DNA from: Leptotrichia sp. oral taxon 498 | GTDB lineage: Bacteria > Fusobacteriota > Fusobacteriia > Fusobacteriales > Leptotrichiaceae | Reading direction: 5' to 3' | Assembly: GCF_002240055.1 (NCBI RefSeq) | Contig: NZ_CP016753.1 | Location: 1,054,001 to 1,118,000, forward strand | Length of the DNA: 64,000 nt | Shown here: one piece after another, positions 1 through 64,000 of the stretch | Position numbering within the stretch: the first letter of the stretch is position 1 | Layout: each line of letters starts with the position of its first letter | Made by a program: the position numbers and the translations under genes | Notes under the pieces: model-generated | The model's input: the letters and a program-made list of their open reading frames with translations, nothing else | Databases searched by the model: none | Told to the model about the DNA's origin: nothing

Positions 1-522
1 AATACGACATCAGCTCAAGTCAGAAAAGATTTATCAACTTTTGGAGATTTTGGTGTGCGTGGAAAAGGATATGATATTTCTAAATTGATTGAAATCATCG
101 AAGATATTTTGGGAATAAATAAAGTTAATAACGTCATAATCGTTGGACACGGAAAAATGGGAGAAATGATCTCGTCTAACAGAAATGTCTTGGGAAAAGG
201 TTTTCAGATTGTTGGAATTTTTGACAAAGATAAAAATAAAATAGGAAAAGTTGTTTCTGACAATCTTGAAATTCGTGATGTCAATGATGTAAAGGAATTT
301 AGAGAAAATTTCTGTGGGGAAGTTGATACGGCAATTCTTGCGGTTGTAAAGGAACAGGCGCAATTTGCGGCAGAACAGCTTGTGAAAAATGGAATAAAAG
401 CTATTTTGAATATGACGACTTACAAACTTGAGCTAGGTTCAGATATAACAGTTGTAAATATTGATATTTCGGCAAAATTGCAAGAATTAAATTTTTGGAG
501 ATTGAATAAAGAAGAAAAATAA
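1..522 (+). CDS. rex: Redox-sensing transcriptional repressor Rex (5' end outside window)
   Basis: Rex senses the NADH/NAD+ ratio and represses fermentation and anaerobic respiration genes. The frame is open from base 1, so the start lies upstream. About 173 residues are visible against roughly 210 for the family, so only part of the N-terminal winged helix is missing. The visible start contains the recognition-helix pattern AQVRKDLSTFG followed by the G.RGKGYD linker. A Rossmann segment with VGHGKMG (the GxGxxG dinucleotide loop) starts near visible residue 43. Twelve bases separate it from folD. The assignment is firm; the truncation is a window edge, not a mutation. Confidence 0.93.
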   Translation, partial: NTTSAQVRKDLSTFGDFGVRGKGYDISKLIEIIEDILGINKVNNVIIVGHGKMGEMISSNRNVLGKGFQIVGIFDKDKNKIGKVVSDNLEIRDVNDVKEFRENFCGEVDTAILAVVKEQAQFAAEQLVKNGIKAILNMTTYKLELGSDITVVNIDISAKLQELNFWRLNKEEK

Positions 523-534
523 AATGGAGGTCTT

Positions 535-1383
535 ATGGGAAAAATTATTGATGGAAAAGCGCTTTCACAAAAAATTTTTGAAAATATAAAAGAAGAGCAC
601 GATAAAATTAAAGAAAAAATTGGGAGAAGTGCGGGACTTGCAGTAATTATAGTCGGAGAAAATGCGGCTTCGCAAGTGTATGTGAGAAATAAAATAAGAG
701 CTTGTGAAAAAGTTGGATTTTATTCTGAAAATATAAAATTACCAGAGAACATTACGCAAAAAGAGTTGCTTTGCGAAATAAGAAAATTAAATGAAGATAA
801 AAAAATTGATGGAATTTTGGTGCAATTGCCACTTCCAAAACATATTGATGAGCTAAAAGTCATAAATGAGATTGCAAGCTCAAAAGATGTGGACGGATTT
901 CATACTGAAAATATTGGAAAAATGATGATAGGCGACAAAACAGGATTTTTACCATGCACGCCATACGGAATTATGCAGATGTTTGAAGAATATGGCATTG
1001 AGCTTCTTGGAAAAGATGCAGTAATTGTTGGGAGAAGCAATATAGTTGGAAAGCCACTTGCACTGCTTTTAATTCAAAGTGGAGCAACTGTCCAAGTTTG
1101 TAATTCAAAGACTAAAAATTTAAGTAAGAAATTGCAAAAAGCTGACATAGTTGTCGCAGCCGTTGGAGTTCCAAAATTGATAAAAGGTAAAGATATAAAA
1201 GACAATGCAGTTGTGATTGACGTTGGAATAAATCGTGTGGATGGAAAGCTTTGTGGAGATGTGAATTTTGACGAAATTTTTGAAAAAGCTAGTTTTATAA
1301 CACCAGTTCCTGGCGGAGTAGGGCCTATGACAATTGCAAGCCTTATAAAAAATACATTTAAAAGTTATAAAAGTAAATTATAA
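535..1383 (+). CDS. folD: Bifunctional methylenetetrahydrofolate dehydrogenase/methenyltetrahydrofolate cyclohydrolase FolD
   Basis: FolD interconverts methylene-, methenyl- and formyl-tetrahydrofolate in the cytoplasm, using NADP+ or NAD+, and feeds purine and fMet synthesis. The 282-aa length is normal. The catalytic region has YVRNK (Tyr and Lys near residues 50-54) and the VQLPLPKH motif near 95. The Rossmann part has VIVGRSNIVGKP near 163-174, and the C-terminal signature PVPGGVGPMT is intact near 259-268. The start is set by a GGAGG ribosome binding site. It probably shares a transcript with rex. Confidence 0.97.
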   Translation: MGKIIDGKALSQKIFENIKEEHDKIKEKIGRSAGLAVIIVGENAASQVYVRNKIRACEKVGFYSENIKLPENITQKELLCEIRKLNEDKKIDGILVQLPLPKHIDELKVINEIASSKDVDGFHTENIGKMMIGDKTGFLPCTPYGIMQMFEEYGIELLGKDAVIVGRSNIVGKPLALLLIQSGATVQVCNSKTKNLSKKLQKADIVVAAVGVPKLIKGKDIKDNAVVIDVGINRVDGKLCGDVNFDEIFEKASFITPVPGGVGPMTIASLIKNTFKSYKSKL

Positions 1384-1402
1384 AAAAGGAAGTGCATTAA
1401 TT

Positions 1403-1537
1403 ATGCCAACATATACAATTAGAATAAAAGATAGACAGACAGGAAAAATATTGACGATTAAAATAGCGGCAAAATCTATTCAAGAAGCAAAACAAATAGC
1501 GTCAAAAGATTATGGAGTTGCTTATGAAATTTTATAA
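1403..1537 (+). CDS. Small conserved-looking protein, 44 aa
   Basis: Unrecognised cytoplasmic protein. The reading frame starts MPTYTIRIKD and ends YEIL, with a GGAAGTG ribosome binding site 20 bases after folD, and it is followed at once by a terminator, so it is the last gene of the rex-folD transcript. It alternates beta-prone (YTIRI, ILTIKI) and helical (IQEAKQIA) stretches, suggesting a small folded alpha/beta domain. No motif points to a function. Confidence 0.7.
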   Translation: MPTYTIRIKDRQTGKILTIKIAAKSIQEAKQIASKDYGVAYEIL

Positions 1538-1551
1538 TTAATATTTTGAAT

Positions 1552-1580
1552 AAAGATCAGTAAAAAACTGGTCTTTTTTT
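1552..1580 (+). terminator. Rho-independent terminator after the rex-folD unit
   Basis: Stem AAAGATCAG / CTGGTCTTT (one G-U pair) with a 6-7 base loop and a downstream T run. It ends the transcript before accB. Confidence 0.8.
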
Positions 1581-1609
1581 ATAAAAATAATAATTGATTA
1601 ATATTTTTA

Positions 1610-1638
1610 TTGTTATTTATTTAAAATCAATGTATAAT
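1610..1638 (+). promoter_or_regulatory. Candidate accB promoter
   Basis: TTGTTA, 17-base spacer, TATAAT, in the gap between the preceding terminator and accB. It is a good sigma-70 type match. Confidence 0.6.
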
Positions 1639-1680
1639 ATAGGAGTAAAAAATTATGAAAAAAAGAAAGCGAGAAAATTA

Positions 1681-2157
1681 ATGAAAGAAAAAATTAAATT
1701 TATTAAAGAACTGGCACAGAGTATGAATGAAAATAAAATTGAAACAGTGAAATATGAAGAAAATAATTTTGAAATTATACTAAGTAAAAAGAAAAAAGAA
1801 AAAAATGTTATAGTCAGTGCGGGAGCGATTCCTCAAAATATAGTTTCAAATACAGTGCCAACACAAGAACAAGTTGTGGAAGTGCAAGAGTCAAAAACAA
1901 GTGAAGAAACTGAAGAAATTACGGGAAATAAAATTACTTCACCAATGGTTGGGACTTTTTATTCGGCACCGTCGCCAAATATGCCACCGTTTGTAAAAGA
2001 AGGGGTAAAAGTAGAAAAGGGACAGACACTTTGTATTGTTGAAGCAATGAAACTTATGAATGAAGTAAAATCAACAGTTTCAGGAACAGTAAAAAAAGTA
2101 TTAGTAAAAGATGGAGAGGCAATAAAAAAAGGACAAACTTTAATGATAATTAAATAA
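1681..2157 (+). CDS. accB: Acetyl-CoA carboxylase biotin carboxyl carrier protein
   Basis: Carries the biotin that acetyl-CoA carboxylase carboxylates, the first step of fatty acid synthesis. From the ATG at 1681 the protein has 158 aa, usual for AccB; an in-frame TTG at 1594 lies upstream of the promoter and is rejected. Residues 1-45 are helical ([12 protein letters not shown]), then comes a linker rich in Val/Gln/Glu/Thr, then a biotinyl domain with SPMVGTFY and the biotinylation motif EAMKLM. accC, often the next gene, is not adjacent. The biotin uptake and synthesis genes at 5.1-6.8 kb serve this protein's cofactor. Confidence 0.94.
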
Positions 2158-2197
2158 TATTTTTTGAATAGGTTTATTAAAAAAGAAGGGATAAGAT

Positions 2198-3481
2198 TTG
2201 GAAGAGAAAATAATATCAATAGATATTGTGTTATTAATAGTTATGCTATTTTTTACAGCATTTTTATCAACGGCTGAATCAGCTCTTTTGTCACTTAGGC
2301 AAATTCATTTAATTGATGGTGACAACGAAAAGAATGTAAAAGAAGAAAAACTTTTAAAATTATGGCTAAAAAATCCAAATGAGCTTTTGACGACACTTTT
2401 ATTTGTAAAAACAATTTTGTGTTCTTTTCTAATTTTTTTAGAAATAAATTTAATAAGGCAATTTTTTGAGAAAAAATTATATTTTTATTTAGTATTTTTT
2501 GTTTTCTCAATAATAATTTTAATATTTGCTGAAATGATTCCAAGACTTATTGCGAGAGTAAAAGTATATGAAATTTCAAAAGCTGCGATAATTCCGTTAA
2601 ATACATTAAGAATTGCGATAAAACCGATTATTTCACTTTTTATCCATATTTCACGGTTTGTTATGAAAATATTTAAAATAGAAGTGAAAGATCAGATGTT
2701 TGAAATAACAGAAGAAGAAATTTTGACATTTGTAAAAGCAGGAACTCAAAGTGGAGCGATTGAAGAGGGCGAAGAAGAAATGATTTCAAGCATAATAGAA
2801 TTTGCTGATATGACTGTGAAAGAAATTTTGACACCGAGAAGAGATATTTTTGCGCTGGATTCTGAAAGCAAGCTAGAAGATGTCTGGGAAGAAATTTTAG
2901 AGCAGGAATTTACTCGAATGCCGATTTATACCGGAACAATTGACAACATTGTAGGAACGGTTCACATAAAAGATTTACTTCGTTATGCAAATGACAAGAG
3001 CAGTGGTAATCTTTTGGTGAAAGAATTTATGAAAGAAGCATATTATGTGCCGATCACAAAGTCTCTTGTGGAACTTTTGGAAGAATTTAAGACAAAACAG
3101 CTTCATATGGCAATTGTGATTGACGAATATGGTGGAACGCAGGGAATTGTAACAATCGAAGACTTGCTAGAAGAAATTGTTGGAGAAATTAGGGATGAAT
3201 TTGACAAGGAAGAAGAAAGTATTCAGAAAATTCGAGAAAAGATATTTGATGTAAAAGGTGATACACTTATTGAGGAAATAAATGAAAAACTTGATTTAGA
3301 TATTCCGCTATCTGAGGAATATGACACAATATCAGGTTACATTCAAGATAAATTGGGAAAAGTTGCCGATGTCTTTGACCAGATTAAAGAAGATAACTTT
3401 GTTATGAAGGTGCTGGATACTGACAATAAAAGAGTGGAAAGAGTCAGAATAGTTATTTTAGAAAAAAAAGAAGAAGAATAG
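2198..3481 (+). CDS. CNNM/CBS-domain membrane protein (HlyC/CorC family)
   Basis: Inner-membrane protein of the hemolysin C/CorC type, linked in other bacteria to Mg2+ or Co2+ efflux. At 427 aa it has the family order: a CNNM/DUF21 membrane domain with three or four helices (about 8-150), paired CBS domains (about 195-330, with TPRRDIFALD and IDEYGGTQGIVT), and a CorC/HlyC C-terminal domain. The start is a TTG with GAAGGG upstream, 40 bases after accB. The older name hemolysin is misleading. The transported ion is not shown by the sequence. Confidence 0.88.
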   Translation: MEEKIISIDIVLLIVMLFFTAFLSTAESALLSLRQIHLIDGDNEKNVKEEKLLKLWLKNPNELLTTLLFVKTILCSFLIFLEINLIRQFFEKKLYFYLVFFVFSIIILIFAEMIPRLIARVKVYEISKAAIIPLNTLRIAIKPIISLFIHISRFVMKIFKIEVKDQMFEITEEEILTFVKAGTQSGAIEEGEEEMISSIIEFADMTVKEILTPRRDIFALDSESKLEDVWEEILEQEFTRMPIYTGTIDNIVGTVHIKDLLRYANDKSSGNLLVKEFMKEAYYVPITKSLVELLEEFKTKQLHMAIVIDEYGGTQGIVTIEDLLEEIVGEIRDEFDKEEESIQKIREKIFDVKGDTLIEEINEKLDLDIPLSEEYDTISGYIQDKLGKVADVFDQIKEDNFVMKVLDTDNKRVERVRIVILEKKEEE

Positions 3482-3494
3482 GAGAAGTAAAAAA

Positions 3495-3947
3495 ATGGAA
3501 GAGCTAAGACCTCGCATAAGGGTAGCAGGAATACTTATTGAAGATGATAAAATCTTATTAATTCAGCATCAAAAAAATGATAAAAAATATTGGCTAATTC
3601 CAGGTGGTGGAAATGACTGGGGAGAGAGCACAAAAGAAGCTGTAATTCGTGAATATAAAGAAGAAACAAATCTTGATATAAAAGTCGACAAATTTCTCTT
3701 TTTTTCTGAAACAATTTCGCCAGATAAAAGTCGACATGTGCTAAATTTATTTTACAGAGTTCACAGGGGAAATAGAGATAATAAATTTATGAAATTGGGA
3801 GATGAAGCTGTACTTGCAGATTTAAAATTTTTTGGAAAAGATGAGATAAAAGATTTGACAATTTATCCAAATATTAAAGATAATCTTGTAAAAATAATGA
3901 ATGGAGAAAAAGTTGAAAGTTATTTGGGAAATTTATGGAATGACTAG
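3495..3947 (+). CDS. Nudix hydrolase
   Basis: Hydrolyses nucleoside diphosphates linked to another group; the substrate is unknown. The Nudix box lies at about residues 37-59: GG..., REYKEET and the spacing G-x5-E-x7-REYxEE match the family. At 150 aa it is close to a single Nudix domain. It starts at an ATG with GGAGAAG upstream, 14 bases after the CBS gene, and precedes apt by about 30 bases, so a nucleotide-clearing role is plausible. Confidence 0.88.
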   Translation: MEELRPRIRVAGILIEDDKILLIQHQKNDKKYWLIPGGGNDWGESTKEAVIREYKEETNLDIKVDKFLFFSETISPDKSRHVLNLFYRVHRGNRDNKFMKLGDEAVLADLKFFGKDEIKDLTIYPNIKDNLVKIMNGEKVESYLGNLWND

Positions 3948-3980
3948 AAAAATAAAAAAAGAAAAAGAGGACAAAAAGAG

Positions 3981-4511
3981 ATGAATAAAAAAGAAAAAGA
4001 ATTTGTTAAAAATTTAGTGAGAAGTGTAGAGAACTTCCCTGAAAAAGGTGTAATTTTTAGAGATATTACAACGGCTCTTAAAAATAAAGAGGGATTACAA
4101 ATTATTATAAAAGATTTGACAGAGAGATATAAAGATAAAGGAATTGACTATGTTGTAGGAGCTGATGCCAGAGGATTTATTTTCGGTGCTGCAATTGCTT
4201 ATAATATCGGAGCAGGATTTGTTCCGGCAAGAAAACCTGGAAAACTCCCTGCCGAAGTTGAAAGCGTGGAATATAGCTTGGAATATGGTAAAAATAGTAT
4301 AGAAATTCATAAAGACGCTTTTTCAAAAGGTGATAGAATTTTAATAGTTGACGATTTACTGGCAACTGGTGGAACTGCCAAAGCAATGGTTCAATTGGTG
4401 GAAAAATTAAGAGCTAAAGTCGTGGAATTAGCATTTATGATAGAACTTGCAGATTTAAAAGGAAGAGAACTTTTAGATGGATATGAAGTATATTCTCAGC
4501 TAGTTTATTAA
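3981..4511 (+). CDS. apt: Adenine phosphoribosyltransferase
   Basis: Salvages adenine with PRPP to give AMP and pyrophosphate in the cytoplasm. Its 176 aa match the family. The N-terminal hood has FPEKGVIFRDIT, and the PRPP loop is ILIVDDLLATGGTA near residues 120-133. VPARKPGKLP, typical of Apt, is near 80. It ends the rightward run of housekeeping genes; GAGGAC precedes the ATG. Confidence 0.96.
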   Translation: MNKKEKEFVKNLVRSVENFPEKGVIFRDITTALKNKEGLQIIIKDLTERYKDKGIDYVVGADARGFIFGAAIAYNIGAGFVPARKPGKLPAEVESVEYSLEYGKNSIEIHKDAFSKGDRILIVDDLLATGGTAKAMVQLVEKLRAKVVELAFMIELADLKGRELLDGYEVYSQLVY

Positions 4512-4594
4512 TATCAAAAAAAGTTTAATATAATTTAAAACAAAGAAAACAGGAGTATACTTATTTAAATAAAAAAAGAAGCGGAGGAATAAAA

Positions 4595-4921
4595 ATGAAA
4601 ATAAAAAAATATATACTAGTATTTTTAGTTATGGGATCAGCACTAAGCTTTTCATCTTCTAGAAGATTAAAAAGATTGGGAAAAAGAATTTCAAATATAG
4701 TTAAAAAAGATAAAGACAAAGAAACAACTAATAAACAAGGTACAGGTGATATTTTTAAAAAAATTGAGAAAAAAGATAAAAACAAAAAAGATAAAGAAGA
4801 CGAAAATGTTAATAGAGCTGGAATAGATGAAGCGATTAAGAAGAAAAAAACCGATGAAAATTCGCCAAAAACAAATATCAAAGGTACTTCGGAAGGTAAT
4901 CGCTACAAAAATAATCAATAA
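4595..4921 (+). CDS. Small secreted lysine-rich protein
   Basis: Unrecognised, 108 aa. Residues 1-22 are a signal peptide (KIKKYI, then a hydrophobic stretch LVFLVMGSALSFS), with no lipobox cysteine, so export to the periplasm or outside is likely. The mature part is highly charged and low complexity (repeated KKD, KDKNKK, KEDEN). GCGGAGG precedes the ATG. A perfect terminator follows. It resembles in style the Ser/Lys/Asn-rich protein at 7080 but is not an evident paralogue. Confidence 0.65.
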   Translation: MKIKKYILVFLVMGSALSFSSSRRLKRLGKRISNIVKKDKDKETTNKQGTGDIFKKIEKKDKNKKDKEDENVNRAGIDEAIKKKKTDENSPKTNIKGTSEGNRYKNNQ

Positions 4922-4969
4922 TTTGAGAGTGTCTGGAATTTTGTTCAAACTCAAAATGCAATATATGGT

Positions 4970-5001
4970 ACAGGATGATAATTTTTATCATCCTGTTTTT
5001 C
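4970..5001 (+). terminator. Strong Rho-independent terminator
   Basis: Perfect 12-bp stem ACAGGATGATAA / TTATCATCCTGT with a 3-base loop and TTTTT after it. Confidence 0.9.
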
Positions 5002-5111
5002 AATTCATTTAAAACATTTAACAAGCACTTGCTTGGTTCACTTTATTCTATCCAGAATCCTAGAACCTCGTTAAGTAAATTCTTAAGCATATCTTTAATA
5101 TCATTCGTATT

Positions 5112-6131
5112 TTAAATTTTATAGCCTAATTCTGTTACCATATTCTTATCTTTTTCTATTGTTGTTCCTGTAGTTGTTAAGAAATTTCCTGTAAGTGCAG
5201 AATTAATTCCACATTTTAAACCAGTTTTTACATAATTTCCTAATTTAATTCTTCCTCCAGCATATCTTAAATGAGTTTTAGGCATAATAAAACGGTAAAT
5301 AGATATAGTCTTTAAAATTTCTAATGGCTCTACTGCTTTATTATTCTCAAATGGAGTTCCAGGGATTGGAGTTAAAATATTTATCGGAACAGAATTGACT
5401 TTTAATTCTTTTAAATCAAATGCCATATCAATTCTATCTTCAATAGTTTCCCCTAATCCAAATATTCCTCCACTGCAAACGTTTAATCCAATTGCTTTTG
5501 CATTTTTTATCGTATTAACTCTATCATCATAAGTGTGAGATGTACAGACATTAGGATAAAATCTTCTCGATGTTTCTAAATTGTGATGATACATCGAAAT
5601 ACCTGCATTAGCCAATTTTTGTAACGCTTCTTTTGTACAGATGCCATGAGAAGCGCAAAGACTTAATTTTTTAGTGTGTTCTCGCATAAATTCATAAATT
5701 TCAGCTAATTTATACAATTCTTTTTCATTTCCATTAAATCCTCTACCGCTTGTTACAAGTGAAAATCTATGAGCGCCTTCGTTTTCATTTCTTTTGGCTT
5801 CGCAAAGCGCTGTTTCTTTTGAAATAAGACCGTAGACATTTACTGCTGTTTTAAAATGAGTTGACTGTGCACAGAATTTGCAATTTTCAGAGCATTTCCC
5901 AGATTTTGCGTTAATAATAGTGCATAAATCAAAATTTTCTCCACAAAATTTTTCTCTAATTTGATTCGCTGCTTCAAAAAGCAAGTTTAAAGTTTCGATA
6001 TCATCATTAGGAATTTTTGATAAAAAGATTGCTTCTTCATGAGTTATATCGTATTTTTCATTTATAATTTTATTTTTTAAATTTGATATAAATTTAACTA
6101 GTTCAGTTTGATTATTATTATTTTTCGACAT
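5112..6131 (-). CDS. bioB: Biotin synthase
   Basis: Radical SAM enzyme inserting sulfur into dethiobiotin to form biotin. At 339 aa it is full length. The SAM cluster motif is CSENCKFC (CxxxCxxC) preceded by NAKSGK near residue 60, and the later YNHNL-type motif appears as MYHHNLETS. I chose the ATG at 6131 because AAAGGA precedes it; a TTG 27 bases upstream lacks a ribosome binding site. It lies downstream of bioY, with a hairpin between them. No bioA, bioD or bioF is in view. Confidence 0.96.
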   Translation of the reverse strand: MSKNNNNQTELVKFISNLKNKIINEKYDITHEEAIFLSKIPNDDIETLNLLFEAANQIREKFCGENFDLCTIINAKSGKCSENCKFCAQSTHFKTAVNVYGLISKETALCEAKRNENEGAHRFSLVTSGRGFNGNEKELYKLAEIYEFMREHTKKLSLCASHGICTKEALQKLANAGISMYHHNLETSRRFYPNVCTSHTYDDRVNTIKNAKAIGLNVCSGGIFGLGETIEDRIDMAFDLKELKVNSVPINILTPIPGTPFENNKAVEPLEILKTISIYRFIMPKTHLRYAGGRIKLGNYVKTGLKCGINSALTGNFLTTTGTTIEKDKNMVTELGYKI

Positions 6132-6194
6132 TTCTTTTTTTCCTTTCTTTGTATTCAAAAAATTGTATTAATGGAAGATACAATAATATAAATA

Positions 6195-6230
6195 AAAAAT
6201 CTCCTAAAATTTTTATAAAGGAGATTTTTT
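6195..6230 (-). terminator. Hairpin between bioY and bioB
   Basis: Stem AAAAATCTCC / GGAGATTTTT with T runs on both sides, so it can act on either strand. Read leftward it would end or attenuate the bioY transcript before bioB. Confidence 0.7.
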
Positions 6231-6249
6231 GTTCAACAAATAAAATAAC

Positions 6250-6825
6250 TTAATTTTTATTTTTTTTTATAAATTTCCATAATCTTGGAAATAAAAGAGT
6301 TGCAGCAACTGCTTTTAACATATCTCCAGGAATAAAAGGAAGTACACCGGCCATAAATACATTTTTAATAGGCACAAATAACATCAATACTAATGCACCT
6401 AATACAAAAATAATGACACTTACAAGTAATAGTGAAAGAAATGTCTTTACATAAGATTTTGCAATACCTTTATCGAATAAAAAACCTAAAATTAATGCAG
6501 CTGCAATATATCCTAAAATATATCCTCCTGTTGGTGAAAATAACGAACCTGCTTTAAATCCAGCAAAAATCGGAGCTCCTAAACTACCCGCTGCAACATA
6601 GGAAAGCACAGTTGCTGTTCCCAATTTTCTACCGTATAACAATGCTATTAACATTACTCCAAATGATCCTAGTGAAATAGGTACAGGAGTAAAATAAAGC
6701 GGTATTATAAGTTGCGACATTATTGATAAAAATATAACTCCGCTTAATACCAAAAAGATACTTTTTAAAAATTCTTTTTCTTTTGTTTTAATTTTTATAC
6801 TGTTACTTAAAATATTTTGTTTCAT
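6250..6825 (-). CDS. bioY: Biotin transporter substrate-binding membrane protein BioY
   Basis: Membrane S-component that binds and imports biotin, alone or with an ECF energizing module. At 191 aa it has six hydrophobic segments and the family motifs PVPISLGSFGVML (about 50-62) and SPTGGYILGY (about 96-105). It starts at an ATG preceded by GGAGG. Its promoter is overlapped by a 16-bp palindrome, so biotin- or regulator-dependent control is likely. Confidence 0.94.
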   Translation of the reverse strand: MKQNILSNSIKIKTKEKEFLKSIFLVLSGVIFLSIMSQLIIPLYFTPVPISLGSFGVMLIALLYGRKLGTATVLSYVAAGSLGAPIFAGFKAGSLFSPTGGYILGYIAAALILGFLFDKGIAKSYVKTFLSLLLVSVIIFVLGALVLMLFVPIKNVFMAGVLPFIPGDMLKAVAATLLFPRLWKFIKKNKN

Positions 6826-6857
6826 AAAAATACCTCCATTATTTTTAATTTTGTAGT

Positions 6858-6886
6858 ATTATAACACCTGTTATATAAAAAGTCAA
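6858..6886 (-). promoter_or_regulatory. bioY promoter with overlapping 16-bp palindromic operator
   Basis: Read leftward: TTGACT, 17-base spacer, TATAAT. Within the spacer and touching the -10 is TATAACA-CC-TGTTATA (6860-6875), a perfect inverted repeat. A repressor bound there would block polymerase. It differs from the usual BirA operator half-site (TTGTTAAC), so the regulator is not identified. Confidence 0.75.
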
Positions 6887-7079
6887 TAAATTTTTTTAAT
6901 TAATGCTTAATTGCTGTTAAACAATATAATAATAAATCAAGTGCAACAAAAAGCAAAAATTTTTTATTCAGTTTAAATTCATTTTTTTATACATATGAAA
7001 TGAAATAAAATAATTTAAAAAAGTAAAAACAAAGAAAAGTGGACTATAATATTTTGATAAAAATGAAATGGAGATAAAA

Positions 7080-7559
7080 ATGAAAAATATAAAAAAAATA
7101 ATATTATTTTTAGGAGCAATAGCTCTTATCGGATGGGGAAACTACGTCAAACAAAAATCTAAAATAGTAGAAGTGACCACAAATAATCCTTCTGGAAATA
7201 TAAATTCTTTAGGAAATAGCACAACTATTGAAAATAAATTGCCTGAGAGTTCAACTTCTTCTAAAGGAAAAGATGAAAATAAAAATTTCATAAAAAAAGA
7301 AAATAAAAGAGCCGAAAGAGCTTCATCTTCTTCTAAAGTACAAAAAGAAGTTAAGCAAAATAATGAAAAGATTGAACAAAAAACAAAAGAAAGAGCAACT
7401 TCTTCCAAGAATGAAAATCAAAATAAAAATCCAGAAAATAAAAATAATTTAGAAATTCAAAAAGAAAATAAAGATTCTGGAAAAGCATCTAATGAAGAGA
7501 AAAAAACAAACCCAATTGAAGTAAAAAGTTCTGAAGGAACAGCTTCTAATAAAAATTAA
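7080..7559 (+). CDS. Membrane-anchored or secreted Lys/Ser/Asn-rich protein
   Basis: Unrecognised, 159 aa. Residues 1-20 form a single hydrophobic segment (IILFLGAIALIGW) after a basic start, a signal peptide or N-terminal anchor. The remainder is low complexity with repeated SSSK, ENKN and SKNENQ-like stretches. The ATG at 7080 is chosen because GGAG sits 6 bases upstream; the earlier ATG at 7068 overlaps that site. It is likely an envelope-surface protein; no domain is seen. Confidence 0.65.
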   Translation: MKNIKKIILFLGAIALIGWGNYVKQKSKIVEVTTNNPSGNINSLGNSTTIENKLPESSTSSKGKDENKNFIKKENKRAERASSSSKVQKEVKQNNEKIEQKTKERATSSKNENQNKNPENKNNLEIQKENKDSGKASNEEKKTNPIEVKSSEGTASNKN

Positions 7560-7600
7560 TAAAATTTATAAAAAAATTATAAAATTGTTCAAGGAAAAAA

Positions 7601-8583
7601 ATGGAAAGAGAATATAAAGTGCAAACTAGATTTTTATTTCACACAAATATTAAGATAAAAATTCCTGATAGCTTTGAAAATAAAGTTTTTGATGAACTAT
7701 TTGAAATTTTGGAAGATGTGAATAAAAATTATAATTCGTATTCAAAAAATTCTTACATTGATAAAATTAATAAAAATAACGGAAAATTTGTGCAAGTGAA
7801 TGAAGAAACTGTGAATTTATTGGAAAAAGTAGTGCATTTTTCTGAAATTATGAATGGAGAATATGACATAACTATAATGCCACTTATAAAACTATGGGGA
7901 TTTTATAAAGAAAATTCTGTAAAATTCCAGAAAATCTTGAAATTAAAAAAATAAAAAAATTGGTGGATTATAAAAAAATTATTATCGATAAAAAAAATTT
8001 AAAAGTAAAAATTGATAAAAATCAAGAAATTATAACAGGTTCTTTTATAAAAGCATATGCGATTGATAAAGCTATTCAAAAAATGAAAGAACTTAAAATT
8101 GACGACGCCATAATTAATGCTGGTGGAAGCAGTATTGTGGCTATTAACGGATGGGGAATTATTGTAGAAAATCCTGAACCTGAGAAAAAATTGTTAAAAA
8201 ATGATGATGGAAAAATTTTGAAAATTACAAAAGAAAAGTATGAAGGAAATGACGAATATAATGATTTATTTGAGATAGAAATAAAAGACTTAACATATTC
8301 TACTTCAAATCAGGTAAATACATTTTTGGAAATTGATGGTGAAAAATATGGTCACATAATCAGTCCCAAAACAGGATTTCCTGCAAAAAACAAACAGATT
8401 GGAATCATTACTGAAAATGCTTTTTTTGGAGATATGATTTCAACTGGACTTTATAATCAAACTCCTAAAAATTTTCATGAAATAATAAAAAAACTTTCAA
8501 AAGAAATAAAAATTGAAGGATATTTGATTGATGAAAATGGGGAAATACATTATACTGACAGATTTTTAGAATATGTTAAATAA
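7601..8583 (+). pseudogene. apbE: FAD:protein FMN transferase ApbE, broken by a one-base frameshift
   Basis: ApbE attaches FMN covalently to Thr in RnfG/RnfD or NqrB/C-type subunits. Frame 1 (7601-7954) carries the N-terminal half with YDITIMPLIKLWGF. Frame 2 carries the rest, including NAGGSS, the flavin-site region YSTSNQ and YGHIISPKTG. The second half reads back through KIPENLEI before the first stop, so adding one A in the short A run near 7920-7924 restores one protein of about 327 aa. There is no signal peptide or lipobox. It lies 54 bases before rnfC, its expected partner. Either a real inactivation or a sequencing indel. Confidence 0.85.
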
Positions 8584-8636
8584 AAAATTTAAAAATTTTA
8601 AATTTAAATTATAAAAAAGAAAAAAATGGAGAGAAA

Positions 8637-9938
8637 ATGAGTAAAGATATAATGAAAATTGAGTCAATGAAAAATATGACAAAAGTTTTGGAAATAGAAA
8701 AATTGCAAGATCCAAAAATTTTTCATATTTATTTGGCACAGCATATCGGACAAATTTCAAAAGAAACAGTAAAAGTTGGAGATTTTGTAAAAAGATATGA
8801 AAAAATTGGGGAAATGCAAGGAAATATTTCTTCACCTGTTCACTCGCCTGTGTCTGGTCAAGTTATTGATATAAAAGAAATGATTTTGCCAAATAAAAAA
8901 ATGGCTAAAACTATTGTTATAAAAAATGATTTTAAAAATGAAGAAATTGGAAAAGAAAAAAGAGAAATTTCAGAGTTAGAAAATTATAAAAAAGAAGAAA
9001 TTATTGAAATTATTAAAAATAGTGGAATTGTTGGAGAAGGTGGAGCGCAGTTTCCAACTTACGTCAAATATGACATAAAAAATAAAAAAGTTAAAACTTT
9101 TATTATAAACGGCGCAGAATGTGAGCCTTACTTGACTTCGGATTACTCCGTTATTAAAAGTTTTGCAAATGAATTAATAAAGGGTATAAAAATTGTAAAA
9201 TATCTCATCAATCCTAAAAATATCGTGATTGGGATTGAAAAAGAAAATCTGGAATTGAAGCAAATTTTAAAAAAAGCGATTTTGGAAGAAAAGATAAAGA
9301 TTAAAATAAAAATACTTCCAACTTCATATCCACAAGGGAGCGAATTACAACTTATTGCATCAGTTACTGGGAAAAAAATAAAAAAAGGAGAGCTTCCCAT
9401 AAATAAAGGCGTTGTGGTAAGCAACGTAAGCACCGTAAAATCAGTTTACGATGCCTTTTTCAAAGGAGCTCCGCTAGTTGAAAGAATTGTCACTGTTTCA
9501 GGGGAAAATCTAGAAAAAATTGGAAATTATTTGATAAAAATAGGAACACCGCTTGAGTACATAATTAAAATATTGGAGCCGAATGAAAACTCAAAAATCA
9601 TTTTTGGCGGACCTATGATGGGGCAGGAAATATTTGATAAGTCAACGGCAACTATAAAGGGAACCTCAGGAATTTTGTTTTTAAAAAATGAAGGAGAAAT
9701 TGAGAGAAACAACTGTATTTCATGTGGATATTGTGTTGAAGTCTGTCCGATGAATTTAATGCCTTTTGAATTCGCTGAATTTTACGAAAAAAAAGAATAT
9801 AAAATGATGGCAAAAGCTAATATAATGAATTGTATTGAGTGCGGTGCCTGCGAATATGCGTGTCCATCGAGGGTACCTTTGATTGAGAGTATAAAAAATG
9901 GAAAAGAAAATTTAATGAAAATGGAGGTAAATAAATAA
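8637..9938 (+). CDS. rnfC: Rnf complex subunit C (electron transport, NADH-binding)
   Basis: RnfC binds FMN and NADH and passes electrons into the membrane Rnf complex (ferredoxin:NAD+ oxidoreductase). At 433 aa it has an N-terminal barrel-sandwich domain (SSPVHSPVSGQV near 62-73), the FMN/NADH domain with GGAQFPTY and INGAECEPYL (about 135-165), an SLBB-like part, and two 4Fe-4S motifs near the C-terminus (CISCGYCVEVCP and CIECGACEYACP). It shares one base with rnfD (TAATG). Confidence 0.95.
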   Translation: MSKDIMKIESMKNMTKVLEIEKLQDPKIFHIYLAQHIGQISKETVKVGDFVKRYEKIGEMQGNISSPVHSPVSGQVIDIKEMILPNKKMAKTIVIKNDFKNEEIGKEKREISELENYKKEEIIEIIKNSGIVGEGGAQFPTYVKYDIKNKKVKTFIINGAECEPYLTSDYSVIKSFANELIKGIKIVKYLINPKNIVIGIEKENLELKQILKKAILEEKIKIKIKILPTSYPQGSELQLIASVTGKKIKKGELPINKGVVVSNVSTVKSVYDAFFKGAPLVERIVTVSGENLEKIGNYLIKIGTPLEYIIKILEPNENSKIIFGGPMMGQEIFDKSTATIKGTSGILFLKNEGEIERNNCISCGYCVEVCPMNLMPFEFAEFYEKKEYKMMAKANIMNCIECGACEYACPSRVPLIESIKNGKENLMKMEVNK

Positions 9939-11008
9939 TGGAGTTAAAAAATAGTTACACGCCTTATATAAGAACAAGAGATGATATAAAAGCTGTAATG
10001 TTTGACGTAATTTTAGCTCTTACACCGGCAATATTACTCTCACTTTTAGTTTATGGATTATCTTCATTTTTAATCATCGTAATTTGCGTTTTGTCAGCAG
10101 TTTTGACAGAAATTGTTTTTTCAAAAATATTTTTTAACGAAATAACTAGCATAAAAAATTTGTCAGCTATAGTTACGGGAATTTTACTGGCATTTATATT
10201 GGCACCATACACTCCAATTTATGTAGCTGCATTTGGCGCTGCAATGGCGATAATTTTCGGAAAATTAATTTTCGGCGGAATTGGAAAAAATAGATTAAAT
10301 CCCGCTGTTGTAGGAAGAGAGTTTATGACGGTATTTTTTCCGCTTGTTATGACTTCACCTGCGATATGGTCTGGAAATTCACTAAATATTTCAGAATTAA
10401 AAATATTTTCTTTTATAAATAACAACGATTTTACAAATTATTTGGATAAAATGCTGCTAAATCCAACGGGTGCGTTGGGAGAAGCCTCAGTTTTAGCACT
10501 TATTGTGGGGGGAATTTATTTACTTATAAAAAATAGAATTTCTTGGCACATTCCAGTAGCTTTATTCTCTACAGTTTTTATAGTTTCACTTTTTATAAAA
10601 GAGATTGAAATTTCAATGGGAGGTCTTATGCTCACAGGAATTTTTATGGCGACAGATATGCCTACAAGTCCAACATATTCTTTTGGGAAATTTTATTACG
10701 GAATGATGATGGGACTGACAATGGCTATATTTTGGAAACTTGGTATTCAGTTTGAAACATTGTCATATTCAATAATTGTTTTAAATATCTTTTCAAAAAT
10801 GATTAACAAAGTTTTTAGACCTGTAGTTTTTGGTTACAAATTAAATTTAATAAAAAAAATATTTGAAGTTTTAAAAATTTCAGTATTAATATTACTTTTT
10901 GATGTGTTATGGGCGTTTTTACATAGATTTGAGTTAATTCCTTACATCGTGTTTATTTATATTTTTGTAATATCTATAAAACTTATCGCTTCAAAAAAAA
11001 TAAAATAA
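9938..11008 (+). CDS. rnfD: Rnf complex subunit D
   Basis: Integral membrane subunit of Rnf related to NqrB, about 9-10 hydrophobic segments in 356 aa. Family motifs include FGGIGKNRLNPAVVGR (about 110-125) and NPTGALGEAS (about 176-185), the region that aligns with the flavinylation loop; I cannot say which residue carries FMN. The operon ends here with a terminator; rnfG, E, A and B, normally next, are absent from this window. Confidence 0.93.
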   Translation: MELKNSYTPYIRTRDDIKAVMFDVILALTPAILLSLLVYGLSSFLIIVICVLSAVLTEIVFSKIFFNEITSIKNLSAIVTGILLAFILAPYTPIYVAAFGAAMAIIFGKLIFGGIGKNRLNPAVVGREFMTVFFPLVMTSPAIWSGNSLNISELKIFSFINNNDFTNYLDKMLLNPTGALGEASVLALIVGGIYLLIKNRISWHIPVALFSTVFIVSLFIKEIEISMGGLMLTGIFMATDMPTSPTYSFGKFYYGMMMGLTMAIFWKLGIQFETLSYSIIVLNIFSKMINKVFRPVVFGYKLNLIKKIFEVLKISVLILLFDVLWAFLHRFELIPYIVFIYIFVISIKLIASKKIK

Positions 11009-11015
11009 TATAACT

Positions 11016-11052
11016 AAAAGGATTGAATTCTACAAAAATCAATCCTTTTTTT
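11016..11052. terminator. Bidirectional terminator between rnfD and pyrD
   Basis: Stem AAAAGGATTGA / TCAATCCTTTT followed by more T. It serves convergent rnfD and pyrD. Confidence 0.85.
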
Positions 11053-11086
11053 AAAATTTTTATATGTCTGACAGTTCTTTTTCTTT

Positions 11087-12019
11087 TTATAAATATTTTA
11101 GTTTTCCTTTAAATTCTTCGATACTTTTGTATCCTTTTTTTTCCATAATTTCTTTTAATTCACTTGTAATTCTTGAAAATGCACTTACTCCTTCTTTATG
11201 TAAAGTTGTCCCAATTTGAACCATACTTGCACCACATAGAATATGTTCAAATGCATCTCTTCCTGATAAAATTCCCCCAGTTCCAATAATCTGAATACTT
11301 GGCTTTAATCTTTGATAAAAAGCATGAACATTTGCAAGAGCGGTTGGTTTTACATATTCTCCACCAATTCCTCCAAATCCATTTTTAGGTTTTATAACCA
11401 CCTTCTCATCTTCGATTATAATTCCATTTCCAATGCTGTTCACACAGTTTACAAAAGATAGTGGAAATTTGTTAAAAACAGCTGCTGCTTGGTCAAAATG
11501 AACTAAATCAAAATATGGCGGCAATTTTATTCCAAGTGGCTTCTTAAAATATGAAAAAATGTCTGTCAATAGTTTTTCAGTTGTTTCCAAATCGTAAGCT
11601 ATCTGCGGTTTTCCTGGCACATTTGGACACGACAGGTTAAGTTCTGTTATTCCGTCAAAATTACTTTCTTGCACTTTTCTTAACAATGTGTGAGTGTCAT
11701 TTTGCGACATTCCCACAAGTGAAAAGAAAAAGGTTCTTTTGGGATGAGTTTTCTTTAATTCTAATAAATAGTCAAGGTAGTAGTCAAATCCCAAATTAGG
11801 AAGACCCATTGAATTAATACTTCCCAACCTTGTGTCATGGTATCGAGGTTCTGGATTTCCCTCTCTTGGTTCTAGAGTCGCTGTCTTTGTAACAAATGTT
11901 CCAGCTGCAGAATTTAATATTTTCGTCAGTTCATCTTTGTCATAGCACAAAACTCCTGCCGCATTCATAATGCAGTTGTCAAATTCAAAATTCGCAATTT
12001 TTGTCTTTGTAGAAGTCAT
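11087..12019 (-). CDS. pyrD: Dihydroorotate dehydrogenase, class 1A (fumarate type)
   Basis: Oxidises dihydroorotate to orotate in pyrimidine synthesis. At 310 aa it fits the soluble homodimeric 1A class, which uses fumarate. The signature [16 protein letters not shown] (about 128-143) contains the catalytic Cys and the PNVPGKPQ form typical of class 1A; GGIGG and [15 protein letters not shown] provide the phosphate-binding end. No pyrK electron-transfer partner adjoins it, consistent with class 1A. It lies 21 bases after the TPR gene. Confidence 0.93.
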
Positions 12020-12040
12020 AAATTTAATATCCTTTCTTTT

Positions 12041-13078
12041 TTATTGAATGTGAAGCGCTAATTTATAGTATTCAATAGCATTTTTAAATTGATTCGCTGA
12101 TTCATATAATTTTGCCACTTCGATAATATTTTCATTTTCACACAGATATTTGTTTTCTTTGAAACATTCTTCAGCAATGTCAAATTTCCCAAGTGAAACA
12201 CAGCTTTTACCGTAATTGAATTTTAATTTTTCTTTATCAATTCTGTCCATATAAAATGTAGGTTTTTCTTTTAGATGGGATGTTGCATTAAAAAAGTTAT
12301 TGTAGTTTGAAAATGCAAGTCCATAATTTTTTTCTTGCGTAAAAATATCTCCCAATTTTACAAATGCATCTAAATTATTTTTGTCGGCAAGTAGCGATAA
12401 ATAATGTTTTCTTAATGTTAAATTATCTTTGTAGTAGTCAACTAATTTTTTTTGTGCTTTTTTATCATCATATTCATCAGCTGCAATTTTCCAATTGTTT
12501 TCAGCTAGAGTCAGTTCATTTTTTTCTTCATATAAGTTTCCTAAATAATAATAAGCTTTTGCGTTGTCTTTCGCAGCACTGAAATATTGCTGTGCCAGGT
12601 CAATTTGTCCTAAATCCTTGTAAATTTTGGCAAGTAAAACTTGCGCTTGCTGATCCTGTTCCTGATCCGCTGCAATTTTTAAATTTTCTGTCGCCAAATT
12701 ATTTTTTTTGTATTCATAATAAAGTTTTCCCAAATTGTAATGCGCTTTTTTATTCCCATTTCCAATTGCTAATTTAAAATAATATTCTGCGAGTTCAAAA
12801 TTCGCTTTTTTTCTATAAACTTCACCCAGTTTATTTTGAAACTCAAAATCTCCTCCATCAGCAAGAGGTTTTAAATATTTTTCTGCAATGTTAGTTCTAT
12901 CATCTTTTAAGAATATGTCAAAAAGCAATAAAAATGCTTCTCTATTCCCAGATTTTGTCGCCTTTTTTAAATATTTTTCAGCTAAAACAAAATCCCCTTT
13001 TTCAAAGTATCTTTTTCCTTCTTCAAAAAAACGTCCCAAATCATTATTATCTAAATTTTCCAAATTAATCCCTTCCAT
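12041..13078 (-). CDS. TPR/Sel1-like repeat protein
   Basis: Cytoplasmic 345-aa protein built almost wholly of helical repeats of about 35 residues, with the pattern A..Y...A...G...A...LG.LY repeated about eight to nine times (GDFVLAEKYLKKA, ANFELAEYYFKLA, IDLAQQYFSAA). Such repeats bind other proteins; no catalytic domain is present. Start ATG at 13078 has AGGTG 6 bases upstream. It probably shares the promoter at 13109-13137 with pyrD. Confidence 0.85.
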   Translation of the reverse strand: MEGINLENLDNNDLGRFFEEGKRYFEKGDFVLAEKYLKKATKSGNREAFLLLFDIFLKDDRTNIAEKYLKPLADGGDFEFQNKLGEVYRKKANFELAEYYFKLAIGNGNKKAHYNLGKLYYEYKKNNLATENLKIAADQEQDQQAQVLLAKIYKDLGQIDLAQQYFSAAKDNAKAYYYLGNLYEEKNELTLAENNWKIAADEYDDKKAQKKLVDYYKDNLTLRKHYLSLLADKNNLDAFVKLGDIFTQEKNYGLAFSNYNNFFNATSHLKEKPTFYMDRIDKEKLKFNYGKSCVSLGKFDIAEECFKENKYLCENENIIEVAKLYESANQFKNAIEYYKLALHIQ

Positions 13079-13108
13079 AATCATCACCTATTTTAATTTA
13101 TATTAAAA

Positions 13109-13137
13109 TAATTATAACAAAAAAAAGTGAGAATATC
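13109..13137 (-). promoter_or_regulatory. Promoter of the TPR-pyrD operon
   Basis: Read leftward: TTGATA, 17-base spacer, TATAAT, 31 bases before the TPR start codon. Confidence 0.7.
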
Positions 13138-13169
13138 AACAGATTGAGTGATGAAATATTAAATTATAT

Positions 13170-14260
13170 TTATTTTTTTTCAAAAGAAAAAATCAATGAT
13201 AATTTCTCCAAAATAAAATCATTATTTCTTCTATCTTTTATTGCAAGTCTAAAAAAATTTTTATTCAAAAAAATAAAATTTGAAGCATCTCTAATTAAAA
13301 TTCCATGTTCCAGCATCTTTTCCTGTAATTTTTTTGAGTTCATTCCTTTTTTTATTTTTGCTAGAATAAAGTTTACTTCTGTTTCAAAAACTTCAAGTTC
13401 TTTAATTTTTGATAATTGTTCAAACATATATTTTTTTTCCAACTGTATCCAATTTTCTGTTTTTTTTATATATTCTAAATCATCAATTACGTAAGTTCCA
13501 GCAATTTCAGCAAGGCTGTTGACGCTCCACGGCTCTTTTTTAGCGTTTACTTTAAAAATGTCTTCTTTGTCAAAAAAAATTCCATATCCAAGTCTTAATC
13601 CAGGTATTGCAAAAAATTTCGTAAATGCTCGGATTATAAATAAATTTTTTTTATCAATTTTTGTCTGTGCAATTGTTTTTTCCTTCCAATTTTCAACAAA
13701 TTCAATAAATGCTTCATCCACAAGAAGTTTTGTATTTTTTTGTTACACTTTTCCAAAATTTTTTCCATTTCATCTCTTTGTAAAAATTTTCCCGTCGGAT
13801 TATTTGGATTACAAATTATAACCAAATCATAATTTTTTTCCATTTCCATCTCAAATTTTTTTTGATTAAATTTAAAATTTTCCTTTTCTTCAAGTTTAAA
13901 ATATTGAATCGCAACATCATCTTTCAAACTTTTTACCGCTCTTTCATATTCTCCAAAAGTTGGTGCCGCAATCAAAACTTTTTTTGGATTTAAAACTTTT
14001 GTAATTAAAAATATAATTTCTGTTGCCCCATTTCCCAAAATTATATTTTCTAAATGAACGCCATTTTTTTTTGCAATTTTTTTTCTCAGCTCAAAATAGT
14101 CGGGGTCAGGATATTTTTCCAGAGTCTCCAAATTTTCTAAAATAACTTTTTTTAAGTTTTCTGATATCCCAAATGGATTGATATTTGAACTGTAATCTAG
14201 TATGTTTTTAATTTTTCTTTCTCTAAAAATTTTATAAATATTTCCACCATGAAAATCCAT
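13170..14260 (-). pseudogene. Class II-type PLP aminotransferase (CobD/HisC-like), frameshifted
   Basis: Fold-type I PLP enzyme resembling threonine-phosphate decarboxylase or histidinol-phosphate aminotransferase; the opening HGGN, DYSSNINPFG and YPDPD favour CobD. The N-terminal half (14260 down to about 13740) has GNGATE and NPNNPTGK. The rest lies in another frame with DEAFIEF and TKFFAIPGLRLGYG, where Lys of FTK is the expected PLP lysine. One extra A in the A7 run at 13735-13741 (coding strand) joins them into about 363 aa, the usual length. AAGGAGG precedes the start. Real loss or a homopolymer error; other cobalamin genes are absent here. Confidence 0.83.
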
Positions 14261-14406
14261 ATCTCCTCCTTATTATAAAAAAGTATATCAAAATTTTGAT
14301 TTTTTATCCATAAAAGTAAAAATAATTTTTTAGTGCTCTTAAACTCTTTTATTTTAAGAGGTTTTTTAAAAATTAAGAAAAACACAAAAAAAATTTAAAA
14401 AAAGTG

Positions 14407-14435
14407 TTGACAAAAAAGAATAATTATGATATTAT
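14407..14435 (+). promoter_or_regulatory. tRNA operon promoter
   Basis: TTGACA, 17-base spacer, TATTAT, about 50 bases upstream of the first tRNA. Confidence 0.75.
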
Positions 14436-14485
14436 ATTTCTTGTCCAATAGGTATTAAGAAAATAAAAAACTTATTACTTAGGAG

Positions 14486-14562
14486 CGGTGTATAGCGCAG
14501 TTCGGTAGCGCACCTGCCTTGGGAGCAGGGGGTCGTAGGTTCAAATCCTACTACACCGACCA
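14486..14562 (+). tRNA. tRNA-Pro (anticodon UGG)
   Basis: Cloverleaf with acceptor CGGTGTA / TACACCG, anticodon loop CTTGGGA in stem CCTGC/GCAGG, T arm GTAGG-TTCAAAT-CCTAC, and encoded CCA. Confidence 0.97.
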
Positions 14563-14568
14563 CTAATT

Positions 14569-14644
14569 GCGGGAGTAGCTCAGTTGGTAGAGCGTCAGCC
14601 TTCCAAGCTGAATGTCGCGAGTTCGACCCTCGTCTCCCGCTCCA
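14569..14644 (+). tRNA. tRNA-Gly (anticodon UCC)
   Basis: Acceptor GCGGGAG / CTCCCGC, anticodon loop CTTCCAA in stem TCAGC/GCTGA, encoded CCA. Confidence 0.97.
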
Positions 14645-14681
14645 TTTTATTTGAAAATTAAAATAAAACTTTCATATATAT

Positions 14682-14758
14682 GGTGATCGTAGTTCAGTTG
14701 GTAGAGCGCCAGTTTGTGGCACTGGTTGTCGCGGGTTCAAGTCCCGTCGATCACCCCA
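14682..14758 (+). tRNA. tRNA-His (anticodon GUG)
   Basis: Acceptor GTGATCG / CGATCAC with the His-specific extra G at -1 facing C73. Anticodon loop TTGTGGC in stem CCAGT/ACTGG. CCA is encoded. Confidence 0.97.
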
Positions 14759-14764
14759 TGATAT

Positions 14765-14840
14765 GAGCCATTAGCTCAGTCGGTAGAGCACTTGACTTTT
14801 AATCAAGGTGTCACTGGTTCGATCCCAGTATGGCTCACCA
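14765..14840 (+). tRNA. tRNA-Lys (anticodon UUU)
   Basis: Acceptor GAGCCAT / ATGGCTC, anticodon loop CTTTTAA in stem TTGA/TCAA, encoded CCA. Confidence 0.97.
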
Positions 14841-14855
14841 TTTAAAAAAATTTTT

Positions 14856-14939
14856 GCGAGAGTGGCGAAATTGGCATACGCACTAGACTTAGGATCTAGC
14901 GTCTTTGACATGTGGGTTCGAGTCCCACCTTTCGCACCA
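14856..14939 (+). tRNA. tRNA-Leu (anticodon UAG), prophage attachment target
   Basis: Acceptor GCGAGAG / CTTTCGC (one G-U pair), anticodon loop CTTAGGA in stem CTAGA/TCTAG, long variable arm, encoded CCA; 84 bases. Its last 11 bases lie in the 15-bp sequence repeated at the other end of the prophage. The gene stays intact because the phage restores the 3' end. Confidence 0.97.
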
Positions 14940-14943
14940 TAAA
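14929..14943 (+). repeat. attL: attL core (15-bp direct repeat)
   Basis: CTTTCGCACCATAAA, the tRNA-Leu 3' end. The same 15 bases recur at 62528. The phage arm CCACACG follows at 14947-14953. Confidence 0.92.
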
Positions 14944-14963
14944 AGCCCACACGAAATAGTGGA

Positions 14964-16319
14964 TTAGTTTAGTAATATCAGCACTTCTAAAGGTTGATAT
15001 TTTTTTATTTTTACCTTTTTTATCAACATTCTGAACATCAAAAATAAATTATACCTGTCTGTTTCGTCCATATTTTCAAGCACTTCTTTTAAAATTTTTA
15101 TATTGTCCATTTTTTCTTCGCTTATTGTCTTGTCTTTTATTATTCTATCAATATCATTTAAGGAATCTTCAAATATTCGTTTTCTATTTTTGAGTTCCTC
15201 AAGTTTATCATTTAATTCAAATTCATTTATCAATTCTTTTGCAAATAATTCTAAATATTTAGTTCTTTCTTTATCTATTTTTTTAATTTGTTTATCTATA
15301 TTCTCTCTATCTTTTGTATATTTTTCTAAATTAGGTTTTTCATTCAAAAACTCTAATTCTTTTAAGTTTAATAATTTATGTATTATAAACTTTTCAGCCT
15401 TATTCATAGATATTGCTTTTTTACATTTGTCACATCTATAATTAACACCATTTTTGAACATTTTACCGCCACAGGTACACTCTAATATACCTGTGAATAA
15501 AAACTTTCCTTCTTTACGTATTACACGTTGTTTAAATAACATTTGACGTTGTACTTCCCTAAAAACTTCTTCACTTATTAATGCTTTGTGATTTCCTTTA
15601 AATATCGTTATTTTTTTGTTTATTTTCACTTCTCCAGTATTAATATTATTTTCTTTTCTTCCGTACATCAGATTTCCAATATAAAATTCATTTTGCAAAA
15701 TCCATTTGACAGATGAAATGTTTTTGTTGAAAATATTTGCTGTTTCAGATAGACTTTTAGTATTTAAGTATGTGTTAAAAATGCTTATAACATCTTCAGA
15801 AGTTTCAGGATCTATTGTAATATTGTTGTGTTCATCTTTTTTATAACCAATCGGAATAGTTCCGCCTTGCCATATTCCGGCTTTGGCTCTAGCCCATTTG
15901 TTTGATTTCACTCTCATTGATATTTGCTTTCTTTCGTAATCTGCCAATACAGCGAATATTTGAAAGAACAGCATACCAGTAGGGGTTGTTGTATTTATTT
16001 CAGACTGTGAAATGGATACAAATTTTATATTGCTTTTTTGCAGCTCTAAAACAAAATTTAACATAGTTAAAGTTATACGAGAGATACGGGAGCTCTCATA
16101 AACTACAAGCACATCAAACGATTTCTTTTTGATTTCTTGCTGTAGTTTAAGAAAGCCTTCACGATTATCGTTGCCTCCGCTCTCCACATCCTGTATAACT
16201 TCCTTGAGCTTATAACCGCTCATTTTACAAAAATCTTCACATTTTCTTATCTGAAACTCAAGTGAACGCCCCTCTTCCTGAATTTCTGTACTAACTCTTG
16301 CATATATAATTGCTTTCAT
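14964..16319 (-). CDS. int: Large serine recombinase, phage integrase
   Basis: Catalyses attP x attB recombination through a serine-DNA intermediate. 451 aa with the family order: catalytic domain (about 1-145) with the nucleophile Ser in YARVSTE (residue 10), ESSRISR and an Arg-rich second motif; recombinase domain (about 150-260, GTIPIGYKKDE, SSVKWILQNEFYIG); zinc ribbon (about 280-310, C-x-C ... CDKCKK); then a coiled coil (about 315-410) that normally controls directionality. It is the last gene of the leftward early operon and lies against attL. The rebuilt attP is a dyad of about 48 bp, as serine integrases need. Confidence 0.95.
   Translation of the reverse strand: MKAIIYARVSTEIQEEGRSLEFQIRKCEDFCKMSGYKLKEVIQDVESGGNDNREGFLKLQQEIKKKSFDVLVVYESSRISRITLTMLNFVLELQKSNIKFVSISQSEINTTTPTGMLFFQIFAVLADYERKQISMRVKSNKWARAKAGIWQGGTIPIGYKKDEHNNITIDPETSEDVISIFNTYLNTKSLSETANIFNKNISSVKWILQNEFYIGNLMYGRKENNINTGEVKINKKITIFKGNHKALISEEVFREVQRQMLFKQRVIRKEGKFLFTGILECTCGGKMFKNGVNYRCDKCKKAISMNKAEKFIIHKLLNLKELEFLNEKPNLEKYTKDRENIDKQIKKIDKERTKYLELFAKELINEFELNDKLEELKNRKRIFEDSLNDIDRIIKDKTISEEKMDNIKILKEVLENMDETDRYNLFLMFRMLIKKVKIKKYQPLEVLILLN
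14974..15008 (+). terminator. Phage-supplied terminator for the tRNA operon
   Basis: Stem AATATCA / TGATATT followed by TTTTTTATTTTT on the + strand, 35 bases after tRNA-Leu and lying inside the 3' end of the integrase gene. It mimics the native terminator displaced to 62555. On the - strand it lacks a T run. Confidence 0.65.
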
Positions 16320-16391
16320 TTACTTTCTCCTTTTGTCCTGTTCTGCTTTAATTTTGTATAATAGTTTTAATACCTCTTCTTTGTTTTTCAT
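16320..16391 (-). CDS. Very small phage ORF, 23 aa
   Basis: MKNKEEVLKLLYKIKAEQDK... ends directly at the integrase start codon (TAA then ATG) and starts 7 bases after GGAGG. Two in-frame ATGs just upstream are too close to that site. Predicted as one charged helix. It may be a real peptide or a coupling leader for the integrase. Confidence 0.45.
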   Translation of the reverse strand: MKNKEEVLKLLYKIKAEQDKRRK

Positions 16392-16393
16392 CA

Positions 16394-16585
16394 TCATTCC
16401 TCCATTTCTGTCATATCAAGGTAATTCGATATGACACAATCTTTCAAAATGTGTTTAGCAGTTTCTTCAAATGTTGAACTGCTAAAACTTTCATCTTCTA
16501 TTTCTTCTCTACCAATATAAACTTTTGCTATATATCTTATTTCATTTTCAATTTTGATTTTGTGTATTTCAGCATATTTTATCAT
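16394..16585 (-). CDS. Phage protein of unknown function, 63 aa
   Basis: Starts MIKYAEIHKI and overlaps the upstream gene by 4 bases (ATGA), so it is translationally coupled. The first half is beta-prone (IENEIRYIAKVYIG), the second helical and acidic. Not recognised. Confidence 0.7.
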   Translation of the reverse strand: MIKYAEIHKIKIENEIRYIAKVYIGREEIEDESFSSSTFEETAKHILKDCVISNYLDMTEMEE

Positions 16586-16824
16586 TGATCCATCCTTTTC
16601 CAGTCCTCAACTTCCTCTTCTGTTTTTAGGACTTGGAAACCTGTTTCTATATTATCCCATAACCAAGCTTCGAATTCTTCTTTCAGCTTTTTCTCATCAT
16701 TTATTATTTCTTCCGCCTCTTTCTCTGTATAGCCGTAATCTTCGACTAAATCTATAACTTCAGCATTTGTAGAGTAGACATTTGCGTTGCTATTCGCATA
16801 AAATCCTACCTTGTATTTACTCAT
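16582..16824 (-). CDS. Phage protein of unknown function, 80 aa
   Basis: Acidic protein beginning MSKYKVGFYANSNANVYSTN and then helical with many Glu (YTEKEAEEIINDEKK). It overlaps neighbours by 4 bases on both sides. It resembles small early proteins next to YopX genes, but no named family is recognised. Confidence 0.7.
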   Translation of the reverse strand: MSKYKVGFYANSNANVYSTNAEVIDLVEDYGYTEKEAEEIINDEKKLKEEFEAWLWDNIETGFQVLKTEEEVEDWKRMDQ

Positions 16825-17231
16825 TTGTTCTCCTCCAATAATTCAAGATTTTCATAAATATTTCCTAAAATTTCAAAATCATTACTGTCAAATCCACGAT
16901 TGAAAATATAAATATAATTCTCTCCGTCAATTAAACTAGCAATAAAAGCTCCCTCTTTGAATTTAACAACTGTTTTATACCAAGTTGATATCCCGCCTGG
17001 TTTAACTAATACAATATCCCCCTCATAAATTTCTTTGCTGTTTTTGTCTTTTAATCCTGTATATTGCATTAACTCAACATCATCAAAGCTCACTCTTCTT
17101 AAAAGATATGCATTAATAAATTCATTCTTTTTTAAACATCGTATAGTTTTATCTGTAAAATCCATTGTTTTGACATTTTCCATTTTCTTGTCTTCTTTAA
17201 GCCAAGCTCTGAATTTTATTTCTTTACTCAT
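16821..17231 (-). CDS. YopX family phage protein
   Basis: 136 aa with the YopX pattern: N-terminal KEIKFRAWLKEDKKM, then LMQYTGLKDKNSKEIYEGDIV (split motif near 76-96) and a small beta domain to the end. YopX proteins are common in Firmicute and Fusobacterium phages; their biochemical role is not established. GGAGG lies upstream of the ATG at 17231. Confidence 0.88.
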   Translation of the reverse strand: MSKEIKFRAWLKEDKKMENVKTMDFTDKTIRCLKKNEFINAYLLRRVSFDDVELMQYTGLKDKNSKEIYEGDIVLVKPGGISTWYKTVVKFKEGAFIASLIDGENYIYIFNRGFDSNDFEILGNIYENLELLEENK

Positions 17232-17270
17232 TTTATCCTCCTTTTTCTCTCAAACATTCCCTCACTTTAA

Positions 17271-17777
17271 TTATTTTACCAATAAACTTTGAGTTGTTTC
17301 TAAATGCACTCCTGGAATTTCTACCCCATTTTTAATTTCTTTTTTTATTTCGTTTTTTTCAATTTTTATAGAACTAATATGCGTTATAAATTTTTGCGGA
17401 ATTAAATTTTCATCTTCAATAATTAGTGATGGCATGTTATTTCTAATTGTGAATGTTCCTGTTGCAGTTTCTATTTTCTTAGTGTCAAGTTTTTGCATCG
17501 CTCCAAGGATTAATTCCTTGAACATTTTTTTCTTTTCGTTTGCATATTTTGCTTTTTTAGAATAAAAATCAGCAATTTCTTTGCACTTTTCTTCTTTTGC
17601 TTCAAGTTCTTTTAATATCAGCTCTAACTGCTCCGATTTTTCTTCTAAAAGCAATTCTATACTTTCTTTTGTGTCATTTATTGTTTTTTCGTCTAATTCG
17701 TTATTTTCGCTGTCTAAAAAATTTGCAATATTATTTATTTCTTTTAACTCGTATTTTATTAAATTTAAATTGCTCAT
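17271..17777 (-). CDS. Siphovirus Gp157-type protein
   Basis: 168 aa. Residues 1-100 are a long charged helix pair (many Glu/Lys, ELILKELEAKEEKCKEIADF). The C-terminal part has beta strands around TGTFTIRNNMPSLIIED and IPGVHLETTQSLLV. This order matches Gp157, first linked to phage resistance in Streptococcus thermophilus phage; it sits beside SSB and ERF genes, as is usual, so a recombination role is plausible. Confidence 0.85.
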   Translation of the reverse strand: MSNLNLIKYELKEINNIANFLDSENNELDEKTINDTKESIELLLEEKSEQLELILKELEAKEEKCKEIADFYSKKAKYANEKKKMFKELILGAMQKLDTKKIETATGTFTIRNNMPSLIIEDENLIPQKFITHISSIKIEKNEIKKEIKNGVEIPGVHLETTQSLLVK

Positions 17778-17814
17778 ATCTTCCTCCTATTTTGCTCACA
17801 TTCCCCTTTTTTAT

Positions 17815-18195
17815 TTAAAATGGGAAATCCTCGTCATCATCATTGTCATCACTATCAAATTTAGCGTCATTATCATAGTTTTTATTACTGCTACTTTTAT
17901 TGTTGCTTTCAACGAATTCAAATCGGCTTACTAAAATATCAGTTGTGTAAATAGTTTGACCATTTTTTTCATAACTTCCTGTTCTAATACTTCCTTGAAC
18001 TAAAATTCTTTGACCTTTTTTGAAATACTCAGCTATTGTTTTAGCTGTTTTCTCCCAAGCGACACAGTTTATAAAATCAGTTCCTTCTCCGATTCTGTTT
18101 ACTGCAATGTTAAATCTTATAAATGCTTTACTTCCCGAAGTGTAATTCAATTCAGGGTCTTTCGTCATCCGACCAATCAAAATTGCGTTGTTCAT
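17815..18195 (-). CDS. ssb: Single-stranded DNA-binding protein
   Basis: 126 aa. OB fold in residues 1-100 with MNNAILIGRMTKDPEL, FINCVAWEKTAKTIAEYFKKG and a Ser/Asn/Asp-rich tail ending DDEDFPF, the protein-interaction tip. It probably coats ssDNA for ERF annealing and phage replication. Only one base separates its start from the erf stop codon. Confidence 0.96.
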   Translation of the reverse strand: MNNAILIGRMTKDPELNYTSGSKAFIRFNIAVNRIGEGTDFINCVAWEKTAKTIAEYFKKGQRILVQGSIRTGSYEKNGQTIYTTDILVSRFEFVESNNKSSSNKNYDNDAKFDSDDNDDDEDFPF

Positions 18196-18196
18196 T

Positions 18197-18784
18197 TTAT
18201 TTTTCTCCTTTTTCTCTTTTTAATATTCCACGTGCTAAGTTGCTCACTTCTTCATCAGTTAAATCTTTTATTGATTCGGCTTTATTTATTTCCAAAAAAT
18301 TATCTATTAGTTGGTGATATTTTTGAGTATGTTTTGCTATGTAGTCTTCCATATTTTTTCTTTTTTCCTCATCAGTAGCGGCTTTTTTTGTATGTTGTTT
18401 CTTATCTTTGTCAATTGTTGCATTTACTTCATCATCTTCAATGATTTCTAAAGCATTTAAATAGCAATATCTTTTTAAGTATGTGTGTGTCGAGCCTATC
18501 ATTTGCAAAGCATTTTGTCCTTTCAATGTTATTTCCGCTTTAGGTGATTCAAAAACCACAAGTTCGTCTATTTTTTCAGCATTAATTATAGTTAAAGTTG
18601 CCTTTTCTTCTAACAAATCAAATTTTGAAAAAAGTTTTAATTTGTTAAAGAGAGTATTTACTTCTGGTAAAAAATCTTTTAAATCATAATATTTAAAATT
18701 AGCAAATTTATTAAATCCACTTTTTTTTAAATTCATCTCTTGTAATTCAATTCTTGCCTGTTGTATTTTTTCGTAAATATTCAT
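18197..18784 (-). CDS. erf: ERF family single-strand annealing protein
   Basis: 195 aa. The N-terminal domain (about 1-130) has IYEKIQQARIELQ, FKYYDLKDFLP and QMIGSTHTYLKRYCYLNALEI, typical of Erf/phage recombinases that anneal complementary strands. The C-terminal part is charged and helical. It is grouped with SSB and Gp157, the usual phage recombination module. Confidence 0.9.
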   Translation of the reverse strand: MNIYEKIQQARIELQEMNLKKSGFNKFANFKYYDLKDFLPEVNTLFNKLKLFSKFDLLEEKATLTIINAEKIDELVVFESPKAEITLKGQNALQMIGSTHTYLKRYCYLNALEIIEDDEVNATIDKDKKQHTKKAATDEEKRKNMEDYIAKHTQKYHQLIDNFLEINKAESIKDLTDEEVSNLARGILKREKGEK

Positions 18785-18788
18785 ATCT

Positions 18789-19055
18789 TTACCCTTTCAT
18801 TTCTTTCAATTTTTTTATTAAATTATTTAATTTTTCAACACAATCGTCTTTGTCTAAATATAAATAACTTTCATTTAATTTTTTTCTTCCTTCTCCATTT
18901 TCTCTCCAGTATTCCCAACCTTTTTCGTAAACTTTAGCACAAATTTCGTTCGTGTGACCAAAATACTCAACAAAAATTGTATTTTTCTCTTTCGAATTAA
19001 TCTCGAGAGCTAAATCCATTATTTTCATCACTTTTTCCTTAATTTCTTTTTTCAT
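18789..19055 (-). CDS. Phage protein of unknown function, 88 aa
   Basis: Starts MKKEIKEKVMKIMDLALEIN, then a short beta region with aromatic residues (FVEYFGHTNEI, YEKGWEYWRENG) and a helical end. It begins one base after the upstream gene's stop codon. Not recognised. Confidence 0.7.
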   Translation of the reverse strand: MKKEIKEKVMKIMDLALEINSKEKNTIFVEYFGHTNEICAKVYEKGWEYWRENGEGRKKLNESYLYLDKDDCVEKLNNLIKKLKEMKG

Positions 19056-19793
19056 TTACCCACTAATCCTCTCGTATTTTTTCTTTATTCTTAAAGCTTC
19101 TTTTCTGCTATATCCTACCCATTTAATTTCTATTCCAGCCTCTTCGAACTCTAATAAACTTAAAGCTTCTTCTTCGTGATTAATTTCCCCACCTTCTGTT
19201 AAGACCTCTAGCATTTCGTTGAATTTATTCTTTGTTTTAGTTATAAAAGTTTTAACATATCTGTTTGTTAGATTTGGGAATCCTATTTTTTCCGCATTTT
19301 CTCGAAAAATATTAAAAATTCCATATAAATCTAAAAAATTTAATGTCTCCCTTTCTGTCTCTGGATAAGCACGATTGATAAAACCGCCATATTTTATCCC
19401 TAATTTTGCTGATTCCATCATATGTTTTTTTTCAAATCTTTTCACAATTTCGTCGTCATCAAATATTTTAATAAATAATTTTTCTTTATCCGAACCTAAA
19501 ATCTCATCTAAAATCCTTTTTAAACTCCTACACGCTCTTAGTATGATTTCTTCCAAGTGAAAATCAAACCACAATGTATTTTTCTCTGTCATCTTTTCAA
19601 CTTTCCCTTCGCCTTTTTTCATCTTATCAAAGTCAATATTCAAGTGAAAATATGCTTTGTAATATCCGCACAGTTTTGCTAATGAATAAATTGCCATTAA
19701 CTGTACTTCCTTTGCAGAGTCTTTTAAAACTTCTTTTGCAAGTTTTGATTTTTCTTTCTTTTGAAATTTTTTAATTCTTCTCAAACTGCTCAT
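19056..19793 (-). CDS. Phage protein of unknown function, 245 aa
   Basis: All-helical by eye, basic at the N-terminus (SSLRRIKKFQKKEKSK). The ending with WVGYSRKEALRIKKKYERISG resembles a short helix-turn motif. Its position between recombination and small early genes suggests DNA metabolism, but no motif supports a catalytic role. Confidence 0.7.
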   Translation of the reverse strand: MSSLRRIKKFQKKEKSKLAKEVLKDSAKEVQLMAIYSLAKLCGYYKAYFHLNIDFDKMKKGEGKVEKMTEKNTLWFDFHLEEIILRACRSLKRILDEILGSDKEKLFIKIFDDDEIVKRFEKKHMMESAKLGIKYGGFINRAYPETERETLNFLDLYGIFNIFRENAEKIGFPNLTNRYVKTFITKTKNKFNEMLEVLTEGGEINHEEEALSLLEFEEAGIEIKWVGYSRKEALRIKKKYERISG

Positions 19794-19802
19794 AATTTTC
19801 TC

Positions 19803-20000
19803 CTACTTTCTCAACATTTCTTTAACCATTGAAGGCAAAAGCCAAAACAGCATTCCGCACAACGCTGGAATAAAAGTTTCTCCACCGCCAATCACTCCTA
19901 AAAAATACCCTCTTTCTATCGCAGCATATCTATAAGCTGCAATAGTTAATGCGATAGTCAAAATCACTTTTACAGTATTTTTAAATATTCTCTTTTTCAT
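19803..20000 (-). CDS. Small phage membrane protein, 65 aa
   Basis: Two hydrophobic segments (VILTIALTIAAYRYAA and FIPALCGMLFWLLPSMV) with a basic start. GGAGG precedes the ATG. It lies in the early operon, far from the lysis genes, so a holin role is unlikely; exclusion or membrane attachment is possible. Confidence 0.68.
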   Translation of the reverse strand: MKKRIFKNTVKVILTIALTIAAYRYAAIERGYFLGVIGGGETFIPALCGMLFWLLPSMVKEMLRK

Positions 20001-20008
20001 TTTTCCTC

Positions 20009-20158
20009 CTAAATATATTTTTTCAATTCATTTATCACGTTTTCATAGTATCTAAAACTTTCTACTTGTTTATTGCTATGCTTTGCTTTATCATAAGCCC
20101 AAAAGCCAAATTCTTCTGTTTTTAGATTATGCTTTTTAGCTATGCTTCCAACTTTCAT
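20009..20158 (-). CDS. Small phage protein, 49 aa
   Basis: MKVGSIAKKHNLKTEEFGFWAY... The start overlaps the upstream stop (ATGA) and the pattern SIAKKHNLKTEEF looks like a short helix-turn-helix or MerR-type N-terminus. Unknown function. Confidence 0.6.
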   Translation of the reverse strand: MKVGSIAKKHNLKTEEFGFWAYDKAKHSNKQVESFRYYENVINELKKYI

Positions 20159-20292
20159 TTCGACAATTTTCTTCCTGTTGTATCTTTATATTCACTCAAC
20201 TCAAAAATGAGTTCAGCTCTTTCAGTTCCTAATTTGCTGATTTCGTCTTTAACATTGCCTCCTGCTATCCAATGCCCTTTGATTTTAATCAC
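20155..20292 (-). CDS. Small phage protein, 45 aa (start uncertain)
   Basis: The convincing part is IKIKGHWIAGGNVKDEI to the end GRKLSK, a charged helical protein. I favour GTG at 20292 because the region upstream is already used by the acidic ORF in another frame and would give an unlikely hydrophobic N-terminus. An ATG at 20361 has a good GGAGG and would give 68 aa, so it cannot be excluded. Confidence 0.5.
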   Translation of the reverse strand: MIKIKGHWIAGGNVKDEISKLGTERAELIFELSEYKDTTGRKLSK

Positions 20293-20293
20293 T

Positions 20294-20428
20294 TCAATCT
20301 GAATCCAAATTGATGTCAGTATCAAAATCATCCATTTTGTTGCATTCACTGTTGTCATCATTTTCTTCCTCCATTTCCTTAATTTCTTCTTGATCCATTT
20401 CTAACTCAAGTTTTTCTCTTATTGTCAT
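20294..20428 (-). CDS. Small very acidic phage protein, 44 aa
   Basis: MTIREKLELEMDQEEIKEME... is rich in Glu and Asp (about 19 acidic residues) and ends DINLDSD. GGGGGAGG precedes the ATG, and its start overlaps the upstream gene's stop. Such DNA-mimic-like acidity occurs in some phage anti-restriction or anti-CRISPR proteins; that is only a suggestion. Confidence 0.55.
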   Translation of the reverse strand: MTIREKLELEMDQEEIKEMEEENDDNSECNKMDDFDTDINLDSD

Positions 20429-21006
20429 AATACCTCCCCCAAAGCTCCAGCATACTCGTCTAACATTGTATTAAGTTCATCTTTTTTTACTTGAAAATCT
20501 GTGAAGAATACCGAGCCTTTTGTAAAATGTTTTTTCTGACGGGTATTTAAAAACCCGTTAGGGATTAATAATATATAAGGATTTTCTAGTTTTTTATCTT
20601 CATCTGTATTTTTTTCGTTTTCTAGAAATATCACATATAAATTTGCGCTTCCGTTACATCTTGCAGCCCAATACCTTGCATTTGAATTTTCATTTTTACG
20701 GCTTTTGAGATAAGAACTGAACTTCACATCTATGGTCATATTTTTGTACATAAAATCATATTTTGGATTATTTTGTTGCCAGTATTTATTGGCGTCAACT
20801 GCTTCTGGAACTAGCTTTTGAAAAAGTTCTTCAGCTTTTCCACCAAGCTTTGCACTTTCGCTTCCATATTTTATTTTGTCTTGAATTTTTAATACTCCGC
20901 TTGATAGTAGTTTTACATGTGCTACAAGTGCTGGCAATCCGCTTTCTTTGACTGCCTGATGAAAATTACCGCATTCTTTGTATATTTCTACAATATCTCT
21001 CTTCAT
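20425..21006 (-). CDS. Phage protein, possible PD-(D/E)xK nuclease-like fold
   Basis: 193 aa. The region around GGKAEELFQKLVP, YDFMYKNM, then IDVKFSSYL (about 55-105) has an upstream Glu and a D...DVK arrangement like a PD-(D/E)xK nuclease core. The rest has strands (ANLYVIFLEN, PYILLIPNGFL). The call is by pattern only; a structural protein or a degenerate nuclease remains possible. It overlaps the acidic ORF by 4 bases. Confidence 0.55.
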   Translation of the reverse strand: MKRDIVEIYKECGNFHQAVKESGLPALVAHVKLLSSGVLKIQDKIKYGSESAKLGGKAEELFQKLVPEAVDANKYWQQNNPKYDFMYKNMTIDVKFSSYLKSRKNENSNARYWAARCNGSANLYVIFLENEKNTDEDKKLENPYILLIPNGFLNTRQKKHFTKGSVFFTDFQVKKDELNTMLDEYAGALGEVL

Positions 21007-21278
21007 ATCTTATCCTTTCTAAAATAATTTTAATTCTTTAATTGTATATTTTACTTTTCCTGTACACAGCGCCTCTTTAACTTCCTTTTCAAAATCATTT
21101 AAAAACTTTTTCCGTTTTTTTATTTTATTTTCTATTTATATCAACCCCAAAATTGACTATTAAGAATAAATCTTGCTTCAATCCGTTTTTAAACTTTTCA
21201 AATTCTACTCTCTCAATTTCATTTTCTACCGAAAGTATGTCTATCTCTTCTCTTTCAGATTCTTTATAGATAAAGAAA

Positions 21279-21470
21279 TTAGTCTATGTCAATAATTTCT
21301 ATTTCAGAATTTTCAAAAGTTAATTCAACAATTTCTTTTTTTTCTTCTTCAGTTTCACCGTAGGAGTAAGAAATATTTATATTTTTTACTCCTTCCAAAA
21401 TTTCTCCGTTTAGTTTTGGAACTAAAACTCCAGCTTTTTTTCTTCTTTCAATTGTTATTTTATTTTTCAT
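21279..21470 (-). CDS. Phage protein of unknown function, 63 aa
   Basis: Start ATG at 21470 has GGGAGAG upstream; the longer in-frame version lacks one. Beta-rich small protein (KITIERRKKAGVLVPKLNGEI, INISYSYGETEEE, EIEIIDID). Not recognised. Confidence 0.62.
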   Translation of the reverse strand: MKNKITIERRKKAGVLVPKLNGEILEGVKNINISYSYGETEEEKKEIVELTFENSEIEIIDID

Positions 21471-21566
21471 AAAAAAATCTCTCCCATCTATATTTTTATT
21501 GTCTAAGATAACTAATATCTTATCCAAACTCACTAACTAACGTTAATGAGCTTGGTAAAACATCAA

Positions 21567-21671
21567 TTACTTTTTAAACAATTTCTTAATTCTGTTCACT
21601 AACTTTTTGCTGTTTTCTTTTCTCACTTTACTGCTGTTATCATTTACTATTTTTAATGCTTCAAATTTCAT
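21567..21671 (-). CDS. Small basic phage protein, 34 aa
   Basis: MKFEALKIVNDNSSKVRKEN... overlaps the upstream ORF by 4 bases (ATGA). A single basic helix ends KKLFKK. Coupled translation is the main support. Confidence 0.5.
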   Translation of the reverse strand: MKFEALKIVNDNSSKVRKENSKKLVNRIKKLFKK

Positions 21672-21841
21672 CTCTCTACCTCTATCCTATAATTATTTTT
21701 CTTTGCTTTTTTTATTACTTCTTTTGTACTTATCTCAAAAACACTTTTCATTCCTAGAGCCTTCAGGAGATATACTCTTAAAGGATAAAAATGTTTTCTT
21801 CGGATTATGAATTTATTATCTTTATATAAAGCGAAGTTCAT
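21668..21841 (-). CDS. Small basic phage protein, 57 aa
   Basis: MNFALYKDNKFIIRRKHFYP..., with GGGAG 8 bases upstream. Its start lies 2 bases from the next gene's stop. It ends RIEVER. Basic and probably nucleic-acid interacting; not recognised. Confidence 0.58.
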   Translation of the reverse strand: MNFALYKDNKFIIRRKHFYPLRVYLLKALGMKSVFEISTKEVIKKAKKNNYRIEVER

Positions 21842-21842
21842 T

Positions 21843-22166
21843 TTACTTGCTCCCTACTTTCTTCATCTCAAAACGAGTATTTATTGTATATCCACTCTCA
21901 TACCAGTCAACTCCTCCACCTTCCGTTTTAAATTCAAAGAATTCTGGTTCTTCTTCTTCGAATTCATAACTCTCGAAACATTCTTTTATAACTTTCTGTT
22001 CTTCTGAATCCCAGCCGTTCTCTGCAAATTCTTGCAGAGTTTCTTCTAATTGTTCATCAGTAAATTCAATTGTACCTTCGTCGTAATTTTTCACGAAAGT
22101 ACCGTTTGAAATCTGTCTCTGTATTTCGTCAGAGACAATATCTTTTATTTCTTCTAGTTCTGTCAT
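21843..22166 (-). CDS. Acidic phage protein, first gene of the leftward early operon
   Basis: 107 aa from ATG 22166 (AGGAG upstream). Very Glu-rich with Phe/Tyr (SYEFEEEEPEFFEF), ending in a small beta part with GGGVDWYESGYTINTRFEMKK. As the first gene after the leftward promoter it will be made early. Unknown function. Confidence 0.68.
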   Translation of the reverse strand: MTELEEIKDIVSDEIQRQISNGTFVKNYDEGTIEFTDEQLEETLQEFAENGWDSEEQKVIKECFESYEFEEEEPEFFEFKTEGGGVDWYESGYTINTRFEMKKVGSK

Positions 22167-22277
22167 TTTAATCACTCCTATTGTTATTGTAACTTTAAAT
22201 AAATTTTGTATCTAAAATTTAGTTACGATTTTTTTCAAAAAAAATTAAAGTTATTTGTATATCCTATTTACAAACAT

Positions 22278-22306
22278 ATTGTAACTTATTTTTAGTTACA
22301 AGTCAA
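22278..22306 (-). promoter_or_regulatory. Leftward early promoter with repressor operator in its spacer
   Basis: Read leftward: TTGACT, 17 bases, TACAAT. The spacer is an inverted repeat TTGTAACT-N7-AGTTACAA (22279-22301). The same box occurs at 24892 and 25159, and half-sites (TTGTAACT at 22187, AGTTAC at 22221) lie downstream. Confidence 0.85.
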
Positions 22307-22401
22307 GTATTTTTTTGAATTTTTTTAAATTTTTTCTAGGAAGTGTGAAAAAATGTGGTAAAATAATAATGTAAATTAATGAACGAAGGGAAGTTGAATC
22401 C

Positions 22402-22860
22402 ATGAGTTATCAAATAGAAAAATTTTTGACAGAATTTTTGAATAAGAAAAATATGACTTTAACAGAATTTTCAAAAAAAATGGAAGTTACACATGTTTAT
22501 GTATCCAACATAAAAAACGGTAAAAAAACAGCTTCCAAGAAATTTGTTGAAAACTTAATAAGGAAATTTCCAGAGTGTGCAAAAAAAGAAGAAGAATTAA
22601 TAGCTATGTTAGAAAAAGATAAAAAAATTGAAAAATTAAAAAAATTAGAAAAACAAAGAAGGGAAACAATTGGCAAAAGCGAAGAACTTGACAGGATTTC
22701 AAGATTAAACAAGAGGGAGAGAGTACAACTAGATGAAGTTATGAATAGTGCAGCCTACTTTTTTAACGATAACAGTGTAAGCGACGAGGATAAGAAAAAA
22801 TTATACGATAGTTTACAAGAACTTTTTTTTGATGCTAAAATAAAAAATAAGAGAAAATAG
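22402..22860 (+). CDS. XRE-family phage repressor (ImmR-like)
   Basis: 152 aa. An HTH domain lies at residues 1-62 (MTLTEFSKKMEVTHVYVSNIKNGKK), followed by a charged coiled region and a C-terminal helical part. Immediately followed by an ImmA-type peptidase, as in ICEBs1-like elements where the protease cleaves the repressor. It is divergent from the leftward operon, so it is the best candidate to bind the TTGTAACT boxes. Confidence 0.85.
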   Translation: MSYQIEKFLTEFLNKKNMTLTEFSKKMEVTHVYVSNIKNGKKTASKKFVENLIRKFPECAKKEEELIAMLEKDKKIEKLKKLEKQRRETIGKSEELDRISRLNKRERVQLDEVMNSAAYFFNDNSVSDEDKKKLYDSLQELFFDAKIKNKRK

Positions 22861-22869
22861 AGGATTTAT

Positions 22870-23295
22870 ATGAGAAAATGTAGAAATATGAAACTCAGAG
22901 TAAAAAATTTGGTAGAGAAATATAATACTAGTAATCCGTATATATTATGTGAAAAACTAAACATCGAAATAAGATACTTTTATTACGAAAGCATAAAAGG
23001 TTTTTTTAGACGAATATTAAAAAGAAAATACATTGTTATAAATGAAAAACTGGATGAATATTCGCAGTTAGTTGTACTATGCCACGAATTAGGACATGCG
23101 ATTTATCACAGTTCAAAAAACAAACTTCTTTTGAAAAATAATTTTCTGTGTTATACTCCAGAGTTAGAAAGCGAAGCAAATGAATTTGCTGTAGAATTGA
23201 TGAAGTATCAAGAAGAAATTAGTTATGAAGTTGCTAGAAATTGTGATTTAGGATTGCAAGTATTAGAAGAAATGAAAAGATATGTAAAATATTAA
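22870..23295 (+). CDS. ImmA/IrrE-type metallopeptidase
   Basis: 141 aa. The zinc motif HELGHAIYH (about 74-82) and a downstream ESEANEFAVELM (about 103-114) that supplies the third ligand are typical. In the family the enzyme cleaves the partner repressor after DNA damage or other signals. It starts 9 bases after the repressor gene. An alternative start is ATG at 22888. Confidence 0.9.
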   Translation: MRKCRNMKLRVKNLVEKYNTSNPYILCEKLNIEIRYFYYESIKGFFRRILKRKYIVINEKLDEYSQLVVLCHELGHAIYHSSKNKLLLKNNFLCYTPELESEANEFAVELMKYQEEISYEVARNCDLGLQVLEEMKRYVKY

Positions 23296-23445
23296 TATAA
23301 AAGCATTGATGAGACTGGCGGAGTTGAAAAGCAGATTTGAGAGATAAAATATTTGTGTTAGTAATTCCTATTATTTTTTTAACAAAATAGGAAAAATATG
23401 TTATAATACTACTATAAAGATTGAGTTTTAAAGGAGTTAATAAAA

Positions 23446-23976
23446 ATGAAAATAGGAATTTTTTTTAAGGAATATAGGAAAAAACACAAATATACATTAC
23501 AACAAATGAGTGAAAAAATAAAATATAGTACAAGCCAAATAAGTTTGGTTGAAAGAACAAACAAAGCGTCAAAAAGATTTATTGAAAATTTTTTAAAAAA
23601 GGTTAAATTAACGCAGAACGAGAAAAAAAGACTGGAGAAGGAATTAATACGAATAAAAAAAGCACCTGTTAAAGCTTCTAACAATTTTATTATTGAGAAA
23701 GAATTTTTAAAAACGGAAGAAAAAGATACAAGATTTTTAGAAGCATTGGATTATGATTATGTTCGTAGAAATGAAGTAATTTTTGCCATAAAAGATATTA
23801 TAGAGTACAATAATCTTAAAATGGCGAAAGTTGATATTTTAACAACATGGGATGAAAAAGATAAAAATAAATTAAAAAAAATGATAAAAAAATTAATTGA
23901 AAATTATAAAGAACATATAAAAAAATTGGAAAGTTATACAACAGAAGAAGCGGTAATTATTTTAGAGGAGGAATGA
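23446..23976 (+). CDS. Second XRE-family regulator
   Basis: 176 aa. HTH in residues 1-60 (FFKEYRKKHKYTLQQMSEKI, SQISLVERTNK), then a basic linker and an unknown acidic/helical C-terminal domain (LEALDYDYVRRNEVIF, ending VIILEEE). A TATAAT lies about 45 bases upstream, so it has its own promoter. Its stop is 1 base from the next gene, so the two form a pair. Confidence 0.82.
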   Translation: MKIGIFFKEYRKKHKYTLQQMSEKIKYSTSQISLVERTNKASKRFIENFLKKVKLTQNEKKRLEKELIRIKKAPVKASNNFIIEKEFLKTEEKDTRFLEALDYDYVRRNEVIFAIKDIIEYNNLKMAKVDILTTWDEKDKNKLKKMIKKLIENYKEHIKKLESYTTEEAVIILEEE

Positions 23977-23977
23977 A

Positions 23978-24793
23978 ATGTACGAATTAGATGAAATACA
24001 AGTTGGTAACAGAATAAAAATGATAGCGGAAATCAACAGAATGTCAGTTACAGAAGTAATGGTGAAAGCAACAGTTACGATGATGGCAACAGTTGTGAAA
24101 CCCAGATTAAAAGATTATGATGTTTATCTTATGGAAACAGGAAGGATAAAAGGAGTCACAATAAGAAACAAAATAGCAGGAAGAAAACCTTGGAAAGATG
24201 GAACACACGGAATTACTGATCATATAAATAATATGTTCGAGGAATATGAGTTGGAAGTTATAAACGAGGATTTTTTTAGCCATACGTTAGAGCTGATAGA
24301 CAGAACTTTAAAAGCTATATACGACGGAAATCACGGACAAAAAGTCAAAGAAATTTACGATGTTGCTTTATCTCATCCTAATTTTTTATACTCGATGTTG
24401 CAAATTGGAGTCAGATTGTTAGGTCAAAGATTGCAAGATAAGAATATAGAACTAAAGAACAAAACTTTGGATCATATATTGCAAGAAATAAAAAAGAAAA
24501 GAAATCGAATAGAAGAATTATTCAAATCCGTTAGAACAGCAGAAGATTTAAAACAAGCGTTGATTGTTTATTACGATGAAATAAATGTTTATTTTGATGA
24601 GTTTTTGGACAGAGATGTAACCGAGGGAACAAAATGGAAATCAGCTTTAGAAATTGCAGGAGAAAAGGCAATGTTGGATCAGGTTGGAGAAGACAACGTT
24701 TTGTATTTTATAGGGCAAATTATATTTAAAATTCAAGAAAGGTTTATGATAAATATTCCGTTAATTCGTCCTGAAGCAATAACGATGAAATAA
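23978..24793 (+). CDS. Unrecognised 271-aa protein paired with the XRE regulator
   Basis: No family recognised. It starts MYELDEIQVGNRIKMIAEINRMSV; the middle has WKDGTHGITDHINNMFEEYE and a long helix-rich part, and it ends with IPLIRPEAITMK. No signal peptide or transmembrane segment. A terminator follows. It lies between repressor and Cro-like gene, where lysogens often express superinfection-immunity genes. It may be the effector or target of the XRE partner. Confidence 0.7.
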   Translation: MYELDEIQVGNRIKMIAEINRMSVTEVMVKATVTMMATVVKPRLKDYDVYLMETGRIKGVTIRNKIAGRKPWKDGTHGITDHINNMFEEYELEVINEDFFSHTLELIDRTLKAIYDGNHGQKVKEIYDVALSHPNFLYSMLQIGVRLLGQRLQDKNIELKNKTLDHILQEIKKKRNRIEELFKSVRTAEDLKQALIVYYDEINVYFDEFLDRDVTEGTKWKSALEIAGEKAMLDQVGEDNVLYFIGQIIFKIQERFMINIPLIRPEAITMK

Positions 24794-24830
24794 AAATATT
24801 TATTTTGAGAAAAATAATTGTTAAAAATAT

Positions 24831-24857
24831 AAGAAGCTGTAAAGGGCTTCTTTTTTG
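24831..24857 (+). terminator. Terminator of the lysogeny operon
   Basis: Stem AAGAAGC / GCTTCTT with an 8-base loop and a T run, just before the rightward promoter. Confidence 0.82.
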
Positions 24858-24886
24858 TTGCTTTTTGTAAAAATTTAAAAAAACAC

Positions 24887-24915
24887 TTGACTTGTAACTA
24901 AAAATAAATTACAAT
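24887..24915 (+). promoter_or_regulatory. Rightward early promoter with repressor operator in its spacer
   Basis: TTGACT, 17 bases, TACAAT, with TTGTAACT-N7-AATTACAA (24892-24914) filling the spacer. It is almost the same sequence as the leftward promoter, so one repressor can silence both. Confidence 0.87.
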
Positions 24916-24933
24916 ATATAGGAGGTGAGAATA

Positions 24934-25167
24934 ATGACAATGAGCGAATATCATAAAAATGTTTATGCAAATATAGAATTTGCAAGGAATCGAAAAGGTT
25001 TAAGCAAAGGAGAGTTAGCTAATAAAATTGGAATATCAAAGTCAGCGTTATCTTTTGTTTTGAATAGATTAAAAAACGGAAAAACTATAAATACTAAAAC
25101 TCTTGAAAAGTGGGCAGTTGCTTTAAATGTACCTTTCTCATTTTTTTTTGAAGTTAAATGTAACTAA
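24934..25167 (+). CDS. Cro-like XRE regulator
   Basis: 77 aa, HTH only (ARNRKGLSKGELANKIGISKSALSFVLNRL). Start ATG 24934 is 8 bases after AGGAGG; an in-frame GTG upstream overlaps the ribosome site. First gene of the rightward operon. A third TTGTAACT-type box overlaps its stop codon, suggesting control of downstream genes too. Confidence 0.86.
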   Translation: MTMSEYHKNVYANIEFARNRKGLSKGELANKIGISKSALSFVLNRLKNGKTINTKTLEKWAVALNVPFSFFFEVKCN

Positions 25168-25179
25168 AAACAAATTACA
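25159..25179 (+). promoter_or_regulatory. Third repressor box
   Basis: TGTAACT-N7-AATTACA, the same core as the two promoter operators, over the cro-like stop codon. Confidence 0.75.
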
Positions 25180-25206
25180 GAAAAATATTGAGAGAGGAGG
25201 TGTGAG

Positions 25207-25344
25207 ATGTACAGAAAGAGCGGGAGATATAAAAATTATTGCAGAAAAAGAAAAAAACGAAAAGACAATATTCTAAAGTCTGTTATAAAAATATTAAAAG
25301 GTATGAACAGAGAAGAAAAGAAAAAACGCACAGAGTTATTTTAA
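25207..25344 (+). CDS. Small basic phage protein, 45 aa
   Basis: MYRKSGRYKNYCRKRKKRKD... has 19 Lys/Arg residues; GGAGG lies 8 bases upstream. It may bind nucleic acid. Not recognised. Confidence 0.55.
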   Translation: MYRKSGRYKNYCRKRKKRKDNILKSVIKILKGMNREEKKKRTELF

Positions 25345-25354
25345 TTTTGGTTAT

Positions 25355-25591
25355 TTAGTCAGCCATAAAGTCGTTTAAGATATTATGAAATATTTCTTGG
25401 TATGTATCTTCAGGTAATATCTTATTTAGTTGTTTTTTCAAAAAATCTTTATCTTTTAATAATTTTGAAGTTTTGTCATTGAATTCTTTTTCAGAAATTA
25501 TGTTGTTTTCAAACAGTATTTTTGCAAGTGCAGCAATTTTAATTTCTTGATAAAGATTTTCAATTAATAAATTTGCAATAATTTCGTTCAT
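25355..25591 (-). CDS. Leftward-reading unknown protein, 78 aa
   Basis: MNEIIANLLIENLYQEIK..., helical, ending NILNDFMAD. It is opposite to its neighbours and has its own upstream TATACT, which suggests an independently expressed accessory gene. AGAGG precedes the ATG. Confidence 0.6.
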   Translation of the reverse strand: MNEIIANLLIENLYQEIKIAALAKILFENNIISEKEFNDKTSKLLKDKDFLKKQLNKILPEDTYQEIFHNILNDFMAD

Positions 25592-25673
25592 AGTATACCT
25601 CTTTCCACTCTGTGCGATATTAGAAGTATATCATAAAAATTAACAATCCAAAAGAAAAGCAAGGAGGTGTGAG

Positions 25674-25850
25674 ATGAACGAGAAAATAAATTCTTATGAT
25701 TATAATGACAGAATTGACAAAGTAAGGAAACTTACAAAAGAATTTAGAGAAATTATAGAGAAAAAATTCCCAGAAATAACGGAAATAGATGTTGAATTAA
25801 TAACCGAAACACTGGGAATTGAATTGAAACATTATTTTAGAAAATTTTGA
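25674..25850 (+). CDS. Small phage protein, 58 aa
   Basis: MNEKINSYDYNDRIDKVRKL..., helical and charged; AAGGAGG upstream, the same ribosome site sequence (AAGGAGGTGTGAG) as the 45-aa ORF's. Not recognised. Confidence 0.55.
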   Translation: MNEKINSYDYNDRIDKVRKLTKEFREIIEKKFPEITEIDVELITETLGIELKHYFRKF

Positions 25851-25944
25851 TTACATACCAGGAAACCATTCTTTAGCTTCTTTAAGCATTTTGTAGGCTT
25901 TTTTCATAAGAGTAATTGAAGATGAGTTTTATATAATAGGAAAA

Positions 25945-26022
25945 ATGATAGAAAACGAGTTTAAGAGATTAAAAGAACAAAACAAAAAAAGCACTCCTAG
26001 GAGTGCTAACAAAAATTTATAA
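25945..26022 (+). CDS. Possible 25-aa peptide ending in a hairpin
   Basis: MIENEFKRLKEQ... with AGGA upstream. Its codons run through the palindrome GCACTCCTAGGAGTGC (25991-26006), so this may be non-coding sequence leading into a terminator. Confidence 0.25.
   Translation: MIENEFKRLKEQNKKSTPRSANKNL
25990..26007. terminator. Perfect 18-bp palindrome, possible terminator
   Basis: AGCACTCCTAGGAGTGCT with A-rich left and weak T right flanks. It could act on the leftward strand, where a T run follows. Confidence 0.5.
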
Positions 26023-26030
26023 AATACTAT

Positions 26031-26073
26031 ATCTTGTGTTAATTATAACATAAATTTGATAAGAACACAAGAT
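26031..26073. promoter_or_regulatory. Inverted repeat upstream of the replication genes
   Basis: ATCTTGTGTT and AACACAAGAT, perfect 10-bp arms, 23 bases apart, ending 17 bases before the replication protein start. An operator or origin component. Confidence 0.6.
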
Positions 26074-26090
26074 GTAGGGAGAGGAAAAAG

Positions 26091-26891
26091 ATGAGGGATA
26101 TAAGAAAAAAAGGTTGGTTCTGGGTTGAAAATGAACTAATAGATAGAACTGACTTGTCTTTTGAAGTCAAATCAATGTATATGATTTTAGCAAGGTTTGC
26201 GGACGCAGAAGGAAAATGCTTTCCGAGCGTTGAGAAATTAGCTGAAATTATAGGAAAAGATAAAAGAACGGTAATAAGATATATGAAAAAGCTGGAAGAA
26301 AAAGGATTAATTGAGAAAAAGAGAAGATTCAATCAAACGAACATTTATTATCTAAAAAATGTTGCTCTTAATAGTGACAAAATTGATAATGACAAAAATG
26401 ATAGTGACATAGTTGTCACTTCCCTAGATGACACAGGTGTCACTTCCGATAGTGACAAAAATGTAAATCTAAAAAAACACAATGAAAAAAACACAATTAA
26501 AAATACCCAATATAATATAAAAGAAAAAAGTAAAAAAGAAAAGACAAAAAGTAAAATTGAAGACTTTGTAAACAAACTTGAAAAATCAGACGAATACAAA
26601 GCCTTGATTTTAGAATACATAAAATATCGCAAAGAAATAAAAAAAACAATAAAGACAATAGCTCCTATTAACAAATTGTTGAAAGATTTTCCTGATTCCA
26701 AACGGCTTTCGGAAGCAATAGAAATCGCTAAAGAAAGGGAATGGACAGGATTAGAGCCTGAATGGGTAGAGAACTATAAAAATACAAAAAACGGAGGAAA
26801 TAGCAATGCAAAAGGTGTCAGATATAATAAAACAGAGGGTAGAAAGAATAAAGCTGGAGAAAGAAAACCAAACTACGACATTGAGTTTTAG
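26091..26891 (+). CDS. Phage replication protein with winged HTH
   Basis: 266 aa. Residues 1-90 are a winged helix (KKGWFWVENELIDRTDLS, LAEIIGKDKRTVIRYMKKLEEKGLI). A Lys/Asp/Thr linker with repeats of DND/SD follows, then a small domain ending LEPEWVENYK and a charged tail. This plan matches phage replication initiators paired with a DnaC-like loader, which follows and overlaps by 86 bases. Confidence 0.82.
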   Translation: MRDIRKKGWFWVENELIDRTDLSFEVKSMYMILARFADAEGKCFPSVEKLAEIIGKDKRTVIRYMKKLEEKGLIEKKRRFNQTNIYYLKNVALNSDKIDNDKNDSDIVVTSLDDTGVTSDSDKNVNLKKHNEKNTIKNTQYNIKEKSKKEKTKSKIEDFVNKLEKSDEYKALILEYIKYRKEIKKTIKTIAPINKLLKDFPDSKRLSEAIEIAKEREWTGLEPEWVENYKNTKNGGNSNAKGVRYNKTEGRKNKAGERKPNYDIEF

Positions 26892-27561
26892 CAGTTTTCC
26901 ATCATTTTCCGATGTTGACATGGCAGAAAATAAAAGAAAAATGGAAATAAAATATTTTAAAAGATTGTCGAATTTGCCTAAAAAAATTAATAATTGCACT
27001 TTTGAAAAAGCAATTGTAAAAAGTGACAAGGAGAAAAAAATAAAAGTCATGCTTGAAAAATACTGCAAAAACTTTGAAATGGCTCTCGAAAATGGAATAG
27101 GACTGTATTTTTACGGTGTAAGAGGGACAGGCAAGACTTTTTATAGCTTGTGCATTTATAACGAATTATGCAAGAATTACAGAGTTTACCGCACAAGCTT
27201 GATGAACATTTACAAAAGAATAAAAAAAACTTGGAAAATGCAAGATCAGGATGAAGAAGATGTGCTTAATGACTTATTAAAAGCAGACTTGATAATTCTT
27301 GATGACTTAGGTAAAGAATATTTAAGTCAAGAGTGGGGAAAAGAAAAACTGTTTGATATATTTAATATGCTTTACGAAAAAGAAAAGTGCTTAATAATCT
27401 CAACAACGTTAGATCCTGAGCAGATGTCGGAATATTTAAGCATAAATGGCAGCGATGATGTTCTTGACAGGTTAAAAGAGAACTGCAAAGGTCTAGCATT
27501 TAATTGGGAAAGCAGAAGAAAAGAAGTGAAAAAAGAAATTTTTGAAGAAATTTTTGGGTAG
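26806..27561 (+). CDS. DnaC-like helicase loader ATPase
   Basis: 251 aa. Walker A is GVRGTGKT (about 102-109), Walker B LIILDDLG (about 164-171), with a sensor STT region downstream. Loads the host replicative helicase at the phage origin. The first 86 bases overlap the previous gene in another frame. Confidence 0.88.
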   Translation: MQKVSDIIKQRVERIKLEKENQTTTLSFSSFPSFSDVDMAENKRKMEIKYFKRLSNLPKKINNCTFEKAIVKSDKEKKIKVMLEKYCKNFEMALENGIGLYFYGVRGTGKTFYSLCIYNELCKNYRVYRTSLMNIYKRIKKTWKMQDQDEEDVLNDLLKADLIILDDLGKEYLSQEWGKEKLFDIFNMLYEKEKCLIISTTLDPEQMSEYLSINGSDDVLDRLKENCKGLAFNWESRRKEVKKEIFEEIFG

Positions 27562-27569
27562 GAGGATAA

Positions 27570-27761
27570 ATGGAGAAAATACAAAGTGAAATAAAAAAGC
27601 TTGAATCAGAAAACAAAAAGATGAGAACAGCTAACAAGAGAATGCAGAAAACGATAAATGAGAAAACAAAAGCAATTAACGAGAACGGAATTTTGATTGA
27701 TAAGAATAACAAAAAAATTGAGAGGTTAGCAAGGTTGATAGAGAAAAAGAAAGGGAGATAA
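27570..27761 (+). CDS. Small coiled-coil phage protein, 63 aa
   Basis: Heptad-like charged helix throughout (IQSEIKKLESENKKMRTANK). Ends KKKGR. GGAGG precedes the ATG. Likely oligomeric; role unknown. Confidence 0.65.
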   Translation: MEKIQSEIKKLESENKKMRTANKRMQKTINEKTKAINENGILIDKNNKKIERLARLIEKKKGR

Positions 27762-27765
27762 GAAA

Positions 27766-27966
27766 ATGGATTTTTTAGATGAAGCAAAAGAGCGGTTTGA
27801 AAATTTAAAAAAATTAAGCGGAGAGTTAAGAGATGATGTGATTGAAAAATACCCAGAACTAAGAAAAGACGAAATAAAATACTTAACTCAATTGCTGGGT
27901 ATGGAATTAGAAATATTATTTTCTAGTAAATTTGCTGCTGATGATAGCCGCAATAACATTTACTGA
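27766..27966 (+). CDS. Small phage protein, 66 aa
   Basis: MDFLDEAKERFENLKK..., helical. Its last 51 bases overlap the 3' end of the DUF2513 gene on the other strand, so the C-terminus (SKFAADDSRNNIY) may have been replaced by insertion of that gene. Unknown function. Confidence 0.6.
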   Translation: MDFLDEAKERFENLKKLSGELRDDVIEKYPELRKDEIKYLTQLLGMELEILFSSKFAADDSRNNIY

Positions 27967-28302
27967 AATTTCTTTAAATCCATGTAAAGAATTAATTCCT
28001 AGCTCTTTCGCAGTGGATTTGGTTTTGTTCCAAATAGTATTGTTTCTAATATCCGCCAAAAAAGAATGACCTGCGGGTGTTAAATCATAGATAGTGGTTT
28101 CTTTTAAATTTTCTGATATTAGAATAAAATCCATCATATTACATTGATTGATATGATAGAAAATTTCAATTGAAGAATAGTTTTTTAAAAATTCTAATTC
28201 TTCAAAAAAAGTATCTTGGATTCTTGAACGATTAGGAAGTGTAAAACTTCCGTTTTCAACTTGTAAAAGTATATCACGAATACAATCAGGATTCAATCGC
28301 AT
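27916..28302 (-). CDS. DUF2513 protein on the opposite strand
   Basis: 128 aa with LNPDCIRDILLQVE, the middle EIFYHINQCNMMDF and the pattern TIYDLTPAGHSFLADIRN, then ISVNVIAAI near the C-terminus, characteristic of DUF2513, a small predicted winged-helix family common in mobile elements. It has its own AGGAGGTG ribosome site and is convergent with its neighbours, so it is probably independently expressed in the lysogen. Confidence 0.85.
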   Translation of the reverse strand: MRLNPDCIRDILLQVENGSFTLPNRSRIQDTFFEELEFLKNYSSIEIFYHINQCNMMDFILISENLKETTIYDLTPAGHSFLADIRNNTIWNKTKSTAKELGINSLHGFKEISVNVIAAIISSKFTRK

Positions 28303-28386
28303 AAAAACACCTCCTTTTGTATTAATCTTACTGGCACTAATATTATAACATAAAGGGGTAGTATATAAAATTGACGGAGGAAATAA

Positions 28387-28737
28387 ATGATAAAATTGGA
28401 ATTATCGACTGTACCACCAAGTGTAAATACACTTTGGATAAATAAACCAAATGGGAGGTATAAGTCTAAAAAGGGCAAGATATTCGAGGAAACAGCTCGT
28501 AGTGAACTTAAAAAGCAATTTAGGCGTAAACCTTTGGATAATGGTTTAAAAGTCCATATATCGCTTTATTTCAAGGATAAGAGAAAAAGAGATATAGACA
28601 ACTATAATAAGGCGATTTTGGATTCAATGACTAAAATTATTTATGAAGATGATTCGCAAATTGAAGAACTTAACGTGAAAAAGTTAGTTGGCTGTGGATT
28701 TAATAAAGTAGAAATTGAACTGGAGGAGCTGAAATAG
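28387..28737 (+). CDS. rusA: RusA family Holliday junction resolvase
   Basis: 116 aa. The signature KRDIDNYNKAILDSM...YEDDSQI (about 67-97, with the catalytic Asp residues) is intact. It resolves recombination or replication intermediates before packaging. GGAGG upstream; it ends directly before the dUTPase gene. Confidence 0.9.
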   Translation: MIKLELSTVPPSVNTLWINKPNGRYKSKKGKIFEETARSELKKQFRRKPLDNGLKVHISLYFKDKRKRDIDNYNKAILDSMTKIIYEDDSQIEELNVKKLVGCGFNKVEIELEELK

Positions 28738-29253
28738 ATGGAAGCGTTAAAAACATTTGATGTAAAAGAATTGCTAAGAAGACAGGCAATGCTGGATGAG
28801 AAATTTAAAGATAAAATGGGGACGGAAGAAATTGATCCTAACAAAATTAGAGTGGCTTATATAGATGAGGTTGGCGAATTTATTCACGAATTAAAGCCAA
28901 AATGGTGTTACTGGAAAAATAATTTTAAAGAGATGGACAAAAGAAAAACATTAGAAGAATTAAGTGATTGCATGCATTTTGCATTAAGTCTTAAAAATAA
29001 TAAGAAAGGACAGGATTTCTTGAGTGAAACAGTTTGGAGCGAATTTTTAGGAGGGGCAGTTGTTCTAAGTGATAAAATAGAAGAAAATTTAATTCAATTA
29101 AGTAATATTTTAAATCTTGAATTTTTAAGTATATGGTTTGAGTTAGTCGGGAAAATATTAGAAAATTTAGATGTTTCCCAAGAAGAGTTTTTGAAAATAC
29201 ATCATGAGAAGTGGCTTAAGAATATGAATGAGAGAACGAAAGAAAGTTATTAA
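28738..29253 (+). CDS. Dimeric all-alpha dUTPase
   Basis: 171 aa. The motifs IDEVGEFIHELKPKWCYWK (about 42-60) and LEELSDCMHFALS (about 70-82) carry the acidic metal ligands of the dUTPase_2/MazG-like superfamily. It removes dUTP during phage replication. No gap from rusA. Confidence 0.87.
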   Translation: MEALKTFDVKELLRRQAMLDEKFKDKMGTEEIDPNKIRVAYIDEVGEFIHELKPKWCYWKNNFKEMDKRKTLEELSDCMHFALSLKNNKKGQDFLSETVWSEFLGGAVVLSDKIEENLIQLSNILNLEFLSIWFELVGKILENLDVSQEEFLKIHHEKWLKNMNERTKESY

Positions 29254-29284
29254 CTTATGTGTATACAAGTTAAAGTGCATAAGT

Positions 29285-29320
29285 AGGACAATGGCAACTA
29301 AATATAATAACTGTGAAACC
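29285..29320 (+). repeat. Cassette repeat R1
   Basis: AGGACAATGGCAACTAAATA...AACTGTGAAACC. Related copies lie at 31142, 50811 and 58590. Begins cassette A. Confidence 0.75.
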
Positions 29321-29371
29321 TAGAAATATTGTGGAGTTTATAGAGTATAATAAAAAATTTAAAAAAAGTAG

Positions 29372-29414
29372 TTGACAAGTTAGTCCCAATATGTTATAGT
29401 TATATGGGACTAAC
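29372..29414 (+). promoter_or_regulatory. Promoter and operator of cassette A
   Basis: TTGACA, 17 bases, TATAGT. A perfect 10-bp inverted repeat GTTAGTCCCA / TGGGACTAAC (29379-29388 and 29405-29414) brackets the -10, as expected for autoregulation by the AbrB-like protein encoded next. Confidence 0.85.
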
Positions 29415-29427
29415 GAAAGGAGAAGAA

Positions 29428-29598
29428 ATGGAAAAAAGAGATTTAAATATTTCTTTTTACAAAGCTGGAAACGGAACTGCAACTAGATTGACAGTACCTA
29501 TCACTTGGTTAAGAAAATTAGGGGTTACACCAGAAGACAGAACCGTTGAATTGTTTTTTGATGAAGAGAACAACCAGTTAATATTGAAAAAGAAATAA
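29428..29598 (+). CDS. AbrB/MazE-like DNA-binding protein
   Basis: 56 aa swapped-hairpin family: GNGTATRLTVPITWLRKLGV and VELFFDEENNQLILKKK. The start ATG 29428 follows AAGGAG. Such proteins act as transition-state regulators or antitoxins and bind palindromes as dimers; the operator is upstream. No toxin-like gene is obvious next to it; the 99-aa protein follows. Confidence 0.82.
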   Translation: MEKRDLNISFYKAGNGTATRLTVPITWLRKLGVTPEDRTVELFFDEENNQLILKKK

Positions 29599-29602
29599 AA
29601 AA

Positions 29603-29706
29603 TCTCCTAAAATCCTTTTAGTTAGGCTTTAGGAGAATACAGTATAAACTGTCCAACCAACTTTATTATACTGTATAAACTCCAAAAAATCAATATTTTT
29701 AGGAGG
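29603..29706 (+). promoter_or_regulatory. Structured leader RNA of the 99-aa gene (copy A)
   Basis: Three stems: TCTCCTAAA/TTTAGGAGA (29603-29636); TACAGTATAA/TTATACTGTA (29638-29675) with loop CCAACCAAC; and CTCC-A-AAAAAT/ATATTTTT-A-GGAG (29680-29705), which masks the ribosome binding site. Its counterpart before the second copy has different stem bases but the same plan. Confidence 0.65.
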
Positions 29707-29714
29707 AAATTTTT

Positions 29715-30014
29715 ATGACACTTAGACAAGAGCTAGGATTTGAAATTACAGAAAGTTTACTGGATGAACACAATCACAAGTTAAAATCAGCAAAAAAGGT
29801 GGTATTTGATTTATTAGAGGAAATGTATGAGATGTTGTCTAAAGAAAATTTGGATAAATTAATGGATTTGGAAGATGCTTTGGGTGAATATCATCAAACA
29901 ATTAAAAGAGAATACTATGAGGCTGGTTCAAACATAGACACATTGGTTCAAAGAAACGAAGAAAAAGAAGTCGCTGAAAAAGTGGCAAGAATTGAAAGAA
30001 AAAATATAGTATAA
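29715..30014 (+). CDS. Duplicated 99-aa phage protein (copy A)
   Basis: MTLRQELGFEITESLLDEHN..., helical, ending VARIERKNIV. A copy at 59017 differs at only three residues. Both precede antirepressor-type genes and both follow a small DNA-binding protein gene and a structured leader. No motif or family recognised. The AGGAGG site lies in the third leader hairpin. Confidence 0.8.
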   Translation: MTLRQELGFEITESLLDEHNHKLKSAKKVVFDLLEEMYEMLSKENLDKLMDLEDALGEYHQTIKREYYEAGSNIDTLVQRNEEKEVAEKVARIERKNIV

Positions 30015-30027
30015 TGGAGGATAAAGA

Positions 30028-30843
30028 ATGTACGATTTAAAAGTTATAAATGATGAAAGATTTCAAATATTCAGTAAAGAAAATTTAGGAAGTGTAAGAA
30101 CAATATTGGTGGATAATGAGGTATGGGTTTGTGCAAAAGATGTTTGCGATATTTTGGAAATAAAAAATGTTACTCAAGCTGTACAGAGATTGGATGAAGA
30201 TGAACGGTCTATGTTTAACATAGGTCGTCAAGGAAATACCAATTTTATTAATGAAAGTGGATTGTACGCTTTGATTGTAAGAAGCGACAAAAAGGAAGCA
30301 AAACCATTTAGAAAGTGGATAACATCAGAAGTTATTCCAGCAATAAGAAAAACAGGAATGTATATGACTGACGATGTATGGAACAGTATAATGAATGAAC
30401 CTGAAAAAATAGGAGAACTTCTAATTAATTATGGAAAAGTAAGACAAGAAAATGAAAATCTTAAATTTACTAATAAAGTTCAGGAACAGCAGATAATAGA
30501 ATTGCAACCGAAGGCATTATATTATGATTTGATTTTGCAATGTAAGGATTTATTAAGTACAACAATGATTGCTAAAGATTATGGAATGGCTGCAAAAGGA
30601 TTTAATAAAATGTTACATGAATTTGGAATCCAATATAACCAAAGCGGAGTATGGTTTTTATATCAAAAGTATGCAATTTACGGATATACACAAACAAAAA
30701 CAAATGCTTTTGTAAGAAGTGATGGAACACCTGACGGAAAACCGCATATGTATTGGACACAAAAAGGAAGAATATTCTTATACAATTTTTTAAAAGATAA
30801 AGGTGTATTACCAATAATCGAACAAGAAGAAATGGGGGCTTAA
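30028..30843 (+). CDS. BRO/KilAC phage antirepressor
   Basis: 271 aa. BRO-N domain in residues 20-112 (VWVCAKDVCDILEI, DERSMFNIGRQGN, ESGLYALIVRS, FRKWITSEVIPAIRKTG); KilAC domain at about 155-265 (STTMIAKDYGMAAKGFNKML, GRIFLYNFLKDKGV). Such proteins relieve repressor binding or regulate lytic genes. Ends cassette A together with a 79-aa ORF. Confidence 0.92.
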   Translation: MYDLKVINDERFQIFSKENLGSVRTILVDNEVWVCAKDVCDILEIKNVTQAVQRLDEDERSMFNIGRQGNTNFINESGLYALIVRSDKKEAKPFRKWITSEVIPAIRKTGMYMTDDVWNSIMNEPEKIGELLINYGKVRQENENLKFTNKVQEQQIIELQPKALYYDLILQCKDLLSTTMIAKDYGMAAKGFNKMLHEFGIQYNQSGVWFLYQKYAIYGYTQTKTNAFVRSDGTPDGKPHMYWTQKGRIFLYNFLKDKGVLPIIEQEEMGA

Positions 30844-30844
30844 A

Positions 30845-31084
30845 ATGGTAGATAAAGCAAAAATATTTTTACAATTATTTATTGAAGAAATGATACCTGA
30901 GACAGGGCAATGGTATGAAAAAATAGAAAAAGATGGAACAAAACTTGTCATTAATGATGAAGTGGCAGAAGAAATAGCAAACGATCCTGAATATAGTGAT
31001 AGATTATACGACGTTTTTACGAAAGAATTAGAAAAAATACTAAAAGAATATCCTGAAAAATGGTTTTTAAATGAATATAGATAA
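30845..31084 (+). CDS. Unknown 79-aa protein of cassette A
   Basis: MVDKAKIFLQLFIEEMIPET..., helical, acidic. Two bases after the antirepressor stop, so coupled. Unrecognised. Confidence 0.62.
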   Translation: MVDKAKIFLQLFIEEMIPETGQWYEKIEKDGTKLVINDEVAEEIANDPEYSDRLYDVFTKELEKILKEYPEKWFLNEYR

Positions 31085-31098
31085 CAAATAGTAAATGG

Positions 31099-31134
31099 AA
31101 TCACAGTTGTTGAACTAATGACTGTGATTTTTTT
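31099..31134 (+). terminator. Cassette A terminator
   Basis: AATCACAGT / ACTGTGATT then a T run. Cassette B begins 8 bases later. Confidence 0.85.
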
Positions 31135-31141
31135 ATAAAAA

Positions 31142-31174
31142 AGGACAATGGCAACTGAATAATAACTGTGATTT
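31142..31174 (+). repeat. Cassette repeat R2
   Basis: AGGACAATGGCAACTGAATA...ACTGTGATTT. Begins cassette B. Confidence 0.75.
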
Positions 31175-31282
31175 GTAATATTTTACTTTACAATGTCAAA
31201 AAAACTCTAAATTTTTGTTGCACTTTCGCTACTTTTAAGATATAATTTAATTGTCAAATGATAACAAGAGGAGGGTGGCAAT

Positions 31283-31774
31283 ATGGAAAAAATAATAAAT
31301 GTTGCTCAATATATTTTTAATGAATATAAAAGAGTGACAGGAGAAATTATTGATGAAATGAAATTGCAAAAATTATTGTATTTTTCACAAAGAGAAACAT
31401 TTGCTATTTTAAATGAGCCTCTTTTTGATGAAGTGTTTGAAGGCTGGAAGTATGGACCTGTATCAAGAGAGGTACGGACTTCTTATACAACGGACGGAAT
31501 AAATTATGAAACAGAAGACATAAAAAGTGAAAGTAAATACATAATAAATAATGTAATTCAGGAATACGGAGCATTAGCATCGTGGAAATTAAGTGCATTA
31601 ACACACAAAGAAACTTCTTGGATGAATTCTCGAAAGGGACTTAAAAAGGAAGAAAACGGAAGGATTAAAATCCAAACCGAAGATATAAGAGAAGATGCAA
31701 AGAAAGTAAGACCTTATGACTATATGTGGGATATGTACTATGATGAATTTGATGACTATGAAGCGGTGGTTTGA
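31283..31774 (+). CDS. Panacea-domain (DUF4065/SocA-like) antitoxin
   Basis: 163 aa. The pattern INVAQYIFNEY..., EMKLQKLLYFSQ, FEGWKYGPVSREVR and ALTHKETSW matches Panacea/DUF4065, a family that neutralises diverse toxins. GGAGG upstream and its own promoter TATAAT about 30 bases before. One base overlap with the toxin gene. Confidence 0.87.
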   Translation: MEKIINVAQYIFNEYKRVTGEIIDEMKLQKLLYFSQRETFAILNEPLFDEVFEGWKYGPVSREVRTSYTTDGINYETEDIKSESKYIINNVIQEYGALASWKLSALTHKETSWMNSRKGLKKEENGRIKIQTEDIREDAKKVRPYDYMWDMYYDEFDDYEAVV

Positions 31775-32154
31775 TGGTAGGAAAAATAGTCAGATGTTTA
31801 ACTCAATACTACGATACAAGATTACATAGAAATTCAATCAAATCAAGACCTGCTTTAGTATTAAGAAGTCCTGAAAATGATGATTATGTAGTTCTTCCTA
31901 TTTCAACTATTCCAAACAGAATAAATGTAAATCCAGTATATGATATAGAAATAGATCCGTCAAAATTTCCCAAAATAAACTTGACTAGATTATCGTATAT
32001 TAGGACACATAGAATGGTTTCAATACCAATGCAACAGATAGATACAAGTGTTATAATAGGAGATTTGAAATCAGATTACGAAGAACTATTTTTAGAAATA
32101 GCGGAAAAAGTAGAGCAGTTTCATAATGAAGTTATGGAAGGGTTGTTAGAATAG
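31774..32154 (+). CDS. Candidate toxin of the Panacea pair, PemK/MazF-like
   Basis: 126 aa. VGKIVRCLTQYYDTRLHRNS, then SRPALVLRSPENDDYVVLPIST, resembles the PemK/MazF mRNA-interferase beta-barrel (usual P.LVL...Y..V.PISS). I take the ATG at 31774. Together with the Panacea gene this forms a type II toxin-antitoxin cassette. Activity is inferred only. Confidence 0.75.
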   Translation: MVGKIVRCLTQYYDTRLHRNSIKSRPALVLRSPENDDYVVLPISTIPNRINVNPVYDIEIDPSKFPKINLTRLSYIRTHRMVSIPMQQIDTSVIIGDLKSDYEELFLEIAEKVEQFHNEVMEGLLE

Positions 32155-32170
32155 CAATTAAAAATATTTA

Positions 32171-32205
32171 AAATCACAGTTATTAATTTAGCTGTGATTT
32201 TTTTT
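32171..32205 (+). terminator. Cassette B terminator
   Basis: AAATCACAG / CTGTGATTT with a T run, the same family as the cassette A, C and D terminators. Confidence 0.85.
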
Positions 32206-32323
32206 ATGCAAATAGTAAATAAAATATAAAAATAGCAAAAATTATACGATAGTATAAATTAAAACATATATAAAATATAAAAAATGATAAAATTATGTTT
32301 TAAAAATAGAGGATGGAGAAAAA

Positions 32324-32482
32324 GTGGATGAGAATGTATTAGAAAGAATGAAGTCAAGACTTTTAAATGGAATAAAAGTAAATGACAGCGATTTTAATTT
32401 TATGAAGTTAAATGCTAATTTGTTCAAGAATATTAAATTTATTAAGAAAAGGAAGGCTAAGAGAAAATGTCTAAGAGAATGA
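32324..32482 (+). CDS. Small phage protein, 52 aa (GTG start)
   Basis: DENVLERMKSRLLNGIKVND..., basic at the end (KKRKAKRKCLRE). GGAG lies upstream, and the 3' end overlaps the next gene by 16 bases. Function unknown. Confidence 0.55.
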   Translation: MDENVLERMKSRLLNGIKVNDSDFNFMKLNANLFKNIKFIKKRKAKRKCLRE

Positions 32483-33273
32483 GCAGGGAAAACCAAAAAC
32501 TAATTTACTGGTTTATAGACTGCTACGCCTATCATTTGAAAGGAGTAGATATAAATTGGCAGACTAGCAAGCAAAAGCCTGCCATTTCAGATTATTTTTT
32601 ATACAAGGCAAAGGAGGACTTGAAAAAACTTTATATCAGGCACAGTGGCAAGAATATAAAGGGATATGAGCCTTTTAAGAATATGGAAATCAAGCTGAAA
32701 GACAGAATTGGAGATATAATTGACAAGAACTATACGAAAGAAAGCAAAATTAATATAATCACAAACGATTTAATGGATTTTGTAACTGACGAGATTCAAA
32801 TGTTGTTTATAAAACTGAATGATACTTTTAGTTTAGCACTTAAATTAATGAGTAATGCCGAAGCTGTGGCATTTACCAATTTCCTGTTTGACTATTTTTT
32901 GCAGAATGATATTGATATGTGGCAGGAGATACATGAACTGTATAGACAACAGGAAAATAGAAATTGGGTGTACTGGATGTTAAAAAAGAAAATATGTGTT
33001 ATTACAGGAAAACCGAATGCACAGTTGGCACATATTTCAAAAAGTGCTGGAGCATTGGGAGGCTACAAATATGACAAAGGAATAGGGAACAGTTATTTGC
33101 CTTTGTCAGCAGAGTGGCATATAGGAGTAGATCATGGAGTTGGTGGTGGTAGAAAAAATTTAATGTCAAAACTGAAAGAGCTGAATATAGAGCCTTTTGA
33201 AATAAAGAGCGAGGAAGAAGTTAAGGAATTGAAGAAAATATATAAAGGGCATTTTAAAGCGTTTAAGGAATAA
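32467..33273 (+). CDS. Phage protein with HNH-like C-terminal region
   Basis: 268 aa. The N-terminal 170 residues are helical and unknown. The C-terminal part has ICVITGKPNAQLAHI, then YLPLSAEWHIGVDHG, like the phage HNHc_6 family where C/G-rich and His residues form the beta-beta-alpha metal nuclease. The classic CxxC pair is missing. It precedes the terminase region, where HNH nucleases often help packaging. Confidence 0.65.
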   Translation: MSKRMSRENQKLIYWFIDCYAYHLKGVDINWQTSKQKPAISDYFLYKAKEDLKKLYIRHSGKNIKGYEPFKNMEIKLKDRIGDIIDKNYTKESKINIITNDLMDFVTDEIQMLFIKLNDTFSLALKLMSNAEAVAFTNFLFDYFLQNDIDMWQEIHELYRQQENRNWVYWMLKKKICVITGKPNAQLAHISKSAGALGGYKYDKGIGNSYLPLSAEWHIGVDHGVGGGRKNLMSKLKELNIEPFEIKSEEEVKELKKIYKGHFKAFKE

Positions 33274-33280
33274 AAAAGTT

Positions 33281-33365
33281 CAGTCGCAGAAAGTCGTTTT
33301 GGCTGGAAAAACAGGTTGAAATATAGTGTTTATAGGGAAAAATGACAGTCGTGAAAAGTCGTTTT
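33281..33365 (+). repeat. Pair of 20-bp direct repeats
   Basis: CAGTCG-N3-AAAGTCGTTTT-type sequence at 33281-33300 and again at 33346-33365, 65 bp apart, about 17 of 20 bases identical, in the gap after the HNH-like gene. Confidence 0.6.
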
Positions 33366-33390
33366 AATTAGAGAAAGGTTAGGAGTAGAA

Positions 33391-33537
33391 ATGTCAAGTA
33401 AAATAATAAGAATGATAATTTGTTTTATATTATTGTTCATAGGAGTTGTATCCATCTCACAAACTAAAAATTTTTTGGATTTAAGTAAATTAGTTCTAAG
33501 CTTTGTATTTGGTATATGGCTAACAAATAAATTTTAA
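33391..33537 (+). CDS. Small membrane protein, 48 aa
   Basis: MSSKIIRMIICFILLFIGVV... has one clear hydrophobic segment near the start and a second weaker one. TTAGGAG precedes the ATG. Unknown. Confidence 0.55.
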   Translation: MSSKIIRMIICFILLFIGVVSISQTKNFLDLSKLVLSFVFGIWLTNKF

Positions 33538-33559
33538 TATGTTTTAGAAAGGAATCAAA

Positions 33560-33832
33560 ATGAAGAAATTATTATTAGGAATTGCAATTTTAGGATTATT
33601 AGGAAGTTGCGCAAGTTGGGAAGATAGTCAAAAAGATATCGAAAGTAATACAAGTGGATTAAAAAGAATTGTTAGAGTTTATACTTTAGATGGGAAACTT
33701 TTGAAAGAGTATAAGGGGATGATTAGAATAAGAAGTTCAGAAGAAAGCGATAGAATATCATTAAATTTAATAAGTGAGAATAATCGCAGAGTTACAATTG
33801 ATAATGCAATCGTGATAACAGAGGAGGAATAA
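33560..33832 (+). CDS. Phage-encoded lipoprotein, 90 aa
   Basis: Signal peptide with lipobox LLGSC (Cys at residue 17), then a beta-rich domain (KRIVRVYTLDGKLLKEYKG, ISLNLISENNRRVTIDNAIV). Lipoproteins made by prophages often block infection or act in lysis. Close to the packaging genes, so it may be a moron. Confidence 0.75.
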   Translation: MKKLLLGIAILGLLGSCASWEDSQKDIESNTSGLKRIVRVYTLDGKLLKEYKGMIRIRSSEESDRISLNLISENNRRVTIDNAIVITEEE

Positions 33833-34054
33833 ATGGGAATAATAATGAGAATGATAAACGGACTGATTACAGTAACAGCCACTTTAGTGCTGTTAAAATA
33901 CATTTGTGAATTAGTTATTGTATATAAAAACAAGGCAAAGAGATTCAGATTCAACATAAGCAATGTAATAATATTTTTAGTTGCTACAATAATAAATTTG
34001 TTTGTGATTTATGGATTGATTTGGATTATAAAGTTTTTTGCGATTAGAGTGTGA
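33833..34054 (+). CDS. Small phage membrane protein, 73 aa
   Basis: Two membrane segments (LITVTATLVLLKYICELVIV and VIIFLVATIINLFVIYGLIW) separated by a basic loop. It begins directly after the lipoprotein gene, so a paired envelope function is plausible. Confidence 0.65.
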   Translation: MGIIMRMINGLITVTATLVLLKYICELVIVYKNKAKRFRFNISNVIIFLVATIINLFVIYGLIWIIKFFAIRV

Positions 34055-34101
34055 AAAAGGTTGCAAATACATAAAAAATAAGGTATAATTAGGAGGTAAA
34101 A

Positions 34102-34293
34102 TTGAACAAAAAAAAAGAACTTACACAAGAGGATATTAATGAGCTTTTAAAGGATAAAGAAGTTTTGTATTTTTTGCAAGATTTAAAAACAGCAAAAACT
34201 TTTGAGGATAATATCAAAATTACTTTATACATAAAAAAAGGTGAAATAAAAGATAAAGAATACAAAACAAAAAAATATCATAGGGGCAAATAA
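34102..34293 (+). CDS. Small phage protein, 63 aa (TTG start)
   Basis: Starts TTG with GGAGG 7 bases upstream. Helical N-terminal half (LTQEDINELLKDKEVLYFL) and a basic end. Its TATAAT lies about 20 bases upstream. Followed by a terminator. Confidence 0.58.
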   Translation: MNKKKELTQEDINELLKDKEVLYFLQDLKTAKTFEDNIKITLYIKKGEIKDKEYKTKKYHRGK

Positions 34294-34305
34294 ACCTCGG
34301 ATGAG

Positions 34306-34361
34306 TGAGCCGCTGAATAGATAGATTAGAAATAGTCTATTTGTTTAGTGGCTCTTTTTTT
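34306..34361 (+). terminator. Large hairpin terminator
   Basis: Stem GAGCCGCT / AGTGGCTC with an inner stem (AATAGATAGATTA / TAGTCTATTTG-like) and a T7 run. Confidence 0.8.
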
Positions 34362-34389
34362 GTCTAAGAATCAAAGAAAGGGATAACAA

Positions 34390-34689
34390 ATGTTAATTAT
34401 ATTATTGATTGCAAGTTTTGTTATTAATATAGCAGTAATATTAATACTATTTCAAATTATTTGTTATGGGACAAAAAAATACATAAAAGAAAGAATCGAA
34501 AGAAATTTGGAACTCTTGGACAAATTAGAAGAGATTGAAAAAGATATAGATAACAAGATAGATGGATTAAAGATAATGATATATAACAGATATCTTGATA
34601 GATGTAGAGTAGGAATGAAGAAACAGAGAGAAGAAGACAAAGGATTAAGAGATAAGCTAACAGAAATAGAGAGCAAATGTTCAAAATAG
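34390..34689 (+). CDS. Membrane-anchored coiled-coil protein, 99 aa
   Basis: N-terminal membrane segment (LIILLIASFVINIAVILILF), then a charged coiled coil (LELLDKLEEIEKDIDNKIDG). This plan occurs in phage spanin-like or structural proteins, but the position just upstream of the terminase differs from the lysis cluster. Function unknown. Confidence 0.6.
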   Translation: MLIILLIASFVINIAVILILFQIICYGTKKYIKERIERNLELLDKLEEIEKDIDNKIDGLKIMIYNRYLDRCRVGMKKQREEDKGLRDKLTEIESKCSK

Positions 34690-34744
34690 TGAGCATATCA
34701 AGTAAATATTAAAGTGGAAATAAAGAAAAAATAAAATTTTGATT

Positions 34745-34850
34745 AAAAAGGTACTTCTGAGAGGTCAAAAAAGAGCGAACGGGTTCGAAGCCCCAAAAAA
34801 AATATGTATGATGCCTTTTTTAAGTTTTAGTTCCGTTCCGAAATGGAGGT
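34745..34850 (+). other. Candidate cos/packaging site upstream of the terminase genes
   Basis: Unusually structured sequence for the region: GGTACTTCTGAGAGG, then GGGTTCGAAGCCC (a perfect small hairpin), A8, and TTCCGTTCCG. It is not convincingly coding. In lambda-type phages cos lies just upstream of the small terminase gene, so this is the expected place. Confidence 0.45.
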
Positions 34851-34853
34851 GTT

Positions 34854-35426
34854 ATGTTAGTAAAAGAGAATCAGATAATAAAGGCAAACGAGTTAGCAAA
34901 ATTGCTAGGTATAACAGATAGACACCTCCGCAATTTAGCTAGTGAAGGAATAATAAAAAAAACGGAAAAAGGCAAGTATCTATTTTGGGAAAATGTACTT
35001 GGATATATTGAGTATATTGAATCTAAAAATGATGTGGATTTGAATTTGAAAGATGAAAAGATTAAGGAAGAGATAAAACGAATAAAAAAAGATGTTGAAC
35101 TAAAAGACTTAAAAATTAAGGAAACTAAAAATCAATTACATTTAGCGTCAATTGTAGAAAAAGTAATGACTGATATGCTTATGAACATTAAAGGAAAGCT
35201 GCTTTCTATATCTAGCAAGGTAGCACCAGCAGTTATTGCTTCGGATAATCTTGGGGAAATTCAGGATGTTATTCAAGATGAAATATTCGAGGTTTTGGAA
35301 GAACTCAGTGAGTACGATCCAGAAATGTTTAAAAATAATAAAATTTTTGTGGAAAATGAGGAAGATATGGAAGTGAAAGTTGAAAGTGAAAAAAGAATTA
35401 GAGGAAGACCTAAAAAGAACAGTTAA
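34854..35426 (+). CDS. Terminase small subunit (Nu1-like)
   Basis: 190 aa. N-terminal winged helix (IKANELAKLLGITDRHLRNLASEGIIKK) that recognises the cos site, then a coiled coil and a C-terminal part ending GRPKKNS that joins the large subunit. GGAGG precedes the ATG, and its end overlaps the large-subunit gene by 47 bases, as in lambda. Confidence 0.85.
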   Translation: MLVKENQIIKANELAKLLGITDRHLRNLASEGIIKKTEKGKYLFWENVLGYIEYIESKNDVDLNLKDEKIKEEIKRIKKDVELKDLKIKETKNQLHLASIVEKVMTDMLMNIKGKLLSISSKVAPAVIASDNLGEIQDVIQDEIFEVLEELSEYDPEMFKNNKIFVENEEDMEVKVESEKRIRGRPKKNS

Positions 35427-37236
35427 ATTATTTAAAAAAATTGCTTTGGTTTTAAAGCCACCGCCAAAATTAACAATTGATACTTGGGCGGATATGTACA
35501 GAGTTTTATCAACTAAAAGTTCAGCGATTCCGGGAAAATGGAAAACTGACAGAGTGCCATTTCAAAGAGAAGTAATGAGGGCAATTTCTGATAAAAATAC
35601 AGAAAAAGTTGTGATGATGTATGGGGCTCAGCTATCAAAAACAGAAATTCTTATGAATACAGTTGGATATTTTATGGACTACGAACCTTCTCCGATTATG
35701 TTTTTAATGCCCACGAAAGATATGGCAGCTGATTTTTCAACAACAAGGCTTAATGACATGATTCAATCGACACCACAACTTAGGAGCAAAGTTATCGAAA
35801 GTACTGATGCCAGGGATACAAAAAGGCAAAAAGAATTTTCAGGCGGATACATTGTTTTAACTGGGAGTAATTCAGCTTCAGAATTAGCAAGTAGACCAAT
35901 TAGAATTTTATTAGCAGATGAAATTGACCGTTTCCCTCGAAGTGCTAAAAAAGATGGAGACCCATTGAATTTGGCGATTGAAAGGGTAAAAACTTGGCCA
36001 AACAGTAAAATAGTTTTGACAAGCACACCAACTATCAAAGGTGGGAGCAGGATAGAACTTGAATACGAGAATAGCTCAAAAGACGAGTATTATATTCCTT
36101 GTCCAAAATGTGGAGAGATGCAAACTTTGAAATGGGGAAATATCGTTTTTGAAGATGTGTCACATAAATGTGAGAAATGTATGGAAACTTCAACAGAGTA
36201 CGAGTGGAAACGAAACCTTATTAAAGGTGAATGGAGAAGTACCAATCCTGATGTAGACCCACATATTTCAAGAGGGTTTCATGTATCAGAGTTATATAGC
36301 CCGTTCACCAAATGGGCTAGTATGATTCGTAAATTTAGAGCAGCAAAAGGCGACGAGCAATTAATGAAAGTATTTGTCAATACAGCTCTTGGGGAATGCT
36401 GGGAAGAAAAAGTTGAAAGATTTGATTTTGAAAAAATACAAGCGAGAGCTGAGGATTATGGAGAATATATAAACGAAGAAGATGGTACGATAAATGATAT
36501 TGAAATACCTGATAAAGTTACTGTATTAACTGCTGGAGTGGATGTTCAAGATAATAGGCTTGAAGTTGAAATTGTTGGATGGGGACCAGGAGAAGAAAGC
36601 TGGGGGATTTATTATAAAGTGATTATGGGAAATCCTGCGTTGCCGTATGTGTGGAATACGTTGGATGAATTTCTTATGAGAGATTTTGAATATCAGAATG
36701 GAGAGAAAATAAGAGTTGCTTGTACTTGTATTGATACAGGTGGACATCATACTGACGATGTTTACAGGTATGTAAAAGCAAGAGAACAGTTGAATATTTT
36801 TGGAATAAAAGGAAGTGGAGAAGCTGGAAGACCTCTTATTTCACGACCTAGTAAAAATAATAAAGGAGGAATCTCTTTATTTGTGTTGGGAGTTAATACT
36901 GGAAAGGATACTATAATGAGCAATCTTAAAGTAACAGAACCAGGAGCTAAATATATGCACTATCCAAATGATCCTAAGCGTGGATATGATGAAGTTTACT
37001 TCAAAGGGCTTACTTCTGAAATAAAAGTTGTTACTTTTAGCAAGGGACAAGCTAAAATTGAGTGGAAAACAATTGGAGACAAAAGAAATGAGCCTTTGGA
37101 CATTCGGAATTATGCACAAGCGGCATTAAGAATAGCAAACCCCAACTTAAATATACGGTATTCAACGGATGTACTTAATAGTTTTAGGACACAACAAAGA
37201 AATAGCGGCAGGCGAATAATTCGTAGCGGAATATAG
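35380..37236 (+). CDS. Terminase large subunit, lambda gpA family
   Basis: 618 aa. The motor ATPase (about 60-230) includes PFQREVMRA, a GAQLSKTE Walker A-like loop, and LLADEIDRF as Walker B; a zinc-like CPKCGE ... CEKC insert (about 246-267) and the nuclease domain (TAGVDVQDNRLEVEIVGWG, about 385-405) follow. It packages DNA and cuts cos. I take the TTG at 35380; a GTG at 35386 is possible. Confidence 0.93.
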   Translation: MKVKKELEEDLKRTVKLFKKIALVLKPPPKLTIDTWADMYRVLSTKSSAIPGKWKTDRVPFQREVMRAISDKNTEKVVMMYGAQLSKTEILMNTVGYFMDYEPSPIMFLMPTKDMAADFSTTRLNDMIQSTPQLRSKVIESTDARDTKRQKEFSGGYIVLTGSNSASELASRPIRILLADEIDRFPRSAKKDGDPLNLAIERVKTWPNSKIVLTSTPTIKGGSRIELEYENSSKDEYYIPCPKCGEMQTLKWGNIVFEDVSHKCEKCMETSTEYEWKRNLIKGEWRSTNPDVDPHISRGFHVSELYSPFTKWASMIRKFRAAKGDEQLMKVFVNTALGECWEEKVERFDFEKIQARAEDYGEYINEEDGTINDIEIPDKVTVLTAGVDVQDNRLEVEIVGWGPGEESWGIYYKVIMGNPALPYVWNTLDEFLMRDFEYQNGEKIRVACTCIDTGGHHTDDVYRYVKAREQLNIFGIKGSGEAGRPLISRPSKNNKGGISLFVLGVNTGKDTIMSNLKVTEPGAKYMHYPNDPKRGYDEVYFKGLTSEIKVVTFSKGQAKIEWKTIGDKRNEPLDIRNYAQAALRIANPNLNIRYSTDVLNSFRTQQRNSGRRIIRSGI

Positions 37237-37246
37237 GGAGGTAAAA

Positions 37247-37468
37247 ATGTATAGTATAGAAACTTGCAAAGAAATGATAAATTCATATATTGAGGCTGAA
37301 AAGGCTGTATTGTTAGGACAGAGCTATAAAATTGGAAGTAGAGAACTGACGAGAGCAGATTTAACTGAAATTATAAAAGCTAGACAATTATGGGAGCATA
37401 ATTTAACACTTGCACAAAACAGTGGACGGCGTACACAGTCTGTACAGGTTATAATAAGAGATTTGTAA
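37247..37468 (+). CDS. Head-tail joining protein, gpW-like (DUF6148)
   Basis: 73 aa: a helical start (IETCKEMINSYIEAEKAVLLGQ) then SRELTRADLTEIIKARQLWE. Common between terminase and portal genes in gpA-type phages. Joins the head to the connector. Confidence 0.8.
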   Translation: MYSIETCKEMINSYIEAEKAVLLGQSYKIGSRELTRADLTEIIKARQLWEHNLTLAQNSGRRTQSVQVIIRDL

Positions 37469-37488
37469 TAGTTAGGAGGTGGAAATGA

Positions 37489-39066
37489 TTGAATTTATTT
37501 GATAAGGCAGTAGGAGTATTTAATCCAGAAAAAGCATTAAAAATGGTTGGAGCAAGAGAAAAGCTAAAGCTGTTTAACCAAAATCAAAAAATAATGAATA
37601 AAGGTTATGGAGAACACGGGGCAAGTACCCGTAAAAAATCTTTGAGAGGATGGTTTGCTTCTCTAGGTGGAGTAAAGAATGATATTTATAACTACCGTGA
37701 AAAACTTGTGGCTCGTTCCAGAGATTTGTATATGGGAGCACCTTTGGCAAATGGAGCATTGAATACAATGAAAATGAATGCTGTTGGTTCAGGGCTAAAA
37801 TTAAAGTCAAGTATTGATTCAGATATTATAGATTTATCTGAAAATGAAATAGAAGTGTTAGAAACAAAAATTGAAAAAGAATTTAATTTGTGGAGCAATT
37901 CTAAAATAGATCAAACAGGTTTGCTTAATTTTTATGAAATTCAAGATTTAGTTTTTTTGACAACGTTGTTAAATGGAGAATGTTTTATTCATTTGAATTA
38001 TTTTGAAACTCCAGAAAATCCGTATAGCTTGAAATTATCCATAATTGAGCCTGATAGAGTAAATACTCCAAGCAATAAAATGAGCGACACTTCTATTGTT
38101 CAGGGAGTACAATTGGACAAAAATGGGCGTGTTAACGGTTATTATATTCAAGAGCATAATCCAAATGATGAAATCAGAGGCATGAATCAGTATAAATATG
38201 TAAAAATGTATGGAAACGAAAATCAGTTAAATATAATTCATTTGACAACTGCGGAGCGTCCAGGACAGGTGAGGGGTGTACCGATATTAGCTCCTGTAAT
38301 GGAAAGCTTGAAACAGCTCGACAGATACACGAATGCAGAATTAACGAGTGCAATCATCAGCAGTATGTTTACAATTTTTATTGAATCAGCTGATATACCT
38401 CAAACAAATCCAGGGGATTTATCGAACGTCGGACAAAAAGATGCCATAGCAAATGAAGAATCTGGAACGCTGGAACTTTCAAGCGGTGCAATAGTATCTC
38501 TTAACAAAGGCGAAAAAGCGACATCAGTGAATCCAGCAAGACCTAATGCACAATTTGACCCATTTATGACAGCTATAATACGGCAAATTGGAAGCAGCTT
38601 GGGCATTCCTTATGAACTTATGATAATGCACTTTACAAGCAGTTATTCGGCGAGTAGAGCAGCTTTATTAGAAGCGTGGAAGACTTTTAGAAAAAAGCGT
38701 GAATGGTTTGCAAAAAATTTTTGTCAACTTATTTATGAAGAGTGGCTAAGAGAGGCTGTTTTGCTTGGAAGAATAGAAATAAAAGATTTTGAAAATGACA
38801 TTTTGATTAGAAAAGCATACAGTAATGCAATTTGGAGTGGAACTTCACAAGGACAGTTAGATCCTATAAAAGAGGTTAATGCGGCAATTTTGAGAATAAA
38901 TGCTGGGTTATCAACGAGAAGCCGTGAAACTATTGAATTAAATGGGGGAGATTTTGAACAAAATATAAAAATATTGGCAAAAGAACAAAAAATAGCAAAT
39001 GAGAAAGGAGTGATTTTGGATGGGACAATCTATACCGAACCACCAAACGATGAACCAGAGGAATAA
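37489..39066 (+). CDS. Phage portal protein, lambda gpB family
   Basis: 525 aa. Forms the dodecameric DNA port. Family features include RDLYMGAPLANGALNTMKMN (about 75-95), TTAERPGQVRGVP and SYSASRAALLEAW. The TTG start follows AGGAGGTGG. The 3' end overlaps the protease gene by 47 bases. Confidence 0.93.
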   Translation: MNLFDKAVGVFNPEKALKMVGAREKLKLFNQNQKIMNKGYGEHGASTRKKSLRGWFASLGGVKNDIYNYREKLVARSRDLYMGAPLANGALNTMKMNAVGSGLKLKSSIDSDIIDLSENEIEVLETKIEKEFNLWSNSKIDQTGLLNFYEIQDLVFLTTLLNGECFIHLNYFETPENPYSLKLSIIEPDRVNTPSNKMSDTSIVQGVQLDKNGRVNGYYIQEHNPNDEIRGMNQYKYVKMYGNENQLNIIHLTTAERPGQVRGVPILAPVMESLKQLDRYTNAELTSAIISSMFTIFIESADIPQTNPGDLSNVGQKDAIANEESGTLELSSGAIVSLNKGEKATSVNPARPNAQFDPFMTAIIRQIGSSLGIPYELMIMHFTSSYSASRAALLEAWKTFRKKREWFAKNFCQLIYEEWLREAVLLGRIEIKDFENDILIRKAYSNAIWSGTSQGQLDPIKEVNAAILRINAGLSTRSRETIELNGGDFEQNIKILAKEQKIANEKGVILDGTIYTEPPNDEPEE

Positions 39067-40069
39067 AACTATATGGAATTTAGTCAAAAATGATGATAAA
39101 AGTGCTGAATTAATGCTTTATGGAGATATAGCTGAAAGTTTTTGGGGAGATACGGTAAGTGCTAAAGAAGTAACGGAATATTTGGCTGGCTTAGATGTAG
39201 AAAATATTGACGTTTATATTAATTCAAACGGTGGAGTAGTTGACACTGCTATTGCAATTAGTAACGCTTTGAGAAGACACAAAGCTAAAGTAACTGTAAA
39301 TATTGACGGTATCGCAGCAAGTGCAGCCACTTTAATCACCTGTGCTGGAGATACAGTTAGAATGCCTAAAAATGCTTTGTTTATGATACACAATCCCTCA
39401 ACAATTGCAATGGGGGATTCAGAAGAGATGAGGAAACAGGCAGATGTACTTGAGAAATACAAAAATTCAATAACAGAAACCTATTTGCAAAAGGTTAATA
39501 TTGATAAAGAGAAATTATCAGAATTAATGGACAACGAAACTTGGTTAAACGCCGAAGAAGCATTGGAATATGGATTTATTGACGAAATAACCGAAAACAC
39601 AGATATTCAAGTAGTTGAAAATAAGGTTATTTCTAATAATATGGTATTTAATATGGCGGAATTTAAAAACTTTAATGTTGATAAAAATATAAAAAATAAT
39701 GGAAAAGGAAGTGGAAAAATGACAAAAGATGAAATAAAAGCACAATTTCCTGACATTTATGCCGAAATTGTAAATGAAGGAAAAAAAATTGGAGTAAAGG
39801 AAGAAAGAACAAGGATACAGGAAATTGAGAATTTAGGATATAACCACGAAGTAGTTGATAAAGCTAAATTTGAAGAGCCTAAAAATGCTAGAGATTTAGC
39901 ATTGGAAATTGTAAGTTTAATGAAACAGGAAAATCAAAATAAACTTAACAGAATACAAGATGAAGGGAAACCACTTAACAATACGCCAAAAGGTAATGAT
40001 GATGGGGTTAATGATGAGCAAAAAGCAGCAAATAAAATTTTAGCATTTTTTAAGAAAGGTGGTAAATAA
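39020..40069 (+). CDS. ClpP-like head maturation protease, lambda gpC type
   Basis: 349 aa. SppA/ClpP fold: INSNGG (about 72-77), catalytic Ser in GIAASAATLI (about 95-104), His in MIHNPS (about 122), and an Asp downstream. The C-terminal third (about 235-349) is a separate scaffold-like helical part that also has its own start at 39719. Cleaves scaffold and portal during head assembly. Confidence 0.9.
   Translation: MGQSIPNHQTMNQRNKTIWNLVKNDDKSAELMLYGDIAESFWGDTVSAKEVTEYLAGLDVENIDVYINSNGGVVDTAIAISNALRRHKAKVTVNIDGIAASAATLITCAGDTVRMPKNALFMIHNPSTIAMGDSEEMRKQADVLEKYKNSITETYLQKVNIDKEKLSELMDNETWLNAEEALEYGFIDEITENTDIQVVENKVISNNMVFNMAEFKNFNVDKNIKNNGKGSGKMTKDEIKAQFPDIYAEIVNEGKKIGVKEERTRIQEIENLGYNHEVVDKAKFEEPKNARDLALEIVSLMKQENQNKLNRIQDEGKPLNNTPKGNDDGVNDEQKAANKILAFFKKGGK
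39719..40069 (+). CDS. Nested scaffold protein (internal start within the protease gene)
   Basis: In frame with the protease, ATG 39719 follows GGAAGTGG, a good ribosome site. The resulting 116 aa (MTKDEIKAQFPDIYAEIV...) is helical with a Lys-rich end, like lambda Nu3 nested in gpC. It would direct capsid assembly and be removed by the protease. No experiment supports it here. Confidence 0.6.
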   Translation: MTKDEIKAQFPDIYAEIVNEGKKIGVKEERTRIQEIENLGYNHEVVDKAKFEEPKNARDLALEIVSLMKQENQNKLNRIQDEGKPLNNTPKGNDDGVNDEQKAANKILAFFKKGGK

Positions 40070-40071
40070 AT

Positions 40072-40401
40072 ATGAAATATGATTATACAAATGAGTCAGA
40101 TCATTTGATTGTTGGCAAAAAAGAGCTAGTTGTAGTGGAGCTTATTTTACAGGTTGGAAAAACTGTAAAAAGAGGGGATATTGTGGATAAAGATGGTGCA
40201 ATAATAACTGATACTGGAAAAGTGTTTGGAATTGTTACAAGAGATGCCGATGCAACTGGAGCTACTACGAAAACAACTGTTTATACTGAAGGAGAATTTA
40301 ATATTGAAAAAGTAAACTTCGGTACAGCGACAAAAGAAAAAGTAATTGAGTTATGCAGCGACAGAAATATTTATTTAAGAACATTAGGAGGTAAGGAATA
40401 A
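40072..40401 (+). CDS. Head decoration protein, gpD-like
   Basis: 109 aa beta-rich (ELVVVELILQVGKTVKRGDIV, GKVFGIVTRDADATGATTKTTVYTEG split across strands). Stabilises the head by binding capsid trimers. Two bases after the protease gene. Confidence 0.82.
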   Translation: MKYDYTNESDHLIVGKKELVVVELILQVGKTVKRGDIVDKDGAIITDTGKVFGIVTRDADATGATTKTTVYTEGEFNIEKVNFGTATKEKVIELCSDRNIYLRTLGGKE

Positions 40402-40403
40402 CA

Positions 40404-41444
40404 ATGAGCATGAATTTAGATTTGAGTTTAAGAACATTATTTTTAGTAACAGAGGCAATGCCGAGACCAAGAACATTTTTATTTGATACGTTTTTTGGAA
40501 ACAGAGAAAATTTGGATACTGAAACAGTAACTATTGAATTTAAAAATGGTAGAAGATTGATGGCTCCATTTGTCGATAGATATGTTGACGGAGAGGAAAT
40601 GCCAAAAGATACATTTTCAGGAAAAACATTCAAACCGTATGCAGTGGCTCCTAAAAAGACGTTTCATGCAGATGAACTGACCTTTGAAAGATTGCCAGGA
40701 GAAAATCCGTTTTCACAAAGTGATCCTGATACAAAAAGGCAGAAAAAAATTGCCGAAACTTTGCAGGAACAAAGCGAACAGATTGCAAGACGTTGGGAAG
40801 CGATGGCAGCTGAAACATTATATAAATTACAAACTACAATCGACGGAGAAGGAATATCAGACACAATCAAATATTATGATAACTCTTCTACGGAACATCA
40901 TACAACCGTCGCTTCAACTTGGGACAATGCTAATTCTGACCCAATTAAAGATATAAAGGCTGTATTAAGCGAAATTAATAAAGCTGGAGGAACTAGACCA
41001 GAAGCAATAATTCTTGATCCGTTGGCAGCGGAATTATTTATTAATAATAAAGCTGTACAAAATATGATGAATCTTAGAAATGCTTATTTTGGGGACATAA
41101 GACCTGAAGTTGAGGGTGTAAATGGTGCGAGTTATATTGGTACATTGACCGGATTAGGAATCGATGTTTTTGAATATCAGGAATATTACGATTATGTGGA
41201 TAAAACTACAAAACAAACTAAAACAAAAGCAATTATTCCAGACTATACAGCTTTATTTGCACCGAAAGGCAATTTAGTAAAATTTGGAGCTGTAAGTACA
41301 ATTAATGATGGACTTTTGGAAGGGGATTTAATTCCTAGAACTCACACAAAGGAAGAAAATGATACTATAACAATCCGTACAATGTCAAAACCAGTAACAA
41401 TTCCTTTGAACACAAAATCATTAAAAGTTCTAAAAGTTAAGTAG
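40404..41444 (+). CDS. Major capsid protein, gpE family
   Basis: 346 aa. HK97-fold capsid subunit: FLVTEAMPRPRTFLFDTFF near the start, the family stretch RRLMAPFVDRYVDG, and AAELFINNKAVQNMMNLRN. It lies between decoration and head-completion genes, as in lambda. Confidence 0.92.
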   Translation: MSMNLDLSLRTLFLVTEAMPRPRTFLFDTFFGNRENLDTETVTIEFKNGRRLMAPFVDRYVDGEEMPKDTFSGKTFKPYAVAPKKTFHADELTFERLPGENPFSQSDPDTKRQKKIAETLQEQSEQIARRWEAMAAETLYKLQTTIDGEGISDTIKYYDNSSTEHHTTVASTWDNANSDPIKDIKAVLSEINKAGGTRPEAIILDPLAAELFINNKAVQNMMNLRNAYFGDIRPEVEGVNGASYIGTLTGLGIDVFEYQEYYDYVDKTTKQTKTKAIIPDYTALFAPKGNLVKFGAVSTINDGLLEGDLIPRTHTKEENDTITIRTMSKPVTIPLNTKSLKVLKVK

Positions 41445-41454
41445 GTGATGGTTG

Positions 41455-41673
41455 ATGACAGTGTATATAGTTAAAGAATCGTTTATTTATGGCGGGAAAA
41501 TACAAAATATCGGCGAAGAAGTTCAAATACTGGAAAAAGATGTGATTGAAAATTGTATTGATAGAGGACTGATAGAGAAAAAAGACAATAAAAAAGCAGA
41601 CATAAATGACATTCCTGAAGAAACAGGAGTGTCAGATTCTGAATCTAAATCAGATAAAAATAAGAAAAAGTAG
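41455..41673 (+). CDS. Small head-region protein, 72 aa
   Basis: Starts MTVYIVKESFIYGGKIQNIG; small beta start, then a charged end with many Lys/Asp/Ser (SDSESKSDKNKKK). GGTGATGG precedes the ATG at 41455. Position of lambda FI. Not recognised. Confidence 0.6.
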   Translation: MTVYIVKESFIYGGKIQNIGEEVQILEKDVIENCIDRGLIEKKDNKKADINDIPEETGVSDSESKSDKNKKK

Positions 41674-41682
41674 GCAAAAAGA

Positions 41683-42012
41683 ATGAATTTTAAAGATATT
41701 TTAGAAAATGATATACAAAATGTATTTTTAAGTTCAGAAGAGTTTGGGGAAACACATAATTTGAATGGGACTGATGTTATTTGTGTGACAGATGAGGACA
41801 GTTTTCAAGAAAAAGAAATTAGTGGAAAATTAACAATAGAAAGTGGATTTTACAAGGAAGGGATTACGGTGTTTATTGATAAAAAATATTTGAAGTATAA
41901 ACCTGAGGGTAATATGAGGATAGATTTTGATGATAAAGAATGGATAGTTGCAAACTGCAAGGAAAACTTTGGTATGTATGAACTCGATTTGTATAGATAC
42001 ACTGATTATTAG
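41683..42012 (+). CDS. Head-tail joining protein, FII-like
   Basis: 109 aa beta-rich (LNGTDVICVTDEDSFQE, GFYKEGITVFIDKKYLKY, WIVANCKENFGMYELDLYR). Position between capsid and tail genes, and length, suit FII, which completes the head. Assignment mostly by context. Confidence 0.62.
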   Translation: MNFKDILENDIQNVFLSSEEFGETHNLNGTDVICVTDEDSFQEKEISGKLTIESGFYKEGITVFIDKKYLKYKPEGNMRIDFDDKEWIVANCKENFGMYELDLYRYTDY

Positions 42013-42024
42013 GAGTTGATTTAG

Positions 42025-42597
42025 ATGTTTACAATTCAATTTGATGAAACTTTATTAAGTAATATAGAACAGAAGTTTGAGGAATTTCCAGAAGAAGCGC
42101 ATCGAGGATTTGCACTTGCCATAAATAGAGTTTCAAACATGGCTAAAACTCGAATGATAAGGAATGCGACAAAAACATACACAGTAAAATATGGCGAATT
42201 ATTGAAAAATTTAACTGTCAGAAAGGCTTTTCCACATCAATTGATAGGGCAAATTCATTCGCGTGGAAACTATTTAGGATTAGATAATTTTCAATTAAAT
42301 CCAAGTACTAGGCAAGGGCGAACATCTGTTACAGCAGCTGTGAAATCAGGAAGTGCATTTTCTTTAAATGATAATACATTTATAGCTTATAGAGATGGGC
42401 ATTTGGGAGCATTTGAAAGAACAGGAAGTGGAAGATTGCCAATTCAAAGAAAATATGGACCTTCTGCTCCACAAATGTTGGGACCTACGAATTCTTTGCC
42501 TGATTTGGAAGAATTTATAAATAAAAAAACTGAAGAAAGATTTTTTCATGAACTTTCTAGAATTTTATTAGGAATAGGTGGAAGAAAGAAAATATGA
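42025..42597 (+). CDS. Minor tail protein Z-like
   Basis: 190 aa: FEEFPEEAHRGFALAINRVSN, then TVKYGELLKNLTVRKA, typical of lambda gpZ relatives that join head to tail. It continues with a beta part (GRTSVTAAVKSGSAFSL) and a helical end. Confidence 0.8.
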   Translation: MFTIQFDETLLSNIEQKFEEFPEEAHRGFALAINRVSNMAKTRMIRNATKTYTVKYGELLKNLTVRKAFPHQLIGQIHSRGNYLGLDNFQLNPSTRQGRTSVTAAVKSGSAFSLNDNTFIAYRDGHLGAFERTGSGRLPIQRKYGPSAPQMLGPTNSLPDLEEFINKKTEERFFHELSRILLGIGGRKKI

Positions 42598-43058
42598 GTA
42601 TTAAAGCAATTGAAAAAAGTTTGTATGATTTTTTGTGTGAGGAATTTAAGGAAGCTGAATCTCAAATACAAATATTTCGTGGAGCATTGCCTATCAGGAG
42701 ATATAGTGAGATTGATAAAAATAGTGGACAAAGAAAGCCACTTTTTCCTTGCGTGACTTTGAGATTATTAAATTCCAGACAAATTACGGAAGGAATGGAC
42801 AGTTATGATTGCGATGCTACTTTTGAAATAATCGTTGGTACTAAAAATGAGGATTATATTGACAATCTTTATAGATGTGAGGAAATTAGAAAAAAACTTT
42901 TAGGTAAAGTTTATGATGAAAACGGCTGGGCGATACGGGAAGATAAAGAATTTAAGTATGAGTTATATTGTGACGAGTTTGGAGATTTTATATTTTCAAG
43001 AATTACATTTACAGTTTGGGATTATCCTGTCGAGCCTGAAATTTTGAAGGAGGAATAA
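42594..43058 (+). CDS. Tail terminator or tail-completion protein
   Basis: 154 aa with SIKAIEKSLYDFLCEEF, then beta strands (LFPCVTLRLLNSRQ, ATFEIIVGTKN) and a C-terminal beta part (ITFTVWDYPVEPEI). Order in the tail cluster matches tail terminator. Four-base overlap with Z. Confidence 0.7.
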   Translation: MSIKAIEKSLYDFLCEEFKEAESQIQIFRGALPIRRYSEIDKNSGQRKPLFPCVTLRLLNSRQITEGMDSYDCDATFEIIVGTKNEDYIDNLYRCEEIRKKLLGKVYDENGWAIREDKEFKYELYCDEFGDFIFSRITFTVWDYPVEPEILKEE

Positions 43059-43297
43059 TGGAAGATAAAAAGCAATATATTTATTTGGGAGATACACTTG
43101 AATTTAAAGATATTAGATTTACAAAAGGTGTTATTTACTACAGCAATGAAGTAATTGAAGCAAAACTTGAGAAATATCCGCTTTTGAAAAGAACTTTGGT
43201 GGATGTTAATCAAGCTAGTGAAGCATTACAAAATGAAAAATTGCTTGAAACGGTAACACAGCAAATTAAAGACCAAATAAGAGAGGAGGCTGAATAA
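43058..43297 (+). CDS. Small tail-cluster protein, 79 aa
   Basis: MEDKKQYIYLGDTLEFKDIR..., beta start (YIYLGDTLEF) then helical end (EKLLETVTQQIKDQIRE). One-base overlaps on both sides. Unknown. Confidence 0.65.
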   Translation: MEDKKQYIYLGDTLEFKDIRFTKGVIYYSNEVIEAKLEKYPLLKRTLVDVNQASEALQNEKLLETVTQQIKDQIREEAE

Positions 43298-44742
43298 TGG
43301 GTTACAAACACGGAACTTATCAAACTGAGACATCGAGTGACATATCACTACCGATAGTGCTGGATTATGGGCATTTTATTGTAGGGACTGCACCGATGAA
43401 TAAAGTGAAAAAAGAAAACAGAAGAGTGAATGAAATTGTAAGGCTAGGAACTTATAAAGAAGCTATTCAGTATTTTGGAGACACTTACGATTTGGATTTT
43501 TCAATTTCACAAGCGATAAAAGTATTTTTTGAGTTGTATAAAGTAGCGCCACTTTATGTTGTGAATATCTTGGATCTCGAAAAACATAAAACGGTTAAAA
43601 AAACTCAAAATGATTTGAGTTTAACAAATGGTAAAGTTGTTATTCCAAACCACAAATTGATAACAGATACATTAGTGGTTAAAGAAAATGCGACATCACA
43701 AGTTATTTCAGACGCTGTAACGATGTGGACAGATGAAGGACTTGAAATATATGCTAAACCGTCAAATGGGACTAAAATTGATATTGAATATGAAGAAATT
43801 GACTTGTCAAAAGTAACGAAAGCACAGGCTTTAGGCGGATACGATATTTCAACAATGAAAAGAACTGGATTAGAATTATTAGATGAAGTTTATTTAAAAT
43901 ATTCGGAATTACCAGCTTTCATTGATATTCCAGATTTTTCAAGCGATAGTGAAGTTGCTGCAATTATGCAAACAAAAGCTAAAAATATAAACGGGAATAT
44001 GTTTGAAGCAGTTGCATTGATTAATGCGCCGATTGACAAGCCTTATGACCAAATCCCAAAATGGAAAGATGACAACAATATTAACGGAAATGACCAAATT
44101 GTGTTGTATGGAACATTGGGATTGGCTGGTAAAAAATATATTCAGTCTATTCAGTATGCTGCTTTGTCGTTATCAGTAGATAATGAAAATGGTGGAGTGC
44201 CATCACAAACTCCGTCTAATTATTCATATAAATGCGACAGTTTATATTGGAAAAATTCGAGTGGAAATCTTGAAGAAATAATCTTAGACAAAGAGCAACA
44301 AGCTAATTTATTAAATAAAAATGGAGTGGTAACTGCTATTAATTTTAAAGGTTGGCGTTGCTGGGGGTCTGAAACAGCACTTAATCCAATGGCAACAGAT
44401 CCGAAAGACAAATTTATATACACTCGTAGAATGTTTAAGTATATAGGGAATGAATTGGTTATAAGCTATTTTGATAAAGTGGATAAGAAATTTTCTAAAA
44501 AATTAGCCGAAACAGTAACAAAATCAATGAATATTAGATTAAATGCTATTGTGGCTAGAAATGATTTGTTAAGTGCAAGTGCGACTTTATCAAGCGAGGA
44601 TAACGACCCTATTAACGTTATGAATGGTGATATAACTTGGGTTATTAAGCTAGGAGTAATTCCAGGCATGAAATCAGCAACATTTAAGAAAAAATATGAT
44701 GTAGACGCATTGACTGAGTTTGCGAAGAGTTTAGGAAAATAG
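43297..44742 (+). CDS. Contractile tail sheath protein
   Basis: 481 aa. Sheath family: FIVGTAPMN (about 29-37) near the start, a variable middle (IYAKPSNGTKIDIEY), and the C-terminal region with RRMFKYIGNELVISYF and GDITWVIKLGVIPGMKSATF that holds the inner ring. Shows that the phage is a myovirus with a contractile tail. Confidence 0.92.
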   Translation: MGYKHGTYQTETSSDISLPIVLDYGHFIVGTAPMNKVKKENRRVNEIVRLGTYKEAIQYFGDTYDLDFSISQAIKVFFELYKVAPLYVVNILDLEKHKTVKKTQNDLSLTNGKVVIPNHKLITDTLVVKENATSQVISDAVTMWTDEGLEIYAKPSNGTKIDIEYEEIDLSKVTKAQALGGYDISTMKRTGLELLDEVYLKYSELPAFIDIPDFSSDSEVAAIMQTKAKNINGNMFEAVALINAPIDKPYDQIPKWKDDNNINGNDQIVLYGTLGLAGKKYIQSIQYAALSLSVDNENGGVPSQTPSNYSYKCDSLYWKNSSGNLEEIILDKEQQANLLNKNGVVTAINFKGWRCWGSETALNPMATDPKDKFIYTRRMFKYIGNELVISYFDKVDKKFSKKLAETVTKSMNIRLNAIVARNDLLSASATLSSEDNDPINVMNGDITWVIKLGVIPGMKSATFKKKYDVDALTEFAKSLGK

Positions 44743-44755
44743 GAGGAATGAAGAA

Positions 44756-45283
44756 ATGGCTAAAAAGAAACTGCCTTTAGGAATTGTTGACGCTGACCTT
44801 TATGTCAATGGTTCAAACGCATTAGAAGGAGTTGGAGTAGTAGAACTTCCGAATGTAGAATCAGCAACAATAACAACTGAACAATTTGGTATGGCTGCTG
44901 AATTTGAAGCTCCGTTAATTGGACATTATAAAAAGATGTCGGCTAAGGTAAAAATGGACAGTATGAATGACACATTATTAAATTTTAATAATAATGACTC
45001 AATCACACTAGAGTGTTTGGGAGCTTTGCAACAGTTAGATAGAATGACGCACTCACCAAAAATAACTGGTGCAGATGCAACATTAAAGGGATTTATCACA
45101 AAATTTGATGGTCCAAAAGTTGAAAATGGTAAAAAATTTGAAGGTTCGTTTGATTTGAGTATTACTTATTATAAATTAACGATAAATGGTAAAACAATCA
45201 TTGAAATTGATGTATTGAACGGAATTTCAAATGTAAATGGAAGTTTTAACAATATCATAAGACAATTATTAGGACATATTTAG
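44756..45283 (+). CDS. Major tail tube protein (FII of P2)
   Basis: 175 aa beta-rich: LGIVDADLYVNGSNALEGVGVVEL (in segments), FGMAAEFEAPLIGHYKKMSA, and SFDLSITYYKLTINGKTIIEID. P2 FII/Mu tube family, the inner tube. Confidence 0.9.
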   Translation: MAKKKLPLGIVDADLYVNGSNALEGVGVVELPNVESATITTEQFGMAAEFEAPLIGHYKKMSAKVKMDSMNDTLLNFNNNDSITLECLGALQQLDRMTHSPKITGADATLKGFITKFDGPKVENGKKFEGSFDLSITYYKLTINGKTIIEIDVLNGISNVNGSFNNIIRQLLGHI

Positions 45284-45293
45284 GAGGATAAGA

Positions 45294-45623
45294 ATGATTA
45301 TAAAATTAACAAAAGAATATGAATTAGGAAGTAAAAAATATAAAGAAATAGATTTAAAACTGGATAATTTAACAGGAGCAGATTTATTAGAATGTGGAAA
45401 AGATTATAAATCAAGAATGAAATCTAATGCTGAAAACTTTAAAGATTTTGATGACGCTTGGGCATTGACTGTAGCTGAAAGGGCATCAGGTATTAAATAT
45501 GGGCATTTAATGACCTTAGGTGCTGAAGACTTTTTAAAAGTGGTAAATCAAACTAAGAATTTTTTAGTAAAAGGTTGGGGAACGGACGAAGACAAGGACG
45601 AGAAAGCTCCAACGGAAGCATAA
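45294..45623 (+). CDS. Tail assembly chaperone, upstream part (E-like)
   Basis: 109 aa: beta-helical start (LTKEYELGSKKYKEIDLKLD), then DDAWALTVAERASGIKYGHL. Corresponds to P2 gpE/Mu gp41. Near its end, T-TTT-TTA (45560-45566) is a canonical -1 slippery heptamer, so a fraction of ribosomes should continue into the next frame. Confidence 0.85.
   Translation: MIIKLTKEYELGSKKYKEIDLKLDNLTGADLLECGKDYKSRMKSNAENFKDFDDAWALTVAERASGIKYGHLMTLGAEDFLKVVNQTKNFLVKGWGTDEDKDEKAPTEA
45560..45566 (+). promoter_or_regulatory. -1 programmed frameshift site
   Basis: T TTT TTA in the E frame. After slipping, the frame reads SKRLGNGRRQG... into the downstream ORF without a stop. Same arrangement as P2 E+E'. Confidence 0.78.
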
Positions 45624-45796
45624 CAGATGATTTTTTAGACTTGATTACAGATTTATTGAGCGGACTTAACTATTTTAAAATGAATATCAGTTATGAAACG
45701 CTTATGAAATGTACATTTGATGAGCTGGATTACTGGATAGCAAGGGCTAATAAGTTGATTGAGGATGAAAAGGCAAGGCAAGAAGAGAGTGAATAA
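45566..45796 (+). CDS. Tail assembly chaperone extension (E' part), made by frameshift
   Basis: Continues from the slippery site to DEKARQEESE. Carries FLDLITDLLSGLNYFKMN, then FDELDYWIARANKLIE. It lacks its own ribosome site before residue 1, supporting frameshift expression. The fusion would be about 167 aa. Such proteins guide tape measure folding. Confidence 0.78.
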   Translation, partial: SKRLGNGRRQGRESSNGSITDDFLDLITDLLSGLNYFKMNISYETLMKCTFDELDYWIARANKLIEDEKARQEESE

Positions 45797-45806
45797 AAAA
45801 AGGGGA

Positions 45807-46013
45807 TTAGTCGTCCCCACCAATGAAAACTGATGAAAATTTAAATAGAACTACGATAAGAGCTATAACTGTGATTACAGGACTTATAGCAAACATAAAT
45901 GATATAAATATAAATAAGAAAAATAATGATGGAATAGATACAACTAGACCAAATAATATTATTAAAGTCATTTCTAGCGGAGTATATTTTTTATCTGATT
46001 TATTAATTTTCAT
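45807..46013 (-). CDS. Reverse-strand membrane protein inside the tail operon
   Basis: 68 aa with two long hydrophobic segments (MTLIILFGLVVSIPSLFFLF and VITVIALIVVLFKF). Start ATG 46013 with AGAGGTG, TATAAT about 25 bases upstream on its strand. It lies against the flow of the tail genes, so it is probably expressed from the prophage; an exclusion gene is plausible. Confidence 0.65.
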   Translation of the reverse strand: MKINKSDKKYTPLEMTLIILFGLVVSIPSLFFLFIFISFMFAISPVITVIALIVVLFKFSSVFIGGDD

Positions 46014-46076
46014 AAAAATCACCTCTTTGATTTATTTAATATATTATACCATATTTAAGAGAAAAGGAGGAATATT

Positions 46077-49000
46077 GTGGCAAAAAATTTGGAACTGAAC
46101 ATAGTTCTGGGTGCGGCAGTAGCTAGTGCTATTAGTGGAATGAGCCAAGTTGCAAATGCTTTAAAAAATACGACGAAATCTGTCAAAGAATTTGAAAAAG
46201 AAATCAAAAGCATGGAAAAAGCACAAAAAGCGTTTCAAAATATGGACAAGGCTCGTGACGGATTAAATAAAATTAATTCGGAGTATAAAAAGGCAGCTGA
46301 ACATTTGCAAAAATTGAAAGCCGAATATGAAAGAACTGGAAGCAGTAATAAACAACTGGCTAAGGAAATAGAACAGGCTGAAAAAAATGTTGGAAAATTG
46401 AATAAGCAAAAAGAACGACAACAGCATGTATTTGAAGCTGCAAGAAGCAAGATAGAAGCGGAAGGCGCTAGTTTATCTAACTACAGAAACAAGGTTCAGG
46501 AAGTTGAAAAAGAAATCGAGAAAATGAACAAACTGAAAGAAGCTCAAAAAAGATACGATGCTAGACAAGAAACTGTTGGAAAAATGAAAGACTTTGGAGA
46601 TAAGCAAATAATGCAAGGTATGGGAATGGCTGGAGCTTTGGCTGTTCCTGTTAAACTGGCAGTTGATCTAGAAAATGCTCAAGCAGACTTAAAAAAAGTT
46701 GCTGATTTTAGTTCTAAAAAAATGGAAGATGGATTTTACAAAGCTATGAGAAACTTTAGTGAAAACAGTCCATTATCTCAAGTAGAATTATTTCAAATTG
46801 CAGGAGCAGGGGCTCAAGCGGGAATAAAAACAGATGAATTGGAAAGATATACTAAAGATGCAGCTAAAATTAAAGTTGCTTTTGATATGAACACTGAGGC
46901 AGCAGGAAACTTTTTGGCGAAAACAAGGGCACAACTTAATTTGGATCAGAATGGAGTAATGCAGTATGCTAATGTAATTAATTATTTAGCAAACACCGTG
47001 GCTGTCACAGCTCCAGAAGTAGCAGATATTTCAAGCAGAGTCGCAGGATTAGGTGGAATGGCTGGTATTTCCAAAGAAGGAGTTGCGGCATTAGGAGCAA
47101 GTTTAGTATCATTTTCTGTTCCATCTGAAGTTGCGGCTACTGGATTAAAAAATATATCACTAGGATTAATGGCTGGAAGTTCGGCAACAAAAAGTGCAAG
47201 AGCAGCTTTCAAATCTTTAGGATTAGACGCAGAAGATGTAGCTAAAAGAATGACAAAAGACGGAGAAGGAACTTTAGTTGATGTTTTTCAAAGAATAAAA
47301 AAACTTCCCAAGGATGTTCAAGCTGCGACACTTAAAAATTTATTCGGTAAAGAATCTATTCAATCAGCATCTGAATTAGCAAACCATATTGATGATGTTA
47401 GTGCGAACATGAAAAAAGCTCATGACAGAGCAAAAACAGCCGGAAGTGTCGATAAGGAATACAACCAAAGATTAAAAACAATGGGAAATGCTTTTTCAAC
47501 TTTAAAAAATAGAGTTGTAAACATGGGTGTAGATTTAGGTTCGGCATTAGGTCCAAGTTTAGTTCAAGTTGCAAATTCTATTGGTCCACTTATTACTAAA
47601 TTTTCTCAATTAATACAAAAACATCCGCAATTAACTGCAAATATTCTAAAAGCTGTAGCGGGATTTGCAGCATTTAAAATAGGTATTGGTGGATTAGCTA
47701 AAGGATTTGCACCAGTTTTTAGTGGAATATCTAAAGGAATTCATATATTTGATGAGTTTAAAGCGGCTGGAAGTTTTGCTGAAGGATTTAAAACGGCATT
47801 TCCGACAATATCTAAAATTGGCTCAATGTTCAAAAAAGTAGGCTTGGCGATCAAAGCGGCTTTTATGGCAAATCCTGTTATTTTAATAATTGTTGCAATA
47901 GTGGCTGTTATAGCAATTGTTGTAGTTTTATATAATAAATGTGCTTGGTTTAGGAATGGAGTGAATGCGATATTTAAAGCAGTAGCTAACTTTATAAAAC
48001 AAGTCTGGCAAGGGATCAAACCAACTGTAATGAACGTGATAACAGGAATAAAAAATATTGTTAAACAAGGTGTTGATTTTATTAAACTAGTTTGGAAAAT
48101 AATTAAACCGACAGTAATGGAGGTGTGGAATGCTATTAAGATGGCAGCAAGTGTTGCAATGAAAGGAATAACGATACTTGTAAAAGCATCTATCGCTGTT
48201 TTAAAAGCTATATGGAGAGTTTTGAAACCTGTTGTGGTTGCTGTTTGGAATGCAATCAAAGCAGTTGTGCTTGTGGTGATTAAAATAATAGCTGTATATA
48301 TTAAGACATACATTAATATTATAAAAGTGGCTTGGAAAGTATTGACAATAGCTGTAAAGGTTGTATGGACCGTGATAAAAGCTGTAATTTTAGTTGTTAT
48401 TGTTGCTATTGTCGTTGTAATCAGGACAAATATTATGATAATAAAAACTATATGGAAAGGTTTAGTTGCAGTTGCACGATTTGTTTGGAATGCAATTAAA
48501 GGTGTGGTTATTCCTGTATGGAATGCTATTAAATCAACGGCAATAGCATTGTGGAACGGTTTGAAATCCGGAATAACAGCAGTAGGTTCATTCTTTAAAT
48601 CAACCTGGGAAGGAATAAAAGGAGCTGCAATCGCTGTATGGAATGGTATTAAATCAGCATTTGATGCAGTTGCTTCTGGATTGAAAAGTGCAATCAGTGG
48701 TGTTGTAAAATTTTTCACGGATAAATGGAACGGATTGAAAAATATGGTTTCAAAAGGACTTGGAGCAGTTGGAGGACTTTTAGGATTTGGGAAAAATGCA
48801 GCAGGAACTAACTACTGGAGTGGAGGACTTACAACAGTAGCAGAACGTGGAGCTGAATTAATTCAAATACCTGGTAAACCAGCATTTTTAGCGGAACACG
48901 AAATGTTATTGAATTTACCTCGTGGTACTCAAATATTGAATAATCGTGAAACTAGAAATAGTTTTAGAGATAAAATTAGTGAACTAAAAGAGAGAATGTC

Positions 49001-49154
49001 AGGGCTTAGAAGCAATGAAGGTTCAAGCAGCGGAGATGTTATCAATATTAGCATAACAGTAAATGGAAATGCCGATACAAGTGCAATTGAGAAAGCAGTA
49101 ATGAGGGCATTGGCGAAAGCTAAAAATAAAAAAGAAAGGACGGCGTTTGGATAA
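46077..49154 (+). CDS. Tape measure protein
   Basis: 1025 aa, GTG start with GGAGG upstream. Long coiled coil (about 20-170), the phage-tail TP901/tape measure core (about 205-470), a hydrophobic region (about 590-640), then about eight imperfect repeats of about 34 residues carrying (V/I)WNAIK or related cores (about 640-890), and a C-terminal end with PGKPAFLAEHEMLLNLPRG. Sets tail length. The repeats are a marked feature of this protein. Confidence 0.93.
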   Translation: MAKNLELNIVLGAAVASAISGMSQVANALKNTTKSVKEFEKEIKSMEKAQKAFQNMDKARDGLNKINSEYKKAAEHLQKLKAEYERTGSSNKQLAKEIEQAEKNVGKLNKQKERQQHVFEAARSKIEAEGASLSNYRNKVQEVEKEIEKMNKLKEAQKRYDARQETVGKMKDFGDKQIMQGMGMAGALAVPVKLAVDLENAQADLKKVADFSSKKMEDGFYKAMRNFSENSPLSQVELFQIAGAGAQAGIKTDELERYTKDAAKIKVAFDMNTEAAGNFLAKTRAQLNLDQNGVMQYANVINYLANTVAVTAPEVADISSRVAGLGGMAGISKEGVAALGASLVSFSVPSEVAATGLKNISLGLMAGSSATKSARAAFKSLGLDAEDVAKRMTKDGEGTLVDVFQRIKKLPKDVQAATLKNLFGKESIQSASELANHIDDVSANMKKAHDRAKTAGSVDKEYNQRLKTMGNAFSTLKNRVVNMGVDLGSALGPSLVQVANSIGPLITKFSQLIQKHPQLTANILKAVAGFAAFKIGIGGLAKGFAPVFSGISKGIHIFDEFKAAGSFAEGFKTAFPTISKIGSMFKKVGLAIKAAFMANPVILIIVAIVAVIAIVVVLYNKCAWFRNGVNAIFKAVANFIKQVWQGIKPTVMNVITGIKNIVKQGVDFIKLVWKIIKPTVMEVWNAIKMAASVAMKGITILVKASIAVLKAIWRVLKPVVVAVWNAIKAVVLVVIKIIAVYIKTYINIIKVAWKVLTIAVKVVWTVIKAVILVVIVAIVVVIRTNIMIIKTIWKGLVAVARFVWNAIKGVVIPVWNAIKSTAIALWNGLKSGITAVGSFFKSTWEGIKGAAIAVWNGIKSAFDAVASGLKSAISGVVKFFTDKWNGLKNMVSKGLGAVGGLLGFGKNAAGTNYWSGGLTTVAERGAELIQIPGKPAFLAEHEMLLNLPRGTQILNNRETRNSFRDKISELKERMSGLRSNEGSSSGDVINISITVNGNADTSAIEKAVMRALAKAKNKKERTAFG

Positions 49155-49375
49155 TGGCTAACGTTAGAGTTTACAGGACACAAAGTGGTGACACTTGGGA
49201 TTTGATAGCTTATAGAGTTTACGGAAGTGAAGGATATTATCATGACCTTATTAGAAGTAATTTAGCTTTAATCGACATCGCCGTTTTTGACGCAAATGTT
49301 CCAATTATTCTTCCTGAAATTGCTGAAGAAAGTGATAATGATACAAGTTTACCGCCGTGGAAGAGAGGTGAATAG
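49154..49375 (+). CDS. Tail protein X (LysM-like)
   Basis: 73 aa: VYRTQSGDTWDLIAYRVYG and IILPEIAEE with GDTWD, a short LysM-like fold as in P2 gpX. One-base overlap with the tape measure stop. Ends the tape end and baseplate. Confidence 0.88.
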   Translation: MANVRVYRTQSGDTWDLIAYRVYGSEGYYHDLIRSNLALIDIAVFDANVPIILPEIAEESDNDTSLPPWKRGE

Positions 49376-49377
49376 GA

Positions 49378-50241
49378 ATGGCTTTTGCTAGAAATATTAG
49401 GGTTATAGTTATATTTAATAAAGTTGATATTTCTGAAGAGGTAGCGCATTCTATTTCATCTCTTAACTACACGGACAATTCCAAAAATGCTATAGATGAT
49501 TTAGAAATAGAACTAGAAAATTTAGATTATAGATGGCTTAAAGAGTGGTATCCTGATGAGAACGCTCAACTACTTGTTGGAATCCATGAGGAACTGGAAA
49601 ACGAAACTAATTTTTTGGATTTGGGAACTTTTTATGTGGATGAGCCGACTTTTGAAGATCAGAAACTTACTTTAAAATGTTTAGCTTTACCGCTTGATCA
49701 AAATATTAGAGACCAAAAAAATAGTGTTGCTTGGGAGAGAGTAACATTAAAAGAACTGGTAATGCAAATTGCTAATAAGCATGAAATGAATGCAGAGCTT
49801 TATGCAGAAAATGTATTTTTTGAGAGATTAGATCAAAACAAAGAAACTGATTTGGCTTTTATTAATCGAGTTGTTAAAGAAATCGGATTAAACATGAAAG
49901 TGTCTGACGACAAAATAATTATTTTTGATGACGAAGAAATGGAAAAGAACGATACCATTGAAGTTTTTAATATTAAAGATTATCGAATTAGAAGTTTCAG
50001 CTTGAAAAAGAAAAATAAAGAGATTTATGATAAAGTTGAAGTTTCTTACTATGATCCTGATAAGAAAAAAGTTGTTAAGGAAATTATTACAAAAGAGGAA
50101 CTTGACAAGCGTAATGAAGTAACTACTGGGGATTCGGAAGAAAAGGAATCTAAAGCTAAAGATAGTAAGAAAACAAATAAGAAGAGTCAGAAAAAGACTA
50201 ACAAAAAGACAATTAAAAAGGTTAAATCTAAGAAAAAATAA
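49378..50241 (+). CDS. Baseplate hub gpD, N-terminal part (split by stop codon)
   Basis: 287 aa. The P2 gpD/T4 gp27-like fold is visible in beta-rich stretches (RNIRVIVIFNKVDIS, LLVGIHEELE, TFEDQKLTLKCLALP), VTLKELVMQIANKH and ERLDQNKETDLAFINRVVKEIG. After residue 250 it is Lys/Ser/Thr-rich. A TAA ends it; the next gene is in the same frame three codons later and holds the missing C-terminal domain. Confidence 0.85.
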   Translation: MAFARNIRVIVIFNKVDISEEVAHSISSLNYTDNSKNAIDDLEIELENLDYRWLKEWYPDENAQLLVGIHEELENETNFLDLGTFYVDEPTFEDQKLTLKCLALPLDQNIRDQKNSVAWERVTLKELVMQIANKHEMNAELYAENVFFERLDQNKETDLAFINRVVKEIGLNMKVSDDKIIIFDDEEMEKNDTIEVFNIKDYRIRSFSLKKKNKEIYDKVEVSYYDPDKKKVVKEIITKEELDKRNEVTTGDSEEKESKAKDSKKTNKKSQKKTNKKTIKKVKSKKK

Positions 50242-50250
50242 GAGGTTGAA

Positions 50251-50802
50251 ATGAAGAAAAATACAACTGGTAAGAAAAAAGGTAAAACGATTAAAGAATC
50301 AAAAGAAAAATTACAGAAGAAAGCTGAAAGTAAGAAGAAAAGAACTAAAAAAGAAAAAACCTTGAAAGTTAAAACTAAAGGGAAAACAGAACCAAAAAAA
50401 GTTGCAAAAAAGACTTTGAAAGACAATCTTAAACAAGAATATCAGATAACTTTAAATGTTGATGGAAGTACTAAATACTTAGCTGGAGCAATAATTGAGC
50501 TTGATGAAAGCTGGGGAAAGTTTGAAGGCAAATATGTAATTGACAAGGTAACGCACGAGATAAGCGGTGATTATACTTGCGAAATTACAGCAATGAAACT
50601 TGGAGCGAGAGAAAATGCAGAGAAAAAAGCAATAGCTCAAACTAAAGAAGAACAAAAGAAAAAAGAAGCTGAAAAAGCTAAGAAAAAAGGTTCTAAGAAA
50701 TCAAAAGCTAAAACAAGTTCTAAGAGCCGAAAAACTGTGAAAAAATCGACTAAAAAAGTAAGAGATAAGAAAAACACTAAAAGATCTAGTAAAAAGAAAT
50801 AG
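50251..50802 (+). CDS. Baseplate hub gpD, C-terminal part with Lys-rich tail
   Basis: 183 aa, own ATG with AGAGG site. Residues 1-68 Lys-rich, then the gpD C-terminal module YLAGAIIELDESWGKFEGKY and YVIDKVTHEISGDYTCEITA, then a second Lys/Ser-rich tail. In frame with the previous gene, only TAA plus three codons apart. Lys-rich linkers in a baseplate hub are unusual. Confidence 0.8.
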   Translation: MKKNTTGKKKGKTIKESKEKLQKKAESKKKRTKKEKTLKVKTKGKTEPKKVAKKTLKDNLKQEYQITLNVDGSTKYLAGAIIELDESWGKFEGKYVIDKVTHEISGDYTCEITAMKLGARENAEKKAIAQTKEEQKKKEAEKAKKKGSKKSKAKTSSKSRKTVKKSTKKVRDKKNTKRSSKKK

Positions 50803-50810
50803 AATTTTAT

Positions 50811-50865
50811 AGGACAATGACAATCAAATAATGACTGTGAAACTAAAATATTTGTTTTTGAGAGA
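50811..50865 (+). repeat. Cassette repeat R3
   Basis: AGGACAATGACAATCAAATA...TGACTGTGAAACTAAAATATTTG. Starts cassette C. Closely matches R4 at 58590 (about 50 bases, about 90 percent). Confidence 0.8.
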
Positions 50866-50934
50866 TAACAAGCAATTTTAATTTTTCTTAAAAATAAGGT
50901 ATAATATAATAAAATTATTTTTAGGAGGAATTTT

Positions 50935-51711
50935 ATGGCAATTTTTGTAATATTGTTTTTAGTATTATTTTTAATTCTAATATTTCAAATAATCAGATTG
51001 ATTTATTTTGCAATCAAGAAAAAGGAACTATCTAAAGAAGTGAAAAAAACTTGTATTGTATTTTTGTGTAATATATTTGCATTTATCTTAGTTGGGATAA
51101 CAGTACCCGAAAGCACAAAAAATGCAATTAAAAAAGAAGAAGAGTTAAAGAAAAAAGCTAAAGAGGCTAAGGAAACTAAAAAGAAAGTTGACAAAGAGAA
51201 GAAACAAGTTAAATTGGCTAGTCAAGACGACTTAAAATATGAAGTATTAAAAAATTCAAGAGATACAAGTAACTTAACTAAAAAAGAAAATACAATAGAT
51301 ATATTAGTTAAAGATAATATTTCTGAAGAAAATCTAAAGAAAGTAATGAGAAAAGCAGGAAAAGAGCAAATAAAAGATGCGGATATTCTGTTTATTCGTG
51401 CTTATGGAGATAAAAAGTTCTTTAATCTTGGTGGTGAAACACATGGAATGATAACTTATTATCCTGATGGAACTGTGAAAAATGAAACTTATACAGCTAA
51501 AAAAGAAATTCCAAGTGATAAAGAAAAAGATATTTATATTGATTATTCAAAAACACTTCATGAAACTTTAAAATCAAAAGGAAACTATACTAAACAAGAA
51601 GAAGAAAATATTGAAGAAAAAATCAATAAAAAAATAGCTAAGAAGTATGGAATTTCACCAGAAGAAGTAGAAAAAATCTTTGATAAAGTTGTTATTTATC
51701 AAGGTATGTAG
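50935..51711 (+). CDS. Membrane-anchored accessory protein of cassette C
   Basis: 258 aa. Two hydrophobic segments (FVILFLVLFLILIFQIIRLI and TCIVFLCNIFAFILVGIT), then a Lys/Glu coiled part, then an alpha/beta domain with ADILFIRAYGD, KFFNLGGETHGMITYYPDG and DIYIDYSKTLHETL. Unrecognised. It interrupts the order gpD to gpV, so it was inserted between tail genes; membrane exclusion is likely but unproven. Confidence 0.7.
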   Translation: MAIFVILFLVLFLILIFQIIRLIYFAIKKKELSKEVKKTCIVFLCNIFAFILVGITVPESTKNAIKKEEELKKKAKEAKETKKKVDKEKKQVKLASQDDLKYEVLKNSRDTSNLTKKENTIDILVKDNISEENLKKVMRKAGKEQIKDADILFIRAYGDKKFFNLGGETHGMITYYPDGTVKNETYTAKKEIPSDKEKDIYIDYSKTLHETLKSKGNYTKQEEENIEEKINKKIAKKYGISPEEVEKIFDKVVIYQGM

Positions 51712-51810
51712 TTTATAAAAAGGGAGATTATTTGTTCGTACTTTGTTAGAAACATTAGGAATAAAAGCAAATATGGATAGAGAAAAAGAAGGAGCATAAG
51801 ATTTAAAAGA

Positions 51811-51845
51811 AAATCACAGTCATTAATTTGATTGTGATTTTTTTG
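51811..51845 (+). terminator. Cassette C terminator
   Basis: AAATCACAG-TCATTAATTTGA-TTGTGATTT, identical in its core to the terminator at 60042. Confidence 0.85.
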
Positions 51846-51877
51846 TTACAAAAAAAGTGATAAGGCAGGTGGTTAAA

Positions 51878-52327
51878 TTGATTGAAACATTAAAATCTGG
51901 AGAAGTAAGTGCAATAGATTCAAAAACTGGAAAAGTAAGAGTGCTATTAAAAGGCGACGACGATAAAACAACGGACTGGCTTAATGTATTAGTACCTTAC
52001 TCTGAAAGTCATAGTGATAATTATACACTCAGTCTAGGTCAAACTGTTTATTGTTTATTTTTCTCAGAAATGCCTGAGCAAGGAGTGGTGCTTGGCTGTC
52101 CTATGCGAGGTGCTTCTAGCAGCGAAAGCGAAGTTAAAAGGACCTTTTCTGACGGAGGTAATTGGACTTATGACGGCAATACATTGACTTTAAATATTGG
52201 TAAAGTTGTAATTAATGGAGATTTAGAAGTGAGTGGAACGACTACAACTGGTGGAAGTATTAATCTTAACACACATAAACATGATGGAGTAACTGCTGGT
52301 GGAGATATGAGTGGAGGTCCGAAATGA
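51878..52327 (+). CDS. Baseplate assembly protein V (spike)
   Basis: 149 aa from the TTG at 51878 with AGGTGG upstream. OB-fold part (GEVSAIDSKTGKVRVLLKGD, SLGQTVYCLFFSEMPEQGVVLG) and a repeat/beta-helix end with THKHDGVTAGGDMSG, including His residues for metal at the tip. P2 gpV family. Confidence 0.88.
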   Translation: MIETLKSGEVSAIDSKTGKVRVLLKGDDDKTTDWLNVLVPYSESHSDNYTLSLGQTVYCLFFSEMPEQGVVLGCPMRGASSSESEVKRTFSDGGNWTYDGNTLTLNIGKVVINGDLEVSGTTTTGGSINLNTHKHDGVTAGGDMSGGPK

Positions 52328-52854
52328 TAGGAAGTTTTGGAGATGTAATTTTTGAAGCGTCAGAAGATCAGATTGTATCGCTTAATAATCAAATAAGCAG
52401 ATCATACAAGGCTAAAATATCGGAACATCAAGCAATTTACGGTCCTGGAATGTTAAGATTCCAAGGTAGAGATTTACTAGAAGTTAGTTTTACAATGACT
52501 TTAGTATCATCTTTAATACAGCAGACTACTTTAAAAGAAGAACTAGATACAATCAAGAAAATGTTTGAACTTGGAGAGTATGCTAATCTAGTCTTTGGTG
52601 GTCAAGTATTTGGCGAATACCCTTTTTTGATAACAGAATTATCAGAAGAAAGCAGTTATTTTAATAAAGAAGAGGGGGGATTTGATGTTGTTAAGTTGAA
52701 TATTACGCTTAAAGAGTATATTGAAAATCCTAAGTTGTATAATCAATTAATTGAACAAAGAAAAATACAAAAAAATCAGCAAGTCACTGAAGAAAATCAA
52801 GACGACATCGAGAATGAGCAGAAGGAGGCTGTAAATAATGATAACAGTAAATAG
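52324..52854 (+). CDS. Tail protein U (P2 gpU family)
   Basis: 176 aa: FGDVIFEASEDQIVSLNNQI, FQGRDLLEVSFTMTL, VFGEYPFLITELSEESSYF. Family for tail completion. Four-base overlap with V. Confidence 0.85.
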   Translation: MIGSFGDVIFEASEDQIVSLNNQISRSYKAKISEHQAIYGPGMLRFQGRDLLEVSFTMTLVSSLIQQTTLKEELDTIKKMFELGEYANLVFGGQVFGEYPFLITELSEESSYFNKEEGGFDVVKLNITLKEYIENPKLYNQLIEQRKIQKNQQVTEENQDDIENEQKEAVNNDNSK

Positions 52855-53152
52855 CTCTGAAGAAATAAATTATAATCCAAAAAATGTTTTAGAAGAAGTA
52901 GTTACAAATGTAGGAATGATTTTAAGAGTTTGCAAAGAAGAACAGCCACTCAATCGAGATTTTGCATTTGACAGTGATTTAATTGATAAGAACATTAATG
53001 TTGTGCAGAATAGGATCACAAGCCACTTGACTAAAATTATAAGAGAATATGAGCCAAGAGCTGTTTTAAGACAAACTAGAATCATTATGAAAGATACATA
53101 TAATAATGATTTTGACATTGAATTAGGGATTGAGGTGATAAATATTGAGTGA
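52838..53152 (+). CDS. Baseplate wedge protein W (gp25-like)
   Basis: 104 aa with gp25/gpW fold: VVTNVGMILRVCKEEQPLNRDF, LTKIIREYEPRAVLR, DFDIELGIEVINIE. Forms the baseplate ring with J and I. Confidence 0.87.
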   Translation: MITVNSSEEINYNPKNVLEEVVTNVGMILRVCKEEQPLNRDFAFDSDLIDKNINVVQNRITSHLTKIIREYEPRAVLRQTRIIMKDTYNNDFDIELGIEVINIE

Positions 53153-54263
53153 AATATCAAATGAAGAATATGAAATTATAGATGCGGATTCTTGGGAGCT
53201 TAAAAGAGATATGATTAATAAATTCCAAGAATTGAGCGGAAGAAAATTGACAGAAGCGAGTCCAGAAACACTTATTTTTGAAACAGTTGCTTACATGATT
53301 GGATTGAGAGAAGAAAAATACAACGATGAAATGAAACAGAATTATTTAAGATTTGCAAGAAATGAGCGGTTAGATTTGAAAGGAGAATTTTACGGAAATA
53401 GAGGTAAAAGACTCGTAGAACAACCAGCCGTGGCAACATTTAGATTTTATATTACTGATATTCAAGCGACGGACATAATAATTCCAAAAGGGTCAAGGAT
53501 TCAATACAATGAGTTGTATTTTTCGACAGATGAACAATATAAAATAGAAAAAGGTGATTTATATGTAGATGGAATTGCAACTTGCAACACATCAGGAACT
53601 GTTGGGAATGATATTCCAGTTGGACAAATTAACACAATGGTCGATATTTTCCCGCATTATGACAAGGTTGAAAACATTACGGCATCAAATAACGGAGCTG
53701 AAATAGAGCAAGATGACAATTATAGAGCTAGAATCAGAGAAATCCCTGAATCGTTTACAACAGCTGGAAGTAAAGGAGCTTATGAATTTTGGGCTAAGTC
53801 AACAAGTACGAATATTGTCGATGTTGTGGCATACAGTCCAAGCGCAACAAATGTGGATATTTATGTTTTAACTGATTCCTTGACACTTACTAATGAACTC
53901 AAAAAGAGAATCGAAGAAATGTTGAATACTGACAACATAAGACCACTGACAGACAATGTGACAATAAAACAGGCAATAAAGACATCATACACAATTGATT
54001 TTGACTACTACATTGATAAGTCTAATGAAACGCTTGTAAATGTTATTAAAAATAATGTTGAAAAAGCTGTAAAAGAATATAAGACTTGGCAACAAAATAA
54101 AATGGGGAGAGATATTAATCCTGATGAGCTAATAAAATTATTAAAACTAGCTGGAGTAAAAAGAGTTGTGTTAAGAAATCCCGCTTTTAAAGTTTTAGAT
54201 TTTAATGAGATAGCAGAGAATACAGGTGTTACAAGCAATTACTTAGGAGTTGAAAATATATGA
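53145..54263 (+). CDS. Baseplate protein J
   Basis: 372 aa (TTG start). GpJ family: YMIGLREEKYNDEMKQNYLRFA, RGKRLVEQPAVATFRFYI, DDNYRARIREIPESFTTAG and IRPLTDNVTIKQA. Main baseplate wedge subunit. Confidence 0.9.
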   Translation: MSEISNEEYEIIDADSWELKRDMINKFQELSGRKLTEASPETLIFETVAYMIGLREEKYNDEMKQNYLRFARNERLDLKGEFYGNRGKRLVEQPAVATFRFYITDIQATDIIIPKGSRIQYNELYFSTDEQYKIEKGDLYVDGIATCNTSGTVGNDIPVGQINTMVDIFPHYDKVENITASNNGAEIEQDDNYRARIREIPESFTTAGSKGAYEFWAKSTSTNIVDVVAYSPSATNVDIYVLTDSLTLTNELKKRIEEMLNTDNIRPLTDNVTIKQAIKTSYTIDFDYYIDKSNETLVNVIKNNVEKAVKEYKTWQQNKMGRDINPDELIKLLKLAGVKRVVLRNPAFKVLDFNEIAENTGVTSNYLGVENI

Positions 54264-54898
54264 TAACTATTGATGATTTGAATTTAACGGATATAGCAGC
54301 TAAGTCAACTTTGAATGATAAAATAACACTTTGGATTTATGAATCTATAAATTTTGCTATCAAAAAGAAGCATGATGCGATTAAAAGGAAATTTTTCTTG
54401 GAATTATCAGAGTTAAATGATGTAGAGTTAGACTTTTTGATGTGGGAATACCATGTTGATTACATTGACGCAAATATTTCAAAAGAAACAAAGGTTAAAT
54501 TGATTAAAAGAGCGGTTTTTTCACATTTTAATAAAGGAACTGTAGGCGGAACGAAAGAAATATGTGAAATATTATTTGACGGAAAAGTTGGAATAACAGA
54601 ATGGTTTAAATATGGAGGAAAGGCAGGTTATTTTAAACTTAGCACAGATGGAGGAATGTCAAATGACAAAGAGTATAAAAAAATATTAGAAGTGGTAGAA
54701 CAATATAAAAATATCCGTTCCTGGCTTGATGGAATAAGATTTTTAAGAAAAAAAGAAAGAAAAATTAGTTATGGTTTTGTAAGAAGAAGCAAAATAAAAT
54801 ATTATTTAGCTTCAACTGATATAAATATTCCAAATGATTTATTAAAAGCAAATTTTGGAACAGTGCATAGAACAAGAATACTAAGAGAAATAAGATAG
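54260..54898 (+). CDS. Tail protein I (wedge)
   Basis: 212 aa: DVELDFLMWEYHVDYIDANI, then KRAVFSHFNKGTVGGTKEICE, as in P2 gpI. Completes the wedge before the fibre. Confidence 0.86.
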   Translation: MITIDDLNLTDIAAKSTLNDKITLWIYESINFAIKKKHDAIKRKFFLELSELNDVELDFLMWEYHVDYIDANISKETKVKLIKRAVFSHFNKGTVGGTKEICEILFDGKVGITEWFKYGGKAGYFKLSTDGGMSNDKEYKKILEVVEQYKNIRSWLDGIRFLRKKERKISYGFVRRSKIKYYLASTDINIPNDLLKANFGTVHRTRILREIR

Positions 54899-54906
54899 GA
54901 GGAATC

Positions 54907-55860
54907 ATGGCAAAATTTAAAGGATTTATATTAACAGAAAAAGGGAGAGAATTGTTAGCAAAAGGATTGGCGGGAGAAACAATAACATTTACTAAAATGG
55001 CAATAGGAGATGGAACTACAGCAACTTCTGAAAGAGAAATGACAGCGTTGGTTAATCAAATCACAACATTGCCGCTTTTAAATGTAGATACAAAAGGGAA
55101 TGGAACTTGTGAAATTAACGCTTTATTGACAAACAAATCAGTAACGACAGGATTTTATATAAGAGAGCTGGGGATATTTGCTCACGGAAATGATAATGTT
55201 GAAATACTTTATGCTTACAACACTTCAGCAAATGCGGACTATTTGCCACCTTTTTCAGCAAATAATGTAGTTGAGATAGAGTATATAGATACGATAATTG
55301 TGGATCAAGTGGAAAATATTACTGCTACTATCGACCCAGCTGTATCGTATATAACAAAAAAATATGCAGAAGATAATTTTTTAACATTGAAAGATAAGAT
55401 GAAAATGTTGGGGCTAGAATTTGGTGGAAACATACAGGACATTGGCAATAAAACGAAAGGTAAATTTTATTATGACAGTGTAACAAAATTTTACTACGAA
55501 TGCATAGAAGATAACAGTCTAACTTACAACGATTCAGGAAAATTTAGAGCTATTTCTAATAAGCCAATTTCGGATAAAGTGGAAAATTTATTCACATTTG
55601 GAAAAAATTGGATAAAATTTCCTTTTGGGCTAACAATACAATGGGGAACTAATACAGCACCGAATGGAAATGATTTAATAAATCTAAACACACCTTTTGA
55701 GTCAACAGATTATCAGATTGTTGTGTCCGATGACGGTCCCGGAACACATGTAATTGGAACAGTTCCTGTTACCAATGAAGTTTTCAGACTATTTGGAACA
55801 GACCCTGGCAGTTTAAAATACACGAAAACTGGATTTCGCTGGCTGGCAGTTGGATTTTAA
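54907..55860 (+). CDS. Tail fibre protein (active C-terminus)
   Basis: 317 aa. N-terminal phage tail-collar fibre domain (about 1-150: FKGFILTEKGRELLAKGL, FTKMAIGDG, NVVEIEYIDTIIVDQ) attaches to the baseplate. Constant shaft to about residue 224 (KVENLF), then the receptor-binding end to FRWLAVGF. A second end of the same style lies tail-to-tail on the other strand. Confidence 0.88.
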   Translation: MAKFKGFILTEKGRELLAKGLAGETITFTKMAIGDGTTATSEREMTALVNQITTLPLLNVDTKGNGTCEINALLTNKSVTTGFYIRELGIFAHGNDNVEILYAYNTSANADYLPPFSANNVVEIEYIDTIIVDQVENITATIDPAVSYITKKYAEDNFLTLKDKMKMLGLEFGGNIQDIGNKTKGKFYYDSVTKFYYECIEDNSLTYNDSGKFRAISNKPISDKVENLFTFGKNWIKFPFGLTIQWGTNTAPNGNDLINLNTPFESTDYQIVVSDDGPGTHVIGTVPVTNEVFRLFGTDPGSLKYTKTGFRWLAVGF

Positions 55861-56141
55861 TATCCTATAGCAAGCCACCAGAATGTTGTATCAGAAAAAA
55901 TTCCATCTTTTTTTGCCCACGAGCTGAATCCGAAGTTTCCGTCATTTTTAAGACTTACTGAATTTGCTCCACCGCCTATATCTGTTGCTGAAAGAAAAAT
56001 AGTGGCGTTAGGAAACGGCACGCTGTAAGAAAATGGTGTTGCTCTAATTCCGTCTCTTGCATAATAATTTGTAATTCCAAATTTAAAAATTATGTTTCCA
56101 ATTTTAAACTGTCCGTTTTTAAATTCAAACAAATTTTCCAT
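55580..56141. other. Candidate invertible fibre segment
   Basis: The active end (about 55585-55860) and the inverted end (56141-55857) meet in the middle with overlapping stop codons. Sites TGGAAAATTT occur in opposite orientation at 55587-55596 and 56131-56140. A tyrosine recombinase starts 41 bases to the right. Confidence 0.72.
55857..56141 (-). CDS. Alternative tail fibre C-terminus (silent, inverted)
   Basis: 94 aa: starts MENLFEFKNGQFKIGNIIF and ends FWWLAIGY, parallel to KVENLFTF...FRWLAVGF in the active fibre. No ribosome binding site precedes the ATG, so it is silent until inverted. The central residues differ, as expected for alternate receptor recognition. Confidence 0.78.
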   Translation of the reverse strand: MENLFEFKNGQFKIGNIIFKFGITNYYARDGIRATPFSYSVPFPNATIFLSATDIGGGANSVSLKNDGNFGFSSWAKKDGIFSDTTFWWLAIGY

Positions 56142-56142
56142 T

Positions 56143-56166
56143 CTATAATATTAGTAAATATTATAG
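56143..56166. promoter_or_regulatory. Perfect inverted repeat before the recombinase
   Basis: CTATAATATT-AGTA-AATATTATAG, 16 bases before the recombinase ATG. It contains TATAAT on both strands, so it may be a promoter, operator or recombinase binding site. Confidence 0.65.
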
Positions 56167-56181
56167 AGGAGATGATAAAAA

Positions 56182-57135
56182 ATGGAATTGAAATTAATCA
56201 AAGGGAGAAATGCACAGATATATTTAGAGTATCTTAACAGTAGCATAGCAAAGAACGAAGCAACTAAAAACACGACTTACAAGACATATCTTAACAACAT
56301 GAAACAGTTTGTTAAGTATATCAAGAAGTATGAAAACAATCGTTACTTGCTTAGTAAAGATACTTTGAAAATTATTGTGAGCGTATTGGAACGATATATT
56401 CGTTATTGCAGGGAAGTGAAAGGGAATAATGCTAGAACTATCAATAATAAGATAACAGCGATTAGTAGCTTTTACATTTGGTCAGTTAAGCGTGATTTAA
56501 TAGCAACACATCCATTTAGGGATAAATTAGACCGTTTGAAAGTTACAGATGTGGAAAAACGGAGAAATAGTTATTATCTTACAAACAAAGAGATAATAGA
56601 GATAAATATCAAAATGGAAATGGACAAACGGCATGATTTACAAGACAGGATTATATTTAATTTGATAATCGACACAGCTTGTAGAATTACTGCTTTGCAG
56701 TCAATAAAACTAAAAAATATTGACTTGGAGAATGGGATAATAAGTGGAATCGTGGAAAAGGAACAAAAGATTGTAGAGTTTGCGATATTTGAAGAAACAA
56801 CAGAACTAATAAGGGAGTGGTTGAGATGTAGAAATGACAGCGTTGAATACTTACTAGTGACTAAATACAACGGAATATTTAAGCAAATGAGCAAAAGCAC
56901 AATAAGAGATAGAGTTAGAAAAATTGGAAAGTTAGTCGGAATAGATAATTTATATCCGCACTCACTAAGAAAAACAAGCATTAATCTTATTGCAAAAACA
57001 GCTGGGATTGACTTGGCAAGTGAGTTTGCAAATCACAGTGGAACAGATGTAACTAAAAAGCACTATGTTAAGAAAACAAGTGCGAGAGATAGAAAAAACA
57101 AACTGTTAGAAATTCGCAAAAAAGCAGGATTTTAA
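56182..57135 (+). CDS. Tyrosine recombinase, likely fibre-switching invertase
   Basis: 317 aa. N-terminal core-binding domain (about 1-120). Catalytic part with Arg in TACRITALQ (about 173), HSLRKT (His/Arg near 254-257), His near 278 (FANHSG) and nucleophile Tyr in KKHYVKK (about 288). GGAG precedes the ATG. It is far from the phage ends, beside the fibre segment, so it probably inverts it, as Rci does in plasmid shufflons. Confidence 0.88.
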   Translation: MELKLIKGRNAQIYLEYLNSSIAKNEATKNTTYKTYLNNMKQFVKYIKKYENNRYLLSKDTLKIIVSVLERYIRYCREVKGNNARTINNKITAISSFYIWSVKRDLIATHPFRDKLDRLKVTDVEKRRNSYYLTNKEIIEINIKMEMDKRHDLQDRIIFNLIIDTACRITALQSIKLKNIDLENGIISGIVEKEQKIVEFAIFEETTELIREWLRCRNDSVEYLLVTKYNGIFKQMSKSTIRDRVRKIGKLVGIDNLYPHSLRKTSINLIAKTAGIDLASEFANHSGTDVTKKHYVKKTSARDRKNKLLEIRKKAGF

Positions 57136-57371
57136 CAGTAAAAAGTAGAGAAATTTATGAATTTGCACGAAATTTAAAAATACAAATAGTGATTTTCAAA
57201 GACTTTGAGATGATTTTAGTTTATGCTTGCATACATTTTTTATTAAATTACTAAAATCTAAAACACACATAAAGCCAATAAAATCAATAAATATTTTTCA
57301 AAATTCTGTATAAATTCATAAGTTAGCACAGAATAAAAATCATAAAAAAATAAAGAAATGGAGTGATAAAA

Positions 57372-57938
57372 ATGACAGTAATTTACATTTATTTAATTGC
57401 GACAATGGAGTGTATAGCAAAACCAGTTGTCACAACAGTGGGAGAATTCAAAGAAAATCCTATATTATTTTACCCAGACTGGAATGACGAAACAATGAAA
57501 TGGTCTGAAGCATTATTGACTAATCCAGTTGTTGACAAGGAAACTGGGCAATTAAGAGAGATGAATGAATTTGAGAAAGTTAAAGCTGGGAAAAGAATTT
57601 TAGATGACGGAAGTTATTTAGACGAAGAACATAAAACAATTGTAACAATAACAAAGCCGAATGAATATAGCAAATGGGATAAAGACGGTAATACTTGGAT
57701 TGAGGATAAAGCTTTGAAATTGCAATTTTTAAAAAATGAAAGATATAAGAAGCAACAGTCTTATCTGGCATATAAAAAAGAGCTTGCAGAAAAGGAATCG
57801 GAGAAGACAGAGTTTGAGGATTTAGGATTTGATACATCTGAAACAGAAGAGAGAATTATAGAAATAAATTCAGAATTGGACTTATTAAAGACTGAGATAG
57901 CAAAAATGACAAAAGAAATTAAGCAATTAGAAAAATAA
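57372..57938 (+). CDS. Tail fibre-associated protein (possible assembly protein)
   Basis: 188 aa; ATG 57372 with GGAGTG. Beta start (VIYIYLIATMECIAKPVV, EFKENPILFYPDWND), then a coiled coil end (EERIIEINSELDLLKTEIAKM). Position after the fibre suits a fibre chaperone. Not firmly identified. Confidence 0.6.
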   Translation: MTVIYIYLIATMECIAKPVVTTVGEFKENPILFYPDWNDETMKWSEALLTNPVVDKETGQLREMNEFEKVKAGKRILDDGSYLDEEHKTIVTITKPNEYSKWDKDGNTWIEDKALKLQFLKNERYKKQQSYLAYKKELAEKESEKTEFEDLGFDTSETEERIIEINSELDLLKTEIAKMTKEIKQLEK

Positions 57939-57942
57939 ATTG

Positions 57943-58001
57943 AACACAATATATTGTGATTTAATATTTTTATATTTTATTTTTAACCAATATATTGTGT
58001 T
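57943..58001. promoter_or_regulatory. Inverted repeat upstream of the endolysin
   Basis: AACACAATATATTG and CAATATATTGTGTT, perfect 14-bp arms 31 bases apart; CACAATATATTGTG within the left arm is itself palindromic. An operator pair or stem. Confidence 0.65.
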
Positions 58002-58028
58002 TTAAAAAAATTAAAAGGAGTGATTTAA

Positions 58029-58547
58029 ATGGACAGATTTGAGAAAATTTTTGAATATCTCTTAAAAGTAGAAGGCGGATACTCAAATGATAAATATGAC
58101 ACTGGAGGAAAAACAAAATATGGTATTATAGAATCAGAAGCTAGAGAATATGGGTACAAAGGTGATATGAGAGATATGCCGCTTGATATAGCGAGAGATA
58201 TTTATAATAAGAAATACTATCATAGAAATGGACTTGATACTTTAAAATCGGATAAGATAGCTTTATCAATTTGCGACTTTGTAGTAAACGCTGGAAACTG
58301 GGGAACTAAAAAAGCACAGGCTGCACTTAATGAATTAGGATTTGATTTGAGAGTGGACGGAATTTTAGGAGAAAAAAGTTTAGCTGCGTTAAATGAAGTT
58401 GATGAAAATAAATTTTTAGAAAAATATCACGATTTGCAGAGAAGATATTATAAAGTGATAGCAGCAAACAGACCATCGCAAAAAGTTTTTTTAAAAGGAT
58501 GGCTAAACAGAGTGGATAGAAAAGAAAATTATTTAAAATCTCTCTAA
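58029..58547 (+). CDS. Endolysin, GH108 with peptidoglycan-binding tail
   Basis: 172 aa. GH108 catalytic Glu in VEGGYSND (about 15), DTGGKTKYGI (about 24-33), ALSICDFVVNAGNWG, then a binding end with WLNRVDRKENYL. Degrades the cell wall at lysis. No signal peptide, so it depends on a holin. Confidence 0.9.
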   Translation: MDRFEKIFEYLLKVEGGYSNDKYDTGGKTKYGIIESEAREYGYKGDMRDMPLDIARDIYNKKYYHRNGLDTLKSDKIALSICDFVVNAGNWGTKKAQAALNELGFDLRVDGILGEKSLAALNEVDENKFLEKYHDLQRRYYKVIAANRPSQKVFLKGWLNRVDRKENYLKSL

Positions 58548-58589
58548 AAACGGCTTTGACACAGGCTGAATAAGAGCATAATAAGAAAA

Positions 58590-58645
58590 AGGACAATGAC
58601 AATTGAATAAATGACTGTGAAAACTAAAATATTTGTTTTGAGAAA
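58590..58645 (+). repeat. Cassette repeat R4
   Basis: AGGACAATGACAATTGAATA...TGACTGTGAAAACTAAAATATTTG. Starts cassette D. Confidence 0.8.
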
Positions 58646-58673
58646 ATAGTATAAAAATTTTTAAAAAAAGTTC

Positions 58674-58713
58674 TTGACTTTTTACACGGGATAATATATA
58701 ATATATTCACGGG
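58674..58713 (+). promoter_or_regulatory. Promoter of cassette D with CACGGG repeats
   Basis: TTGACT, 17 bases, TATAAT. CACGGG lies at 58685-58690 and 58708-58713, direct repeats around the -10; likely sites of the RHH protein encoded next. Confidence 0.8.
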
Positions 58714-58730
58714 TAGAAAGTGGGTGGAAA

Positions 58731-58904
58731 ATGAAAAAAATCGGACGACCAAAAAGTGATAATCCAAGAAATATAAGATTGGAAATTACTTTGAATAAAG
58801 ATGAAAATGAAAAATTGAAAAGAATGTCAGAAACTTTAAAATTAAGTAAGACAAGTACAATTGTAAAAGGATTAGAACTTTTGGAAAAAGAATTGGATAA
58901 ATAA
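58731..58904 (+). CDS. Ribbon-helix-helix (CopG-like) regulator
   Basis: 57 aa: GRPKSDNPRNIRLEITLNKD, then ENEKLKRMSETLKLSKTSTI. Basic start and RHH fold. Takes the same position in its cassette as the AbrB-like protein takes in cassette A. Confidence 0.82.
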   Translation: MKKIGRPKSDNPRNIRLEITLNKDENEKLKRMSETLKLSKTSTIVKGLELLEKELDK

Positions 58905-58908
58905 AAAA

Positions 58909-59009
58909 ATACCCTCTATCCAAAATGAACAGAGAGTATATAGATAATAGATATCTAACCAATACTATTATACTATATATTCTCTTAAAAAACAAATATT
59001 TTAGGAGGA
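58909..59009 (+). promoter_or_regulatory. Structured leader RNA of the 99-aa gene (copy D)
   Basis: ATACCCTCT/AGAGAGTAT (58909-58939); TATATAGATAATAG/CTATTATACTATATA (58937-58979) with loop CTAACCAAT; CTCTTAAAA/TTTTAGGAG (58982-59007) over the ribosome site. Same plan as 29603-29706, with different paired bases. Confidence 0.65.
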
Positions 59010-59016
59010 AAATTTT

Positions 59017-59316
59017 ATGACACTTAGACAAGAGCTAGGATTTGAAATTACAGAAAGTTTATTGGATGAACACAATCACAAGTTAAAATCAGCAAAAAAG
59101 GTGGTATTTGATTTATTAGAGGAAATGTACGAAATGCTGTCTAAAGAAAATTTAGATAAATTAATGGATTTGGAAGATGCTTTGGGCGAATATTATCAAA
59201 CAATTAAAAGAGAATACTACGAAGCTGGTTCAAATATAGACGCATTAGTTCAAAGAAACTGTGAAAAGGAAGTTGCTGAAAAAGTGGCAAGAATTGAAAG
59301 AAAAAATATAGTATAA
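59017..59316 (+). CDS. Duplicated 99-aa phage protein (copy D)
   Basis: Three residue changes from the copy at 29715 (H to Y near 58, T to A and E to C near 75-82). See copy A for the context. Near identity of DNA as well suggests recent cassette exchange or copying. Confidence 0.8.
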   Translation: MTLRQELGFEITESLLDEHNHKLKSAKKVVFDLLEEMYEMLSKENLDKLMDLEDALGEYYQTIKREYYEAGSNIDALVQRNCEKEVAEKVARIERKNIV

Positions 59317-59328
59317 CGGAGGATAAAA

Positions 59329-60030
59329 ATGGAATTAATTAAAGTATTAGTGGAAAATCAAAACGGAGTATTAGTAACAACAAGTAATAGAGTGGCACAG
59401 GAATTGGGAGTAAAACATTATGATTTACTTGAGAAAATAGACGGATATATAAGTAAATTTAGTTCAACGGAACTTTCCGTTCAATTCTATATACCTAGTA
59501 ATTACAAGGCTTTGAATGGTAGGACAGTAAAAAATTACTTAATCACGGAAAAAGGAATTGCACAATTGGTTGGAGGATATAATGCGTCAGTACCTATAGC
59601 ATTTGATTTAAACGTGGCATACATCAATGAATTTGAGAAAATGAAAAAGGCATTAAAACAACCAAAGCCAATGTCAATACCTGAATTAATAGTAATGCAA
59701 GGGCAATGGATGGTAGAAGCTGAAAGCAGAATGAATAATATCGAGAACAATGTAATTGGACTTGCAAACACTATTGAGAATAATGACAAGAGCATAAAAA
59801 GATTGGAAAATAATCAAAGAAGAACAGTAACAAGCAACCATTTAACAGTAATAGCCTATGCTAATATAAAAGGAATAAAGCCAAAATCATATCACGCACC
59901 TTCGATAGGAAAGAAAGCGACTAAGATATGCAGGGAAAAGGATTTATTAATAGGAACAACGGTTGACAGCCGATACGGACTAATAAATACTTATCCTGTT
60001 GAAGTTTTAGATGAAATATTTTTTGAATAA
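59329..60030 (+). CDS. Rha/ORF6C phage regulatory protein
   Basis: 233 aa. N-terminal Rha-type domain (about 1-105: VTTSNRVAQELGVKHYDLLEKI, TEKGIAQLVGGY), coiled middle, ORF6C end (about 155-230: LTVIAYANIKGIKPKS, ICREKDLLIGTTVDSRYG). Occupies the place that BRO/KilAC holds in cassette A. Confidence 0.88.
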   Translation: MELIKVLVENQNGVLVTTSNRVAQELGVKHYDLLEKIDGYISKFSSTELSVQFYIPSNYKALNGRTVKNYLITEKGIAQLVGGYNASVPIAFDLNVAYINEFEKMKKALKQPKPMSIPELIVMQGQWMVEAESRMNNIENNVIGLANTIENNDKSIKRLENNQRRTVTSNHLTVIAYANIKGIKPKSYHAPSIGKKATKICREKDLLIGTTVDSRYGLINTYPVEVLDEIFFE

Positions 60031-60041
60031 TAATTAACACT

Positions 60042-60077
60042 AAATCACAGTCATTAATTTGATTGTGATTTTTTTGT
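60042..60077 (+). terminator. Cassette D terminator
   Basis: AAATCACAG-TCATTAATTTGA-TTGTGATTT then a T run; the same as cassette C's. Confidence 0.85.
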
Positions 60078-60107
60078 ATGAAAAATAACAAAATAGGAGA
60101 TGATAAA

Positions 60108-60434
60108 ATGGATAAATTAGCAGCAAAAATATATTTAACAGGTAAAATTTTAGAATTGGGAAAGACTTTAATCTATAAAACAGAAATAGCTGCAAAAGGA
60201 AAAGCTGGAGCAGAAAAGTTTAAGCAGGTATATGAAGGCTTCTGGGATAAGCTGGAAGATCTGTTAAAAAAAGAAAAATCAATTGACAGAAAATGGATTC
60301 CTGACTTTGCAGAAGAAATTGGTGAAGAAGTTCTAACAGAAGTTTTAAAAGAAGCCAGAAAGACGTTTGACTTAAAAGTTATACTGCAACAAATTTTCGA
60401 TGAGGAAAAAGCAGGGAACAAAAACATATTGTAG
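60108..60434 (+). CDS. Unknown lysis-region protein, 108 aa
   Basis: ATG 60108 with GGAGATG upstream. Helical and charged (LAAKIYLTGKILELGKTLI, FWDKLEDLLKKEK). No membrane segment. Precedes the holin candidate. Confidence 0.65.
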   Translation: MDKLAAKIYLTGKILELGKTLIYKTEIAAKGKAGAEKFKQVYEGFWDKLEDLLKKEKSIDRKWIPDFAEEIGEEVLTEVLKEARKTFDLKVILQQIFDEEKAGNKNIL

Positions 60435-60442
60435 GAGCATAA

Positions 60443-60817
60443 ATGATAGAGGACTTAAAAATAATAATTGACAATCACGGACTTTTCTTGATCTTATTTT
60501 TTAGCGGAGTATTATTTGGTGTAGTGGCTCAAAAAATGGTTGACAACAAGCCTGTCAAGCCATATTTGAAAAGAATAGCGGTTGCTGGGATGACTATGTC
60601 AATAACATTGTCTTTAAACAAGATAATAGGACATTTTTCGGCAGAATACCTGTATCCGTGGAGTCCAGTTTTTGGATTTTTTGGAGAGGCATTGCTGGAA
60701 ACGATAAACCAAAAAAGATATGGCATTAGTACAGGCTTTTTAGAATTGCTGCTGGAAAAGCTGGGGTTTGTCAAAAAGGATAAAGGTGATGATAATGGAA
60801 AAGCATCGCAAAAGTAG
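60443..60817 (+). CDS. Holin candidate
   Basis: 124 aa with two or three membrane segments (HGLFLILFFSGVLFGVVA, IAVAGMTMSITLSLN, and a weaker WSPVFGFFGEALL), a loop with KPVKPYLKR and a charged C-terminus. Adjacent to a membrane protein and near the endolysin. Holin by context. Confidence 0.6.
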   Translation: MIEDLKIIIDNHGLFLILFFSGVLFGVVAQKMVDNKPVKPYLKRIAVAGMTMSITLSLNKIIGHFSAEYLYPWSPVFGFFGEALLETINQKRYGISTGFLELLLEKLGFVKKDKGDDNGKASQK

Positions 60818-61106
60818 AAAATTAGCGTTTATTATGCTAGCCGTTATATTTTTAAATTCGGTTTTGACATTGAAGTTAAGAAATTATCAAAGACATCAGA
60901 ACTTGAATTTATTAAGAAGCAGGTTAAAAAGTGAAAGTAATAAAGAGATTTTTGATAATATCGAAGAAAAATCAAAAAAAGAGGATATGTTGCTTTTGAT
61001 AGGAACAAATATAGTGGCATTGATAATTATTGCTGGATTTGATAGACAAAGAGTAATTGATGAGAATAAAGATAAAGAAAGAGCTGTCAAAGTGTTTGGG
61101 AGATAG
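60795..61106 (+). CDS. Small membrane protein, possible spanin-type
   Basis: 103 aa from ATG 60795 (GGTGATG site). N-terminal segment (LAFIMLAVIFLNSVLTL), a charged middle coiled coil, then a second segment (MLLLIGTNIVALIIIAGF). Follows the holin candidate. Spanin role is only possible. Confidence 0.55.
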   Translation: MEKHRKSRKLAFIMLAVIFLNSVLTLKLRNYQRHQNLNLLRSRLKSESNKEIFDNIEEKSKKEDMLLLIGTNIVALIIIAGFDRQRVIDENKDKERAVKVFGR

Positions 61107-61128
61107 CCAGAAATGGCTATCTTTTTTT
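61102..61128 (+). terminator. Lysis operon terminator
   Basis: GATAGCCA-GAAA-TGGCTATC then T7. Confidence 0.88.
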
Positions 61129-61209
61129 GTGGAATGAAAAAGTCACAATATTTTAAAAATAGAGTGAAAAGTATATTTTACAAATTTGTAAAATTTTTTT
61201 TCAAAATTG

Positions 61210-61238
61210 TTGACAAAAATAAAAATACTTGATATGAT
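61210..61238 (+). promoter_or_regulatory. Promoter for the right-end XRE gene
   Basis: TTGACA, 17 bases, TATGAT. Confidence 0.78.
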
Positions 61239-61269
61239 GTATTCAAAAGAAAGAAAGCAGGGAGTAGAT

Positions 61270-61638
61270 ATGAAAACTAAAGGAGTTACAAATTTAGGAA
61301 AAAAACTTAGAAAAATCAGAATTGACAATGATGAAATTTCTTCTGATATGGCTCGTAAACTTGAAATTTCTGTTTCGTATTTATCAGCAATTGAAAACGG
61401 AAAAAGAAATATTCCAAAGGATCTTGCAGAAAAACTTTTCAAAATTTATCAGCTAAGTGATAATGATAAAGAAAAAATTTTACAGGCTATAAGTATTTAT
61501 TCAGGTGAAATGAGAATAAGATTAGATTCATTAAACGAAAAACAGCAGAAATTAAGTTTATTGTATGCTAGAGAAATTAGTAAGCTGAGCGACAGGCAAA
61601 TAGAAAAGATAACGGGGTATTTGAATGGAAAGGAATAG
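61270..61638 (+). CDS. XRE-family regulator at the right end
   Basis: 122 aa from ATG 61270 (GGGAG site). HTH (DNDEISSDMARKLEISVSYLSAIENGKRNI), then a helical C-terminus (EKQQKLSLLYAREISKL). With its own promoter it is expressed from the prophage. Upstream of the dinD-like gene. Confidence 0.85.
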   Translation: MKTKGVTNLGKKLRKIRIDNDEISSDMARKLEISVSYLSAIENGKRNIPKDLAEKLFKIYQLSDNDKEKILQAISIYSGEMRIRLDSLNEKQQKLSLLYAREISKLSDRQIEKITGYLNGKE

Positions 61639-61700
61639 CATAACAGAATCAGAAAGAATACACATTGTTAATAATAAAATATAGAGGAGAAATTATAATT

Positions 61701-62300
61701 ATGGGTGATTTAAGAGAATACAACGTTAGTATGTTTGAAGACATTAAACACATGGATGAAAATGGAATTGAATTTTGGTATGCAAGAGAACTGATGACAA
61801 TATTGGAATATACAAATTGGAGAAATTTTGAAAAATTAATTAATAAATCTATAACTTCATTAGAAAATAGTAATATTAAGGTTTCCGACCATTTTGATGT
61901 TGACATCAAAATCGTAGAAGCGGGAATTTCAAAAAAAACTATAGAAGATTATAAACTGACAAGATATGCTTGCTATATACTTGTACAAAATGGTAATCCA
62001 AGAAAAAAAGCCATTGCATTAGGACAACAATACTTTGCCATTCAAACAAGAAAACAAGAAATTGCTGAAACTGATTTCAAAGAACTTTCAGAAGATGATA
62101 GAAGATTAAAACTAAGAGAAGATGTAAAGGACTTTAATAAAAAATTGGCATTTGAAGCTCAAAATGTTGGTGTTCAGAATTTTACAAAATTCCAGAATTC
62201 TGGTTATCAAGGATTGTACAACGGAGAAACAGCTGGAGATATAAAAAAAAGAAAAGCAAATAAAGAGCCTAATATGGCTCTTATTTTTCTATATTCTTAA
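61701..62300 (+). CDS. DinD-like protein with shortened C-terminus
   Basis: 199 aa from ATG 61701 (GAGGAG site). DinD/BRO-N type: GIEFWYARELMTILEYTNWRNF, TRYACYILVQNGNPRKKAIALGQQYFAIQTR, GYQGLYNGETAGDIKKRK. DinD inhibits RecA-DNA interactions in E. coli and is about 275 aa; here the end runs through a terminator (EPNMALIFLYS), so roughly 75 residues are missing. Confidence 0.78.
   Translation: MGDLREYNVSMFEDIKHMDENGIEFWYARELMTILEYTNWRNFEKLINKSITSLENSNIKVSDHFDVDIKIVEAGISKKTIEDYKLTRYACYILVQNGNPRKKAIALGQQYFAIQTRKQEIAETDFKELSEDDRRLKLREDVKDFNKKLAFEAQNVGVQNFTKFQNSGYQGLYNGETAGDIKKRKANKEPNMALIFLYS
62261..62288. terminator. Terminator at the dinD-like 3' end
   Basis: AAGAGCC-TAATAT-GGCTCTT then ATTTTT; serves the convergent 49-aa ORF too. 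Confidence 0.75.
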
Positions 62301-62430
62301 TAGCTGTTCCAATTTTTATTTTCAGAATTTTCAAATCCTGAAGTTTCATTTCTTCCAGCTCTATAGTTTTAATTTCTTTTAAATTCCGAATATCTTTTTC
62401 ATCTAAGTTTTTGATTTTTAAATTTTTCAT
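62281..62430 (-). CDS. Small leftward phage protein, 49 aa
   Basis: MKNLKIKNLDEKDIRNLKEI..., Lys/Ile/Leu-rich helical, with GGAG upstream. Overlaps the end of the dinD-like gene on the other strand. Unknown. Confidence 0.5.
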   Translation of the reverse strand: MKNLKIKNLDEKDIRNLKEIKTIELEEMKLQDLKILKIKIGTAIKNIEK

Positions 62431-62504
62431 TTTAACTCCATTGTATTTTCAAGTTATCTGTGATAAAATGGTATATGGAAGTCAATTAAATATCGTTCTA
62501 AAAA

Positions 62505-62542
62505 CGTGTGGTTAAGATTAGTGCGTACTTTCGCACCATAAA
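62505..62542 (+). repeat. attR: attR with phage attP arm
   Basis: Core CTTTCGCACCATAAA at 62528-62542. The phage arm is CGTGTGG (62505-62511) with GTGCG (62521-62525) nearer the core; these match in inverted form GTGCG and CGTGTGG on the attL side. Confidence 0.9.
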
Positions 62543-62554
62543 GTAGTTTTGTTT

Positions 62555-62587
62555 ATATCAATCCTTACGGTATTGATATTTTTTTTT
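62555..62587 (+). terminator. Native tRNA-operon terminator (displaced by the prophage)
   Basis: ATATCAAT / ATTGATAT with T9. Host sequence just right of attR. Confidence 0.82.
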
Positions 62588-62611
62588 AGAATATTTTAGA
62601 AAAAATGAGGA

Positions 62612-63061
62612 GAAAATTATAAATAAAAAAATAAAGAAAAAGTAAATAACATTACAAATAATGTCCAATCTAATGATATTTCTGTTCCGTCTAAATCTAA
62701 CTCAGAAAAAAAGAATATGAAATAAAAGATATAGATGTTAAAAGAGAATTTAACAGCCTATATAAAAGGAACTTTGGTTAATACTGGAGGAGAAAAAGGA
62801 CATTTTTTAAAAATTTCGATTCCTTGTTATGATGATGCTGGAAATGAATTGGGAAATGCACAGACAGAAGATACAGTTGACAATGTTGAAGTAAATGGAA
62901 AGTGGGAATTTAAAGCTGCATTCATGGGAACAAAGCTAGAAAAATGTGATGTCGAACAAGCGAAAGTATCAGGATTAAAAAAAAGAAAGCTTTATAATTT
63001 AAGAATCTTTTTGCAATTTTTATTTTTGTATGTTTTTAAAAATTTTTTTCAAATAAAATAG
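62612..63061 (+). pseudogene. FxLYD-domain protein, frameshifted
   Basis: Readable segments lie in different frames: an Asn/Ser-rich start (to about 62725), then YEIKDIDVK, then the long part TAYIKGTLVNTGG and CYDDAGNELGNAQTED, the FxLYD extracellular domain. At least two small shifts near 62722 and 62746 break it, and no start codon follows the GAGGAG site (ATA instead). Confidence 0.72.
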
Positions 63062-63079
63062 AGTGGCTATGACCACTCT
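63060..63079. terminator. Hairpin between the pseudogene and glnQ
   Basis: AGAGTGG-CTATGA-CCACTCT; a weak T run on the leftward side. Confidence 0.5.
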
Positions 63080-63098
63080 GAAATTATATTTAAATTTA

Positions 63099-63845
63099 TT
63101 ACTTTTTCAACATTCTAAATAAAAATTCTTTCGTCCTATTGTGTTTTGGTTTCTCAAAAATAATTTCTGGCTTATCATCTTCTAGAATTATCCCTTGATC
63201 CATGAAAACTACTCTACTTGAAACATCATGAGCAAAATCCATTTCGTGTGTAACAACGATCATTGTAAGTCCACTTTTGGCTAAATCTTTCATTACTTTT
63301 AAAACTTCTCCAACCATTTCAGGATCTAGTGCAGATGTTGGTTCATCAAATAGTAGTACTTCTGGTTCCATTGACAAGGCTCTTGCAATTGCAACCCTTT
63401 GCTTTTGACCACCTGAGATTTGATTTGGTTTTGCATTAATAAATCTTGACATTCCAACTTTTCCTAAAAATTTTTTTGCCACTTTTTCAGCTTCTTGCCT
63501 AGTTCTTTTCAAAACTTTCATTTGTCCAATAACGCAGTTATCTAGGACACTCAAATTATTGAATAAATTGAATTGCTGAAAGACCATTCCAACTTTTTCT
63601 CTCAACTCAACCAAAGGAACATCGCCATTCAATACATCTTTTCCGTGGATTAAGATTTGCCCACTAGTAGGCGTTTCTAGTAAATTTATACATCTTAAAA
63701 GCGTAGATTTTCCACTTCCAGAAGAACCTATTATACTCACGACTTCTCCTTCGTGTACATTAAAGTTTATATCTTTTAAAACCGTTCTATTCCCAAAATC
63801 TTTTCTTATATTCTTAATTTCTATTACTTTTTGTTTATCTGACAT
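63099..63845 (-). CDS. glnQ: Polar amino acid ABC transporter ATPase (GlnQ type)
   Basis: 248 aa. Walker [10 protein letters not shown] (about 36-44), Q-loop FQQFNLF, signature SGGQKQR, Walker [14 protein letters not shown], then [13 protein letters not shown]. Drives uptake of an amino acid through its permease. Its ATG overlaps the permease stop by one base, so it is in the same operon. Confidence 0.93.
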
Positions 63846-64000
63846 TATTTCTCTCCTTCTTCAACTTCTTCTAAAAATTCAAATGTTTGAGGCCCATCTA
63901 TTTTTTTCTCAAGTTGTTTTAGAAGTAGTGATAATGTAAATGTTAAGAAGAAGTAAATCACACTTGTTATGATAAATACTTCATAGTATCTCGAATATGT
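63845..64000 (-). CDS. ABC transporter permease, C-terminal end (cut by window)
   Basis: 51 residues ending EEVEEGEK, with a membrane segment [19 protein letters not shown] and QLEKKI as in HisM/GlnP permeases. The rest is beyond the window. Confidence 0.85.

What the first reader, a model, noticed from the sequence alone, without database searches (positions are those of the whole stretch)
29372..30843. A repeated three-gene plan: small DNA-binding protein, structured leader, near-identical 99-aa protein, antirepressor
Cassettes at 29.3-31.1 and 58.6-60.1 kb share this order. The first gene differs in fold (AbrB-like against RHH), the last differs in family (BRO/KilAC against Rha/ORF6C), but the 99-aa middle protein differs by only three residues. 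Each cassette has its own sigma-70 promoter with repeats bracketing the -10 (GTTAGTCCCA inverted; CACGGG direct). This looks like a system with swappable input and output parts around a fixed core. The 99-aa protein has no family I recognise. Two such units in one prophage suggest a role in phage-phage or induction decisions. The sequence shows the layout; the function is inferred.
Basis: partly seen in the sequence, partly recalled or inferred. Interest (0 to 1): 0.88.

Follow-up and report, generated by a model that had tools for sequence, protein, structure and literature searches.

The report
Phage switch with hidden antisense RNA
Two gene cassettes in a Leptotrichia prophage each carry, unannotated between their first and second genes, a predicted ~60-base antisense RNA gene like the sar RNA of Salmonella phage P22; the same layout recurs in about 30 places across Fusobacteria and probably keeps antirepressor (anti-immunity) genes in check.

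Summary
The two cassettes are real. Each runs: autoregulated promoter, small DNA-binding gene, leader, 99-aa gene (3 residues different), antirepressor, terminator. The "structured leader" is a predicted gene on the other strand: a sigma-70 promoter (TTGNNN-17 nt-TA[T/C]AAT) and a ~60-nt RNA with two stem-loops, whose terminator U-run lies on the stop codon of gene 1. That is the layout of P22 immI (arc / antisense sar / ant), read beside it as a control. A covariance model found the RNA in prophages of several Fusobacteriales genera; all 29 scored loci keep promoter, spacing and terminator. Most are followed by an antirepressor (BRO-N, pRha, AntA, KilAC, or true P22_AR_N). Nine gene-1 homologues without a neighbouring antirepressor lack the RNA. 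The 99-aa protein is not the fixed core: other cassettes have 41-96-aa proteins there, or none. Operator and antisense sequences fall into specificity groups; A and B are mutually foreign. Best reading: P22-immI-like secondary-immunity modules ("ant morons") with orthogonal control. Unlike sar, the RNA does not cover the next ribosome site; a conserved hairpin hides that site instead. No expression data exist here; function is inferred.

The parts
29372..29400 (+). Cassette A promoter, TTGACA-17-TATAGT
   Evidence: 11/12 consensus match
29379..29414 (.). Cassette A operator: inverted repeat GTTAGTCCCA (29379-29388) / TGGGACTAAC (29405-29414) bracketing the -10
   Evidence: perfect 10-nt arms; most relatives with an intact gene 1 have a repeat at the same place with another sequence
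29428..29598 (+). Gene 1 of A: 56-aa AbrB/MazE-like DNA-binding protein
   Evidence: phrog_2329 2.5e-16; Pfam MazE sub-threshold; SD AGGAG upstream
29596..29658 (-). Predicted antisense RNA of A, ~63 nt: 5' stem-loop plus terminator stem-loop, U-run on the gene-1 stop codon
   Evidence: (z -3.0)
29665..29693 (-). Antisense promoter of A, TTGATT-17-TATAAT
   Evidence: 10/12 match; same geometry in 29/29 scored loci
29680..29706 (+). SD-sequestering hairpin (CTCC...GGAG) before the 99-aa gene; its loop holds the CAA that is the antisense -35 on the other strand
29715..30014 (+). 99-aa helical-hairpin protein, copy A
   Evidence: AlphaFold2 pLDDT 84, two helices; no Pfam family, no significant PDB or BFVD match
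30028..30843 (+). Antirepressor A: Bro-N + KilAC (ANT)
   Evidence: Pfam 3.7e-26 and 2.4e-32
30845..31084 (+). 79-aa protein of unknown family, last gene of cassette A
31100..31134 (+). Terminator-like hairpin ATCACAGT...ACTGTGAT + T-run ending cassette A
   Evidence: sequence; not found by the short-loop scan
58674..58702 (+). Cassette B promoter, TTGACT-17-TATAAT
   Evidence: 11/12 match
58685..58713 (.). Cassette B operator: direct repeat CACGGG (58685-58690, 58708-58713) bracketing the -10
   Evidence: same in L006, which has the identical gene 1
58731..58904 (+). Gene 1 of B: 57-aa ribbon-helix-helix-like protein
   Evidence: phrog_876 transcriptional repressor 1.9e-10; CopG weak
58902..58960 (-). 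Predicted antisense RNA of B, ~59 nt, terminator stem 58939-58909 + U-run
   Evidence: (z -5.5)
58967..58995 (-). Antisense promoter of B, TTGTTT-17-TATAAT
58980..59008 (+). SD-sequestering hairpin before the 99-aa gene of B
59017..59316 (+). 99-aa protein, copy B
   Evidence: 97% identical to copy A
59329..60030 (+). Antirepressor B: pRha N-terminal domain + C-terminal domain shared with Bro-N antirepressors of relatives
   Evidence: Pfam 1.4e-13
60042..60071 (+). Intrinsic terminator of cassette B

Best explanation
Each cassette is a self-contained antirepressor control unit that works like P22 immI (arc / sar / ant). The forward promoter makes one mRNA for the small DNA-binding protein, the 99-aa protein and the antirepressor. 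The DNA-binding protein turns that promoter down by binding repeats around its -10 (inferred from the repeats). A second promoter inside the leader, on the opposite strand, makes a ~60-nt two-hairpin antisense RNA that ends on the stop codon of gene 1 (predicted). It should pair with the leader and lower translation of the 99-aa and antirepressor genes. The RNA does not reach the next ribosome site, so the likely route is to leave the conserved hairpin that hides that site in place, with duplex cleavage or promoter interference also possible. In a lysogen both brakes keep antirepressor low. An incoming or freshly excised phage genome without matching repressor and RNA makes a burst of antirepressor that acts on resident repressors. 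Because operator and antisense sequences fall into separate groups, A and B in one prophage are controlled independently.
For: Antisense unit: TTGNNN-17-TA[T/C]AAT plus a 55-72-nt RNA with two stem-loops and a U-run on the gene-1 stop in 29/29 scored loci. In the 64-kb window only three promoter-terminator units of this kind exist on both strands, two of them these; 0 in five shuffles. RNA folding z -3.0 to -5.5. 19 distinct terminator stems, 99% self-complementary against 64% when arms are swapped between loci. The -35 TTG is invariant in all 26 aligned leaders although it lies in a variable hairpin loop. A model trained on 8 leaders finds the RNA in 22 of 96 Fusobacteriales genomes, and nearly all of the loci examined lie in front of antirepressors with Pfam support; in L028 and L031 the antirepressor is P22_AR_N (6e-32, 7e-28). 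Also in Fusobacterium phage phiFN37. Nine gene-1 homologues without an adjacent antirepressor lack it. P22 as deposited has the same geometry: arc 14861-15022, sar 15021-15090 on the other strand with its terminator on the arc stop, ant from 15091. Repeats bracket the -10 of gene 1 in nearly all loci with an intact gene 1. Duplex energies: A antisense on A -106, on B -27; B on B -95, on A -22 kcal/mol. Sar function: PMC12197685, PMC11016777; 'ant moron': PMC2629481.
Against: No transcript was observed; promoters and terminators are predictions in AT-rich DNA, and the loci are related rather than independent trials. The antisense RNA shares no recognisable sequence with sar and does not cover the next SD. 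Computed SD pairing hardly changes when antisense binds (mean 0.83 to 0.87), and for cassette A the ribosome-at-stop model moves the wrong way. No divergent mnt-like gene lies beside the cassettes. L056 puts the same module before an autotransporter-like gene, and L051/L053 have no AbrB gene 1.
Confidence: 0.78

Rival explanations
1. Cis-acting translational attenuator only: the leader hairpins couple translation of the 99-aa gene to termination of gene-1 translation, and no antisense RNA is made.
For: The three-hairpin layout and the alternative pairing of P1 3' arm with P3 5' arm are conserved with compensatory changes; a ribosome at the gene-1 stop lowers SD pairing in 20 of 29 loci.
Against: Does not explain the invariant 17-nt spacing of TTG and TA[T/C]AAT on the other strand, the CAA fixed in a variable loop, or U-runs placed on the minus strand. 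The effect is reversed in cassette A. Both may act together.
Confidence: 0.12
2. One reading: a fixed 99-aa core protein that links a sensor-like DNA-binding protein to an antirepressor, probably by direct binding.
For: All 9 homologues of the 99-aa protein lie between such partners; near identity of copies A and B.
Against: Cassettes with the same RNA lack it or carry unrelated or barely related 41-96-aa proteins; the small protein is not tied to one antirepressor family.
Confidence: 0.06
3. Toxin-antitoxin pair: the AbrB/MazE-like or RHH protein is the antitoxin of the 99-aa protein.
For: Gene-1 folds are common in antitoxins (general knowledge); autoregulated operon layout.
Against: The 99-aa gene matches no toxin family, is absent from many cassettes that keep gene 1, and nearly identical gene 1 goes with 99-aa subfamilies only about 45% identical (A against L016, L017).
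Confidence: 0.04

Closest known systems
Salmonella phage P22 immI region (arc / sar / ant; 'ant moron')
   Same: Small autoregulator gene with operator at the promoter; oppositely oriented ~60-70-nt two-hairpin antisense RNA whose terminator ends on the stop codon of the first gene; antirepressor next; own terminator; cassette B inserted in the late region like an ant moron (PMC2629481).
   Different: Gene 1 is usually AbrB-like, not Arc; no recognisable sequence similarity of the RNA; antisense RNA stops ~45 nt before the next SD instead of covering it; extra SD-hiding hairpin; usually a small extra gene before the antirepressor; no mnt; antirepressor usually Bro-N, pRha or AntA type.
Phage P1/P7 immI operon (c4 RNA / icd / ant)
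   Same: An RNA that represses a small protein gene followed by an antirepressor gene in one operon.
   Different: c4 is a processed 77-base RNA (title cited in PMC8546580) of the operon itself; here the RNA comes from the opposite strand with its own promoter and terminator. Similarity of Icd and the 99-aa protein was not tested.
Antisense-RNA control of plasmid copy number (CopA, RNAI type)
   Same: Short two-hairpin countertranscript with own promoter and terminator; specificity groups (from general knowledge).
   Different: Controls phage antirepressor, not replication.

Membership tests
P22 immI / ant moron | Antirepressor gene | tested here: met
   Bro-N+KilAC in A, pRha in B; P22_AR_N itself in L028 and L031
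P22 immI / ant moron | Small DNA-binding gene first in the operon with operator at the promoter | tested here: met
   Repeats bracket the -10 in A, B and nearly all relatives with intact gene 1; binding itself not testable
P22 immI / ant moron | Gene 1 is Arc-like ribbon-helix-helix | tested here: inconclusive
   B resembles RHH (weak CopG match; fold not decisive); A and most relatives are AbrB-like instead
P22 immI / ant moron | Antisense RNA gene between gene 1 and the next gene, terminator on the gene-1 stop | tested here: met
   Predicted in 29/29 loci, same geometry as annotated sar; expression not testable
P22 immI / ant moron | Antisense RNA covers the ribosome site of ant | tested here: not met
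   Antisense start is ~45 nt upstream of the next SD
P22 immI / ant moron | Divergent mnt repressor gene | tested here: not met
   Upstream neighbours are a dUTPase gene (A) and a lysin-like gene (B), both on the same strand
P1/P7 immI | RNA repressor processed from the operon's own transcript | tested here: not met
   Predicted RNA is on the opposite strand with its own promoter; no Rfam match
Type II toxin-antitoxin | Second gene belongs to a toxin family | tested here: not met
   No Pfam or NCBIfam toxin match for the 99-aa protein

The most novel reading that the evidence does not exclude
A widespread, undescribed family of sar-like antisense RNA genes controls antirepressor modules throughout Fusobacteriales prophages. 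RNA and operator specificity diversify into mutually orthogonal groups, so several such switches can coexist in one prophage and define an RNA-based layer of superinfection immunity, while small helical proteins of new families ride along as co-regulated effectors.
Probability: 0.55. Interest if true: 0.75.

Novelty: new variant of a known kind. Interest (0 to 1): 0.64.

Why it matters
P22 sar, described in 1987, is the classic antisense RNA transcribed against an antirepressor operon, and I found no report of the same layout outside enterobacterial phages. Here it recurs in about 30 prophage cassettes of another phylum with a different DNA-binding fold and several antirepressor families, so it looks like a general or repeatedly evolved solution. 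It gives concrete sites to test, explains why antirepressor genes come with small leader genes, and offers orthogonal two-layer switches. The RNA model is also a handle for finding antirepressor modules in unannotated genomes.

Tried and rejected
99-aa protein against Pfam, NCBIfam, PHROGs, PDB sequences and BFVD folds: nothing significant; phages and plasmids by tblastn: no match. Weak Fusobacteriota hits of the 99-aa search (L011, L012, L019-L021) lie inside unrelated chromosomal genes and were dropped. Pure translational attenuator: tested by constrained folding, effect mixed and reversed in A, so kept only as a rival or co-mechanism. Rfam at loose threshold: only chance matches. Second RNA model R2 had no consensus pairs, because MAFFT cannot align the variable hairpins, and was not used. 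Gene-1 family alignment was too diverse for a viral-contig scan; single-protein scans gave 4 loci, one new positive (L061). Profile comparison of 99-aa and 96-aa families is suggestive only (probability 49%). Single-sequence fold of B gene 1 did not show the RHH strand.

Full report
Setting. The window lies at 1054001-1118000 of a 2.15-Mb genome. A same-genus genome in the search has a contig of the same length (89,863 bases) as NZ_KI271332.1, Leptotrichia sp. oral taxon 879, and carries the same locus, so the host genus is Leptotrichia. The window holds a prophage: a recombinase/integrase at 14964-16319 next to a tRNA cluster, a repressor-like gene at 22402, replication initiation at 26091, portal at 37489, tape measure at 46077. 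Cassette A lies in the early region after RusA and a dUTPase gene; cassette B lies after a lysin-like gene.

The observation. Both cassettes exist as described. The 99-aa proteins differ at three residues. The operators are present and bracket the -10 of strong promoters. Start and family corrections are in the observation check. The best alignment between A and B is one block, A 29652-30030 / B 58954-59331, 91% identical. Identity by segment: operator and gene 1 52%, antisense RNA body 57%, antisense promoter to ATG 77%, 99-aa gene 94%, antirepressor 54%. The conserved block thus begins at the antisense promoter.

What the leader is. Between the gene-1 stop and the 99-aa ATG lie ~115 nt. On the minus strand they read TTGATT-17-TATAAT (A) or TTGTTT-17-TATAAT (B), then ~60 nt with two stem-loops, the second followed by a U-run that lies on the gene-1 stop codon (TAAAAAA on the plus strand). 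The second hairpin is a good terminator on the minus strand; on the plus strand no T-run follows it in A or B. Units of a TATAAT promoter followed within 30-85 nt by a terminator occur three times on both strands of the 64-kb window, twice here, and never in five order-1 Markov shuffles. Folding z-scores are -3.0 to -5.5.

Relatives. All nine members of the 99-aa family seen (A, B, L003, L004, L006, L009, L010, L016, L017; identity down to ~36%) lie between a small DNA-binding gene and an antirepressor. Positions in the prophage vary: early after dUTPase or RusA genes, late before baseplate genes, or after a lysin. UViG_645951860 also has one early and one late cassette (L017, L004). A covariance model from eight leaders (R1) found the element in 11 of 33 family and 22 of 96 order genomes, including places without the 99-aa gene. 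Every one of the 29 loci scored keeps the promoter with exactly 17 nt spacing and the two-hairpin RNA ending on the stop; phiFN37 of Fusobacterium necrophorum is among them, and a 30th locus (L061) has TATACT as its -10. Terminator base stems are of 19 kinds, 99% self-complementary against 64% with swapped arms. In L010 the terminator hairpin is degenerate and its middle gene carries a stop; it is not among the 29.

What follows the RNA. Pfam gives Bro-N, ANT/KilAC, pRha, AntA and P22_AR_N in the downstream gene, with P22_AR_N at 6.3e-32 and 7e-28 in L028 and L031; L049 is a weak pRha match below the curated cut-off. The small gene before it is 99 aa in Leptotrichia, 96 aa in four Fusobacteriaceae loci (a shared Y-Y/F-E-x-G-x-N region suggests distant kinship; hhalign probability 49%), 77, 78, 67 or ~41 aa elsewhere, or absent (L027, L028, L031, L057, L037). 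The 99-aa protein is therefore optional. When it is absent, the antirepressor itself takes the start codon behind the SD hairpin.

Controls. Nine homologues of gene 1 without a neighbouring antirepressor (six Clostridioides phages, two Fusobacterium nucleatum phages, one ParA-linked contig) lack the antisense unit. P22, as deposited, shows arc 14861-15022, sar 15021-15090 on the other strand with terminator 15021-15058, sar promoter 15097-15125, ant from 15091 and the Arc operator within the arc/ant promoter: the same geometry.

Mechanism. Shown by sequence: two promoter-like sites per cassette, operator repeats, terminators, an SD-hiding hairpin in nearly all leaders, module exchange. Inferred: repression by gene 1, antisense repression in trans, a secondary-immunity role. 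In P22, sar pairs with ant mRNA and lowers antirepressor (PMC12197685), and immI deletion lowers lysogeny (PMC11016777). Here the antisense RNA stops ~45 nt before the next SD, so direct blocking is unlikely. Constrained folding gives mean SD pairing of 0.83 free, 0.72 with a ribosome at the gene-1 stop and 0.87 with antisense bound; this fits antisense opposing translational coupling but is weak, and cassette A does not follow it under the ribosome constraint. Duplex energies separate specificity groups {A, L016, L017}, {B, L006}, {L003, L004}, {L009}, matching the gene-1 and operator groups.

Novelty. The literature searches held no paper that combines Fusobacterium prophages with antisense control of antirepressors, and one on AbrB, antirepressor and antisense RNA returned nothing with this layout by title and abstract. 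P22 immI, called the ant moron in PMC2629481, is the known kind. The Fusobacteria modules are a new variant: different gene-1 fold, non-homologous RNA, different target geometry, extra small gene. The searched libraries are incomplete, so priority is not proven.

Noticed in passing
L056 (G033:C86:3742-3853): AbrB-like gene and a matching antisense unit lie in front of a 500+ aa autotransporter-like repetitive surface protein gene instead of an antirepressor, suggesting that a bacterium or element reused the phage switch.
   Followed up: partly
window 29286, 31143, 58591 and 23 fetched loci: A repeated element GGACAATGRCAAYTRAAT followed by ACTGTGA stands just upstream of cassettes and other moron-like genes in Leptotrichia prophages; origin unknown, perhaps a moron boundary or terminator remnant.
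   Followed up: partly
window 26070-25985, - strand: A third minus-strand promoter-terminator unit (TTGTGT-17-TATAAT, hairpin GCACTCCTAGGAGTGC + T-run), next to a palindrome ATCTTGTGTT...AACACAAGAT just before the replication initiation gene.
   Followed up: partly
window 31283-32154: Panacea/SocA-like gene (1.5e-17) directly followed by a sub-threshold PemK/MazF-like gene (7.6e-4) after cassette A; the second gene also occurs near the cassette in L003/L005. Looks like a toxin-antitoxin pair.
   Followed up: no
window 56182-57135: Second, tyrosine-type integrase (phrog_1, 1.9e-30) inside the late region after the tail genes; possibly a tail-fibre inversion recombinase, though no strong inverted repeats were found around it.
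   Followed up: partly
L037 2501-2671 (OR492271.1): The AbrB-like gene 1 of phiFN37 is annotated 'toxin SymE', probably a fold-based misannotation.
   Followed up: no
L051 and L053 (G022, G021): Antisense unit follows a gene that is not AbrB- or RHH-like, and the downstream gene is not a recognised antirepressor.
   Followed up: no
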